Source: Bacteroidia bacterium
Lineage (GTDB): Bacteria; Bacteroidota; Bacteroidia; Cytophagales; Cyclobacteriaceae
DNA length: 42,966 nt
Direction of reading: 5' to 3'
Assembly: GCA_030430675.1 (NCBI GenBank)
Contig: JAUIKU010000015.1
Coordinates: 1-42,966, forward strand
Under the pieces are notes generated by a model. The model was not told where the DNA came from. It worked only from the letters and a program-made list of their open reading frames with translations, and did not search any database. A program made the position numbers and the translations under genes. Shown in pieces: positions 1 through 42,966 of this stretch. Position 1 is the stretch's first letter. Every line of letters begins with the position of its first letter.

Positions 1-1052
1 ATATTTCTATGCTGGCGGCGGTGTCGGATTTTTTTCACGACAGATCGGCCCCTGAAGTCCCCCTATTGGATTATTTCTCGGAAGCGGAATTTGAACAACT
101 GCATATCTACTCGTCACACAGCGATATACTCAATCAGGCAGGCAATAAAATCAACCCCGCCTACTACCAAAAATTCGGCCAAAAACTGGCAAATCGGGCA
201 GGAAAATACCATATGGGGCTGTACGCCTATCAGAAATTCCCACTCAGTGACTCGCTGGTAGCAGTAATATGCCGGGTGCCCAGCACTTATGATGAAAGTT
301 CAGTTAAGCTCTATATCTGGAATGAAAATACTGCTTCCATTATAGGCGAAAAGCGGCTGGCTGAGAATGTTTGGAATGAACACTGGATTTTGGTGGAAGA
401 CAGCTGGATCACCAGAGACCAGGCACAGGGGAATATTTCCATTATTACCCGGAAAAAAGAAGCACGCATGGAAAATGGTGAGAGACTGGAAACAGACAGT
501 CTTTACCAATGGCATTGGACCGGGTCGGGCTTTGAGCCCAGACCGGCTCACAAACTGGCTATCGGTGATTTTCCTTTGAAGGACTGGGAATCGTACCAGG
601 AGCCAAAGGCACCCACAGAGATCACCATTATCGACGAGGAACATGTATGGCTTCCCCTGGAAACCGGGGACCTTACCTGGGAAAACATAATAATGGAGCT
701 CCCCAAACCCTACTCCATTGAAAAAGAACCCATTCCCAACCAGTTCACTGTCAATCAAATCGATACCCTTATTACTATTAGCAGGCCTAACCTGAGGTTG
801 AAATTTTACCAGGCACCGGATAATATTCTATTGATTGACGGTACGATGACCGATGGATCCATACAGTTAAAAAGAGGGGTTAAAGTAGGGATATCCAAGG
901 TTGATTTCATCGGCAATTTCCAAAAGCTATCTGCACAACAAAATGTTCCTAACCTGGTTAAGGTACGCAGTAAATCCGCCGACAGGATAATTACCTATTC
1001 ATTCCAGGGGGATACCCTGGCTCGTATCGAGATCACCAACTTCATTCATTAA
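1..1052 (+). CDS. hypothetical protein, 5' end outside the window
   Basis: The reading frame is open to the left edge; the first ATG inside the window is at position 9, but nothing marks it as the real start, so the N-terminus (possibly with a signal peptide or lipobox) is probably missing. At least 349 residues are encoded. The visible part has a first half rich in Trp and Tyr with short beta-strand-like stretches (YIWNEN near residue 105, YQWHWTGSGFEP near 170), typical of an extracytoplasmic beta-rich fold. A linker near residue 205 (QEPKAPTE) precedes a second beta-rich half. I recognise no family and assign no function. The gene ends 65 bases before the next gene on the same strand. Confidence 0.55.
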   Translation, partial: ISMLAAVSDFFHDRSAPEVPLLDYFSEAEFEQLHIYSSHSDILNQAGNKINPAYYQKFGQKLANRAGKYHMGLYAYQKFPLSDSLVAVICRVPSTYDESSVKLYIWNENTASIIGEKRLAENVWNEHWILVEDSWITRDQAQGNISIITRKKEARMENGERLETDSLYQWHWTGSGFEPRPAHKLAIGDFPLKDWESYQEPKAPTEITIIDEEHVWLPLETGDLTWENIIMELPKPYSIEKEPIPNQFTVNQIDTLITISRPNLRLKFYQAPDNILLIDGTMTDGSIQLKRGVKVGISKVDFIGNFQKLSAQQNVPNLVKVRSKSADRIITYSFQGDTLARIEITNFIH

Positions 1053-1117
1053 CTTTCAGCCTCGCTTGCAAGCTCACCGATATAGGAGTATTTTAGCCAG
1101 ACACTTACCTATATCCG

Positions 1118-2110
1118 ATGCAAAAAACTTACCACTGGGGCATCCTGGCTCCAGGCAAAATAGCCCATAAGTTCGCTTCAGGACTGCAATTCGTACCTGG
1201 GGCCAAGATACAAGCGGTGGGATCCAGGAGCCTGGAACGCGCCGAATCATTTGCCGCAACATATGATATCCCCAAAAGCTACGGATCATACCAGGAGCTG
1301 GCGGAAGATCCCGATTTAGACGTTATCTATATTGCCACCCCTCATTCATTTCATATGGAGAATACCTTGATTTGCTTAAACCGGGGCAAAGCGGTTTTGT
1401 GTGAAAAACCCCTGGCTATAAACAGCGGCCAGGTGGAGGCCATGATCAATGCCTCCCGGCAAAACCAAACTTTTCTAATGGAAGCCTTATGGTCCAGATT
1501 TATACCTCATATTATTAAAACCAAAGACCTGATGGATGCAGGGGTCATAGGTCAGGTATCTCACCTGGAAGTGGATTTTGGATTTAAGGCACGCTACGAT
1601 CCCGATTCCAGGTTATTTGCCCCTCATCTTGGTGGCGGCGCTTTGCTGGATATTGGAATCTACCCTTTGTTTTTCGCATTACATCTGTTTGGAGCGCCCG
1701 ACAAAATCGATGCAGAAGCAAAGTTAGCAGCTACCGGAGTGGATGAAAGTTGCCGGGTTAAGCTTACTTTCTCCGGCAACAGGACCGCCAATTTGTGGTT
1801 CACCCTGACCGAAGATACACCGGTGGAAGCTAAATTGACCGGGTCTGCCGGGCAAATATTGTTGCCCAACCGGTGGTATCAACCGGTAAATATAACCACC
1901 ACCAAAGACGATAAACCAGAAGAAATCGCATTTGATTTTGTCGGCAATGGCTACAATTACCAGGCAGTAGAAGTACAAAAATGCCTGGAGGCTGGAAAAA
2001 TTGAAAGTGCCGTATGGAGTCACCATAATAGTTTAGCACTAATGCAGGTTATGGATGAAATCCGGCAACAGTGCGGAATATCCTATCCTTCAGAGAAAGC
2101 AGGTATTTGA
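1118..2110 (+). CDS. Gfo/Idh/MocA family NAD(P)-dependent oxidoreductase
   Basis: A 330-residue cytoplasmic oxidoreductase. The N-terminal Rossmann fold shows the family's glycine pattern (WGILAPGKIAHKFA, residues 6-19), followed by the typical DVIYIATPHSFH and the family lysine motif CEKPLA (near residue 95), whose Lys takes part in catalysis. The C-terminal alpha/beta domain carries GGGALLDIGIYPL, where family members place substrate- and cofactor-binding residues. The sequence resembles the branch that includes dihydrodiol and glucose-fructose-type dehydrogenases; the substrate cannot be read from sequence. Length is normal for the family. It starts at the ATG directly before the Rossmann strand and heads a same-strand run with a cupin, an FAD oxidase and a secreted beta-propeller, suggesting oxidation of a sugar or sugar acid. 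Confidence 0.9.
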   Translation: MQKTYHWGILAPGKIAHKFASGLQFVPGAKIQAVGSRSLERAESFAATYDIPKSYGSYQELAEDPDLDVIYIATPHSFHMENTLICLNRGKAVLCEKPLAINSGQVEAMINASRQNQTFLMEALWSRFIPHIIKTKDLMDAGVIGQVSHLEVDFGFKARYDPDSRLFAPHLGGGALLDIGIYPLFFALHLFGAPDKIDAEAKLAATGVDESCRVKLTFSGNRTANLWFTLTEDTPVEAKLTGSAGQILLPNRWYQPVNITTTKDDKPEEIAFDFVGNGYNYQAVEVQKCLEAGKIESAVWSHHNSLALMQVMDEIRQQCGISYPSEKAGI

Positions 2111-2134
2111 ATTTTCACCAAAACACTCCGGACC

Positions 2135-2455
2135 ATGAATTACACTGAACTGAACAAGCAATCCTCCAGGGAAATAATGCCCGGTTTCCATGGAAAATTT
2201 GTGCACTCCGATAACATGACCTTTGTACACTGGAAGATCGATGCCGGAGCTGCTTTACCGGAACACGCCCACCTGCACGAGCAAGTAGTAAATGTAATTG
2301 AAGGAGAGTTTGAGCTCATTGTAGACGGTGAATCACGGACCCTAAAACCCCGACAGGTAGCCTGCATCCCAGGTCATGCCAAACACAGTGGAAGAGCCCT
2401 TACCGACTGCTATATAGTTGATGTATTTTATCCCGTACGCGAGGACTATCGCTAA
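2135..2455 (+). CDS. small cupin-domain protein
   Basis: A 106-residue single-domain cupin. Cupin motif 1 is clear: PEHAHLHEQVVNVIEGEFE, with metal-ligand candidates His44, His46 or His48 and Glu49, followed by the glycine-containing strand turn. Motif 2 is PGHAKHSGRAL, with His81/His84 as the last ligand. No signal peptide is present, so it should be cytoplasmic. Small cupins of this type are often sugar isomerases, binding proteins or dioxygenase-like enzymes; no specific activity can be assigned. The gene starts 24 bases after the upstream oxidoreductase and stops 27 bases before the FAD oxidase, which fits one operon. Confidence 0.88.
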   Translation: MNYTELNKQSSREIMPGFHGKFVHSDNMTFVHWKIDAGAALPEHAHLHEQVVNVIEGEFELIVDGESRTLKPRQVACIPGHAKHSGRALTDCYIVDVFYPVREDYR

Positions 2456-2482
2456 CTGTCCTAACTCAAAACATTATATTTT

Positions 2483-3868
2483 TTGAAGAACTCCTTGCTT
2501 GAACAACTTATCACTGCCATTGGGAAGGGACAGGTACTGACCGGTCATTCCGTAAAAGAACGATACCACCACATTTGGAAAATGGACCAGCCCTTAAATG
2601 CACTGGCAGTAGCATTACCACGGTCCACAGAGGAAGTCTCAAAAATCCTGAAGATATGCCATAAAGTCCTCCAAACGGTGGTAGTGCACGGTGGTTTGAC
2701 CAACCTGGTAGGTGGAACTGAAACCGATGAGCACAACCTGGTGATCTCACTGGAAAAGATGAACCGGATTGAGGAGGTGGATACTCAAAGCCGCACTATT
2801 ACCGTTGAGGCGGGTGTTATCCTGGAAAATATTCAATCCGCTGCCAAAGAAGCAGGTTTGTTGTTTCCACTTAATTTCGGCGCCAAAGGATCGGCACAAA
2901 TGGGAGGTATCATAGCCACCAATGCCGGTGGGCTACAGGTAATGCGCTATGGCATGACCCGGCAACTGGTAGTGGGGCTGGAAGCGGTAATGGCAGATGG
3001 TACAGTTATTTCTTCCATGAAGAAACTAATCAAAGACAATTCCGGGTATGATCTAAAGCAATTGTTCGTAGGTTCCGAGGGTACTTTGGGTATTGTCACC
3101 TGTGCGGTACTGAGATTAGTGGAAAAACCCAACAGCAGGGTCAGCGCACTGGCGGCACTTTCCAGCTACTCTCAGGTGGTGTCTCTGTTAAAGTTCATGG
3201 ACCGGGGACTGGCCGGTAACCTCACCAGCTTTGAACTAATGTGGCCCCAAACCTATAAAGCACTTACCTCACCGCCAGCCACAGTATCCCCACCTCTGCC
3301 CTACCATCACAATTTTTACGTATTACTCGACAGCATGGGTAGTGACCCGAAATCTGACTCGGAGCGCTTTCACAACCTATTAGAACAGGCGTTGAATGAG
3401 GAAATTATAGAAGATGCGGTGCCCGCTACCAGTGAGTCGGATATCATTCGCTTCTGGACTATCCGCGAAGATGTTGACCCCATGGTCAGTAAGTGCAGGA
3501 ACACCCAGCAATTCGATATCAGTCTTCCCATCCCCCTGATCGGCAAGATTATTGAAGATATTGTTAATGATTTGAGACAGGTCCCTGATGTTGAAGAGGT
3601 CTTTGCTTTTGGACACGTAGCGGACGGCAATATTCATCTGGTAATTGGCAAAAGCAGCCAAAGTACTGAACTGATCAATAAGATTAATGACCTGGTATAT
3701 GGACCGTTGAAAGCTGTGGGCGGCTCGATCTCTGCAGAACACGGTATAGGAGTCCACAAGAAAAATTATTTGTCCATCAGCAGAAGCGACCAGGAAATTC
3801 AACTCATGAAAATTATTAAACAGGCAATGGATCCAAAAAACATCTTAAACCCCGGTAAAATATTATAG
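2483..3868 (+). CDS. FAD-linked oxidase, GlcD/D-2-hydroxyacid dehydrogenase type
   Basis: A 461-residue flavoprotein. The PCMH-type FAD-binding domain (about residues 35-215) shows ALPRSTEEVSKIL, VVVHGGLTNLVGG and the flavin-binding GGIIATNAGGLQ. The C-terminal FAD-oxidase domain carries FGHVADGNIHLVIG and SAEHGIGVHKK, the histidine motifs of the GlcD / D-lactate / D-2-hydroxyglutarate dehydrogenase group. It should oxidise a D-2-hydroxyacid to a 2-oxoacid; the substrate is unknown. The start is a TTG: an in-frame TAA lies at 2462-2464 and the next ATG would remove 33 residues that match the family N-terminus. It overlaps nothing, and the next gene begins 2 bases after the stop, so co-translation is likely. 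A second, larger paralogue with Fe-S domains lies at 5323-8253 on the other strand. Confidence 0.9.
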   Translation: MKNSLLEQLITAIGKGQVLTGHSVKERYHHIWKMDQPLNALAVALPRSTEEVSKILKICHKVLQTVVVHGGLTNLVGGTETDEHNLVISLEKMNRIEEVDTQSRTITVEAGVILENIQSAAKEAGLLFPLNFGAKGSAQMGGIIATNAGGLQVMRYGMTRQLVVGLEAVMADGTVISSMKKLIKDNSGYDLKQLFVGSEGTLGIVTCAVLRLVEKPNSRVSALAALSSYSQVVSLLKFMDRGLAGNLTSFELMWPQTYKALTSPPATVSPPLPYHHNFYVLLDSMGSDPKSDSERFHNLLEQALNEEIIEDAVPATSESDIIRFWTIREDVDPMVSKCRNTQQFDISLPIPLIGKIIEDIVNDLRQVPDVEEVFAFGHVADGNIHLVIGKSSQSTELINKINDLVYGPLKAVGGSISAEHGIGVHKKNYLSISRSDQEIQLMKIIKQAMDPKNILNPGKIL

Positions 3869-3870
3869 TC

Positions 3871-5262
3871 ATGAAATACTGGTCTCTCATTCTCTTCCTG
3901 TTTATAGCACCTGTCGCGGCGGCACAACAAAACTTAAACAATCAACGTGTCGATGGATACCAGGGAATATGGTTTACCCTGGGACAGTTCGACTCGACCT
4001 ACGGAGATAAATATTCCGGCGGACTAGGCACCTATACTGCCAAACACCGTCCATTGGCAGTCTATTCCAAAGAAGCCGACAAAACATTTTTTGTCTATGG
4101 TGGCACCACCGATCCCGGAGAAAAACACTTGCTGTGCATGATCTCATACTATGACCATAAAACCGGGCAGGTCCCCAAACCCGTGGTAGTTTATGACAAA
4201 ATGGGAGTAGATGACCCACATGATAATCCCAGCCTCATGATAGACAACGAGGGCTATTTATGGGTGTTTGTAAGCGGAAGGGGAAGGAGAAGACCCGGGT
4301 TCAAATATAAAAGTACGACTCCCCTGAGCATCGAATCTTTTGAAAAGATTACCGAAGAAGAAATGACTTATCCGCAACCGCACTACCATGAGGGCAGTGG
4401 TTATTTTAATTTTTTTACCAAATATACCGGGGTAAGGGAGTTGTACTTCGAAACCAGCCCCGATGGGCATTCCTGGAAAGAAGATGTAAAACTGGCGGGG
4501 ATCATAGAACAGGGAGCTACCAAAAGCGGGCACTATCAGGTAAGTGGTCAGTGGGGTAACTTATTATGCACTTTTTTTAGCAGACACCCTGATGGCAATG
4601 TAGATAAGCGAACGGATTTGTACTATGTACAAACCAAAGATCATGGGATGACCTGGACCACCGTCCAGGGAGAAGAATTGTCTCTGCCCTTAACGGAAGT
4701 GGCTTCCAAGGCCCGGATTATCGATTATGCTTCCTGGGGAAACAATGTTTACCTGAAAGATCTGAATTTCGACAAAGACGGAAACCCGGTATGCCTTTAC
4801 CTTACCAGCAAGGGCCATGCCCCCGGGCCTGACCATGGTCCCAGGGAATGGAAAATCACTCGTTTTGATGGCAACACCTGGAAAACCAGTACACTTTTTC
4901 AGTCAGATCACAACTATGACATGGGCAGTCTATATATTGATGGCCTGCACTGGCAGGTGATCGCGCCATCAATTGCCGGACCGCAACCCTACTATGCAGG
5001 GGGAGAAATGACCGTCCGGGAAAGCCGGGACGGAGGAGTTACCTGGAATCAAGAGCGGCAATTAACCAAAAACAGCACCATGAATCACAACTATGCCCGC
5101 AGGCCTTTGTACGCGGCCGATCCCTTTTATTGTTTTTGGGCGGACGGAGATCCTGCTACATTCTCCAAATCATATTTATATTTCTCGGACAAATCAGGCA
5201 ATGTGTATCAATTGCCCTATGAAATGTCCACCGAGACAGCGAAACCGATGTTGATGCGATGA
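3871..5262 (+). CDS. secreted BNR-4 family beta-propeller protein
   Basis: 463 residues with a Sec signal peptide (MKYWSLILFLFIAPVAAAQQ, cleavage expected after AAA or AQ). The mature protein begins DGYQGIWFTLGQ and continues with YSGGLGTYTAKHRPLA, a stretch shared with BNR_4-type proteins. Several Asp-box-like turns are visible (SPDGHSWKED, KDHGMTWTTV, SRDGGVTWNQ), consistent with a seven-bladed propeller. Family members are exported proteins of polysaccharide loci; some ulvan lyases (PL24/PL25) also have this fold, so a lyase or glycoside-binding role is possible but not shown. It is the last gene of the run from 1118 and begins 2 bases after the FAD oxidase. The following 60 bases separate it from a convergent gene. 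Confidence 0.85.
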   Translation: MKYWSLILFLFIAPVAAAQQNLNNQRVDGYQGIWFTLGQFDSTYGDKYSGGLGTYTAKHRPLAVYSKEADKTFFVYGGTTDPGEKHLLCMISYYDHKTGQVPKPVVVYDKMGVDDPHDNPSLMIDNEGYLWVFVSGRGRRRPGFKYKSTTPLSIESFEKITEEEMTYPQPHYHEGSGYFNFFTKYTGVRELYFETSPDGHSWKEDVKLAGIIEQGATKSGHYQVSGQWGNLLCTFFSRHPDGNVDKRTDLYYVQTKDHGMTWTTVQGEELSLPLTEVASKARIIDYASWGNNVYLKDLNFDKDGNPVCLYLTSKGHAPGPDHGPREWKITRFDGNTWKTSTLFQSDHNYDMGSLYIDGLHWQVIAPSIAGPQPYYAGGEMTVRESRDGGVTWNQERQLTKNSTMNHNYARRPLYAADPFYCFWADGDPATFSKSYLYFSDKSGNVYQLPYEMSTETAKPMLMR

Positions 5263-5322
5263 GCTTTGAGCTTTGGGCATCCGTCCGGAGCCTGGTGGCT
5301 TCGAGTACTCCGGTTCGGCAAA

Positions 5323-8253
5323 CTATTTTAGTGCCTCCCAAAGTATCTCTACCGGGTGCAGGGCTTTCTTACCGGTACCATCTTTGATCTGATGTCTGCA
5401 ACTGGTTCCCGGAGCTGCCACCATTACCTGGTGATCGAGGTCTCTGACCGTTGGGAATAACACCAGCTCCCCTATTTGCATGGAGAGCTCATAGTGCTCT
5501 TTCTCATATCCAAAAGATCCTGCCATCCCGCAGCACCCGGAAGGGATAAGCTGTACCGTATAGTTTTGGGGCAATGAGAGTATTCTTTTGGTGGGTACAA
5601 CGGAGGAAATGGCTTTTTGATGGCAATGCCCGTGTAGTTTTATCAGGCGTTCTTCGTCTTTGAACAGGTCGCTGGTCAAATTACCCTTATCTATCTCACC
5701 GGCCAGAAATTCCTCTATGGTGAAGGTGTTTGACGCTATCTTCTGTGCTTCCTGTTTCAAAGAATCCGGCATCAGTGACAGGTACTCATCTCTAAAAGAT
5801 AAAATTGCGGACGGTTCAATACCTACCAACGGTGTATTCTCATCTACCTTTCCGCTTAACAATTCTACGTTCTGAATGGCAATTTCTCTGGCCTTTTTAA
5901 GCATACCTTTTGAAAGCAGGCTTCGGCCACTTTCCAGGTGTCTGGGGATCTCAACCTGATACCCTAATTTCCGCAGCAGTTTAACGGTAGTGATACCGAT
6001 GTCCGTATCGTTGTAGTTGGTAAACTCATCGCAAAAGAGTAGTACTTTTCTGCCACTGGAGGCACTGGACTGCTGTTGATGGAACCACTTTTCCAGGGTA
6101 GTCCGGTGAAGCTTGGGTAGCGACCGGTCGACAGCAAAGCCAGCCAGTTGTTTAAAAAGTCCTGCAGTGAGTTTGTTGGATACCACAAAATTGTACAAGC
6201 CCGGCAGATGCGAAGCCAGTTTATTTGCTTTATCAAAACCCGCGATTAACCTGGTGCGAAAGGGAATTCCTTCCGTGAGATACCGTTGTTGCAGGAATTC
6301 TGCTTTTAATTTGGCCACATCCACATTAGAGGGACATTCGGCTTTGCATCCTTTACAGGAGAGACAAAGATCCATCACCTCCTTTATTTCCTGTCTGGCA
6401 AAGGGATTGGCATCATCAGACCTGGTAAGTACCTCGCGAAGTATATTGGCCCTGGCACGGGTGGTATCTTTTTCATTCCTGGTAGCCATATAACTGGGAC
6501 ACATGGTCCCTCCACTTAAGAAAGTTTTACGGCAGTCACCGGAACCATTGCATTGCTCTGCTGCCTGGACAATACCCTTATAAGGTTTGAAATCAAATAC
6601 CGTGTCGAAAGTCGGGGTAATCCGATCCGCTTCATACCTGAGGTTTTCATCCATAGGGGGCGCATTCACAATTTTACCGGGATTGAAAATATTGTGTGGG
6701 TCCCAGGTTTCCTTTACCAGTTGCAGCAAACGGTAATTATGCTCCCCCACCATTTGCGGAATAAATTCTGCTCTTAATCTGCCGTCTCCGTGTTCACCAC
6801 TTAATGATCCCCGATATTTTTTTACCAGGTGAGCTATCTCTTCTGCAATTACCCGGAACATCTTTTGCCCCTGTGATGTCTTCAGATTGAGGATAGGTCG
6901 CAGATGCAATTCACCGGTGCCCGCATGGGCATAGTGGACCGAATACAATCCGTGTTTTTTCAGTATCTGGTTGAATTCTTCGATATACTGGGGCAATTCT
7001 GCAACGTCTACCGCGGTATCTTCTATTACCGGGGCCGCTTTAGCTTCTCCCGGTATATTGGCCAGCAGTCCCAGGCCCGCCTTTCTCAGCTGCCATACTT
7101 TAGGCATGTCCTCTCCGGTGATAACCGGGTAATGATAGCCCAGTCCCTCACTTTTTAATTCAGCGATCATGGCTTCCGCCTTTTCCTTCCATGCTTCCTG
7201 CGTGCCGGTACGGAACTCTGCTACAATAATGGCCTTTGGTTCCCCTTCTACGAAAAACCTGTTCTTACTTTGTTCAATATTTTCTTTGGTGCATTCCAAT
7301 ATATAATGATCCATCATTTCACAGGCGGTTGGCTGATATTTCAAAGCCACCAGGTTGCCTAACAGGCTTTGGTGAATGGAATCAAAATGAATGCACACCA
7401 GGCATCCTTCCGAAGGCGGAATCGGTACCAGTTGTAATTTTGCCTCAGTTACCAGGGCCAATGTACCTTCCGAGCCAGCCAGCAATTTACACATGTTAAA
7501 GGGCTCACCCGCCTGATTGAATGGATGTAAATCGAGTAGCATATCCAGTGCATAACCGGTGTTCCTGCGTGGAATGGCAGGTTTGGGAAAACCACGTCGG
7601 ATCTCCTCAACATTCTTTTTATCGGATAGCAAAGATTTGATGGTACTGTAAATGGATGCTTCCAGGTCACTGACTGTTTCTGCAGCCCTGGACTTGGCCA
7701 CCAGTTCAAGATCTGTCAAAGGTCCGAAAGTAGTCACCTTGCCATCGCTCAGGATGGCCCGTACCTCCATTAGATGTTCCCTGGTACTGCCATAGACAAT
7801 TGAATTGGCGCCACATGAGTTGTTCCCAATCATCCCCCCTATCATGGCCCGGTTGGCGGTGGCAGTTTCAGGCCCAAACATCAAACCGAATTTGGCCAGG
7901 TGCTTATTCAAATCGTCCCGTACAATACCTGGCTGTACCCGTACCCAGTTTTCATCAGGGTTAACTTCCAAAACCTGATTGAAATGGGTACTCATATCCA
8001 CCACCACACCATTGCCCACAACCTGTCCCGCCAGACTGGTCCCGGCAGTCCTGGGTATTAATGGTATCTTATTTTCACCGGCAAACTGAACCAGTTTCAC
8101 CAGGTCATGCTCATTTTTAGGCACCGCTACAGCCAGGGGCATTTCCCGGTAGGCAGATGCATCGGTGGCATAAAGGATACGGGTGGCCTGATCCGTATGG
8201 ATCGACCCCTCCAATGCCCGGGACAGCTTTTCAATTAATTCCTGATCCATCAT
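5323..8253 (-). CDS. FAD-binding and Fe-S-binding oxidoreductase (YdiJ / D-2-hydroxyglutarate dehydrogenase type)
   Basis: A 976-residue fusion in the order FAD-binding domain (about 20-260; PRTAGTSLAGQVVGNG, MIGGMIGNNSCGANS), FAD-oxidase C-terminal domain (VHYAHAGTGELHLRP, GEHGDGRLRAEF), a Fe-S region with the cysteine set CNGSGDCRK, MCPSYMATR and CLSCKGCKAECP, and a C-terminal CCG domain (LHGHCHQKA, SGCCGMAGSFGYE). This matches the large soluble D-2-hydroxyacid dehydrogenases that pass electrons from FAD through 4Fe-4S clusters to a quinone or another acceptor. The architecture and length are complete. It lies 61 bases downstream of asnB on the same strand and converges with the BNR-4 gene. 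Its substrate could be D-2-hydroxyglutarate, D-lactate or a related acid; sequence alone does not decide. Confidence 0.92.
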   Translation of the reverse strand: MMDQELIEKLSRALEGSIHTDQATRILYATDASAYREMPLAVAVPKNEHDLVKLVQFAGENKIPLIPRTAGTSLAGQVVGNGVVVDMSTHFNQVLEVNPDENWVRVQPGIVRDDLNKHLAKFGLMFGPETATANRAMIGGMIGNNSCGANSIVYGSTREHLMEVRAILSDGKVTTFGPLTDLELVAKSRAAETVSDLEASIYSTIKSLLSDKKNVEEIRRGFPKPAIPRRNTGYALDMLLDLHPFNQAGEPFNMCKLLAGSEGTLALVTEAKLQLVPIPPSEGCLVCIHFDSIHQSLLGNLVALKYQPTACEMMDHYILECTKENIEQSKNRFFVEGEPKAIIVAEFRTGTQEAWKEKAEAMIAELKSEGLGYHYPVITGEDMPKVWQLRKAGLGLLANIPGEAKAAPVIEDTAVDVAELPQYIEEFNQILKKHGLYSVHYAHAGTGELHLRPILNLKTSQGQKMFRVIAEEIAHLVKKYRGSLSGEHGDGRLRAEFIPQMVGEHNYRLLQLVKETWDPHNIFNPGKIVNAPPMDENLRYEADRITPTFDTVFDFKPYKGIVQAAEQCNGSGDCRKTFLSGGTMCPSYMATRNEKDTTRARANILREVLTRSDDANPFARQEIKEVMDLCLSCKGCKAECPSNVDVAKLKAEFLQQRYLTEGIPFRTRLIAGFDKANKLASHLPGLYNFVVSNKLTAGLFKQLAGFAVDRSLPKLHRTTLEKWFHQQQSSASSGRKVLLFCDEFTNYNDTDIGITTVKLLRKLGYQVEIPRHLESGRSLLSKGMLKKAREIAIQNVELLSGKVDENTPLVGIEPSAILSFRDEYLSLMPDSLKQEAQKIASNTFTIEEFLAGEIDKGNLTSDLFKDEERLIKLHGHCHQKAISSVVPTKRILSLPQNYTVQLIPSGCCGMAGSFGYEKEHYELSMQIGELVLFPTVRDLDHQVMVAAPGTSCRHQIKDGTGKKALHPVEILWEALK

Positions 8254-8314
8254 ATTTCAGCACACCAAATTAAATATAATTTATCAGTAAGAAGCGCATT
8301 TGATCACCAGAACC

Positions 8315-10216
8315 TCATTCGAGGTATTTATTATACCATTTCTGGAATACCATCAGTCCCCAAATGCGGGCTGGGCTATCACCGGGATCGCGGCTGTGTA
8401 ACCGGTTGATCAGTGCACCAACAGCATCCATATCGAAAATGCCCTGATCCTGTATTCTTTCTTTGCTCAACAATTCGTTCCTAATCACACCATCCAGTTC
8501 TTTTCGCATCCAGCCTAATAGCGGCACCTCAAAACCCTGCTTGCGGCGATTGTAAAGTGCATCGGGCAATGTACTCCTAAAAGTATCCTGAAGTAATCTC
8601 TTGCGCATCTTCCCCTGTATCTTGGAACTGAGAGGTAGTTTACTGGCAAATTCCACCAACTTATGATCCAGAAAAGGCACCCTTACTTCCAGTCCATGGG
8701 CCATGCTCATCATATCCACTTTCGTGAGCATATCGTTTGGTAGAACCAGCCTCAAATCGGTGTACAGCATATCATTTAAGTCAGGAGTAGTCCCCAGGTT
8801 TTTGAGAAAAATCTGTCGTCGACGCTCCACTTCTGCCTGGCTCATGTCGTGAGTAATACCGCTATTTAAAAGCTCCAGCGCTTCAGCGCGGGATGCGATG
8901 CCGGCCCAGTACCAGTATCTCTCGGAATCGGAAAGCTTTAAGCCCTGCGCCAACCGGTGCAGCTGGCGGAATTTATTGGTCAAGGTATTGTTTCGAGATT
9001 TGGGTAAGTATCCGGTAACTCCGGCCAGGCTCTTGATCAACGAATTGGAAAGACGCCCTTCCAGAGATCTTTTGAGCGCCAGATGCTTGTGATAACCTCC
9101 GAATAACTCATCTGCTCCATCACCTGAAAGCGCCACCTTTACCGACTGCCGGGTGAGTTTGCTCAATACATAAACCGGCAGTGCCGAACTATCCGCAAAG
9201 GGTTCATCCAGGTGTTCCCAGACATCAAACAGGCTTTGATGCAAATCTAGAGTACTCAATTCAAATACGGTGTGCCTGGTACCCAGCTTATCCGCCACCA
9301 TACGAGCATACTCCGTTTCATCGAAGTAGGGTTGGTCCCTGTAGCCAATAGAAAATGTGTTCAGGTCAGGATCATGACGGCTGGCCAGTGCGGTTACGAT
9401 AGAACTGTCAATACCGCCGCTGAGAAATGTCCCTAACGGAACATCCGCCACCATTCTGCTTACTACCGACTGCTCCATCAAACCAAACAACTCTTTTTGT
9501 TGCTGTTCATAGGAAAGCGGAGGTTTGGTCGCATTCTCAGGTTGTGGAAGGTTATAATAAGTCTGTGGTGCTATCCGGGGAGCGCTTACTTTGAGAAAGG
9601 TTCCCGGTGGCAATTTCCTGATCCCCTCCAGCATGGTATGCGGTGCCGGGACATAGTTCAACTCCAGGTACAGGTTCAGGGACTGGTAATCCAGGTTCCT
9701 GGGAATATTATAAGCCAGTAAGGACCTCATTTCGGAACCAAACACAAACTTATCCTGGTCGATGTAATACAACAGCGGATTGATCCCAAACCGGTCCCTT
9801 GCCAGGAACAACTCATTTTTTTCTAAGTCAAAAATGGCCAGTGCAAAACAGCCATTGAGCTTTTGCAAACATGCCTCTCCCTCCTGGATAAACAGGTTGA
9901 GCAGTACTTCTGTATCGGAATCCGATTTGAATATGGCTCCCTGATTGATCAGGGAATGTCGCAATCCCTGATAATTATATATTTCGCCGTTGTAAACGAT
10001 TTGGTAGCGACCGCTTTGGTCAGCCATGGGCTGATGACCGTTGGGGGTGGGATCTATTACAGAAAGACGCCGATGACCCAGTCCAACCCACTCCGACACG
10101 AAATTATTCTGGTAATCAGGACCCCGGTGCTTTAACTGGGAGGTGGCATTGGCCAGGTGAATCATGTGCATCCGCCCGATTTCATTAAAAGCCATTATCC
10201 CGGTAATCCCACACAT
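8315..10216 (-). CDS. asnB: asparagine synthase (glutamine-hydrolysing)
   Basis: A 633-residue class II amidotransferase that makes asparagine (or amidates a related acceptor) from aspartate, glutamine and ATP. The N-terminal nucleophile Cys2 follows the initiator Met (MCGITGIMAF), and the glutaminase domain shows HRGPD, HRRLSVID and YNGEIYNY. The synthetase domain has the ATP-pyrophosphatase loop FLSGGIDSS and SGDGADELFGGY. The C-terminal part (DMLTKVDMMSMAHGLEVRVPFLDH) is typical of the bacterial AsnB/AsnH group, which also includes enzymes of cell-surface polysaccharide loci, so the acceptor need not be free aspartate. Length is normal. It is divergent from the NlpC/P60 gene, with about 108 bases between them. 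Confidence 0.95.
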   Translation of the reverse strand: MCGITGIMAFNEIGRMHMIHLANATSQLKHRGPDYQNNFVSEWVGLGHRRLSVIDPTPNGHQPMADQSGRYQIVYNGEIYNYQGLRHSLINQGAIFKSDSDTEVLLNLFIQEGEACLQKLNGCFALAIFDLEKNELFLARDRFGINPLLYYIDQDKFVFGSEMRSLLAYNIPRNLDYQSLNLYLELNYVPAPHTMLEGIRKLPPGTFLKVSAPRIAPQTYYNLPQPENATKPPLSYEQQQKELFGLMEQSVVSRMVADVPLGTFLSGGIDSSIVTALASRHDPDLNTFSIGYRDQPYFDETEYARMVADKLGTRHTVFELSTLDLHQSLFDVWEHLDEPFADSSALPVYVLSKLTRQSVKVALSGDGADELFGGYHKHLALKRSLEGRLSNSLIKSLAGVTGYLPKSRNNTLTNKFRQLHRLAQGLKLSDSERYWYWAGIASRAEALELLNSGITHDMSQAEVERRRQIFLKNLGTTPDLNDMLYTDLRLVLPNDMLTKVDMMSMAHGLEVRVPFLDHKLVEFASKLPLSSKIQGKMRKRLLQDTFRSTLPDALYNRRKQGFEVPLLGWMRKELDGVIRNELLSKERIQDQGIFDMDAVGALINRLHSRDPGDSPARIWGLMVFQKWYNKYLE

Positions 10217-10275
10217 GATTCTTAATTAGAGAGCGCTAAAATAGTATATGTGCCTTTAAATTGTACAAATCGTTT

Positions 10276-10283
10276 TATATTTG
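10276..10283 (+). promoter_or_regulatory. candidate -7 box of the NlpC/P60 gene
   Basis: The octamer TATATTTG matches the Bacteroidota -7 consensus TAnnTTTG exactly and sits 41 bases upstream of the GTG start at 10325. The matching -33 element is weak (a CTTTA stretch around 10254-10258), so the assignment rests on the -7 box and its position. Confidence 0.45.
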
Positions 10284-10324
10284 AAATGACCTGACATTTT
10301 TTTCGTTACAGCAAAAAACAACCC

Positions 10325-10789
10325 GTGTCCAGATTTTTTTATTTTGCTTTAGCGGTACTGATTTTTAGTTGTACCACCTCGAAGAACAGGAATACGCTCG
10401 ATCCCAAAATAGAGACTGCTATTTCCGCTGCACGATCCTATACCGGGACTCCCTATCGTTATGGGGGGACCAGTAAACGGGGAATGGACTGCAGTGGGCT
10501 GTTGTGTGTCTCTTATCGAAGTGCCGGTTTGAGCCTGCCGCGAACCTCTTCCGAACAAAGCAAGTTTGGGAAGCCGGTTAAAATCAATGAGCTCAAACCG
10601 GGAGATTTAGTGTTCTTTTCCAAGAAAAAGGGTAGAAGGAAGATCACCCATGTGGGTATGGTTACCGATGTAAAAAAGAAAAACGAGATAAGGTTTATTC
10701 ACAGTTCCACCAAATTAGGGGTAGTGGAAAATAATCTTATGTCCAATTATTACCGGGGAATATTTGTTAAGGCACGCCGCCCGTTTTAA
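10325..10789 (+). CDS. NlpC/P60 family lipoprotein peptidase
   Basis: 154 residues, starting at GTG. A lipoprotein signal (hydrophobic stretch ending LIFSC, Cys16) suggests anchoring to the outer or inner membrane. The C40 peptidase domain follows: GTPYRYGGTSKRGMDCSG contains the catalytic Cys56, ITHVGMV the catalytic His109, and RFIHSS the third polar residue. Such enzymes cut gamma-D-glutamyl-diaminopimelate or related bonds in peptidoglycan stem peptides and act in cell-wall growth or turnover. Length fits a single-domain member. The end of the gene overlaps the -33 element of the tRNA-Ala promoter. Confidence 0.92.
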   Translation: MSRFFYFALAVLIFSCTTSKNRNTLDPKIETAISAARSYTGTPYRYGGTSKRGMDCSGLLCVSYRSAGLSLPRTSSEQSKFGKPVKINELKPGDLVFFSKKKGRRKITHVGMVTDVKKKNEIRFIHSSTKLGVVENNLMSNYYRGIFVKARRPF

Positions 10790-10814
10790 AATATTCAGGA
10801 AACATATATATTTG
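10784..10814 (+). promoter_or_regulatory. promoter of tRNA-Ala
   Basis: TTTT at 10784-10787, a 19-nt spacer, then TATATTTG at 10807-10814 form a Bacteroidota housekeeping promoter with consensus spacing. It lies about 100 bases upstream of the tRNA-Ala gene, with no open reading frame between. Confidence 0.6.
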
Positions 10815-10854
10815 CAATCCCAAGTCCGGATCACCTGTTGTTGAAGGACAAGGG

Positions 10855-10903
10855 AGTTGAGAATTGAGCGAGTGTTCACACACTCACACCCAAACTCAAC
10901 TCA
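10855..10903. repeat. imperfect inverted repeat of GAGTTGAG / CTCAACTC motifs
   Basis: A G-rich arm containing GAGTTGAG and GAGCGAGTG is followed after TTCACA by a C-rich arm containing CACTCACACCC and CTCAACTC. The arms can pair into a long imperfect hairpin just before tRNA-Ala. The C-rich arm is similar in composition and short motif (ACTCAAA/ACTCACA) to the stretch at 12682-12740, so it may belong to a dispersed low-complexity repeat family. Confidence 0.45.
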
Positions 10904-10913
10904 TACTCAATCC

Positions 10914-10987
10914 GGGGCATTAGCTCAGCTGGCTAGAGCGCTACGCTGGCAGCGTAGAGGTCATCAGTTCGACTCTGATATGCTCCA
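10914..10987 (+). tRNA. tRNA-Ala (anticodon GGC)
   Basis: A 74-nt cloverleaf. The acceptor stem GGGGCAT pairs with ATGCTCC (one G-U), followed by discriminator A at 10987; no CCA is encoded. The D arm contains AGCTCAGCTGGCTAGAGC. The anticodon stem CTACG/CGTAG encloses the loop CTGGCAG with anticodon GGC, which reads GCC and GCU. The T arm contains TTCGACT. A strong terminator begins 2 bases downstream. Confidence 0.96.
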
Positions 10988-10988
10988 C

Positions 10989-11040
10989 AAGACAGCGTGA
11001 GAATCGGGATAAAAATCCGAAAGTCTCACGCTGTCTTTAT
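10989..11040 (+). terminator. rho-independent terminator of tRNA-Ala
   Basis: A perfect 14-bp inverted repeat (AAGACAGCGTGAGA at 10989-11002 with its complement at 11024-11037) is followed by a T-rich tract. The loop contains a smaller nested hairpin (TCGGGAT / ATCCGA). Confidence 0.85.
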
Positions 11041-11151
11041 TTTATAGCTATGGAAGGTGCATAAAATCGAAGATCAACCGGACCCTGGATTTTGATTTTA
11101 GTAACTGTTAAATGTATATTGACAGTTGACTTAAAGAAATCACCACCGATC

Positions 11152-12582
11152 ATGAAACCCTCCAGAAATTCCTATTCCAGAAGAAAGTTTGTCAAGGCCT
11201 CTGCCGCTTCAGTTGCGGCATTTTCCATTGTGCCCCGGCACGTATTGGGTGGAATAGGCTTTACCGCACCCAGTGACACCCTGATCATAGCAGGTATAGG
11301 AGTGGGTGGCAAGGGCAAGTCAGATTTAACCGAATGTGCAAAAAGCCCAAATGCCAAGATAGCTTATTTATGCGATGTGGATGATCGTATGGCAGTTGAC
11401 TCAAAAGCCAATTTCCCCGATGCCAAGTACTACAAGGATTTTAGAAAAATGCTGGATGAAGTGGGTAAAGACATTGATGCGGTGACGGTGTCAACCCCTG
11501 ACCATACCCATGCAGTGGCTACCCTGGCCGCCATTCAGATGGGAAAACACGTTTACGTGCAGAAACCCCTCACCCATAGCATTAAAGAAGCCAGAATGCT
11601 TACTGAAGCGGCCAGAAACCACAAAGTGGTTAGCCAAATGGGTAATCAGTGGGCTTCTGCCGAACCGGTTCGTCGCACCCAGGAACTGATCGATGCCGGA
11701 CTGATCGGAGAGGTCAACCGGGTCTATGCCTGGACTAACCGGCCCGTTTGGCCGCAGGGTATACCCGCTCCTACTGGTCAACATGAGATCCCAGGGGAGC
11801 TTGACTGGGACCTGTGGTTAGGCCCGGCACCGGAGATGAGCTACAATCCAGCCTACGTACCCTTCAACTGGCGCGGTTGGTGGGCGTTTGGTACCGGGGC
11901 ATTAGGTGATATGGGCTGTCACATAATGGATCCCTTTTTCAGGATCTTACCGGTGGATTACCCCTCTGAAGTGGAATGCAGCACCACCACTGCCTGGGCG
12001 GATTTCTTTAAGGTAGCCAATTTCAAAGACAGTTGTCCTGCTTCCGCCATCATCCACCTTAAATTCCCCAGAACGGACGGCAAGGGTGACATTAAACTGA
12101 CCTGGATGGACGGAGGGCTGCGCCCGGAACGTCCCGAAGAACTGGGAGCCGATGAGGATGCAGGAGACCTGAGCAATGGCATCATCTTCGAAGGAACCAA
12201 AGGAAAGATCATCGGGAACTATTCCAGCGACCCTATTTTACTGCCTACATCCAGGAAAGAAGAAGCCGATGCGGTACCAAAAACCCTTAAAAGGGTACCG
12301 GAGGGACATTATGTTTCCTGGGTAAACGCCTGTATCAAAGGGTATGACCAGGCGGAAGTAAGTTCTCCGTTTGATTATGCCGGCCCCTTTACCGAAGCAG
12401 TATTAATGGGAAATCTGGCCATCAGAGCATATATGCATCAGGAAAAGAACAGTGAAGGACGCACTGTGTTCCCGGGGCGTAAAAAGCTGGTTTGGGATGC
12501 CAAGAACATGCGAATTACCAATTACGAATTCGCCAATGAGTTCGTTATGCGCAAATACCGAAGCGGCTGGTCATTGGCTTGA
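11152..12582 (+). CDS. Tat-exported Gfo/Idh/MocA family oxidoreductase
   Basis: About 476 residues from the ATG at 11152. An in-frame TTG at 11092 would add 20 residues but would place non-signal sequence before the Tat signal, so ATG 11152 is preferred. The N-terminus has the twin-arginine motif SRRKFVKASAASVAAFS, so the enzyme is folded with its cofactor and exported to the periplasm. The Rossmann half shows IAGIGVGGKGKSD, AYLCDVDD and VSTPDHTHA; the family lysine lies in VQKPLTH. The C-terminal half (GALGDMGCHIMDPFFRILP) is the long bacterial type common in Bacteroidota and Planctomycetota. Family members act on sugars, inositols or glycosides; the substrate here is unknown. It stands alone between tRNA-Ala and a repeat-containing intergenic stretch. 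Confidence 0.9.
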   Translation: MKPSRNSYSRRKFVKASAASVAAFSIVPRHVLGGIGFTAPSDTLIIAGIGVGGKGKSDLTECAKSPNAKIAYLCDVDDRMAVDSKANFPDAKYYKDFRKMLDEVGKDIDAVTVSTPDHTHAVATLAAIQMGKHVYVQKPLTHSIKEARMLTEAARNHKVVSQMGNQWASAEPVRRTQELIDAGLIGEVNRVYAWTNRPVWPQGIPAPTGQHEIPGELDWDLWLGPAPEMSYNPAYVPFNWRGWWAFGTGALGDMGCHIMDPFFRILPVDYPSEVECSTTTAWADFFKVANFKDSCPASAIIHLKFPRTDGKGDIKLTWMDGGLRPERPEELGADEDAGDLSNGIIFEGTKGKIIGNYSSDPILLPTSRKEEADAVPKTLKRVPEGHYVSWVNACIKGYDQAEVSSPFDYAGPFTEAVLMGNLAIRAYMHQEKNSEGRTVFPGRKKLVWDAKNMRITNYEFANEFVMRKYRSGWSLA

Positions 12583-12591
12583 GTTAAGGGA

Positions 12592-12627
12592 CGATGGACG
12601 AGGGACGAGGGACGATGGACGAGGGAA
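12592..12627. repeat. heptamer tandem array (GGRACGA type)
   Basis: Five consecutive 7-base units of the form GGGACGA or TGGACGA plus a partial unit, beginning about 10 bases after the stop of the preceding gene. The 7-base period and purine bias match the GGAGTAG/GGAATAA arrays at 18857-18922 and 19348-19409. Confidence 0.8.
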
Positions 12628-12971
12628 CAAAACCCAGGAGCCCAAAGCCCAACGCGTCTGCTGGCTGAAACTGCCAACTGTAAACTCAAAACTACACACC
12701 TTCACACGCACACCCGAACTCAAACTCAAACTTAATTTGTGCATATCACCTCCGAATATTACATACTGATAATTTACAGATCGCTATATTTTTTGTTCAA
12801 AAAATAATGGGAAGTGCCCCCATTCATCAGAGGAGCGTGTAAGGTATCCAACCGAGGGTCGACAGTGTTACTTAATTGTCAATTTTTTATAATTTTTATA
12901 AAGAATATTACATTTAGAAATATTTAGGTATATTGGACTGATTTTTATAACTACTCTTTATTTTTTACTAA
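12628..12971. other. intergenic stretch with ACTCAAA-type simple repeats
   Basis: No convincing gene is present. The first 110 bases are C/A-rich with repeated ACTCAAA and CACAC motifs (12682-12740), like the arm before tRNA-Ala. The last 100 bases are very AT-rich and probably hold the promoter of the 12972 gene, but no exact TAnnTTTG box is seen there. Confidence 0.5.
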
Positions 12972-14414
12972 ATGGCCAAGTTAAAGAATATTATCAAGCA
13001 GCTCTCCGAGCCAGATTTTGAAGCCATCTACGATTCCCTGATGGAGAATGGCGCTGACAAGTCGGCTTACCTGTTAAAATCCATGCGGGAAAAATCAACC
13101 TCGGACAACAAGATCATGTCCGAGTTGGAGGTTAATACCAACGCCTATTATACCCTGCGATCGCGACTCAATCAAAAGATCGAGGAGTATTTGCTTCAGC
13201 AGTTGGAAAGTCCCAGAACTGATCTGCTGAAAAAAGTTGCCAATATAAATGAGATCATCTTTACCAAGAAAAAGGCCATAGCCATTGCTACCCTTAAAAA
13301 ACTGGAAAAGGAATTACTGGATTACGATCTGTCCAACGAGTTGACTATTATTTATAAGTCACTAAAGAAACTCCACATCAATCACCCGGATCATTACAAT
13401 TATTCACAGTCCTATAACCAGCACGTAGCCTATATGCTGGCGGTAGACAAGGCCGAAGATCTTTTGGGTGAGTATTTTAAAAAATACGGTCAGTATACAC
13501 TATCAAATAGTGACACCGAAAAGCTGGAATTGACCTTGTTGAACAAGGAGATGAACAATGTGGGTGCGCTCTACAAATCTCATCGCCTGTATGTTTACCA
13601 GAGTTGTATGAACATCTTCCATCGTCTGTTTGTGGAGATAGAAGAAGATTCTCTGGACGACGATCTGGAACCGATAGAAGATATCCTGGGGAAAATTCAA
13701 CGAACATTTGAAGACTATCACCTGGATTCCATCTACCATCATCTTAAAATCGTTTTTGAATTCTTAAAACTGGAGTACTACAATCACTACCGGGTATACC
13801 GCAAGGCGGAAAAATACTTCGAGGAAGTGAATGAGGATACCGCATTGTTACTTTCCAATTATAATCTCTATACCTATCCTTCACAGTTTCTCATCACCAA
13901 ACTGGAGCGACATAAGCGATTGAAACTGGAAGAGGAGATGTACGAGGAAAACGAACGAATTTTCATTGATTTTGAGGTAGACAAGAATGACATCCCTCAG
14001 TATGTTACCTATATGGTATACCGGGCACTTTCCTGCTACTATGTGAAAAAATACGATGAAGCGGCCCGGTGGATCAACAATCTCCTGAATGAAGTTAGCC
14101 TAAAGCGTTATCCCAATACACAACTGGAAATCAAGGTCATTCTGGCCTTACAGTACTGTCTGTTAAACGACTACGATTTGTTCAATCAATTGATCAATAG
14201 TATCCAGAGACAGATAAGAATTATTGGTAAAGAGAATTGTGAACACCTGCTGATCTTTACTAAGATCCTGAAAGTTTCTATCAGTGAGCTCAAAAAGAAC
14301 AAGGAGGAAAAGATCAGGGCCTTGATCCAGAAGTTCAATATGTTTCAGAAACAGGGTTTCTCACCATCCATGTACATCAAAATGGATGACGAGTTTGCCA
14401 GTAAACTGAGCTAG
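12972..14414 (+). CDS. hypothetical helical protein, possibly TPR-like
   Basis: A 480-residue protein with no signal peptide or membrane segment, rich in Lys, Glu, Leu and Tyr and almost entirely alpha-helical in appearance. Repeated helical pairs with Tyr and Leu at regular spacing (for example YMVYRALSCYYVKKYDEAARW near residues 346-366 and YHHLKIVFEFLKLEYYNHYRVYRKAEKYF near 255-284) suggest a TPR-like solenoid. The N-terminus (FEAIYDSLMENGADKSAYLL) looks like a compact helical start. I recognise no characterised family. It converges on a single-domain response regulator, with only 15 bases between stops; a functional link is conjecture. Confidence 0.8.
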   Translation: MAKLKNIIKQLSEPDFEAIYDSLMENGADKSAYLLKSMREKSTSDNKIMSELEVNTNAYYTLRSRLNQKIEEYLLQQLESPRTDLLKKVANINEIIFTKKKAIAIATLKKLEKELLDYDLSNELTIIYKSLKKLHINHPDHYNYSQSYNQHVAYMLAVDKAEDLLGEYFKKYGQYTLSNSDTEKLELTLLNKEMNNVGALYKSHRLYVYQSCMNIFHRLFVEIEEDSLDDDLEPIEDILGKIQRTFEDYHLDSIYHHLKIVFEFLKLEYYNHYRVYRKAEKYFEEVNEDTALLLSNYNLYTYPSQFLITKLERHKRLKLEEEMYEENERIFIDFEVDKNDIPQYVTYMVYRALSCYYVKKYDEAARWINNLLNEVSLKRYPNTQLEIKVILALQYCLLNDYDLFNQLINSIQRQIRIIGKENCEHLLIFTKILKVSISELKKNKEEKIRALIQKFNMFQKQGFSPSMYIKMDDEFASKLS

Positions 14415-14429
14415 GTTCGTCTGACCTAA

Positions 14430-14846
14430 CTAGGCTTTTAAATTCAACAGATTTTCCTGGGTAAGCGGCTTGTTGAGATAGTCAATTACGTACTCATAAT
14501 CCTTGGTGCGATTGACATCCTTGGGGTTTATAGAAGAAGTCAGCATGATGATCTTGCACTTTTCCTTGGTCTCATCGGCTAATTTGTCGAACTCTTCCAG
14601 GAATTGAAAACCATCCATCAGGGGCATGTCGATATCCAGGAATATCACCTCTGGCAATACATTTACGGACTCGGAGTTCAACTGCTCCAGGTTGCGTAAA
14701 AACTCGATAGCGCTGCGAGCACCGGTATGAGAAAAGATGTGCTCAGTAATGCCTGCTGCCTCAATCATTTTCTGGTTGATAAGATTATCTATATCGTTAT
14801 CATCAATCAGCATTACTGCGTGATATTGCTTTTCTTTATCTGACAT
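14430..14846 (-). CDS. single-domain response regulator (receiver only)
   Basis: 138 residues that form one CheY-like receiver domain with no output domain. The acidic pocket is Asp15/Asp16 (MLIDDND), the phosphoacceptor Asp71 (FLDIDMPLMDGF), followed by the conserved Thr in IIMLTSS and the Lys in YLNKPLT. This resembles the Rcp1-like receivers often paired with hybrid or phytochrome-type kinases. No kinase is adjacent. A possible promoter is on the - strand at 14867-14899. Confidence 0.92.
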   Translation of the reverse strand: MSDKEKQYHAVMLIDDNDIDNLINQKMIEAAGITEHIFSHTGARSAIEFLRNLEQLNSESVNVLPEVIFLDIDMPLMDGFQFLEEFDKLADETKEKCKIIMLTSSINPKDVNRTKDYEYVIDYLNKPLTQENLLNLKA

Positions 14847-14866
14847 ACTTCTAAAATTAATGAGCC

Positions 14867-14899
14867 TAAATTTATATAAATATCCTTTAGAAATGCAAA
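14867..14899 (-). promoter_or_regulatory. candidate promoter of the single-domain response regulator
   Basis: Read on the - strand, TTTG (14896-14899) is followed after 21 nt by TAAATTTA (14867-14874), one mismatch from the Bacteroidota -7 consensus. It lies 20 bases before the start codon. Confidence 0.35.
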
Positions 14900-14957
14900 A
14901 AAGTCGTTTTAAAAAAACACCGGCTGATTTCAGGGATAAAGCCCAAAAAAGAAAACC

Positions 14958-16514
14958 CTATAAGTCGAACTTAATTCCTTGTGCCAAAGGGACTTCACTG
15001 CTGAAATTGATGGTATTGGTTTGTCGTCGCATATAGATCTTCCAGGCATCGGACCCTGACTCCCTGCCCCCGCCGGTTTCTTTCTCACCACCAAAGGCTC
15101 CTCCGATCTCAGCCCCTGAGGTACCAATATTTACATTGGCGATCCCGCAATCGGAACCCTGGTGCGACAGGAACAGCTCAGATTCCTTCAGGTTATTGGT
15201 CATGATAGCGGAAGACAGACCCTGCGGTACACTGTTCTGAATACTGATGGCTTCTTCTATAGTGCGGTATTTAATAAGATAAAGTATTGGCGCAAAAGTT
15301 TCGCATTGCACAATTTCATAATCATTTTCCACCAAATAAATAGCGGGTTTAACATAACAACCACTTTGATAGTTCTCTCCTTCCAGGACTCCTCCCGCCA
15401 CGATCTCCTTACCACCACTTTGCTTTACCTTTTCCAATGCTTCCAGATATTGCGCCACCGCTTGGGTATCTATTAGCGGGCCCATGTGGTTGGACTCATC
15501 CAGCGGGTTGCCAATTTTTATTTGCCTATAGGCATTGGCAAGCTTTTCTGAAAACTCCTGGAAGATCTCTTCCTGAACAATGAGCCGCCTGGTGGTGGTA
15601 CATCGTTGACCGGCGGTGCCTACCGCTCCAAATACCGCACCGGTAAGTGCGGTTTCGAGGTCAGCATCTTTTGATATGATGATGGCATTGTTACCTCCCA
15701 GTTCCAGCAGGGCCTTGCCCAACCTGGCCCCTACCGCAGCTCCTACTGATTTGCCCATAGCGGTACTACCGGTGGCTGATACCAGGGGAATGCGCTGGTC
15801 CTGACTCATTAACATACCAATTTCACGACCTCCTACCACCAATCCGCTTACCCCTTCCGGGACCTCATTCTCTTTAAATACCTGTGATACTATGTGCTGA
15901 CAGGCAATAGCCGACAACGGGGTCTTTTCCGAGGGCTTCCAAACGCAGGTATCTCCACAAACCCATGCCAGTGCAGTATTCCAGGACCATACCGCCACCG
16001 GGAAATTAAAGGCGGAAATAATCCCAACCACTCCAAGCGGATGATATTGTTCATACATCCGGTGGGCAGGACGCTCCGAATGCATGGTCAGGCCGTACAA
16101 CTGCCTGGATAGTCCCACCGCAAAATCGCAGATGTCGATCATTTCCTGTACCTCACCCAAACCTTCCTGCAAGGACTTGCCCATTTCATAAGATACCAGC
16201 TTTCCCAGGGGCTCTTTGTATTGTCTCAGGCGGTCGCCAAACTGTCTGACCACTTCTCCTCTTCTGGGAGCGGGCCAATTCCTCCACCACCTGAAAGCCT
16301 CCCCGGCCTGCTTAACTACCTGTTGGTATTCCTTTTCTGAAGCTGCTATCACCGAAGCGGCCAATACGCCATCAACCGGTGAGGTCGAATCTATTTGGGG
16401 TCCCTGGCATTGCAGCCAGTTTTCTCCGGTGCTTGCTCCCTGATTGACAGGCTGAATGCCCAGTTCGCTTAGCAGGTCTTTTATACTGAAGTGGTTCTTG
16501 GTAATGCTGCTCAT
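14958..16514 (-). CDS. aldehyde dehydrogenase, ALDH7 type (aminoadipate-semialdehyde / piperideine-6-carboxylate dehydrogenase-like)
   Basis: 518 residues, complete for the family. The ALDH signature residues are visible: the NAD-binding stretch GVVGIISAFNFPVAVWSWN and VWKPSEKTPLSAIA, the general-base Glu in LLELGGNNAI, and the catalytic Cys305 in GTAGQRCTTTRRL. The overall pattern matches ALDH7 (antiquitin/AmaB), which oxidises alpha-aminoadipate semialdehyde during lysine catabolism, rather than betaine or succinate semialdehyde dehydrogenases. The substrate is inferred from family likeness only; no other lysine-degradation gene is in the window. It lies directly upstream of no same-strand partner, and the DegP terminator separates it from degP. 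Confidence 0.88.
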   Translation of the reverse strand: MSSITKNHFSIKDLLSELGIQPVNQGASTGENWLQCQGPQIDSTSPVDGVLAASVIAASEKEYQQVVKQAGEAFRWWRNWPAPRRGEVVRQFGDRLRQYKEPLGKLVSYEMGKSLQEGLGEVQEMIDICDFAVGLSRQLYGLTMHSERPAHRMYEQYHPLGVVGIISAFNFPVAVWSWNTALAWVCGDTCVWKPSEKTPLSAIACQHIVSQVFKENEVPEGVSGLVVGGREIGMLMSQDQRIPLVSATGSTAMGKSVGAAVGARLGKALLELGGNNAIIISKDADLETALTGAVFGAVGTAGQRCTTTRRLIVQEEIFQEFSEKLANAYRQIKIGNPLDESNHMGPLIDTQAVAQYLEALEKVKQSGGKEIVAGGVLEGENYQSGCYVKPAIYLVENDYEIVQCETFAPILYLIKYRTIEEAISIQNSVPQGLSSAIMTNNLKESELFLSHQGSDCGIANVNIGTSGAEIGGAFGGEKETGGGRESGSDAWKIYMRRQTNTINFSSEVPLAQGIKFDL

Positions 16515-16549
16515 GATTGGTAGTTATTGAGAATGCCTAAAGTTAATAA

Positions 16550-16579
16550 AACAAAAAAACCCCACGCCATGGCGTGGGG
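16550..16579 (-). terminator. rho-independent terminator of degP
   Basis: A perfect 20-base palindrome (16560-16579; CCCCACGCCA and its complement) is followed on the - strand by a seven-base T tract (A run at 16553-16559 on the + strand). It lies 21 bases after the degP stop. Confidence 0.88.
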
Positions 16580-16600
16580 TGTAAACCATATCAAATATGA

Positions 16601-18085
16601 CTACCATCCGATAGCATAATAACGTTGTTCTCCATCCTGATACATCCCTTCAATCAAATTTCCTCCCCTTCTGTTCCTGAGTATCTCCAACACCTGATCA
16701 ACGTTGTCCACCGGGGTCTTATTAACATGGGTAATTATAAAGCCTGGCTTAATACCTTCATCTTTCCACTTGCCATCACTAATATGAGTGATTTCCACTC
16801 CTCCTCTCAGATCCAACTTCTCCAGAACTTTATCATCTACTTTATTAAATACAGCTCCATCAAAACTGTTGGTACTGTCGTAGGTAAGTACACTGGTATC
16901 ACCTTGCAAATTTCTCAACACCGCATCAGTGGTATACTGCCTTCCATCCCTTTTGTAAGTGACGGTTATTTTATCACCGGGACTATTGCGGGCCACCAAT
17001 TCCTGCAGTTCCGCAGTGGTATTGACATCTGTGCCATTTATGTTGACAATAATATCACCCTGGTTAAGTCCAGCCTCCTCAGCCGCTGAATTTGCGTTTA
17101 CTTCCACAATGTAAACACCACCCACTTCAGGTATATCCCTCTCCTCTGCAAAATCGGAGTCAACGTCTCTGATCTGAACACCAAGCAGCGCTCTCTGAAC
17201 CACTCCGTATTCTTTCAGGTCATTGATAACCTTCTCTACCAGGGTAGCTGGAATGGCAAAACTATAGCCTGCAAAGGTGCGGCTGGGAGTGGCAATGGCG
17301 GTATTTATTCCCACCAATTCCCCTTTTAGGTTTACCAGTGCGCCACCACTATTACCGGGGTTGACAGCGGCATCTGTTTGTATAAATGATTCGATACCAT
17401 AGGTACGGCTTCCCAGAATATTGATGTTTCTTCCCTTGGCACTGACAATACCGGCGGTTACCGTACTGGTAAGATCCCACTGGGTACCCTGGGCAAAAGG
17501 ATTACCCACTGCCAATACCCATTCACCAATTCGCAAATCGTCGCTGTTGCCCATATTCACGTAGGGCAATTTTCTCGCTTCTATTTTCAATAGGGCCAGA
17601 TCCGTATTGGGGTCTGTGCCTACCAGGCGGGCGTCGTAATCACGCTTATCTGAAAGGGTCACTTCAATCTCACCGGCATTGTCTATCACGTGATTGTTGG
17701 TTACAATGTAGCCATCTTCCGAGATAATTACCCCGGACCCAAAACCCCTGCTTTGAGGTGCTTGTCGCTGATTATTATCGGGCTGACGATAGCCGAAAAA
17801 CTCCCAGAAGTCATCCATGGGGCCTGAATAGTTTCTGCCTTCGAAGGTTGACCTGATGTGCACAACTGCGGGGGTGCTTACTTCGGCAGCATAGACGAAA
17901 TTCAAGCCGTCGGGAACGGTAAAGTCTTTGTTTTCAAAGTAACTGGTAAATTGTGCGGGTGTGATTGCCTGGGTATTCATCCCTGGTTCCGGATCGGCCA
18001 TAAAGAATTGCATACCACCCACCGCCAATACGGCGCCCAGAAATGAAGCAAGAACCAACCCGAAGAAAAATTGTCTCTTATTCAT
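16601..18085 (-). CDS. degP: Do-family serine endopeptidase (DegP/HtrA)
   Basis: 494 residues. An N-terminal hydrophobic segment (FFFGLVLASFLGAVLAVGG, residues 6-24) acts as a signal peptide or membrane anchor. The trypsin-like domain has the catalytic triad His132 (VTNNHVIDN), Asp162 (NTDLALLK) and Ser246 (NPGNSGGAL). Two PDZ domains follow, the first beginning near residue 300 (LGVQIRDVD) and the second near 430. The protein should be a periplasmic protease-chaperone that handles misfolded envelope proteins. Length and architecture match two-PDZ DegP/DegQ proteins. Hsp20 lies directly upstream on the same strand, each with its own terminator, so the pair may form a protein-quality-control locus. 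Confidence 0.95.
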   Translation of the reverse strand: MNKRQFFFGLVLASFLGAVLAVGGMQFFMADPEPGMNTQAITPAQFTSYFENKDFTVPDGLNFVYAAEVSTPAVVHIRSTFEGRNYSGPMDDFWEFFGYRQPDNNQRQAPQSRGFGSGVIISEDGYIVTNNHVIDNAGEIEVTLSDKRDYDARLVGTDPNTDLALLKIEARKLPYVNMGNSDDLRIGEWVLAVGNPFAQGTQWDLTSTVTAGIVSAKGRNINILGSRTYGIESFIQTDAAVNPGNSGGALVNLKGELVGINTAIATPSRTFAGYSFAIPATLVEKVINDLKEYGVVQRALLGVQIRDVDSDFAEERDIPEVGGVYIVEVNANSAAEEAGLNQGDIIVNINGTDVNTTAELQELVARNSPGDKITVTYKRDGRQYTTDAVLRNLQGDTSVLTYDSTNSFDGAVFNKVDDKVLEKLDLRGGVEITHISDGKWKDEGIKPGFIITHVNKTPVDNVDQVLEILRNRRGGNLIEGMYQDGEQRYYAIGW

Positions 18086-18203
18086 AGTGTTTATATTATT
18101 TCAAGTTTATATCAAATGTCTAACTGTGTAACGCAAATAAAATCGAATCTGTTTTAGCATGTAAAACCAGAATTCTGATAAAGCGGTGTTTTTAACATAA
18201 TTT

Positions 18204-18233
18204 AACAAAAAAAGGCGGGATGAACCGCCTTTT
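18204..18233 (-). terminator. rho-independent terminator of the Hsp20 gene
   Basis: The stem AAAAGGCGG (18210-18218) pairs with CCGCCTTTT (18225-18233) around a six-base loop, and the A run to its left gives a U tract on the - strand. It lies 30 bases after the Hsp20 stop. Confidence 0.8.
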
Positions 18234-18263
18234 CTTACCAAATCAAACGCGCTAACCATCCCA

Positions 18264-18701
18264 CTAATTGACCTTAATGGTCTTCCTCAACTCTTTCTTT
18301 TCATCCTTGGGCAGAGTCACCTTCAGAATGCCATCCTGATAGGCTGCCTGGATCTTACCGTCATTTACATTTTCCGGTAAATGGAAGCTGCGGCTAAACT
18401 TGCCATACCTGGTTTCACGGGTGTGGTAGTTTACCTCTTTCTGCTCGGTTTCAAACTTCCGTTCGCCGGAAATGGTCAGTTGACCGTCGTTGTAGTCTAT
18501 GCTAAAATCTTCCTTCTTAAATCCTGGAACGGCAAGTTCCAGTTCGAAGGACTTATCTGTTTCTGAAATATCCACGGCAGGAATAAATCCTGAACCGTTC
18601 CCATTGTCTTCGAAAGCATCCTGAAAGAATTTGTCCAGTATGCTGTTGAATGACCTGCTGCTAAAATTTCTTAAAGCGGGGTTATATCGAACTAGTGCCA
18701 T
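18264..18701 (-). CDS. Hsp20/alpha-crystallin family small heat-shock protein
   Basis: 145 residues. A short N-terminal arm (LDKFFQDAFEDNG) precedes the alpha-crystallin domain (about residues 38-135), recognised from PAVDISETDKSFELELAVPG, FSIDYNDGQLTISGER, the FSRSFHLPENV strand and GILKVTLPK. The tail KTIKVN ends like other family members (I-x-V anchor). It is an ATP-independent holdase that binds unfolding proteins in the cytoplasm. A hairpin terminator follows. The upstream region contains a partial sigma-54-like element (18751-18766), discussed as a finding. Confidence 0.94.
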   Translation of the reverse strand: MALVRYNPALRNFSSRSFNSILDKFFQDAFEDNGNGSGFIPAVDISETDKSFELELAVPGFKKEDFSIDYNDGQLTISGERKFETEQKEVNYHTRETRYGKFSRSFHLPENVNDGKIQAAYQDGILKVTLPKDEKKELRKTIKVN

Positions 18702-18856
18702 GATCTTATATTTTTAATTTTTATAATTTTTTCGTTTTACCCTGTTATAAGGGAAAATTGTGCCAGTCGGTTTTGGGGTGCTATTTTATGTCATTTTGGC
18801 GGTTAAGAGCAGGATTGGGCTTGAAATAATGTCAATATGTCTGATGTGTAGGGGTT

Positions 18857-18922
18857 AAGGAGTAGGGAGTAGGGAATAAGGAGTAGGGAATAAGGAGTAG
18901 GGAATAAGGAGTAGGGAATAAG
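18857..18922. repeat. heptamer tandem array (GGAGTAG/GGAATAA), left arm
   Basis: About nine consecutive 7-base units alternating GGAGTAG and GGAATAA. The inner end reads GGGAATAAGTTT next to the four-helix-bundle gene; the opposite arm at 19348-19409 carries the same sequence type in inverted orientation. Confidence 0.88.
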
Positions 18923-18930
18923 TTTGAATT

Positions 18931-19296
18931 TTATCCAGATGCTTTCATCTTATCATTTAGGGTTTTCTTAATAGCAAACAAGATTCTCTGTAATTCCACC
19001 ACTTTTTCTATCAGCTCTTTGGATTCCTGTTGGTCAATATAACTACAGTCTCTCAACAAACGGAGCCAATAATGTGTTTCTCTAGCTTCTTTATATGCTA
19101 TGGTAATTTTCATATGAAAGTCTCTATCCGACTGCCCACCGATTGCTTCTTCAACATTTGCTCCAATGGATGTGCCAGATTTAAGTATTTGTATGGCTAG
19201 GATATACTCATTCCTGGATTTGAGCTTTTGATAAAGTCTAACAATTGATTGTGAGAAGGAATAACTTTTAATTTGGATTGGACTTTGGCGAACCAT
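18931..19296 (-). CDS. four helix bundle protein (S23 / 23S rRNA intervening-sequence type)
   Basis: 121 residues matching the four-helix-bundle family: a first helix (YSFSQSIVRLYQKLK), the signature QILKSGTSIGANVEEA at the second helix, then KITIAYKEARETHYWLRLL and a last amphipathic helix. Proteins of this kind were first found in intervening sequences of 23S rRNA genes and are scattered in many copies in Bacteroidota genomes; their role is unclear. Here the gene is not in rRNA. It is bracketed by inverted heptamer arrays at 18857-18922 and 19348-19409, giving a cassette-like unit of about 553 bases. Codon use looks more AT-rich than in neighbouring genes. Confidence 0.9.
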   Translation of the reverse strand: MVRQSPIQIKSYSFSQSIVRLYQKLKSRNEYILAIQILKSGTSIGANVEEAIGGQSDRDFHMKITIAYKEARETHYWLRLLRDCSYIDQQESKELIEKVVELQRILFAIKKTLNDKMKASG

Positions 19297-19347
19297 GCGA
19301 GAAATCTCTGACTTCAGAATCTCAAATACAACACACCCCTACTAAAC

Positions 19348-19409
19348 TTATTCCCTATTCCCTATTCCTTATTCCTTATTCCTTATTCCCTTATTCCTTA
19401 TTCCCTTAT
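19348..19409. repeat. heptamer tandem array (TTATTCC/CTATTCC), right arm, inverted
   Basis: About nine 7-8-base units of TTATTCC or CTATTCC. It is the inverted counterpart of the array at 18857-18922: read on the - strand, its inner end is also GGGAATAAGTTT. The array overlaps the last codons of the sialidase-like gene and supplies that gene's stop codon. Confidence 0.85.
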
Positions 19410-20690
19410 CAAAGCAGTCCAAATACTCAACTCTTTCCCCTCCACCTGGGTCCATATTGGCCGCACCGTTCCCTTGTGGGCTACGATATTATTATAATCT
19501 CCAAAGAAGATGTCGGGGTTTGGCTGAAACGGATTGTCGCTAATGATCTGGTTGGAAAAAGTTTTACCCCCGTCTTTAGAAACTGCCAAAGTAACTTCGG
19601 TACCACGGTCCTGGTGATTGCGCCGGTCGTAGAATACCACATACAAATACCCGGTATGCTGATCGATGGCTGCCCAGGGAAAAAACTGGTGCCGGCCGCT
19701 GGTATCGTCGTTTACTTTTACCGGGTCTGACCAGGACAATCCCCCGTCATCCGAAGACGCCATCCAGATATCGGTATCGTCCACACCTTTGGCCTGATCG
19801 GCCCAGTTGACATAAATCCTGCCCCGGTGTGGACCATTGGAAAGGTCACACAGGGTAACCGGCATACCATTAGCCCGGCCCAGTCCGGGGATCTCCTGAT
19901 CCCAGCCACCGGGCTGCTTTGCCACCTGGACATCCTGTTCCATCCAGGTAACTCCCTGGTCCAGCGAGCGGTCAAAGTAAATCTGTTCATCATAGGCCCA
20001 GGACACATAAACTTCTCCACCGGGGCCCACCGCCGGAACCGCCCCTTCGGTGGTCTGATCGTCATCCAGGCAATTACCCGGCAGTTGATTTATGGAAACC
20101 GCCTGACTCCAGCTGGCACCGTCGTCGCTGGATTTGGAAAACATAATATTACTGTGGTGCTGAGGGTCCTCGCTGCCGTAAACATCAAACTGGGTCCAGG
20201 TAAGGTAAATATGATTATTTTCAGGGTCAACCACCGCCCACTCCTTATCCTGATCCTTGGGATGGTTCAAACCGGTAAAGGTACCGTTACTCCAGGTTAC
20301 GCCGCCATCGGAAGATTTCTGGCAAACTATCCGGTCCAGCTTATCGGAATCCCAGTCACCCTTTCCACTGGGAAAAGACAGGTGAAAGTAGTAGAAGTTA
20401 CCCCTGGTATCGGCAATTACCACCGGATCACCCCAAACGCCGTATGAGGAAGTCAATCGCTTTTGTTTCCAGGACTTGCCACCGTTGTGACTGTAATAGG
20501 CGCGATCCAGTACCGCCCCTACCACCAGGTTGCTGGTGTTGTTGGGATCCATGGCAATGGAAGGTTCACAGGGGCCGTAGCCCACGCTGTTACTGTCGAT
20601 CATCACGGTACGGAAATGGGTAGAAGAGCTACATGACAGAAGTAGTGTACAGATAAGCAGAAGTGGTAATGGAAAAGACATGGAAAGCAA
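19398..20690 (-). CDS. sialidase-like (BNR/Asp-box) lipoprotein
   Basis: 430 residues with a lipoprotein signal peptide (LPLLLICTLLLSC, lipobox Cys near residue 20), so it is probably attached to the outer membrane or exposed at the surface. At least six Asp-box turns are visible: SHNGGKSWKQ, SSDGGVTWSN, SSDDGASWSQ, SLDQGVTWME, SSDDGGLSWSD and SKDGGKTFSN, indicating a six-bladed beta-propeller. I do not see the complete arginine triad of true sialidases with confidence, so exo-sialidase activity is not claimed. A second possible start (ATG at 20681) would shorten it by three residues. The final two codons and stop lie in a heptamer repeat array, suggesting that the original C-terminus was altered by the array. 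Confidence 0.85.
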   Translation of the reverse strand: MLSMSFPLPLLLICTLLLSCSSSTHFRTVMIDSNSVGYGPCEPSIAMDPNNTSNLVVGAVLDRAYYSHNGGKSWKQKRLTSSYGVWGDPVVIADTRGNFYYFHLSFPSGKGDWDSDKLDRIVCQKSSDGGVTWSNGTFTGLNHPKDQDKEWAVVDPENNHIYLTWTQFDVYGSEDPQHHSNIMFSKSSDDGASWSQAVSINQLPGNCLDDDQTTEGAVPAVGPGGEVYVSWAYDEQIYFDRSLDQGVTWMEQDVQVAKQPGGWDQEIPGLGRANGMPVTLCDLSNGPHRGRIYVNWADQAKGVDDTDIWMASSDDGGLSWSDPVKVNDDTSGRHQFFPWAAIDQHTGYLYVVFYDRRNHQDRGTEVTLAVSKDGGKTFSNQIISDNPFQPNPDIFFGDYNNIVAHKGTVRPIWTQVEGKELSIWTALIRE

Positions 20691-20743
20691 CGATTTAAAT
20701 GGAGGATTTGCTTAAATTTAAAATAAAATTACCATATAAAATG

Positions 20744-20775
20744 GTTGCAAAATTCTGTATGTAGCACTAATATTG
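20744..20775 (+). promoter_or_regulatory. candidate promoter of tRNA-Asn
   Basis: GTTG at 20744-20747, a 20-nt spacer and TAATATTG at 20768-20775 approximate the Bacteroidota promoter (one mismatch in each box), about 70 bases before the tRNA. Confidence 0.4.
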
Positions 20776-20845
20776 CATCCCAATTCCCGAATCAAAAGGA
20801 TCCGGGAAATCTGAAATCTCCGATCATAGATTTTAGCTCGAATAT

Positions 20846-20919
20846 TCCTCCTTAGCTCAGTTGGTTAGAGCGGCTGACTGTTAATCAGTAGGTCCTTGGT
20901 TCGAGCCCAAGAGGAGGAG
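20846..20919 (+). tRNA. tRNA-Asn (anticodon GTT), 3' half supplied by an integrated element
   Basis: A 74-nt cloverleaf. The acceptor stem TCCTCCT pairs perfectly with AGGAGGA, with discriminator G at 20919. The anticodon stem GCTGA/TCAGT encloses CTGTTAA with anticodon GTT. The T arm is CTTGG-TTCGAGC-CCAAG. From 20875 the sequence is repeated perfectly for 42 bases at 30940, so the 3' part is the crossover region of an integrated element and the gene was restored on integration. Confidence 0.96.
20875..20916 (+). repeat. attL, 42-bp direct repeat within tRNA-Asn
   Basis: Identical over 42 bases to 30940-30981. It begins with TGACTGTTAATCAG (anticodon arm) and ends CCAAGAGGAG (acceptor stem). 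After the identical block the copies differ by one base and then share AGCTT. Confidence 0.93.
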
Positions 20920-20927
20920 CTTGAAAG

Positions 20928-20962
20928 AGAGACAGTTACAATAGTATCTGTCTCTTTTATTT
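20928..20962 (+). terminator. terminator downstream of tRNA-Asn
   Basis: AGAGACAG (20928-20935) pairs with CTGTCTCT (20948-20955), followed by a T-rich tract. It lies inside the element, so the island brought its own terminator for the restored tRNA. Confidence 0.7.
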
Positions 20963-20968
20963 TTTCAC

Positions 20969-20986
20969 TGCCGTGTTTTTGCCGTG
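20969..20986. promoter_or_regulatory. candidate integrase arm-type sites, left end
   Basis: TGCCGTG occurs twice with an exact 11-base spacing (20969 and 20980). The right end carries a similar pair (TTTGCACGT at 30816 and 30827) with the same spacing; read on the - strand both show ACG(T)GCAAA-like motifs. Confidence 0.4.
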
Positions 20987-21246
20987 CTTTTGAACAATCT
21001 GGAATTGTGTAAATACGGTGAGTTAGACCTGATGGTTCCCAACATGGGCTCTTACGATTCATATAAACCCTTCCCTGTCATCGGTGTCTTGGGATCATTC
21101 TAAACAAGAGATTCGGAATCAGTAGGTAACATTAATTCCCTTTACAATTTACAGGCTCGGCCATATTGAGCAACCTCAATCCTGCTTGATTTTTTGACCC
21201 GTTATTACGAACTTATTATTCTTCTCAACAAACTGTCATCTGAACT

Positions 21247-21516
21247 GTGGAAGTTATCTGTCTTGAATCCGATGCATTTTATTCCTTGATTGATGAAGTG
21301 GTTACCCGACTGCGCGAAATGGATAATCACCAACAGGACAAATGGATTCAGGACCATGAGGTTATGAGAATGCTGGGAGTGAAGTCGAAAGTAACCCTAC
21401 AAAAACTGCGTGACGAAAGAAAAATCCGTTTTAGTCAACCACAGAAAAGGATCATACTTTATGATCGGGAATCAGTTCTAGAATACATTGAAACTCACGC
21501 CAACGAAACTTTTTAG
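21247..21516 (+). CDS. helix-turn-helix protein, excisionase-like
   Basis: 89 residues from a GTG start. The central part WIQDHEVMRMLGVKSKVTLQ is a MerR/Xis-type winged helix (HTH_17-like), followed by the wing KRIILYDRESVLEYI. The N-terminal segment is a short helix. Proteins of this size and type next to the end of Bacteroidota integrated elements act as recombination directionality factors or small regulators. It is the first gene inside the left attachment site and is followed 2 bases later by a 77-residue gene, so the two are co-transcribed. The exact role is inferred. Confidence 0.8.
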   Translation: MEVICLESDAFYSLIDEVVTRLREMDNHQQDKWIQDHEVMRMLGVKSKVTLQKLRDERKIRFSQPQKRIILYDRESVLEYIETHANETF

Positions 21517-21518
21517 CT

Positions 21519-21752
21519 ATGGAACTATCGAAAGAATATGTCAAAGGTTTTAATTCTGGTTATCTGCTCCGGAAGCACAAACCTATGTTGATGAAAGAAC
21601 TGGAGGATGGTATCAAACCTACCTCGCCGTATGTCCAGGGACTGCTGGACGGGAATAAGGAGTATGAAAGGGAGTTGGATCGGAAGTTGGATAAGATGCA
21701 GGAAAAATCGCTGGAGAAGGGTAAGGATAAGGGGTTGGGTTTAGGATTATAG
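21519..21752 (+). CDS. small hypothetical protein of mobile elements
   Basis: 77 residues: an N-terminal KEYVKGFNSGYLLRKHKPML motif followed by SPYVQGLLDGNKEYE, both with the pattern G-(F/L)-x-x-G seen twice, then a charged Glu/Lys-rich tail. No signal or membrane segment. It starts 2 bases after the HTH gene. I recall similar small proteins beside HTH genes in Bacteroidota mobile elements, but no function is known to me. Confidence 0.65.
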   Translation: MELSKEYVKGFNSGYLLRKHKPMLMKELEDGIKPTSPYVQGLLDGNKEYERELDRKLDKMQEKSLEKGKDKGLGLGL

Positions 21753-21854
21753 TTCAAGACACATCAATTTTACCTTTTCTAAATAGTTTATTATTAAAGC
21801 TTGATCTGCTGCTTCATTTTAAAAGGTCTGGGTTATTTCCGTTACCGCACATTT

Positions 21855-21882
21855 ATACCATTTTATGCACAAGTAATGGTAT
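21855..21882. promoter_or_regulatory. inverted repeat upstream of the TrlF-like gene
   Basis: ATACCATT (21855-21862) and AATGGTAT (21875-21882) form 8-base arms around a 12-base spacer, 62 bases before the start codon. AAAATGGTAT also occurs at 30858-30867 in the right end of the element. Operator candidate. Confidence 0.4.
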
Positions 21883-21943
21883 TTGTCCCGGACATGATCA
21901 AGTTGTGCCAATTACAATGATAATGACAAATCTTTGAAGCTTT

Positions 21944-24900
21944 ATGATGGATAAACGAGGATCAATTTGGCGAAAGTGGGATTTACATGTACATACGCCA
22001 GATTCAATTAAGCAAGCATATCAGAGTAGTGCTAATGAGGATACTTGGGAGTTGTTTATTCGGGATTTAGAAAGCCTACCAGAAGAGTTTAAGATCATTG
22101 GCATAAACGACTACATATTTCTAGATGGCTATAAAAAAGTAATTGATTACAAAAAGAGTGGTAGGCTTGCCAATATTGACCTACTTCTACCAGTCATCGA
22201 ATTCAGGATTGACAAATTCACCCAAAAATACCAGAGAATAAACTTCCATACAATTTTCTCAGATGAGTTACAACCGGCTCTGATTGAAGAACAATTCATT
22301 GCAGAACTTAAATCTAAATATAAACTTGCGCCGGGAATTAATGGTGTCTTCTGGGACAATCTTATTACAAGGGAAAGTTTAACGGAACTTGGTGGTAAAA
22401 TAATTTCATCGGTCCCAGATGAAAAGAAAGGAGATTATGAAAGCCCATTAATAGAAGGGTTTAACAATATTAATGTCTCTTTGGAGCACGTTTGTACTGC
22501 CCTCCAAAAAAGTTGCTTTAAAAACAAAGTATTAACTGCTGTCGGTAAAACAGAGTGGGCTGATTACAAATGGAATGATGCTAGCATTGCTGAGAAAAAA
22601 AGTGTGATAAACTCCGTTGATTTAGTGTTTATATCTTCGGAGAATCCTGCGGCATTCCATAAAGCAAAGAGTAAGCTGTCTGAGGAACAAGTAAACGATA
22701 ATCTAATAGATTGTAGCGATGCTCATACTAATTCTTGGCAAACTAATAACAAGGATAGGATTGGGAACTCATTTACATGGATAAAGGCAGATGCAACATT
22801 TAAGGGTTTGAAACAAATCCTCATCGAACCGGATCGCGTTTTTGTTGGAGAAACACCTCCTAGTGTAAAGCGTGTTCGGCAGAATCCGACAAAATATATT
22901 GATATTCTCGAAATAACAAAAGTACCAGATTCAACAATGCCTGAAAAATGGTTTGAAGATTTTAGGATTGATTTGAACCATGAATTAGTGGCAATTATTG
23001 GTAATAAAGGGAATGGTAAGAGTGCAATTGCAGATACCGTTGGGCTTGTCGGAAATTCCCATAACTATGATAATTTCTCTTTTCTAGATATAAAAAAATT
23101 CCGAAGCAATCGTCCATATAACAGGGCTGCCTGTTTTACAGGTGAACTTATCTGGAACTCAGGCACCTCGGATTATAAGTTACTCAATGACAATCCAGAT
23201 GTAAATATCCGTGAGAAAGTTAAGTATATCCCTCAAAATTTCTTAGAAAGCCTTTGTGTCAATGAAGATGAAGGTGAATTCGAACAAGAGCTTAAAAAAG
23301 TAATATTCTCTCATCTTACTGATAGTGACAAATTAAATAAAGGTAGTCTAGATGAACTTATTGACTACCAAAGTGAAATACTTATCAAAGAGTCCGAAGG
23401 CCTTATATCGAAGCTTAAAATTGTTAATAAGGATATCCAAAGACTCGAAATAAAAAAGTCATCTGAATACAAGAATAGGATTGCAGACCTGCTAAAATCT
23501 AAGAAGGAGGAAAAAGACGCCCATTTGAAAAATAAGCCAACCGAAGTTAAACCTCCTATTGAAGATGAGACTGTTCAAGAACAAACTAAAACTGTGGCCG
23601 AAGAGATAGCAAAGCTTAGAGAAGATGCAGATGTCACAGAAAAAGAAATTTCTCAATTAGAAACCGAAAAGAAGAAGCTCAATGAAGAGGTATCTGATTT
23701 GGTCTTAATTAAGGATGATTTGAGTCTTTTTGTCAAAGAATACAACTCCTTGAAGTCCGGACGAAGTAAAGATTTAAAGAAGTACGCCATTGATTTTGAC
23801 AAAGTCTTATCAATAAAAACAAACTTCAAACTAGTTGACGACCAGATTATAACCAGACGAGGTCAACTTGAGAAAATTTCAAATAGCTTAGATGAGAATG
23901 TGGAGGGTAGTTTAGCAAATAAAAAAGTGAGCGCTCTTGAACGAATAAATGAGCTAAAGGAAAAACTAGACGCACCTTCAAAGAAGTATCAAGAATATCT
24001 GTCAGAACTAGCTTTATGGACCAAAAAACTGAGTGAAATTGAAGGGTCAGACCAGGTTGATGGCTCATTAAAGTACTTTACTCATGAATTAGAATATCTA
24101 CAGAAAACTTTAGACTCCGAGTTGAACCATAAGTCTATGCAGCGATTTAAGCTATCATGTGAGATATTTGACAAAAAGCAGGACATACTTAAGATTTACA
24201 AGGACTTGTTTACACCAATTACAATGTTCATTGATGAATACGGTCAATTGATGTCAAACTATGAAATCAAGTTAGATGCTTCTCTTAAACTAGAGAACTT
24301 TGAGAGTGGCTTTTTCAATTTTGTGAGTCGTGGTTCTAAGGGAAGTTTCCTAGGAACTGAAGATGGAGAAATTCGGCTAAAGGAAATAATCAGCAAATAT
24401 GCTTTCGATTCGAAAGAGCAAGTCAAAAAATTTCAAGAGGAACTACTTGAAAACTTAAAATTTGACAAGAGGTCTGATCCCCCTGAAGAAAGAAATGTAT
24501 CAGATCAGTTGAGACAGTACCAAGAACCAAGTGATCTATACGACTATATTTTCTCACTGGAATTTCTCACTCCATACTATCTTCTAAAGCTGGACACAAA
24601 AAGGCTTGAGGAATTGTCTCCAGGTGAACGGGGTGCACTTCTTTTGATTTTCTATTTAATTCTTGACAAGGACACTATACCGCTTATTATAGACCAACCA
24701 GAGGAAAACCTTGATAATAACAGTGTCTACAATATCCTTGTTCATTTCATCAAAGAAGCTAAAAAGAGAAGACAAGTGGTAATTGTCACTCACAACCCTA
24801 ACCTGGCTGTTGTATGTGACGCTGAACAAATCATTTGTATGTCTATTGACAAGAAGGACGGCAATAAGGTGTCTTTTGAGTCAGGGGCAATCGAAAATCC

Positions 24901-24988
24901 TTCAATAAATAATCAAATTGTTGAGATTCTAGAAGGCACATATCCCGCGTTTGATAATAGAACTCATAAGTATAATGTTACTCGATAG
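21944..24988 (+). CDS. PHP-domain SMC-like ATPase, TrlF-type
   Basis: 1014 residues. The N-terminus is a PHP-like metal-dependent phosphoesterase domain starting KWDLHVHTPDS (His motif) and reaching about residue 310 (DCSDAHTNSW has further ligand candidates). An ABC/SMC-type ATPase is split by a coiled coil: Walker A GNKGNGKS at 353-360, Q-loop region KYIPQNF near 428, a long Lys/Glu-rich coiled coil about 485-760, the ABC signature LSPGE at 891-895, Walker B LIIDQPEEN with Asp917, and the switch His950 in VIVTHNP. All ATPase motifs look intact. This layout matches TrlF-family AAA-like ATPases, which occur in defence-rich islands; a nuclease or phosphatase effector gated by ATPase sensing of phage or foreign DNA is a reasonable inference. 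It is cargo of the tRNA-Asn element. Confidence 0.85.
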   Translation: MMDKRGSIWRKWDLHVHTPDSIKQAYQSSANEDTWELFIRDLESLPEEFKIIGINDYIFLDGYKKVIDYKKSGRLANIDLLLPVIEFRIDKFTQKYQRINFHTIFSDELQPALIEEQFIAELKSKYKLAPGINGVFWDNLITRESLTELGGKIISSVPDEKKGDYESPLIEGFNNINVSLEHVCTALQKSCFKNKVLTAVGKTEWADYKWNDASIAEKKSVINSVDLVFISSENPAAFHKAKSKLSEEQVNDNLIDCSDAHTNSWQTNNKDRIGNSFTWIKADATFKGLKQILIEPDRVFVGETPPSVKRVRQNPTKYIDILEITKVPDSTMPEKWFEDFRIDLNHELVAIIGNKGNGKSAIADTVGLVGNSHNYDNFSFLDIKKFRSNRPYNRAACFTGELIWNSGTSDYKLLNDNPDVNIREKVKYIPQNFLESLCVNEDEGEFEQELKKVIFSHLTDSDKLNKGSLDELIDYQSEILIKESEGLISKLKIVNKDIQRLEIKKSSEYKNRIADLLKSKKEEKDAHLKNKPTEVKPPIEDETVQEQTKTVAEEIAKLREDADVTEKEISQLETEKKKLNEEVSDLVLIKDDLSLFVKEYNSLKSGRSKDLKKYAIDFDKVLSIKTNFKLVDDQIITRRGQLEKISNSLDENVEGSLANKKVSALERINELKEKLDAPSKKYQEYLSELALWTKKLSEIEGSDQVDGSLKYFTHELEYLQKTLDSELNHKSMQRFKLSCEIFDKKQDILKIYKDLFTPITMFIDEYGQLMSNYEIKLDASLKLENFESGFFNFVSRGSKGSFLGTEDGEIRLKEIISKYAFDSKEQVKKFQEELLENLKFDKRSDPPEERNVSDQLRQYQEPSDLYDYIFSLEFLTPYYLLKLDTKRLEELSPGERGALLLIFYLILDKDTIPLIIDQPEENLDNNSVYNILVHFIKEAKKRRQVVIVTHNPNLAVVCDAEQIICMSIDKKDGNKVSFESGAIENPSINNQIVEILEGTYPAFDNRTHKYNVTR

Positions 24989-25233
24989 CTGATTTCAATC
25001 TATTTCAAGATTACAACGAGAAAGCGAAATGCTGTCATATATTCTGTAGGTTCTCCCAAAAACGGGGAAAGGCTGTTTTGTTTAAAATACACAGCTGATT
25101 CACCTTCCTCTCTACCTAAAATTCTTTGTTGTTTTGCAGATTATGGTTAGACGTGTAATTATGCTCCTTATAGAAACATTGCAGTTGCGATAAGGATAGA
25201 AGAGGCTTTTCCATAAAAATCTACTGAGAGCGG

Positions 25234-27567
25234 CTACTCATCACGCAGATAGTCTACGGGATTGGCATTGACTGTTTTTAGGGATATTCTGCTTATTGTG
25301 ATAAAGGTAATGATTGTAAACATCACACCAGGTAGGGCATACAGCCACCATGGTGTTTCAATTCTGTAAGCATAATCTTCCAGCCAAAGTTGTGACCAGT
25401 AAATGGCCATTGGAATACCTATGGCTAAACCGATTGCTACAAGTTTGAAATGTTCTTTACTTAGCAGGTTGAGAAGGCTAATAACCCCTGCCCCCAGAAT
25501 TTTTCTTATAGCCACTTCTTTCACACGGCGCTGAAGTGAATAAGCGGTCAACCCTAATAAACCTAGACATGCAATAAAAATGGCCAAAGATGACAATGCA
25601 CCTGATAGCTTCCTGGTAGTTATCTCCTGTTCATACCCATTTTCCAGTGCCTCATCAAGAAAATGGTATGTTAGTGGAAACTCACTAAATTGATCATGCA
25701 TTGCTTCCAAATGATTCAAGGCCTCTAGAGTCATACCCGGTTGTGATTTAATATATAACCAATCCGTTTCTGAAGGCCTGCATCTAATTATCACCGGAGC
25801 AATGGAACTATACAACGATTCGTAATGAAAATCCTTTACGACGCCTACAATTTTGCCACCCTTATCTCCCCAAAACTCCAGTACTTCACCGATTGGATTA
25901 GCCAAGCCCATAGTTTCCACCGCTTTTTCATTAACCATATAATTCAACGTGTCTGAAGAAAATTTCTCTGAAAAAAAGCGTCCTTGAACCAACTGAAGAT
26001 CTAGCATTTCTGCCATTCCAAAATCAACAGCCTGGATTCCCATCCAGTGTTGTTTATCTGGATCTCTTGTTGCCCACTTAACATCAGAGGTTCGTCCGTT
26101 TGATCCAAAGAAGTTGCTGTTAGATGAGCTTACACTTTGTATAGAAGAATGCTTTTGCAGTTCGGATTTTAAAACTTGGTAGTGTTTCTTTGTTTGGACA
26201 TTTAATGGGACGTAAACAACATTTTTCTTATTGAGACCCAGATCCTTATCTTGCAAATAGACTAACTGCTTATGCACTATCATCGCACCTGCCATCAGGA
26301 AAACTGCCATCGAAAATTGAAATATAACTAACCCTTTTCGTAGCATCGCCGGCCCTATGTTTTTTGATAATCTCCCTTTCAGAGCGCTTACTGCATGGAA
26401 CGAAGCTAAAAATACCGCTGGATAAATGGCTGAAAAAATTACGGTCAGTATGCCTATGCACAGCAACAGGCTATAAAACATCGGATCTGAAAAATTCACA
26501 CTAATGTCCTTAGATACAAACTGGCTGAAAGCAGGTAGTGTACTATGGACTAGAATAAGAGCAAAAATCAATGATCCAACAACCAGAAGTCCTGACTCCA
26601 ACAGAAATTGAGATATCAGCATTCCCTTTCCAGCACCTAGTACTTTTTTGACTCCAATTTCTCTAGATCTTTTACCAGAACGGGCTGTGGTGAGATTGAT
26701 AAAATTAAAACAGGCTATTAGAAGGGTCAAAGCCGCAATGATTGAAAACATAATTACCTGATCCATACCACCAGCTAAATACCTGTCTTGGAATTTGTCT
26801 AAACGCAATGTGAAATAATCTGTCCCTCCCAAGGTCTCTGGCATATCCCTAATCTTATCATTAACCTCACTTACATGGGCCTCATCATCAAGGAGCACAT
26901 AGGTAAAAACCCATGCATTCCCCCAGCTTTCAGGATGAGCTTGAAATGCCAGAAAATTATCAAGAGGTAGCATAACGTCAAATTGCATGGTAGACTGACG
27001 TGGCATTTTCTGAAATACGCCCGAAACGGTAAATTCAATTTCTTGTCCTCCAGTAAGCAGTGAAAATGACTCTCCTGTTGGATCTTTGTCCCCGAAGTAG
27101 GCAGCGGATAGTTCATCGGAGATAACAACATTTCGAAGTTCAGTCAGGCAATCTTCTGCCGTACCTCTTATTAGTGGGAATGAAAATACTTGAAAATAAC
27201 TGGGATCACCTGCTGCAACTTTCACTTCAGTCAATTGCTCCGCTATTCGGACTGACACTGCCTCAGGATGACCATACCTGACTTTATTAACCACTTCAGG
27301 AACATGATCAATCAAAGCTTGTCCAATAGGGTAACCAGTAGATTCCCAGATCGTAGGTTCACCATCGGTGGTTTTATGCTGGGCTCTAACCTGATAAATA
27401 TGATCCCCATTTTCATGGAACCGATCATACTTATATTCGTCCTGTATCCACAAAGCAATCATTATGGTACACCACATACCCAAGGCCAGGCCAAGTACAT
27501 TAATGATGGTAAAACCTTTTTCTCTTTGAAAAATTCTTAGTGCGACATTTAAATGGTTTTTAAGCAT
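25234..27567 (-). CDS. MacB/FtsX-like ABC transporter permease
   Basis: 777 residues in the usual Bacteroidota duplicated layout. An N-terminal membrane helix (FTIINVLGLALGMWCTIMIAL, about 19-39) is followed by a MacB periplasmic core domain (about 50-250). Three membrane helices with the FtsX motif near 275-370 contain ARSGKRSREIGVKKVLGAG, and a second periplasmic domain precedes the last three helices with the matching motif QRRVKEVAIRKILGAG. No ATPase gene is adjacent, so the partner must be encoded elsewhere or the protein signals mechanically. Length is complete. It is on the opposite strand to the other cargo of the element and converges with TrlF. Such solitary permeases are common in this phylum, and the substrate is unknown. 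Confidence 0.92.
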   Translation of the reverse strand: MLKNHLNVALRIFQREKGFTIINVLGLALGMWCTIMIALWIQDEYKYDRFHENGDHIYQVRAQHKTTDGEPTIWESTGYPIGQALIDHVPEVVNKVRYGHPEAVSVRIAEQLTEVKVAAGDPSYFQVFSFPLIRGTAEDCLTELRNVVISDELSAAYFGDKDPTGESFSLLTGGQEIEFTVSGVFQKMPRQSTMQFDVMLPLDNFLAFQAHPESWGNAWVFTYVLLDDEAHVSEVNDKIRDMPETLGGTDYFTLRLDKFQDRYLAGGMDQVIMFSIIAALTLLIACFNFINLTTARSGKRSREIGVKKVLGAGKGMLISQFLLESGLLVVGSLIFALILVHSTLPAFSQFVSKDISVNFSDPMFYSLLLCIGILTVIFSAIYPAVFLASFHAVSALKGRLSKNIGPAMLRKGLVIFQFSMAVFLMAGAMIVHKQLVYLQDKDLGLNKKNVVYVPLNVQTKKHYQVLKSELQKHSSIQSVSSSNSNFFGSNGRTSDVKWATRDPDKQHWMGIQAVDFGMAEMLDLQLVQGRFFSEKFSSDTLNYMVNEKAVETMGLANPIGEVLEFWGDKGGKIVGVVKDFHYESLYSSIAPVIIRCRPSETDWLYIKSQPGMTLEALNHLEAMHDQFSEFPLTYHFLDEALENGYEQEITTRKLSGALSSLAIFIACLGLLGLTAYSLQRRVKEVAIRKILGAGVISLLNLLSKEHFKLVAIGLAIGIPMAIYWSQLWLEDYAYRIETPWWLYALPGVMFTIITFITISRISLKTVNANPVDYLRDE

Positions 27568-27999
27568 GGCTTAATTCTATAATCTTACCTCAACGAGGAC
27601 CTAAATTGGTTTACAACAAACGACAAAATAGGGTCCTAAAATTCTATGACATTACAAGGGCCAAGAAGCGTGCCATCCTTAGATAGCGCAATTATCGCCT
27701 GGTAATATTAATAGACTGCACGTGTGCGTACTATTTTGTTCGAAATCGTACGTTTTGAAGAAGTTGAAGTAGGGTCAAGTCTGACAGTCCATTTCCAGTG
27801 TAGCTACATTAGTGGCTATGAACCCCATTGCTCTCAAAAGGATGTTTTGGTTCGAAAGAACGGATATCAAGTTCAGCCTCATAGATCTCTAGCTCGGAAA
27901 ACTAAATCTCTAATCGATTCTTAGAAATTCATATCTTTATTTGACACACAATAGATCATACACAAGATTTTTTTGTTAACTAGGTGACAAACAAATGTT
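27568..27999. other. intergenic stretch between divergent cargo genes
   Basis: No supported gene. A 66-codon GTG-started frame at 27724-27924 has no recognisable features and atypical composition, so it is not called. The region must hold the promoters of the permease (-) and the AlbA_2 gene (+). GGACC at 27597 and GGTCC near 27633 form a short inverted repeat, of uncertain meaning. Confidence 0.4.
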
Positions 28000-28021
28000 T
28001 CTTATTTGATGGTTATTTGAT
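28000..28021 (+). repeat. 22-bp direct repeat, upstream copy
   Basis: Identical to 29474-29495. Internally it is two copies of TTATTTGAT spaced 11 bases apart. It ends 3 bases before the start codon of the AlbA_2 gene. Confidence 0.9.
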
Positions 28022-28024
28022 AGA

Positions 28025-29473
28025 ATGGAGGAAAAACAGTTAACGAAGTTGCTTTTAGATTTAGTTAAACAACCGAACGAAAGTGAATGGGTTGAATTCA
28101 AACTTAACTACCATTCTGATGAAGAAATTGGAGAAAGAATTTCAGCACTTTCAAATGGCGCTTGCCTTCATAATCAACAATTTGGATACCTAGTCTTTGG
28201 AGTAAAAGACGGTACTCATAGTATTGAAGGAACAACATTCAAACCCAAGACATCGAAAAGGGGCAAAGAAGATTTGGAACATTGGTTGTTACAGAGATTA
28301 AATCCAAGAATTGACTTCAGCATCTACGAATTTGACTATGAGGGAAGGCATATCGCTATTTTCATTATTCCTGCCACTATTAATCAACCAGTTGAATTTT
28401 TGCACCAGGCATATATAAGAGTCTCAAGTATCACCAGGAAACTAAATGATTTTCCAGAAAAGCAACGAAAGATATGGAAAAAGAGTCCAGAAAAAGTATT
28501 CGAACTTGAGATTGCATTAAATAAACTCGATTCCGATCAGGTAGTCAAACTTGTAGATGTTCAAGCGTACTTCGACCTGCTTGATCTCCCACTACCTTCC
28601 ACACGAGAATCCATCATAGAAAAGTTCATTTCTGAAAGACTTTTAACTAAAAATCAGTCCAGTTACTCTGTCACAAATCTTGGAGCCATACTTTTTGCCA
28701 AGAATCTAGCGGACTTTCCGGATTTAGCAAGAAAATCAATAAGAGTAATAGTATACAAGGGAAAAAACAAAATTGAAACCATAAGGGAGCAAATCGGGGT
28801 TAGAGGTTATGCTGTCGGTTTTGATGGATTAATCAATTGGGTAAACAGTCAGTTACCGGCAAATGAAGAGATTGGAAAAGCCTTTCGAACCGAATCAACA
28901 ATGTACCCAGAGATTGCAGTTCGAGAGCTTGTCGCAAATGCTATAATACATCAAGATTTTCGAGTAAAAGGATATCCAACCATCGAAATCTATTCAGACC
29001 GTATTGAGATTTCTAATCCTGGACTACCATTGATAACGCCCACTCGATTCATAGACGAATATCAATCCAGAAATGAAAGATTGGCAGATTTAATGAGGCG
29101 TTTAAAAATTTGTGAAGAAAAAGGAAGTGGTATAGACAAGGTAATCTTTTCTTGTGAGGTTTATCAACTTCCGGCTCCAGACTTTAGAATAAAGGAGGCT
29201 CATACATCAGCAATTCTTTTTTCCTATTTAGAGCTTAAAGCGATGGAGAAAGAGGATAAGCTTCGAGCTTGTTACCAACATGCAGCGTTAAAATATGTAT
29301 CAAATGAAAAAATGACCAATCAATCCTTACGCGAAAGATTCAAAATTGAAGACCACAATGCTGCACTAGCTTCAAGAATCATTAGAGATACCTTAGAAGA
29401 AGGGTTGATCAAAGAAGATGACCCCTCAAGTAGTTCAAGGAAATACAAAAAATATATTCCTTTTTGGGCATAA
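28025..29473 (+). CDS. AlbA_2 (Schlafen-type) and HATPase domain protein
   Basis: 482 residues. The N-terminal AlbA_2 domain (about 5-140) shows ESEWVEFKLNYHSDEEIGER and SALSNGACLHNQQFGYLVFG, a pattern shared with the Schlafen AlbA_2 nucleic-acid-binding or nuclease-like domain. The C-terminal half has a GHKL-type ATP-binding fold (HATPase_c_4): AVRELVANAIIHQDFR with the Asn/His motif, IEIYSDRIEISNPG, and EEKGSGIDKVIFSCE. A winged-helix segment follows (about 415-475). Such proteins are annotated as ATP-dependent transcriptional regulators or helicase-like, and are frequent in defence islands. The gene is bracketed almost exactly by a 22-bp direct repeat. It converges on the integrase. Confidence 0.88.
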   Translation: MEEKQLTKLLLDLVKQPNESEWVEFKLNYHSDEEIGERISALSNGACLHNQQFGYLVFGVKDGTHSIEGTTFKPKTSKRGKEDLEHWLLQRLNPRIDFSIYEFDYEGRHIAIFIIPATINQPVEFLHQAYIRVSSITRKLNDFPEKQRKIWKKSPEKVFELEIALNKLDSDQVVKLVDVQAYFDLLDLPLPSTRESIIEKFISERLLTKNQSSYSVTNLGAILFAKNLADFPDLARKSIRVIVYKGKNKIETIREQIGVRGYAVGFDGLINWVNSQLPANEEIGKAFRTESTMYPEIAVRELVANAIIHQDFRVKGYPTIEIYSDRIEISNPGLPLITPTRFIDEYQSRNERLADLMRRLKICEEKGSGIDKVIFSCEVYQLPAPDFRIKEAHTSAILFSYLELKAMEKEDKLRACYQHAALKYVSNEKMTNQSLRERFKIEDHNAALASRIIRDTLEEGLIKEDDPSSSSRKYKKYIPFWA

Positions 29474-29495
29474 TCTTATTTGATGGTTATTTGAT
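29474..29495 (+). repeat. 22-bp direct repeat, downstream copy
   Basis: Identical to 28000-28021 and begins at the base after the AlbA_2 gene's stop codon. An 11-base half copy (TCTTATTTGAT) occurs at 29548-29558 in the 3' end of the integrase gene. Confidence 0.9.
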
Positions 29496-29539
29496 CTTGG
29501 GCCCAGAAAAGAGCTATCCTGGGAACGGAAGTCAATATT

Positions 29540-30799
29540 TTAGATGTTCTTATTTGATTTTAAGGATGTAGAACCGTCCCCTCCCCCAATTACCTGCTCA
29601 TTATACTGATCCAAAACATCTTGTTTTAAACTGGACAAATAAACCTGGGTGGTTGACAACTTTTCATGCCCTAGCATTTCACTGATAGCGGTTACAGGTA
29701 CCCCCAGGTTATTAGCAATGGATGCAAAAGAATGCCTGGAAACATAGGAGGTCAGATTCTCTTCAATGCCTGCCAATTTAGCGATGTCTTTGAGTCTCTG
29801 GTTGTGGCGTTTGTGGGCCCATTGTACATCTTTATATTGACCGATCAATGATTCTCTCTTTACAATGGGTAAAATAAAATCTTCGGGCTCTTTATTCTTC
29901 AGGTATCCCTTTAAAATTGATTCCAGATTAGGCGTAATCTTGATATCGTAGAACCTACCGGTTTTGCGTCTTTTGTACTGCACCCTGCCATCAACGATAT
30001 TCTTCAGCTTTAGGAAAGCTAGATCCATAAAAGGTGCACCCTGAAGATAAAAGCTCATTAAAAATATATTGCGGGCATGATAAAGCGGATCAGTAGGTTT
30101 GAAATCCAGTGCTATAATTTTCTGAATGGCTTCATACGCTATAGCTCGTTTTTTAGTGGGCTTAGTCTTAATGGTGTATTGTTTAAAAGGATACGCCTCC
30201 TGATCGGCAATCCCTGCTTTTATGGCCTTGTTATAAATGGCCCGTATGGTCCTCATATAGACTGCTAACCCATTTGCACTATGCCCCTTAGCCAGGAAAC
30301 TGTGCTCGAATCGCATCAGCCACTGATAGTTGATCTCGTTAAACAACAACTTCTTTTCTTTTTGAAATTTCTTTACCTGGTTGAGCACATTTCTATAACT
30401 CCTGGCGGTGCCTAACCTTCCTTCTTCTACCAGGCTGCTTATCAGCTGGTCAGTAAATGAATTGAATGACTGGTTTTGGGCTTTCCCAGTGATTCTTTGT
30501 TTTACTTCCTGGATGGACATATATCTCAATTCACTGGCTTCATGGAGTTTAGTCAGGATGTCAATTGATTTTGCCTTTTGTTTTTGGATATGATTATTGA
30601 TCCTGGTAATGCTACCATATCCTTTATAGGTGGTCTTTATGCAGGAATTCTTAGCATCCCAGAATTTAACTGGCACGGAATATCCGGTGGAAACAGAGGT
30701 GGTCCTTTTGCTGTTATGGGTGATTCTAAGTATTATGGGACAGGAGCCATTCTTCTTCTCACGCCTGGTATCCAGTGAGATTTTGACGAAGGTATTCAT
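29540..30799 (-). CDS. tyrosine recombinase (integrase) of the tRNA-Asn element
   Basis: 419 residues in the Bacteroidota layout: an arm-type DNA-binding N-terminus (about 1-90; KISLDTRREKKNG), a SAM-like core-binding domain (about 108-205; FNSFTDQLI, TARSYRNVLNQV), and a catalytic domain (about 220-395). Visible catalytic residues are Lys279 (YKRRKTGRF), Arg355 and His356 (SYVSRHSFAS), His378 (LGHEKL) and nucleophile Tyr387 (TTQVYLSS). The position that usually holds the first Arg (RGMSFVDMA in relatives) is Gln253 (LQGAPFMDLA). It should mediate insertion at the tRNA-Asn site. The gene lies 140 bases from the right attachment repeat, and the promoter probably lies among the arm-type sites. 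Confidence 0.92.
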   Translation of the reverse strand: MNTFVKISLDTRREKKNGSCPIILRITHNSKRTTSVSTGYSVPVKFWDAKNSCIKTTYKGYGSITRINNHIQKQKAKSIDILTKLHEASELRYMSIQEVKQRITGKAQNQSFNSFTDQLISSLVEEGRLGTARSYRNVLNQVKKFQKEKKLLFNEINYQWLMRFEHSFLAKGHSANGLAVYMRTIRAIYNKAIKAGIADQEAYPFKQYTIKTKPTKKRAIAYEAIQKIIALDFKPTDPLYHARNIFLMSFYLQGAPFMDLAFLKLKNIVDGRVQYKRRKTGRFYDIKITPNLESILKGYLKNKEPEDFILPIVKRESLIGQYKDVQWAHKRHNQRLKDIAKLAGIEENLTSYVSRHSFASIANNLGVPVTAISEMLGHEKLSTTQVYLSSLKQDVLDQYNEQVIGGGDGSTSLKSNKNI

Positions 30800-30813
30800 A
30801 GCTGTTTAAATAA

Positions 30814-30835
30814 AATTTGCACGTAATTTGCACGT
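30814..30835. promoter_or_regulatory. candidate integrase arm-type sites, right end
   Basis: AATTTGCACGT is repeated in perfect tandem (30814-30824 and 30825-30835), upstream of the integrase start and between it and attR. The 11-base spacing puts both sites on one DNA face. Confidence 0.5.
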
Positions 30836-30850
30836 GAAATTTAGTCTTTT

Positions 30851-30930
30851 ATGGTTTAAAATGGTATCATATATTCATTATATGATTGATTATCAAACCA
30901 TTTGAATACATATAAAACCATATCGAACCA
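30851..30930. repeat. cluster of AAACCAT motifs at the right end of the element
   Basis: ATGGTTT (30851), ATGGTAT (30861), AAACCAT (30895 and 30915) and GAACCA (30925) lie within 80 bases next to attR, in both orientations. This could be a second class of recombinase or directionality-factor sites. Confidence 0.35.
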
Positions 30931-30939
30931 ATTATACGA

Positions 30940-30988
30940 TGACTGTTAATCAGTAGGTCCTTGGTTCGAGCCCAAGAGGAGTAGCTTC
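30940..30988 (+). pseudogene. attR: displaced, decayed 3' end of tRNA-Asn
   Basis: The first 42 bases (30940-30981) repeat 20875-20916 exactly. The rest of the acceptor stem would read AGGAGTA, whose T at 30982 cannot pair with the tRNA 5' strand, whereas the left copy has AGGAGGA. It lacks the 5' half of the tRNA and cannot fold, so it is a remnant of the original 3' end pushed aside by integration. Confidence 0.88.
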
Positions 30989-30990
30989 TT

Positions 30991-31019
30991 AAAGTCCTGG
31001 CAAATGCCGGGACTTTTTT
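30991..31019 (+). terminator. original host terminator of tRNA-Asn
   Basis: AAAGTCCTGGC pairs with GCCGGGACTTT around a 4-base loop, followed by a run of T. It follows the displaced tRNA end by 3 bases and is probably the ancestral terminator of the tRNA gene. Confidence 0.85.
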
Positions 31020-31120
31020 CTTTAGGGCATTTGGGCAAGAAGCCTGCCCCGATCGACTGAAAGGAACTGCAAAAGAGTGGTAGAGACCAAATGCTAAACG
31101 AACGAAATTTTGATACGTTA

Positions 31121-31151
31121 TTTGTATAATTAGGATTCCTTACTATATTTG
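31121..31151 (+). promoter_or_regulatory. promoter of the thioredoxin-like gene
   Basis: TTTG (31121-31124), exactly 19 nt, then TATATTTG (31144-31151): a full match to the Bacteroidota consensus. It lies 37 bases before the start codon at 31188. Confidence 0.75.
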
Positions 31152-31154
31152 TGA

Positions 31155-31166
31155 TGCAATATTGCA
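31155..31166. promoter_or_regulatory. palindromic operator candidate TGCAATATTGCA
   Basis: A perfect 12-base palindrome sits 4-15 bases after the -7 box, that is, over the expected transcription start, a typical repressor site. The MarR-type regulator at 32429 is a candidate ligand, but nothing proves it. Confidence 0.5.
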
Positions 31167-31187
31167 CGAACTTAATTATAAAATAAC

Positions 31188-31421
31188 ATGAGCAAGTCAG
31201 TTTTTTATCACGCAGGTTGCCCGGTATGTGTAAGTGCCGAGCATGAAATCATTAATTTAGTAGGTTCAGAAAATGTGGAAGTGGTTCATATTGGTGAAAC
31301 CAGGTCACGTATCGAAGAAGCAGAAACTGCCGGAGTCAAATCAGTACCCGCTTTGGTAACTCCCCTGGGCAATGTGCTTCATATCAACTACGGCGCCTCC
31401 ATCGACGAGGTAAAGGGCTAA
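31188..31421 (+). CDS. thioredoxin/glutaredoxin-like small protein
   Basis: 77 residues. The N-terminal strand is followed by the redox motif CPVC (Cys11, Cys14) at the start of a helix (CPVCVSAEHEII), and SVPALVTPLG contains the cis-proline expected in thioredoxin folds. It is shorter than thioredoxin (about 105) and is close to glutaredoxin-like minimal folds. No signal peptide, so cytoplasmic. It probably acts as a thiol-disulfide reductant or redox partner. It has its own promoter, an operator-like palindrome and a terminator, so it is a single-gene unit. Confidence 0.85.
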   Translation: MSKSVFYHAGCPVCVSAEHEIINLVGSENVEVVHIGETRSRIEEAETAGVKSVPALVTPLGNVLHINYGASIDEVKG

Positions 31422-31441
31422 AAATTTTTTTTTATATAGTT

Positions 31442-31477
31442 AGGATTCCTTTCTTTTAAAGAGAAGGGAATCCTTTT
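31442..31477 (+). terminator. terminator of the thioredoxin-like gene
   Basis: AGGATTCC (31442-31449) pairs with GGAATCCT (31467-31474), the stem being extended by further T/C-rich and A/G-rich bases, and is followed by TTTT. Confidence 0.8.
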
Positions 31478-31500
31478 AACATCATCAAAAAAACAACAAA

Positions 31501-32229
31501 ATGAAACTGATCTTATTTATGATACCGATGTTTTGCATGGGCCTGTCGACCCTGGCTCAAGGCGGAAATGAAGACCAGGCTTTTGCCTATTCCTCCAATT
31601 TGAAAATAGAGAGCACGGCCATCCGTTATTCACATGAATTACAACAATTGGTGTTTACTATTCAAGTGGAAGGTATAGCAGGCGCTTCTGTTCCCACCGC
31701 TGCAGGACAAATGGATGGCGCCCCGGTGCTGGGTTACGTATTTCCTACTACTTTATCTTCGTCTGATGTGGGTTTTGGTAAGACCGAGGGCATTGTGGCC
31801 ATGGCGCTGACGTCTCATCCCGACTTTGATGATACTCCATTATGGGACGAAAATATGGACAGGAATTATACCAACGATGGTATGATATGGCATGCTCATT
31901 GGGTAGTACTAGTTGAAAGTAACACCGTACCAGGAGGATTGGCTGTCAAGCAGTTTACCGAAGGCGATCCCAGTGTAACCCTGCCTCCTACCAATCCGGG
32001 TATGCCTATGTATATGGATTCACCCGGATTTGCGGTAGTGGCTGATGGTAATACCATAAGGGTCATCATTCCAGCCTACAGAATACGTAACAGGACCGAA
32101 TTTAAATTTGATGCCGTAACGGCCTATATGGAAGTTAACGCTTCAAACCCCAAACTTCCGCTACTAGGGGTATACGCGGTATATAGCATCGCGTCAGGTG
32201 ATTTGTCATTACCCTATTCCGTTGAATAA
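31501..32229 (+). CDS. secreted hypothetical protein
   Basis: 242 residues with a Sec signal peptide (KLILFMIPMFCMGLSTLAQ, cleavage near residue 20). The mature part is beta-rich and acidic, with a conserved-looking WHAHWVVLVES (near residue 123), HPDFDDTPLWDENMD (about 101-115) and a Pro-rich PPTNPGMPMYMDSPG (about 160-174). The histidine pair and nearby Asp could bind a metal, but I know no characterised family for it. It lies 23 bases after the terminator of the thioredoxin-like gene and precedes the MarR-type gene. Confidence 0.8.
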   Translation: MKLILFMIPMFCMGLSTLAQGGNEDQAFAYSSNLKIESTAIRYSHELQQLVFTIQVEGIAGASVPTAAGQMDGAPVLGYVFPTTLSSSDVGFGKTEGIVAMALTSHPDFDDTPLWDENMDRNYTNDGMIWHAHWVVLVESNTVPGGLAVKQFTEGDPSVTLPPTNPGMPMYMDSPGFAVVADGNTIRVIIPAYRIRNRTEFKFDAVTAYMEVNASNPKLPLLGVYAVYSIASGDLSLPYSVE

Positions 32230-32233
32230 ATGA

Positions 32234-32299
32234 AGCACAGCAAGGGCAAGACAAATAGTTTTGAAAAGAATTATTGTTGGCCCCTTGCCACTGCTTTTT
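32234..32299 (+). terminator. possible terminator with a long loop
   Basis: AGCA and GCAAGGG in the first arm pair with CCCTTGC and TGCT in the second, with a small internal bulge and a loop of about 30 bases, followed by TTTTT. The long loop makes it less certain. Confidence 0.45.
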
Positions 32300-32428
32300 G
32301 ACAGTACCAACAAGATTTTACTTCATTGTTTCGAACATACGGATTTTACGGCTATGAAACTTCATTTGGAAGGCTTACTGAGCGCATATAGGTAGGAATC
32401 ATTAACTTTAATAAATTGAAATGAACAA

Positions 32429-32998
32429 ATGGATTTGAGTTCAAAAATTACCGCAGGTTTGAGCCGGTTGTCGGAAGTGTTCAAGGCATTGCTGTGGGAA
32501 CAGGCAAAAACTTTGAAGTTAAGTCCAATACAGATACAGTTACTAAATTTCATTGCATTCCATCAGGATAACCTGTGTAATGTTAGTTCCCTGGCCAGGG
32601 AATTTAACCTTACCAAACCTACCATAAGCGATGCCATACGGGTGCTGGTAGAAAAAAAATTGCTGATCAAAGATTTTTCTTCACCCGATAGTCGCAGTTA
32701 TACCCTGCAGCTCTCTTCCCTGGGAAAAGAAACTGTAGATCAAACAATTTCTTTTAGTAACCCGGTAAAAGAACAACTTGTTAAGTTGGATGCCGCAGAA
32801 CAGGAACAACTATACCTTTCACTTAGCCAGCTAATTTACCAGTTGAACCGCACCGGCGTGCTTTCGGTGCAGCGCATCTGTTTCGGTTGTAAGTTTTACC
32901 AAAAGACTACCAGCGGGCACTATTGCAACTTTTTAAAGGAAGAACTGATGAATTCCGATATAAGATTGGACTGCCCGGAATTTGAGTCCAAAACATAA
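32429..32998 (+). CDS. MarR-family regulator with a C-terminal four-cysteine tail
   Basis: 189 residues. The winged-helix core (about 30-105) shows LSPIQIQLLNFIAFH, SLAREFNLTKPTISDAIRVL as recognition region, and the wing SSPDSRSYTLQLSSLG. A dimerisation helix follows. The tail contains CFGCKFYQKTTSGHYC and DCPEFE, giving Cys151, Cys154, Cys166 and Cys182 with His164 near. Four spaced Cys suggest a bound metal or Fe-S cluster, or a thiol switch, in addition to DNA binding. The regulated genes are unknown; the palindrome at 31155 is a candidate site. It is expected to act in the cytoplasm. The next gene is a K+/H+ antiporter. Confidence 0.9.
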   Translation: MDLSSKITAGLSRLSEVFKALLWEQAKTLKLSPIQIQLLNFIAFHQDNLCNVSSLAREFNLTKPTISDAIRVLVEKKLLIKDFSSPDSRSYTLQLSSLGKETVDQTISFSNPVKEQLVKLDAAEQEQLYLSLSQLIYQLNRTGVLSVQRICFGCKFYQKTTSGHYCNFLKEELMNSDIRLDCPEFESKT

Positions 32999-33116
32999 CT
33001 GGTAAACAAACAAAATCTAATCACAACCAGGGCCACAACTTAAAAAAATTAATAATATTTGCCGACTCCCCGGTATTTCCCGCTGGTGGTTAATGAAAAG
33101 TTATGGAAGATAAAGC

Positions 33117-34595
33117 ATGAGTTTAACCACTGAGAACATATTATTAATTGGCTCACTGTTGCTTTTCATCAGCCTGATAGCAGGAAAGACCACCTATAAG
33201 TTTGGTGTCCCTACTTTACTGTTATTCCTAACCATTGGCATGCTGGCAGGATCCGATGGATTTGGCATCTATTTTGACAATCCCAAAACAGCGCAGTTTA
33301 TAGGTATCATCTCGCTTAACTTTATCTTATTTTCAGGTGGACTGAATACCAGTTGGGTTTCTATAAAGCCGGTACTGGGAGAAGGGCTGGTGTTATCTAC
33401 TTTGGGGGTACTACTTACCGCCGTCACTCTTGGTGTATTTGTTTGGCTGGTTACCGATTTTACCATCTATGAAAGTATGCTGCTGGGATCTATTGTTTCC
33501 TCCACCGATGCGGCTGCGGTATTTTCCATTCTGCGCTCAAAGAGCCTGGCATTAAGAAAAAACCTGCGGCCAACTTTAGAATTGGAAAGTGGCAGTAACG
33601 ATCCCATGGCCTATGTACTAACCATTGCTTTTTTGACACTGGTAGTCAATCAGGACCAAACCCTTCTATCCATGATACCGCTGTTTCTACAACAGATGGT
33701 CATCGGTGGGGTAGCAGGGTTTGCATTTGGTTGGCTCAGCAAGTATATCATCAACCACATAAAACTGGATTTCGAAGGGCTTTACCCTGTTTTAGCAATT
33801 GCCTTAATGTTTATTACCTTCTCCACTACTGACTTTTTCGGTGGTAACGGTTTCCTTTCCATTTACATTTGTGCCGTTTACCTGGGCAATCAAAACCTGA
33901 TACATAAAACTACCATTTTTAAAATGTATGACGGTTTGGCCTGGTTGATGGAAATTGTATTGTTCCTTACCCTGGGACTACTGGTTTTCCCCATACAAAT
34001 GGTGCCCTATATCGGTATTGGATTGCTCATTTCCGTATTCCTTATCTTTTTTGCCCGTCCTGTAGGCGTATTTCTCAGTCTGATATTTTTCAAAATGAAG
34101 CTGAGAAGGCGGTTTTATATTTCATGGGTGGGTCTGAGGGGCGCCGTACCCATTGTATTTGCCACCTATCCGCTGTTGGCTGGCATTGACAAAGCCAATA
34201 TGATATTCAACATAGTATTCTTTATTTCTGTGACATCCGTATTGTTCCAGGGAACTACCTTAACCCTGGTGGCCAAATGGCTGAATGTTTCGCTACCGGA
34301 AAATGCAAAACTTGTTACGGAAACTGACAAGCTGATTCTGGAGTTCCCAAAATCATCTTTACGGGAATTCGAAATTCAACCTGATTTCTATGCTGTAAAC
34401 AAGTCAATTGTTGATTTGAAACTTCCGACCTCAACTTTTATTGCCATGATCAAGCGCAATGGAAAATACATTCGGCCGGGAGGGTCAACCGAGATTAAAG
34501 CAAGGGATATTTTGGTGGTACTGGCAGACAGGAATGAAGACTTTACCCAGGTGTTCGATTGCTTATCCGGACCCAGTCCGGAACTGAAATCTTAA
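33117..34595 (+). CDS. potassium/proton antiporter (CPA1, NhaP2/CvrA type)
   Basis: 492 residues. About 12-13 membrane helices cover residues 1-395 with CPA1 signatures: FILFSGGLNTSW, GSIVSSTDAAAVFSIL and the ion-binding LESGSNDPMAYVL (Asn and Asp). The C-terminal cytoplasmic part (about 410-490; LREFEIQPDFYAVNKS, GGSTEIKARDILVVLADR) is a TrkA-C domain, which in NhaP2 homologues senses ligands and gates transport. It exports K+ (or Na+) in exchange for H+, acting in pH and osmotic balance. It is downstream of the MarR-type gene with a 118-base gap; no exact promoter box is seen there. Confidence 0.92.
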   Translation: MSLTTENILLIGSLLLFISLIAGKTTYKFGVPTLLLFLTIGMLAGSDGFGIYFDNPKTAQFIGIISLNFILFSGGLNTSWVSIKPVLGEGLVLSTLGVLLTAVTLGVFVWLVTDFTIYESMLLGSIVSSTDAAAVFSILRSKSLALRKNLRPTLELESGSNDPMAYVLTIAFLTLVVNQDQTLLSMIPLFLQQMVIGGVAGFAFGWLSKYIINHIKLDFEGLYPVLAIALMFITFSTTDFFGGNGFLSIYICAVYLGNQNLIHKTTIFKMYDGLAWLMEIVLFLTLGLLVFPIQMVPYIGIGLLISVFLIFFARPVGVFLSLIFFKMKLRRRFYISWVGLRGAVPIVFATYPLLAGIDKANMIFNIVFFISVTSVLFQGTTLTLVAKWLNVSLPENAKLVTETDKLILEFPKSSLREFEIQPDFYAVNKSIVDLKLPTSTFIAMIKRNGKYIRPGGSTEIKARDILVVLADRNEDFTQVFDCLSGPSPELKS

Positions 34596-34671
34596 ATATT
34601 TGAATATAAGTACAGGTACTATTTGAAATTTCTGCTTTTTAATACAAATTTTAATATTTATTATCTGATCC

Positions 34672-35229
34672 ATGAGCGAAAGCAATAAGATAATATTAGT
34701 AGTAACCTTGAGCGTTCTTGTTTTTGCGGTTAGTTTAGGTTTGATTGGAGTGTTGCTGGAAAAGTTGGGCAGAACCATCAAAAGCTTAAACCCGGCAACT
34801 ACCTCGGAACAGGTTGATCATACAGCCTCATTGAATATTGACTATTCCAAGGGTCAGAAAATTTATGTGCCCGCTTATTCCTATCTTCCGGGTGAGGGAG
34901 CAAAGAAATTTAGCTTGAATATACTTTTGAGTGTGAGAAATACCGACCCACTTAATTCAATCTCCATCAACAATGTGGACTATTACAATACCGAAGGAAG
35001 ACTGGAAAGACAGTTTTTATCCGATGCAATTCTGCTGGCACCGTTGGAGACCAAGGAGTTTTTTGTGGAACAGTCGGACCTTACCGGCGGGTCCGGTGCT
35101 AATTTCTTTATCACCTGGGATGCGGACTCTGTTGCCTATGAACCAGTGGTTGAAGCACTCATGTACAATGTTAGTGGCGATAACTCCATGGAATTTAAAA
35201 GCCAGGGTCTCATCATCGAACAAGATTGA
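34672..35229 (+). CDS. DUF3124 domain membrane-anchored protein
   Basis: 185 residues. An N-terminal membrane helix (KIILVVTLSVLVFAVSLGLIG, about 6-26) anchors a soluble domain from about residue 55. The domain matches DUF3124: GQKIYVPAYSYL, FSLNILLSVRNTDP, VDYYNTEGRLERQFL, LAPLETKEFFVEQSDLTGGSGANF and the terminal SQGLIIEQD. Function is unknown; the beta-sandwich-like pattern suggests an envelope adapter. It follows the antiporter on the same strand by 76 bases. Confidence 0.85.
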   Translation: MSESNKIILVVTLSVLVFAVSLGLIGVLLEKLGRTIKSLNPATTSEQVDHTASLNIDYSKGQKIYVPAYSYLPGEGAKKFSLNILLSVRNTDPLNSISINNVDYYNTEGRLERQFLSDAILLAPLETKEFFVEQSDLTGGSGANFFITWDADSVAYEPVVEALMYNVSGDNSMEFKSQGLIIEQD

Positions 35230-35450
35230 TCCTTTAAATCAATAAGCAGGCAATCGAACCCCCTCTCCCTTAGTAGCGGATTACAGGATCAACCAATCCA
35301 ACAGGAAGGCTTATTTAACCAAAACATGTTCTATATTATCAATAATGACTATATGTTGATTATATGTGGTTAATATATAGCATATATTGGAAAATCTGGA
35401 CAATGCCGTACCGGCTAATCGTATTTACTTTTGACAATAAATTGTAACAA
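35230..35450. other. AT-rich intergenic region before a leader hairpin
   Basis: No gene seen. It contains runs of ATAT-type sequence, including an inverted repeat AATATAT / ATATATT at 35372-35388, and no exact Bacteroidota promoter. The region could hold the promoter of the kinase gene or of a small RNA that ends at 35508. Confidence 0.4.
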
Positions 35451-35508
35451 CCTCAAACCTTCTTTGGGATTTGATACTTCCTGATTTCCCAGAAGTTTGG
35501 GGTTTTTT
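35451..35508 (+). terminator. terminator-like hairpin in the kinase leader
   Basis: CCTCAAAC and TTCT..GGGA in the left arm pair with TCCCAGAA and GTTTGGGG in the right arm (two small bulges), followed by six T (35503-35508). It ends 64 bases before the start codon of the kinase gene, so it may be an attenuator or the end of a small RNA. Confidence 0.6.
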
Positions 35509-35572
35509 GCAAACCAGATCAGGCACCGGGAATATCCGGTGTTGATATCCGGAATGATAAAGTCGTCGATCT

Positions 35573-38023
35573 ATGGCTACTGCACTTTTTGACATGAAAC
35601 CCGAAAGCTTCAAGAAGGAGTCTTTAAAAAATATAAATCAATACCAGATCACCGATAAGCTTGGTTCAGGCACCCATGGCTCCGTATATCGTGCTATTGA
35701 CACCAGATTAGATAGACCTGTGGTATTGAAAATAGGTCACTCTCCCAAGGCTTCCCATCAGAATGATAAATCGGGGATCCTGGAAGAAGCCCGGCTGGCT
35801 TCGGCCATACAACACCCCAATGTTAGTGCGATTTATGAAGTAGGCGAGTTTCGCAGCCAATTGTACATCGTTATGCAATACGTGCCTGGCCAGACTCTTA
35901 AAGAACTGATCGCCAGGGAGCCACTGAATCTTCAACTCATTCTCTCGCTGGGAATACAAATTGCCGAAGGATTGGCAGAGGCTCACCGCCTGGGAATTCT
36001 GCACCGGGATTTAAAACCTGCCAACATCATGATAACGGATGGTGGACTGGTCAAGATTCTGGATTTCGGTTTGGCGAAGAGAAGAAAACCGGTAGACGGT
36101 GCGTTCGATATAAACAATGACCAAGCTTCAACTGCCGGAACCACCGCCTATATGGCTCCGGAGCAGTTTATCACCTACAGAAGCAGCGAGCAATCGGATA
36201 TTTACGCACTGGGAATACTGTTGTACGAAATGGCCACAGGCTCTCATCCTTTTTCAAATGATCTGCAGGATCAGACAGGATTGGTAGCAGCCATAAAATA
36301 TGCTACCCCCCGGCTCCCACGGCTGATCAGGCCAGAACTACCAGAAGAGTTGGAGAGAATAATCGGTATAGCCCTGAACAAGCAGCCTGCCAATCGCTTT
36401 GACTCGGTGATACAAATTTCCAAATCACTGAAACTATTGATGAAAACCTTGAATTTCGAAGTGGGCGTAGTTCCCGGTGAGAAATCAGCGGTTTTGCCAT
36501 CTCCCGGGCCAAATAGCAGAAGAAAGGAAAGCACCTTAACCATGCTAGCAGAGAAATTCCTGCAGACAGGGAATGCGGTAATTCCTGACAATTCTATAGC
36601 AGTACTTCCTTTTCAAAACCTGGGAAACGAAGGTCAACACCGCTACTACGGGTTGGCTTTGGCCGATACCATCTCCTCAAGACTGGCAAGATTGTCATCC
36701 CTGGCGGTGCGGCCTCCCAATGCTTTCCTGGCCCTTTCCAGTAAAGTGCTGGACGTAATCAAAGCCGGAAGAAAACTTCAAGCTCGCTACTGCTTAACCG
36801 GTAGTTACAGGAATCAGGAAGAAAGCTTCACACTTGACTGGCAGTTAACAGACGTGGTTACTAAAAAATTACTGGCCGGTGATACGGTAGTGATCCCTTC
36901 TTTAGACCTGATAAAAATTCAAACTGAAATATCCGAAGAGGTTTTTACAATACTGGGCAGTATTGGCATCGTACAGGACAAAAAGTTACAGGCGTTTCCA
37001 ACTGCGCTACCCGAAGAAGTTTCCGAACAATACCTTAAAGCCAGGGCATTGCTTTCCAGGTTCCTGTGGGGTCAAAGCGACCGGCAGGATTTGGAACGGG
37101 CCCGGAAAAATTTTGAAGATGTAGTAAAGAAAGTTCCCTGGTTTGCCTCGGCCAGCTCTGGCCTGGGTATGACCCATTTGCACTACGTGATTAACGGATT
37201 TGGAGGGCTAACCCATTTCATGTCTGCACAAAGATATCTGGAGGGGGCTTTGACCCTGGATACCGAACATATGGAGGCCAAGATTTACCGGGCCTATACG
37301 TACCTGTGGCGGGGAGAAAAGGAAAATGCCAGGCGCGATATCAAATGCCTGCTAAGGAATTCGGGTATTGAAACCGAGTTGTATTACGGTGCCAGTGTGA
37401 TCATCCAGTTAGATGGCCTGTATGATGAAGCTTTGCAACTGCTTGCCAAAGCTTTGGAATCCAATCCTGTAGCTACCACCCGTATCTATAATCGTCGTGC
37501 CAGAATTTACAACTATCAGGGCCGGCTCGATATGGCCTGGCGTGAGGTTGAAAAAGGATTGGCCCTGGAACCGAATCACCCGTTGCTGCTTACCACGCAG
37601 GCCTATTTGTACTTCCGGGAAGGGAGATATCAGGAGGCAACTTACGCATTGGAAACCGTATTGAATCTGGATCCATATCGACGTTTGGCTTATCCAACCC
37701 TGGCCATGTGCTATATCAGGAATGGAGAACGCAGCAAAGCAGCTTCCCTGATTACCGATGAACTACTGGCGGCAGCAGTTGCCGATTGCGAGATGGCTTA
37801 CCGGCTGGCAACCTATTGTGTAGTTGAAGAGAATTTCACAGAGGCATTTCACTGGTTGCGTAAAGCCATTTACCTGGGCAACCAGAACTATCCCTGGATT
37901 TTACAGAATCCGGTTTGGTCACCTTTAAAATCCCATAGGGAGTTCAAGATGATCCTGGAGGATTTGCATAAAAGCTACCTGAAAAATCAACAAAGATGGA
38001 AAAGGTTCTTGTCAGAAATTTGA
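35573..38023 (+). CDS. Ser/Thr protein kinase with TolB/FlgO-like middle and TPR repeats
   Basis: 816 residues. Kinase domain (about 24-290): glycine loop LGSGTHGSVYRA, Lys53 (VVLKIG), alpha-C Glu71/72, HRDLKPAN with Asp146, DFG at 164-166, and APEQF; all catalytic residues are present. Residues about 340-480 (SIAVLPFQNLGNEGQHRYYG, ARYCLTGSYRN) resemble the FlgO/TolB-like segment common in bacterial kinase-TPR and adenylate cyclase proteins. About 500-815 are TPR repeats. No signal or clear membrane helix, so cytoplasmic. It probably senses or scaffolds partners through the TPRs and phosphorylates them. An MFS gene starts 19 bases after its stop, likely co-transcribed. Confidence 0.92.
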   Translation: MATALFDMKPESFKKESLKNINQYQITDKLGSGTHGSVYRAIDTRLDRPVVLKIGHSPKASHQNDKSGILEEARLASAIQHPNVSAIYEVGEFRSQLYIVMQYVPGQTLKELIAREPLNLQLILSLGIQIAEGLAEAHRLGILHRDLKPANIMITDGGLVKILDFGLAKRRKPVDGAFDINNDQASTAGTTAYMAPEQFITYRSSEQSDIYALGILLYEMATGSHPFSNDLQDQTGLVAAIKYATPRLPRLIRPELPEELERIIGIALNKQPANRFDSVIQISKSLKLLMKTLNFEVGVVPGEKSAVLPSPGPNSRRKESTLTMLAEKFLQTGNAVIPDNSIAVLPFQNLGNEGQHRYYGLALADTISSRLARLSSLAVRPPNAFLALSSKVLDVIKAGRKLQARYCLTGSYRNQEESFTLDWQLTDVVTKKLLAGDTVVIPSLDLIKIQTEISEEVFTILGSIGIVQDKKLQAFPTALPEEVSEQYLKARALLSRFLWGQSDRQDLERARKNFEDVVKKVPWFASASSGLGMTHLHYVINGFGGLTHFMSAQRYLEGALTLDTEHMEAKIYRAYTYLWRGEKENARRDIKCLLRNSGIETELYYGASVIIQLDGLYDEALQLLAKALESNPVATTRIYNRRARIYNYQGRLDMAWREVEKGLALEPNHPLLLTTQAYLYFREGRYQEATYALETVLNLDPYRRLAYPTLAMCYIRNGERSKAASLITDELLAAAVADCEMAYRLATYCVVEENFTEAFHWLRKAIYLGNQNYPWILQNPVWSPLKSHREFKMILEDLHKSYLKNQQRWKRFLSEI

Positions 38024-38042
38024 ATAGTAACAGGTTATTGTC

Positions 38043-39248
38043 ATGAATAAGTCTCTATTGACCCTTGCTCTGGGCGCATTTGGTATCGGAATTACCAGGT
38101 ACATTATGATGGGTATCTTGCCGGATATCGCCCACGATCTGGATGTAAGCATTTCCATTGCCGGCCATCTTATATCGGCATATGCCCTGGGTGTGGTAAC
38201 AGGAGTGCCTGCCCTGATAATAATTGGAGGTAAGTTACCCCAAAGATCGGTTTTATTGGGGTTAATGATATGGTTTACGGTGTTTAATGCCCTCTCTGCT
38301 TTTGCATCCAATTACCCGACCATGCTGGTTGCTAGGTTCCTGGCAGGATTGCCACACGGCGCTTATTTGGCATTGGGTACCGTTGCTGCCAGTGAACTGG
38401 CAGTAAGCGGAAAATCCGGGCGCTCAATCGCCATAATGTTTGTTGGACTTACCTTGGCCAATGTTTTTGGGGTACCATTGGGTGTTTTCATCAGCAATGA
38501 AATCGGCTGGAGATGGACCTTTGGACTGGTAGGACTGATCGGTTTTTCCACCATTTGGTGTATTAAAACCTGGATTCCGGAACTTCCTCAGGAAGTCAGG
38601 ACCATCACCAAGCATGATCTCACAATATTTAGCCAGCCCTCGTCCTGGCTGGTGATAGTTACCACTATCGCAGGAACGGCGGGTTTCTTTGCCTGGTATA
38701 GTTATATCGCTCCATTGCTTACGGGGGCCGCGGGTTTTCAGTCAGAGGACATACCCTTTATTCTCATGCTGGCCGGCCTGGGTATGACCTTTGGCAATAT
38801 GTTGGGAGGAAGACTCATCGATCGTTATTCTACTTTAAATACCATTCTCTATTTCCTGGTGGGAATGAGCCTGAGTTTATGCCTGCTGTCATTGGTAGCA
38901 GGGAACCAATTGATGGTACTTATCATGACATTTACCATCCCGGTATTTGCATTTAGCTTGTTCGGATCTCTGCGAATGATCATGATCAAGATCTTCAGAA
39001 GCTCGCAGGTACTGGGATCAACTATAAACCAGGTGGCTTTTAATGTTGCCAATGTTTTGGGTGCCTTAATCGGTGGATGGTCAATACAGTTTGGATTCAG
39101 TCAGGCTACTCCCTGGATTGGGGCGGCTATGGCACTAGCAGGTGCCGCCATCGCCGGATACATGATGATTCGCAGGCAAAGGTCAAGAATGCCCTATTAT
39201 TATTTTGGCCCCATGAACATTAGAGGAAAGTATGGTGCTTCTAAATGA
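38043..39248 (+). CDS. MFS transporter, AraJ-like (DHA1 type)
   Basis: 401 residues with 12 predicted membrane helices. Family features: the GIGITRYIMMGILPDIAHDL start, the motif-A-like loop with GKLPQRSVL after helix 2, RFLAGLPHGAYLALG in helix 4 (motif C-like), and the second-half loop GGRLIDRYST. Such transporters export sugars, drugs or small metabolites driven by protons. The substrate is unknown. Spacing to the kinase gene suggests co-expression. Confidence 0.9.
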   Translation: MNKSLLTLALGAFGIGITRYIMMGILPDIAHDLDVSISIAGHLISAYALGVVTGVPALIIIGGKLPQRSVLLGLMIWFTVFNALSAFASNYPTMLVARFLAGLPHGAYLALGTVAASELAVSGKSGRSIAIMFVGLTLANVFGVPLGVFISNEIGWRWTFGLVGLIGFSTIWCIKTWIPELPQEVRTITKHDLTIFSQPSSWLVIVTTIAGTAGFFAWYSYIAPLLTGAAGFQSEDIPFILMLAGLGMTFGNMLGGRLIDRYSTLNTILYFLVGMSLSLCLLSLVAGNQLMVLIMTFTIPVFAFSLFGSLRMIMIKIFRSSQVLGSTINQVAFNVANVLGALIGGWSIQFGFSQATPWIGAAMALAGAAIAGYMMIRRQRSRMPYYYFGPMNIRGKYGASK

Positions 39249-39337
39249 GACGGCAAAACTGCCTTGCTGTCAAAGTGTTGCTCAAACTCTAATGTTATTC
39301 TAATGTGACAAATATCTCGCAATCATCTACAAGGATT

Positions 39338-39345
39338 TATATTTG
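39338..39345 (+). promoter_or_regulatory. -7 box of the two-component operon
   Basis: TATATTTG is an exact -7 match upstream of the response regulator. The -33 element is weak (around 39315). Transcription should start near 39352, only about 23 bases before the proposed ATC start codon. Confidence 0.5.
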
Positions 39346-39374
39346 TATTTTCCCATATTCTAAACCCTACGGTA

Positions 39375-40064
39375 ATCGCAAAGCAAATATTAGTCATAGA
39401 AGATGAACCCAATGTAATGGCTTTTATCAGTCAGGGACTGAAAGAGTCTAATTACGTGGTATTTGCAGCTTACAACGGTCAGAATGGTCTGGAATTACTG
39501 AAGCAAAAGGAAATAGATCTCGTGGTACTTGACATTGTTTTGCCCAATATGGATGGCCGGGAGATAGCCCGCAAGATAAGGGATTTGGGATATACCAACC
39601 TTCCAATCATCATGCTTACAGCCTTGGGGACAACGGAAAATATCGTAAAAGGACTGGATGCGGGTGCCAACGACTACCTGGTAAAACCCTTTAAGTTTAA
39701 AGAACTGCTGGCCAGAATTCGCGCGCATACCCGAAATACACAACAACCGGAAAACTGGCACAGGAAATTAGCTATAGAAGATCTGGAATTGGACCGCGAC
39801 GCCAAACTGGTAAAAAGAGGCAAAGATGAAATCAAACTGACCTCCACGGAATTCCGGCTGCTGGAATACTTATTGAGAAATAAGAACCGGGTTTTAAACA
39901 GAATGGATATCCTGGAAAATGTGTGGGAAATCAATTTCAATATAGGAACGAACGTAGTGGATGTTTATGTAAATTATCTTAGAAATAAAATAGATAAACA
40001 CTACGAGGTGAAACTTATACATACTGTGATTGGAATGGGCTATGTGCTGAAAGTATCACAGTAA
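39375..40064 (+). CDS. OmpR-family response regulator, non-AUG start
   Basis: About 229 residues if started at the ATC at 39375. The receiver domain shows QILVIEDEP (acidic pocket), the phosphoacceptor Asp53 (VVLDIVLPNMDG), the Thr in MLTALG, and the Lys in YLVKPF. A winged-helix OmpR output domain follows (LTSTEFRLLEYLLRN, VVDVYVNYLRNKID). The first ATG at 39417 lies after the acidic pocket and would delete the first beta strand. Back to the in-frame TGA at 39306 there is no ATG, GTG or TTG; only near-cognates (ATC 39375, ATT 39357, ATA 39339) are available. The gene precedes its kinase by 1 base. Exact start is uncertain. Confidence 0.85.
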   Translation: MAKQILVIEDEPNVMAFISQGLKESNYVVFAAYNGQNGLELLKQKEIDLVVLDIVLPNMDGREIARKIRDLGYTNLPIIMLTALGTTENIVKGLDAGANDYLVKPFKFKELLARIRAHTRNTQQPENWHRKLAIEDLELDRDAKLVKRGKDEIKLTSTEFRLLEYLLRNKNRVLNRMDILENVWEINFNIGTNVVDVYVNYLRNKIDKHYEVKLIHTVIGMGYVLKVSQ

Positions 40065-40065
40065 T

Positions 40066-41454
40066 ATGCGTTTAAGAACAAAGATCACCGCTATTTTTAT
40101 TGTTCTAACCAGTTTGTTCCTAACCGGTATTTTTATTTTTGTTTACCATTTTTCAAAGAGATATACAGAAAGTGAGTTCTACTTACGCCTAAAACAAAGG
40201 GCAACCATTGCAGCCCAGACGTATCTGGATGAGGATGAGCTAAGTAACGACATTTATGAAGATATCCGGCTGCGCCATCTGCAAGTTTTACCACAAGAAA
40301 AGGAGGTTATTTATCCGGTAAATGCCGAAGATAAATCCAGCATACTTACTTTAGACAGCGCCTTACCGCAATCATTTTTTGAGGAAATAGCAATCAATGA
40401 GTACGCAGAATTAAAACAGGGTAATTCTCAATTTGTTGGCTTACTTTACCATGACAATGAAGGAGACTTTATTGTGATACTATCTGCCACAAATCTCTAT
40501 GGAATCAATGAGTTGGCCAATCTGAGAAACACGCTCATCATCGCATTCCTGGTAAGCATTATTTTCATGTTCTTCCTGGGCAGGTACTATTCAAAACAGG
40601 CGTTAAGTCCAATTTCAAAAATAATTAACGAGGTGAATTCAATTCGACCAGAAAACTTATCACTTCGCCTGAATACCATCCAAGGCAAGGATGAGCTTGC
40701 CGACCTCTCCCGTACTTTTAACAACATGCTCGATCGGCTACAACTGTCGTTTGACCTGCAGAGTAACTTTATCAACAATGCCTCACACGAACTCCGAAAT
40801 CCCCTTACCGCCATATTAGGTCAGACAGAAATTGCTTTGAACAAAGAGAGAAGTCTTGAAGATTATCACTTAATACTAAAGAATATTGCACTGGAAGCAT
40901 CCCGCCTGGACTTTCTGGTAAAGGGACTGCTAAAATTAGCCAAGACGGATTTTGACTCCAAAGGACTGGTTATTGAGGAGTTAAGGGTGGATGAACTGAT
41001 ACTGGATATCAAAAAAAACTTGGACGTAGCCATTCCTGAAAATAATGTCACCTTGGATTTTGAAGAGTTACCTGAAGATGATAATTCCATTACCATGTTC
41101 GGCAGCGAAACACTTCTAAATGTTGCATTGTTCAATATTCTGGAAAATGCCTGCAAGTTCTCGGAAAACAGTATGGTAATCCTAAAAATACTGGAAGAGG
41201 CAGATTACATCTTAATTACGGTGTTAGATGTGGGAGTTGGTATTCCGGAAGATGAATTGAAGAATATTTTCGAACCATTCTTCCGGGCCTCGAATGTTAG
41301 GAAAATCGAGGGTTTCGGATTTGGTCTTCCTCTGGCCTACCGGATTATTAAAATGCACTCCGGTGAGATTCGGGTTATTTCTCAATTAAACAAGGGGACA
41401 CTGGTTAAGATCAGACTCCCCAACAAACACATCCACAAACTCAGGAACAGATAA
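40066..41454 (+). CDS. sensor histidine kinase (HAMP-HisKA-HATPase)
   Basis: 462 residues. Two membrane helices (about 8-28 and 154-174) enclose a periplasmic sensor loop of about 125 residues with no recognised fold. A HAMP domain (about 175-227), the dimerisation domain with phosphoacceptor His241 (ASHELRNPLTAIL), and a GHKL ATPase domain with ENACKFSENS (N box), DVGVGIPEDEL (G1) and GFGFGLPLA (G2) follow. It phosphorylates the OmpR-type regulator upstream, from which it is separated by 1 base. The stimulus is unknown, though the downstream stress and anion-transport genes hint at ion or pH stress. Confidence 0.95.
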   Translation: MRLRTKITAIFIVLTSLFLTGIFIFVYHFSKRYTESEFYLRLKQRATIAAQTYLDEDELSNDIYEDIRLRHLQVLPQEKEVIYPVNAEDKSSILTLDSALPQSFFEEIAINEYAELKQGNSQFVGLLYHDNEGDFIVILSATNLYGINELANLRNTLIIAFLVSIIFMFFLGRYYSKQALSPISKIINEVNSIRPENLSLRLNTIQGKDELADLSRTFNNMLDRLQLSFDLQSNFINNASHELRNPLTAILGQTEIALNKERSLEDYHLILKNIALEASRLDFLVKGLLKLAKTDFDSKGLVIEELRVDELILDIKKNLDVAIPENNVTLDFEELPEDDNSITMFGSETLLNVALFNILENACKFSENSMVILKILEEADYILITVLDVGVGIPEDELKNIFEPFFRASNVRKIEGFGFGLPLAYRIIKMHSGEIRVISQLNKGTLVKIRLPNKHIHKLRNR

Positions 41455-41529
41455 TTCTAATCCTCCTTTAATCTCACTCTTATACCGCTTTAATAGGCGG
41501 CTCCTATGTTTACGGGAAAGATTAAAGAG

Positions 41530-42027
41530 ATGAAAAATATATTGATACCTACAGATTTCACGGTTGAATCATTACAACTCGTTGAATACGCCACCTTGAA
41601 TCATCCGGAGAGTATGTTGAATATCACCTTGGTTGCCGGATTTCACTTGCCGCAGTCTTTCTGGGGCATCGCCCATTATAGCGAAAGAGAACAGGTAAAT
41701 AATCAGCTCAGTGAAGAATTTAATGCCTTCAGACGCCGCCTGGTGATTGAACACAAGAGCACCATTAATAATATAACTATCAAGCTTTTCACCGGAGTCA
41801 CTGCCTATGCCTTTAAAAACTTTCTTGAACAGTTGGAAGTGAAAGACGCGGTAGTTCCAAAAGATGGATTTCTATACAACTCAAGCCGCAGTTGGTTTGA
41901 TACCACAGTATTTCTGAGAAAGACTGTAAGTCATGTGGTAGAAGTAGCGATGGAGCGTGCTCAGAAAGTTAGTGAAAGGAATATTCTGGTGAAAAAGCCT
42001 GTTCAGGCGATTGGCTTTACGAAATAG
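41530..42027 (+). CDS. universal-stress-protein-like protein
   Basis: About 166 residues from ATG 41530; ATG 41506 would add eight residues (MFTGKIKE) before the typical MKNILIPTDFT start. KNILIPTDFTVESLQLVEYA matches the first strand and helix of UspA-like proteins. The second half is divergent, lacking a clear GxxG nucleotide-binding loop, so ATP binding is doubtful. Cytoplasmic. It follows the histidine kinase and precedes a SulP transporter; the three may be co-regulated. Confidence 0.75.
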   Translation: MKNILIPTDFTVESLQLVEYATLNHPESMLNITLVAGFHLPQSFWGIAHYSEREQVNNQLSEEFNAFRRRLVIEHKSTINNITIKLFTGVTAYAFKNFLEQLEVKDAVVPKDGFLYNSSRSWFDTTVFLRKTVSHVVEVAMERAQKVSERNILVKKPVQAIGFTK

Positions 42028-42045
42028 TTTAATCATTAAATATCG

Positions 42046-42966
42046 ATGAAAATTACAACTTCAAAATATTTTAAAACGGACATCAAATCCGGTTTGGTGG
42101 TCTTTTTGGTTGCCTTGCCCTTATGCCTGGGGATCGCCCTGGCCAGCGGTGCTCCGTTGTTCTCGGGAATTATCTCAGGAATTGTAGCTGGTATCGTGGT
42201 AGGTGCACTGAGTGGTTCTCATTTAAGTGTTTCGGGACCGGCAGCAGGATTAACTGCTATTGTTTTGGCTGCAATCTCTGGTCTGGGATCATTTGAAACC
42301 TTTCTGTTGGCGGGAGTTTTAGCCGGATTAATCCAAATCCTGCTGGGATACTTTAAGGCAGGAGTGCTTTCCAATTATATACCCTCAAATGTCATTGAAG
42401 GCATGTTATCGGCTATTGGCATCATTATTATTATTTCCCAATTGCCACATGCCGTTGGCTTTGATGAAATGCACGAAGGCGATTTCTTCTTTATCAATGC
42501 TGACGGAGAACATCAAATTTTTATAACCCTGGCGAACGCCATTAATTATATACATCCGGGAGCAGTAGTAGTTGTATTGGCTTCCTTGGCTATCCTTATA
42601 GCCTTTGAGCAGGTACCCTATTTAAAGAGTCTGAAATCCGTACCCGGAGCCCTGGTAGCGGTGCTGGCAGGCATAGGCATCAATGAACTATTTAGATTGA
42701 CGGGTTCTTATCTGGCAATTTCTGAAGCACACCTGGTACGTCTTCCTGTTCCTGAGTCGGTCCAGGAATTCTGGAATCAATTTAGTGTGCCAGACTTTTC
42801 CCAAATTGGCAATGGAGAGGTATGGGTGGTGGCTCTTACACTGGCGGCAGTTGCCAGTATCGAAACGTTATTGTGCATTGAGGCAGCCGACAAGATGGAT
42901 CCTCTCAAAAGGTATACCGATACCAACCGGGAGCTCAAAGCGCAGGGTGTGGGCAATATGCTTAGC
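42046..42966 (+). CDS. SulP family inorganic anion transporter, 3' end outside the window
   Basis: The first 307 codons are present, open to the window edge. The N-terminus (KTDIKSGLVVFLVALPLCLG) leads to repeated membrane helices typical of SLC26/SulP proteins, with the sulfate-transporter signature LSVSGPAAGLTAIV near residue 60 and ESIETLLCIEAADKMDP-like ASIETLLCIEAADKMDP near 280. In Bacteroidota such proteins often transport bicarbonate or sulfate. The STAS domain, if any, is beyond the edge. Confidence 0.88.
   Translation, partial: MKITTSKYFKTDIKSGLVVFLVALPLCLGIALASGAPLFSGIISGIVAGIVVGALSGSHLSVSGPAAGLTAIVLAAISGLGSFETFLLAGVLAGLIQILLGYFKAGVLSNYIPSNVIEGMLSAIGIIIIISQLPHAVGFDEMHEGDFFFINADGEHQIFITLANAINYIHPGAVVVVLASLAILIAFEQVPYLKSLKSVPGALVAVLAGIGINELFRLTGSYLAISEAHLVRLPVPESVQEFWNQFSVPDFSQIGNGEVWVVALTLAAVASIETLLCIEAADKMDPLKRYTDTNRELKAQGVGNMLS

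Follow-up and report, generated by a model that had tools for sequence, protein, structure and literature searches.

Bacterial proteins that join a Schlafen domain to a minimal histidine-kinase ATPase and a winged helix (Schlafen-HK-wHTH) are listed among the auxiliary effectors of BREX and its related systems, an architecture known as an RNase effector from the BREX loci of at least 1017 taxa (PMC12839542). That paper treats these proteins as RNases, and a keyword search of it turned up no mention of repeats. Direct repeats with a dedicated reader are known from type I restriction-modification, where RptR, a 79-aa helical dimer, represses by reading TAGCTA direct repeats at the promoter of the whole operon, and where the interval between hsdS and hsdR is a spot for embedded defence genes (PMC12255303). 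C proteins of type II systems and the WYL repressors BrxR and CapW are likewise autoregulators that control defence genes through operators; they are unrelated to the protein described below, and none is reported with a Schlafen domain in the same paper (PMC12255303).

We analysed a window of 42,966 nucleotides from a Cyclobacteriaceae genome (contig JAUIKU010000015.1), in which a Schlafen gene is bracketed by direct repeats. Its product has the same domain order as the Schlafen-HK-wHTH proteins, and its family likewise occurs in defence operons; two homologues are, like the proteins of that paper (PMC12839542), closely linked to a BREX or BREX-related core locus: L017 precedes a PglZ-like gene, and L063 belongs to a DUF499/DUF1156/PLD locus. 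The window copy, in contrast, stands alone on a tRNA island with TrlF, MacB/FtsX and integrase genes, and no BREX gene was found on this island. As with RptR, there are direct repeats whose predicted reader is sometimes encoded with a type I restriction-modification system; unlike RptR, that reader is a three-domain protein of 482 aa and the boxes have an 11-bp period (TTATTTGAT in the window) and lie mainly downstream, which places the protein outside the RptR group. Our search of the freely readable literature found no published description of such boxes, or of a residue code, at Schlafen genes, and an earlier description is possible.

The gene (28025–29473, forward strand) encodes an SLFN_AlbA_2 domain, an HATPase_c_4 domain and a C-terminal winged helix, as assigned by Pfam, alignment, AlphaFold and Foldseek. 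The AlbA_2 domain scores 68.3 bits against a Pfam cutoff of 25.3, and the AlphaFold model has a mean pLDDT of 88. In this model, the winged helix spans approximately residues 409–482, with helices at 409–425, 432–439 and 443–458 and strands at 462–464 and 477–479, the third helix (443–458) being the predicted recognition helix. A Foldseek search places PDB 3LMM (DIP2311 of C. diphtheriae) at the top, followed by Schlafen 11, 13, 14 and 5; histidine-kinase ATPase domains rank below these. The uncharacterised 3LMM protein is also the one relative by sequence (E = 5e-10) that has a solved structure, and the match to human SLFN5, SLFN11, SLFN13 and SLFN14 lies in the Schlafen domain. We know of no animal Schlafen with this HATPase-wHTH arrangement. 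Residues E19, E24 and D62 are spaced like the RNase triad of rat SLFN13, E205/E210/D248 (PMC5862951), a correspondence drawn from sequence spacing rather than structural superposition. Among homologues, E19 is kept in 83 of 84 and E24 in 79 of 85, and position 62 holds D (71 homologues) or N (14 homologues). The protein is a bacterial relative of the antiviral Schlafen RNases, with a putative RNase activity of its own.

The 22-bp perfect direct repeat that the initial annotation saw bracketing this gene, TCTTATTTGATGGTTATTTGAT, is present at 28000–28021 and 29474–29495, identical at 22 of 22 positions. The upstream copy ends 3 nt before the ATG at 28025, and the downstream copy starts on the base after the stop codon (29471–29473). 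The repeats are real and beyond chance in the window: only 0.01 copies of TCTTATTTGATGGTTATTTGAT at up to 3 mismatches occur in the shuffled window, and the 9-mer TTATTTGAT occurs 5 times against 0.92 expected. Across the whole genome, the exact tandem pair is unique to this site, with three other places matching at 2 mismatches, which rules out a genome-wide repeat element and answers the annotation's question of whether the repeat is common.

Written as TTATTTGAY, the boxes number six, not five, all on the forward strand. A single box, TTATTTGAC, lies at 27937–27945, 88 nt before the ATG and 65 bp before the upstream pair. That pair, a predicted operator of the form TCTTATTTGAT-GG-TTATTTGAT, has boxes at 28002–28010 and 28013–28021 (−23 and −12), and the identical, likewise predicted operator after the gene has boxes at 29476–29484 and 29487–29495 (+3 and +14 from the stop). 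A last single box, TTATTTGAT, lies at 29550–29558 (+77) and overlaps the 3′ end of the integrase gene. The homologue L006 (86% identical) has boxes at −88, −22 and −11 and at +3, +14 and +77; it has no integrase downstream, yet the +77 box is present. The 29550 box is therefore part of the gene's own array, and its equal spacing in L006 rules out a chance match; the half copy that had been noticed in the integrase end exists, but it does not belong to the integrase. Box positions are kept between the window and L006, and the sequence between the boxes has diverged. The spacer, read by eye for Bacteroidota or sigma-70 promoters, held no convincing −33/−7 or −35/−10 elements at a fixed distance.

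A collection of homologues drawn from genomic, plasmid, phage and viral-contig sequences gave 94 distinct copies that extend to the C-terminus and are 34–86% identical; Bacteroidota, Proteobacteria, Desulfosarcina and E. coli satellites are among the sources. A 9-mer repeated at a lag of exactly 11 occurs within 200 bp after the stop in 59 of the 94, against 3–4 in the same test on control gene ends, on DNA 800 bp further on and on shuffles, and distances other than 11 stay mostly near background. Box pairs are found in the flanks of 66 of the 94 loci, with the first downstream pair at a median of 5 nt after the stop. Upstream pairs depend on context: none of the 21 operon copies, which closely follow another gene, has one, against 13 of 39 solo copies (P = 0.002). 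The upstream boxes take nearly fixed positions at about −88 and −23/−12 in the window, L006, L070 and L071, with the −88 position common to the first three and near-identical in L071; L092 and L102 are similar upstream, with a box core at about −85. In operon copies, the last box often ends 12–50 nt short of the following start codon. The gaps that separate box clusters equal a multiple of 11, give or take 1 bp, in 33 of 40 cases (11 expected), mostly 66, 88, 110 or 132 bp, and their phase fits 11 rather than the 10.5 bp of the helical turn, which could reflect stepwise assembly with an 11-bp footprint on DNA or descent from a longer tandem array. The boxes travel with the gene family rather than marking a cassette boundary of this island. 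Spacers often carry a short palindrome (approximately YTGATAWTCAR) in a similar position, 8–18 nt before the next box, for example in L010, L056, L057 and L007, and L058 has about nine units of approximately 132 bp straight after the gene (9150–10260), forming a 1.1-kb array that runs towards a converging mutS.

The sequence of the boxes varies by lineage (TTATTTGAT, TTATGTGAT, ATGTAAC, TTAATTGAT, TTACTTGAT or TTGCTTGAT), and this variation follows residues that open the predicted recognition helix, where the window gene encodes N-A-A (codons 445–447, 29357–29365, forward strand). Residues 446–447 pair with the box core as follows: AA or SA with TTTGA, YS with TGTGA, YP with TGTAA, K with ATTGA, and R or Q with CTTGA. 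YP goes with ATGTAAY in 13 of 13 cases, YS or YA with ATGTGAY in 17 of 18, K with AATTGAY in 8 of 8, A or S with NTTTGAY in 22 of 24, and R or Q with CTTGA in 3 of 3. Ranked by information about box class, columns 446 and 447 stand first and second of all protein columns (1.19 and 1.00 bits above shuffles; the next reaches 0.47), with residue 446 tracking core positions 2–3 and residue 447 tracking position 5. On a tree built from the N-terminal 400 residues, leaving out the winged helix, box class switches on 18 branches, 13 of which also carry a residue switch; chance gives a mean of 2.3 such coincidences and a maximum of 8 in 10,000 draws. The rule was formulated from earlier loci, before L099–L132 were examined for boxes, and it fits 15 of the 16 box-bearing loci among these, the miss being L113. 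Exceptions are NSA with GCTTGAT instead of ATTTGAT, in L113 and in the E. coli locus L172, and the mixed boxes of L021.

This co-change of boxes with recognition-helix residues makes DNA binding by the protein at the boxes very probable, and as expected of a self-regulator, it is the sites next to the gene that co-vary with the DNA-binding residues. The co-change lends strong support to one proposal of the initial annotation, that the repeats are paired operators for the encoded winged-helix protein. To judge from the alignments, two amino acids largely suffice to predict the box sequence, a residue-to-base code simple enough to yield predictions for dozens of genomes, and one widespread branch of the bacterial Schlafens, currently described as RNase effectors, would also be sequence-specific DNA-binding proteins with operators of their own. 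Among the 28 of 94 loci without an 11-bp pair downstream, some have other repeats and others none, and those with other repeats, at intervals of 54–88 bp, mostly differ at N445. Such repeats were seen in L061, L088, L089, L095, L098, L099 and L103, for example TTATTTAATTAGAATTCGGAAA, 54–67 or 87 bp apart, and divergent homologues of this kind carry K, Q or D in place of N445, possibly representing further specificities.

The neighbourhoods of operon copies point to restriction systems. In what is a convenience sample, with many neighbours cut by the 1.5-kb flanks, 11 of 23 tightly preceding genes match HsdS, the type I specificity subunit, and 15 of 41 following co-directional genes match HsdR; the gene often lies between hsdS and hsdR, with boxes before hsdR. 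Following genes seen in single cases encode a phospholipase D anti-phage protein, DISARM DrmD, NACHT proteins and, in L017, a PglZ-like protein. With HsdR of L056 as query, we collected 30 hsdR-relative loci, in all of which the Schlafen gene is absent near hsdR; among the approximately 27 with a readable hsdR start, only L142 has boxes. There, the boxes are preceded by S-Y-I-P-F-W-A-stop, the C-terminus left by a copy since deleted. Among the relatives examined, hsdR genes lacking both the gene and any remnant of it showed no boxes, a distribution that also fits the paired-operator proposal. Only the final codons and the array survive ahead of hsdR (L142, 670–1500), next to a 153-aa ORF that looks like a possible IS200/REP-type transposase. 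Boxes may thus serve as a marker to find or delimit such modules, deleted ones included.

Boxes, their conservation, their co-change with the recognition helix and the gene order, all read from sequence comparison, lead us to infer, with a probability of about 0.82, that the repeats are operators for the protein they flank, serving autorepression and the gating of the next defence gene. Each operator, a pair of boxes 11 bp apart, would be contacted by the first residues of the recognition helix, 446–447. At a solo gene, protein bound to boxes at about −88, −23 and −12 would repress its own expression, keeping the probable Schlafen-type RNase low. Downstream boxes would stop or control transcription into the next gene, in defence operons commonly that of a restriction effector: hsdR or, once each, a PglZ-like gene and a phospholipase D anti-phage gene. 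Infection would relieve repression, perhaps through the HATPase domain, and both the Schlafen protein and the product of the next gene would rise. Such an arrangement is a possible means of restraining type I restriction and other defence operons in which a Schlafen gene is embedded. Against control of the next gene, the downstream array of solo copies often faces a converging gene, as in the window, L006 and L058. A bolder version, which we regard as unlikely, has the protein assembling along DNA in 11-bp steps from seeding boxes, silencing the next defence gene while holding the Schlafen RNase inactive, until loss of the assembly on infection sets RNase and restriction free together.

The initial annotation also offered site-specific cassette exchange, in which the repeats would be recombination sites for the neighbouring integrase to swap genes. 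The setting invites it, with the gene lying exactly between identical repeats, beside an integrase, on a 10-kb tRNA-Asn island, and blastn similarity between the window and L006 running from box to box. That similarity encloses the same gene, though, and we consider exchange highly improbable, since the gene keeps its repeats in operons and at unrelated sites that have no integrase, the repeats near the att sites of the integrase itself are different, and a recombination site is not expected to track the recognition-helix residues of a cargo protein. The annotation's own check, a look for different cargo between such repeats, came up empty, every locus examined having the Schlafen gene. A minimal transposable element, with the boxes as its ends, would account for the first downstream box lying a few nucleotides after the stop and for gene and boxes moving together among very different neighbourhoods, but box number, spacing and side vary, operon copies have no upstream boxes (0 of 21), and Pfam finds no recombinase domain in the protein, making this quite improbable.

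Transcribed 3′ repeats might instead restrain or guide the Schlafen RNase as RNA, in the manner of a type III toxin-antitoxin system. The arrays do follow the stop codon directly, on the coding strand, their spacers often hold the palindrome, and Schlafen domains bind and cut RNA (PMC5862951). In type III systems the array that acts as RNA is upstream of the toxin; the arrays here are mainly downstream. Against the RNA reading, boxes also occur upstream of the ATG at fixed positions, and the box itself is not self-complementary. We dropped this RNA-structure reading once the recognition-helix correlation appeared: box bases track two residues at the helix tip, as expected for major-groove DNA contacts, leaving an RNA role improbable. 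Functionless tandem repeats decayed after slippage would explain why most cluster gaps are multiples of 11 bp, the inner 11-mers having decayed, yet box positions are kept in the window, L006 and L070 despite diverged spacers, and boxes change together with the protein, so decay alone is scarcely credible. Operators read by the flanked protein are the reading that we retain.

The island itself extends from tRNA-Asn (20846–20920) to a 48-bp copy of the tRNA 3′ end (30940–30987), the att repeat, and besides the Schlafen and tyrosine integrase genes it carries genes for an HTH_17 excisionase-like protein, a TrlF-family ATPase (NCBIfam NF045780, E = 2.6e-197) and a MacB/FtsX permease. An empty tRNA-Asn site was sought in the same genus, and the matches were short. 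Two other direct repeats with an 11-bp period lie near the att ends, at 20969–20990 and 30816–30835 (TGCCGTGYTTT and TTTGCACGT); their units, at 20969/20980 and 30816/30827, are unlike the gene boxes and are probably arm-type sites of the integrase. In E. coli, a satellite-like element next to retron St85, in the vicinity of setC, houses the copies L172 and L173; L172, itself beside the retron, has two TTGCTTGATGGTTGCTTGAT pairs after its stop codon. These copies offer a convenient laboratory model.
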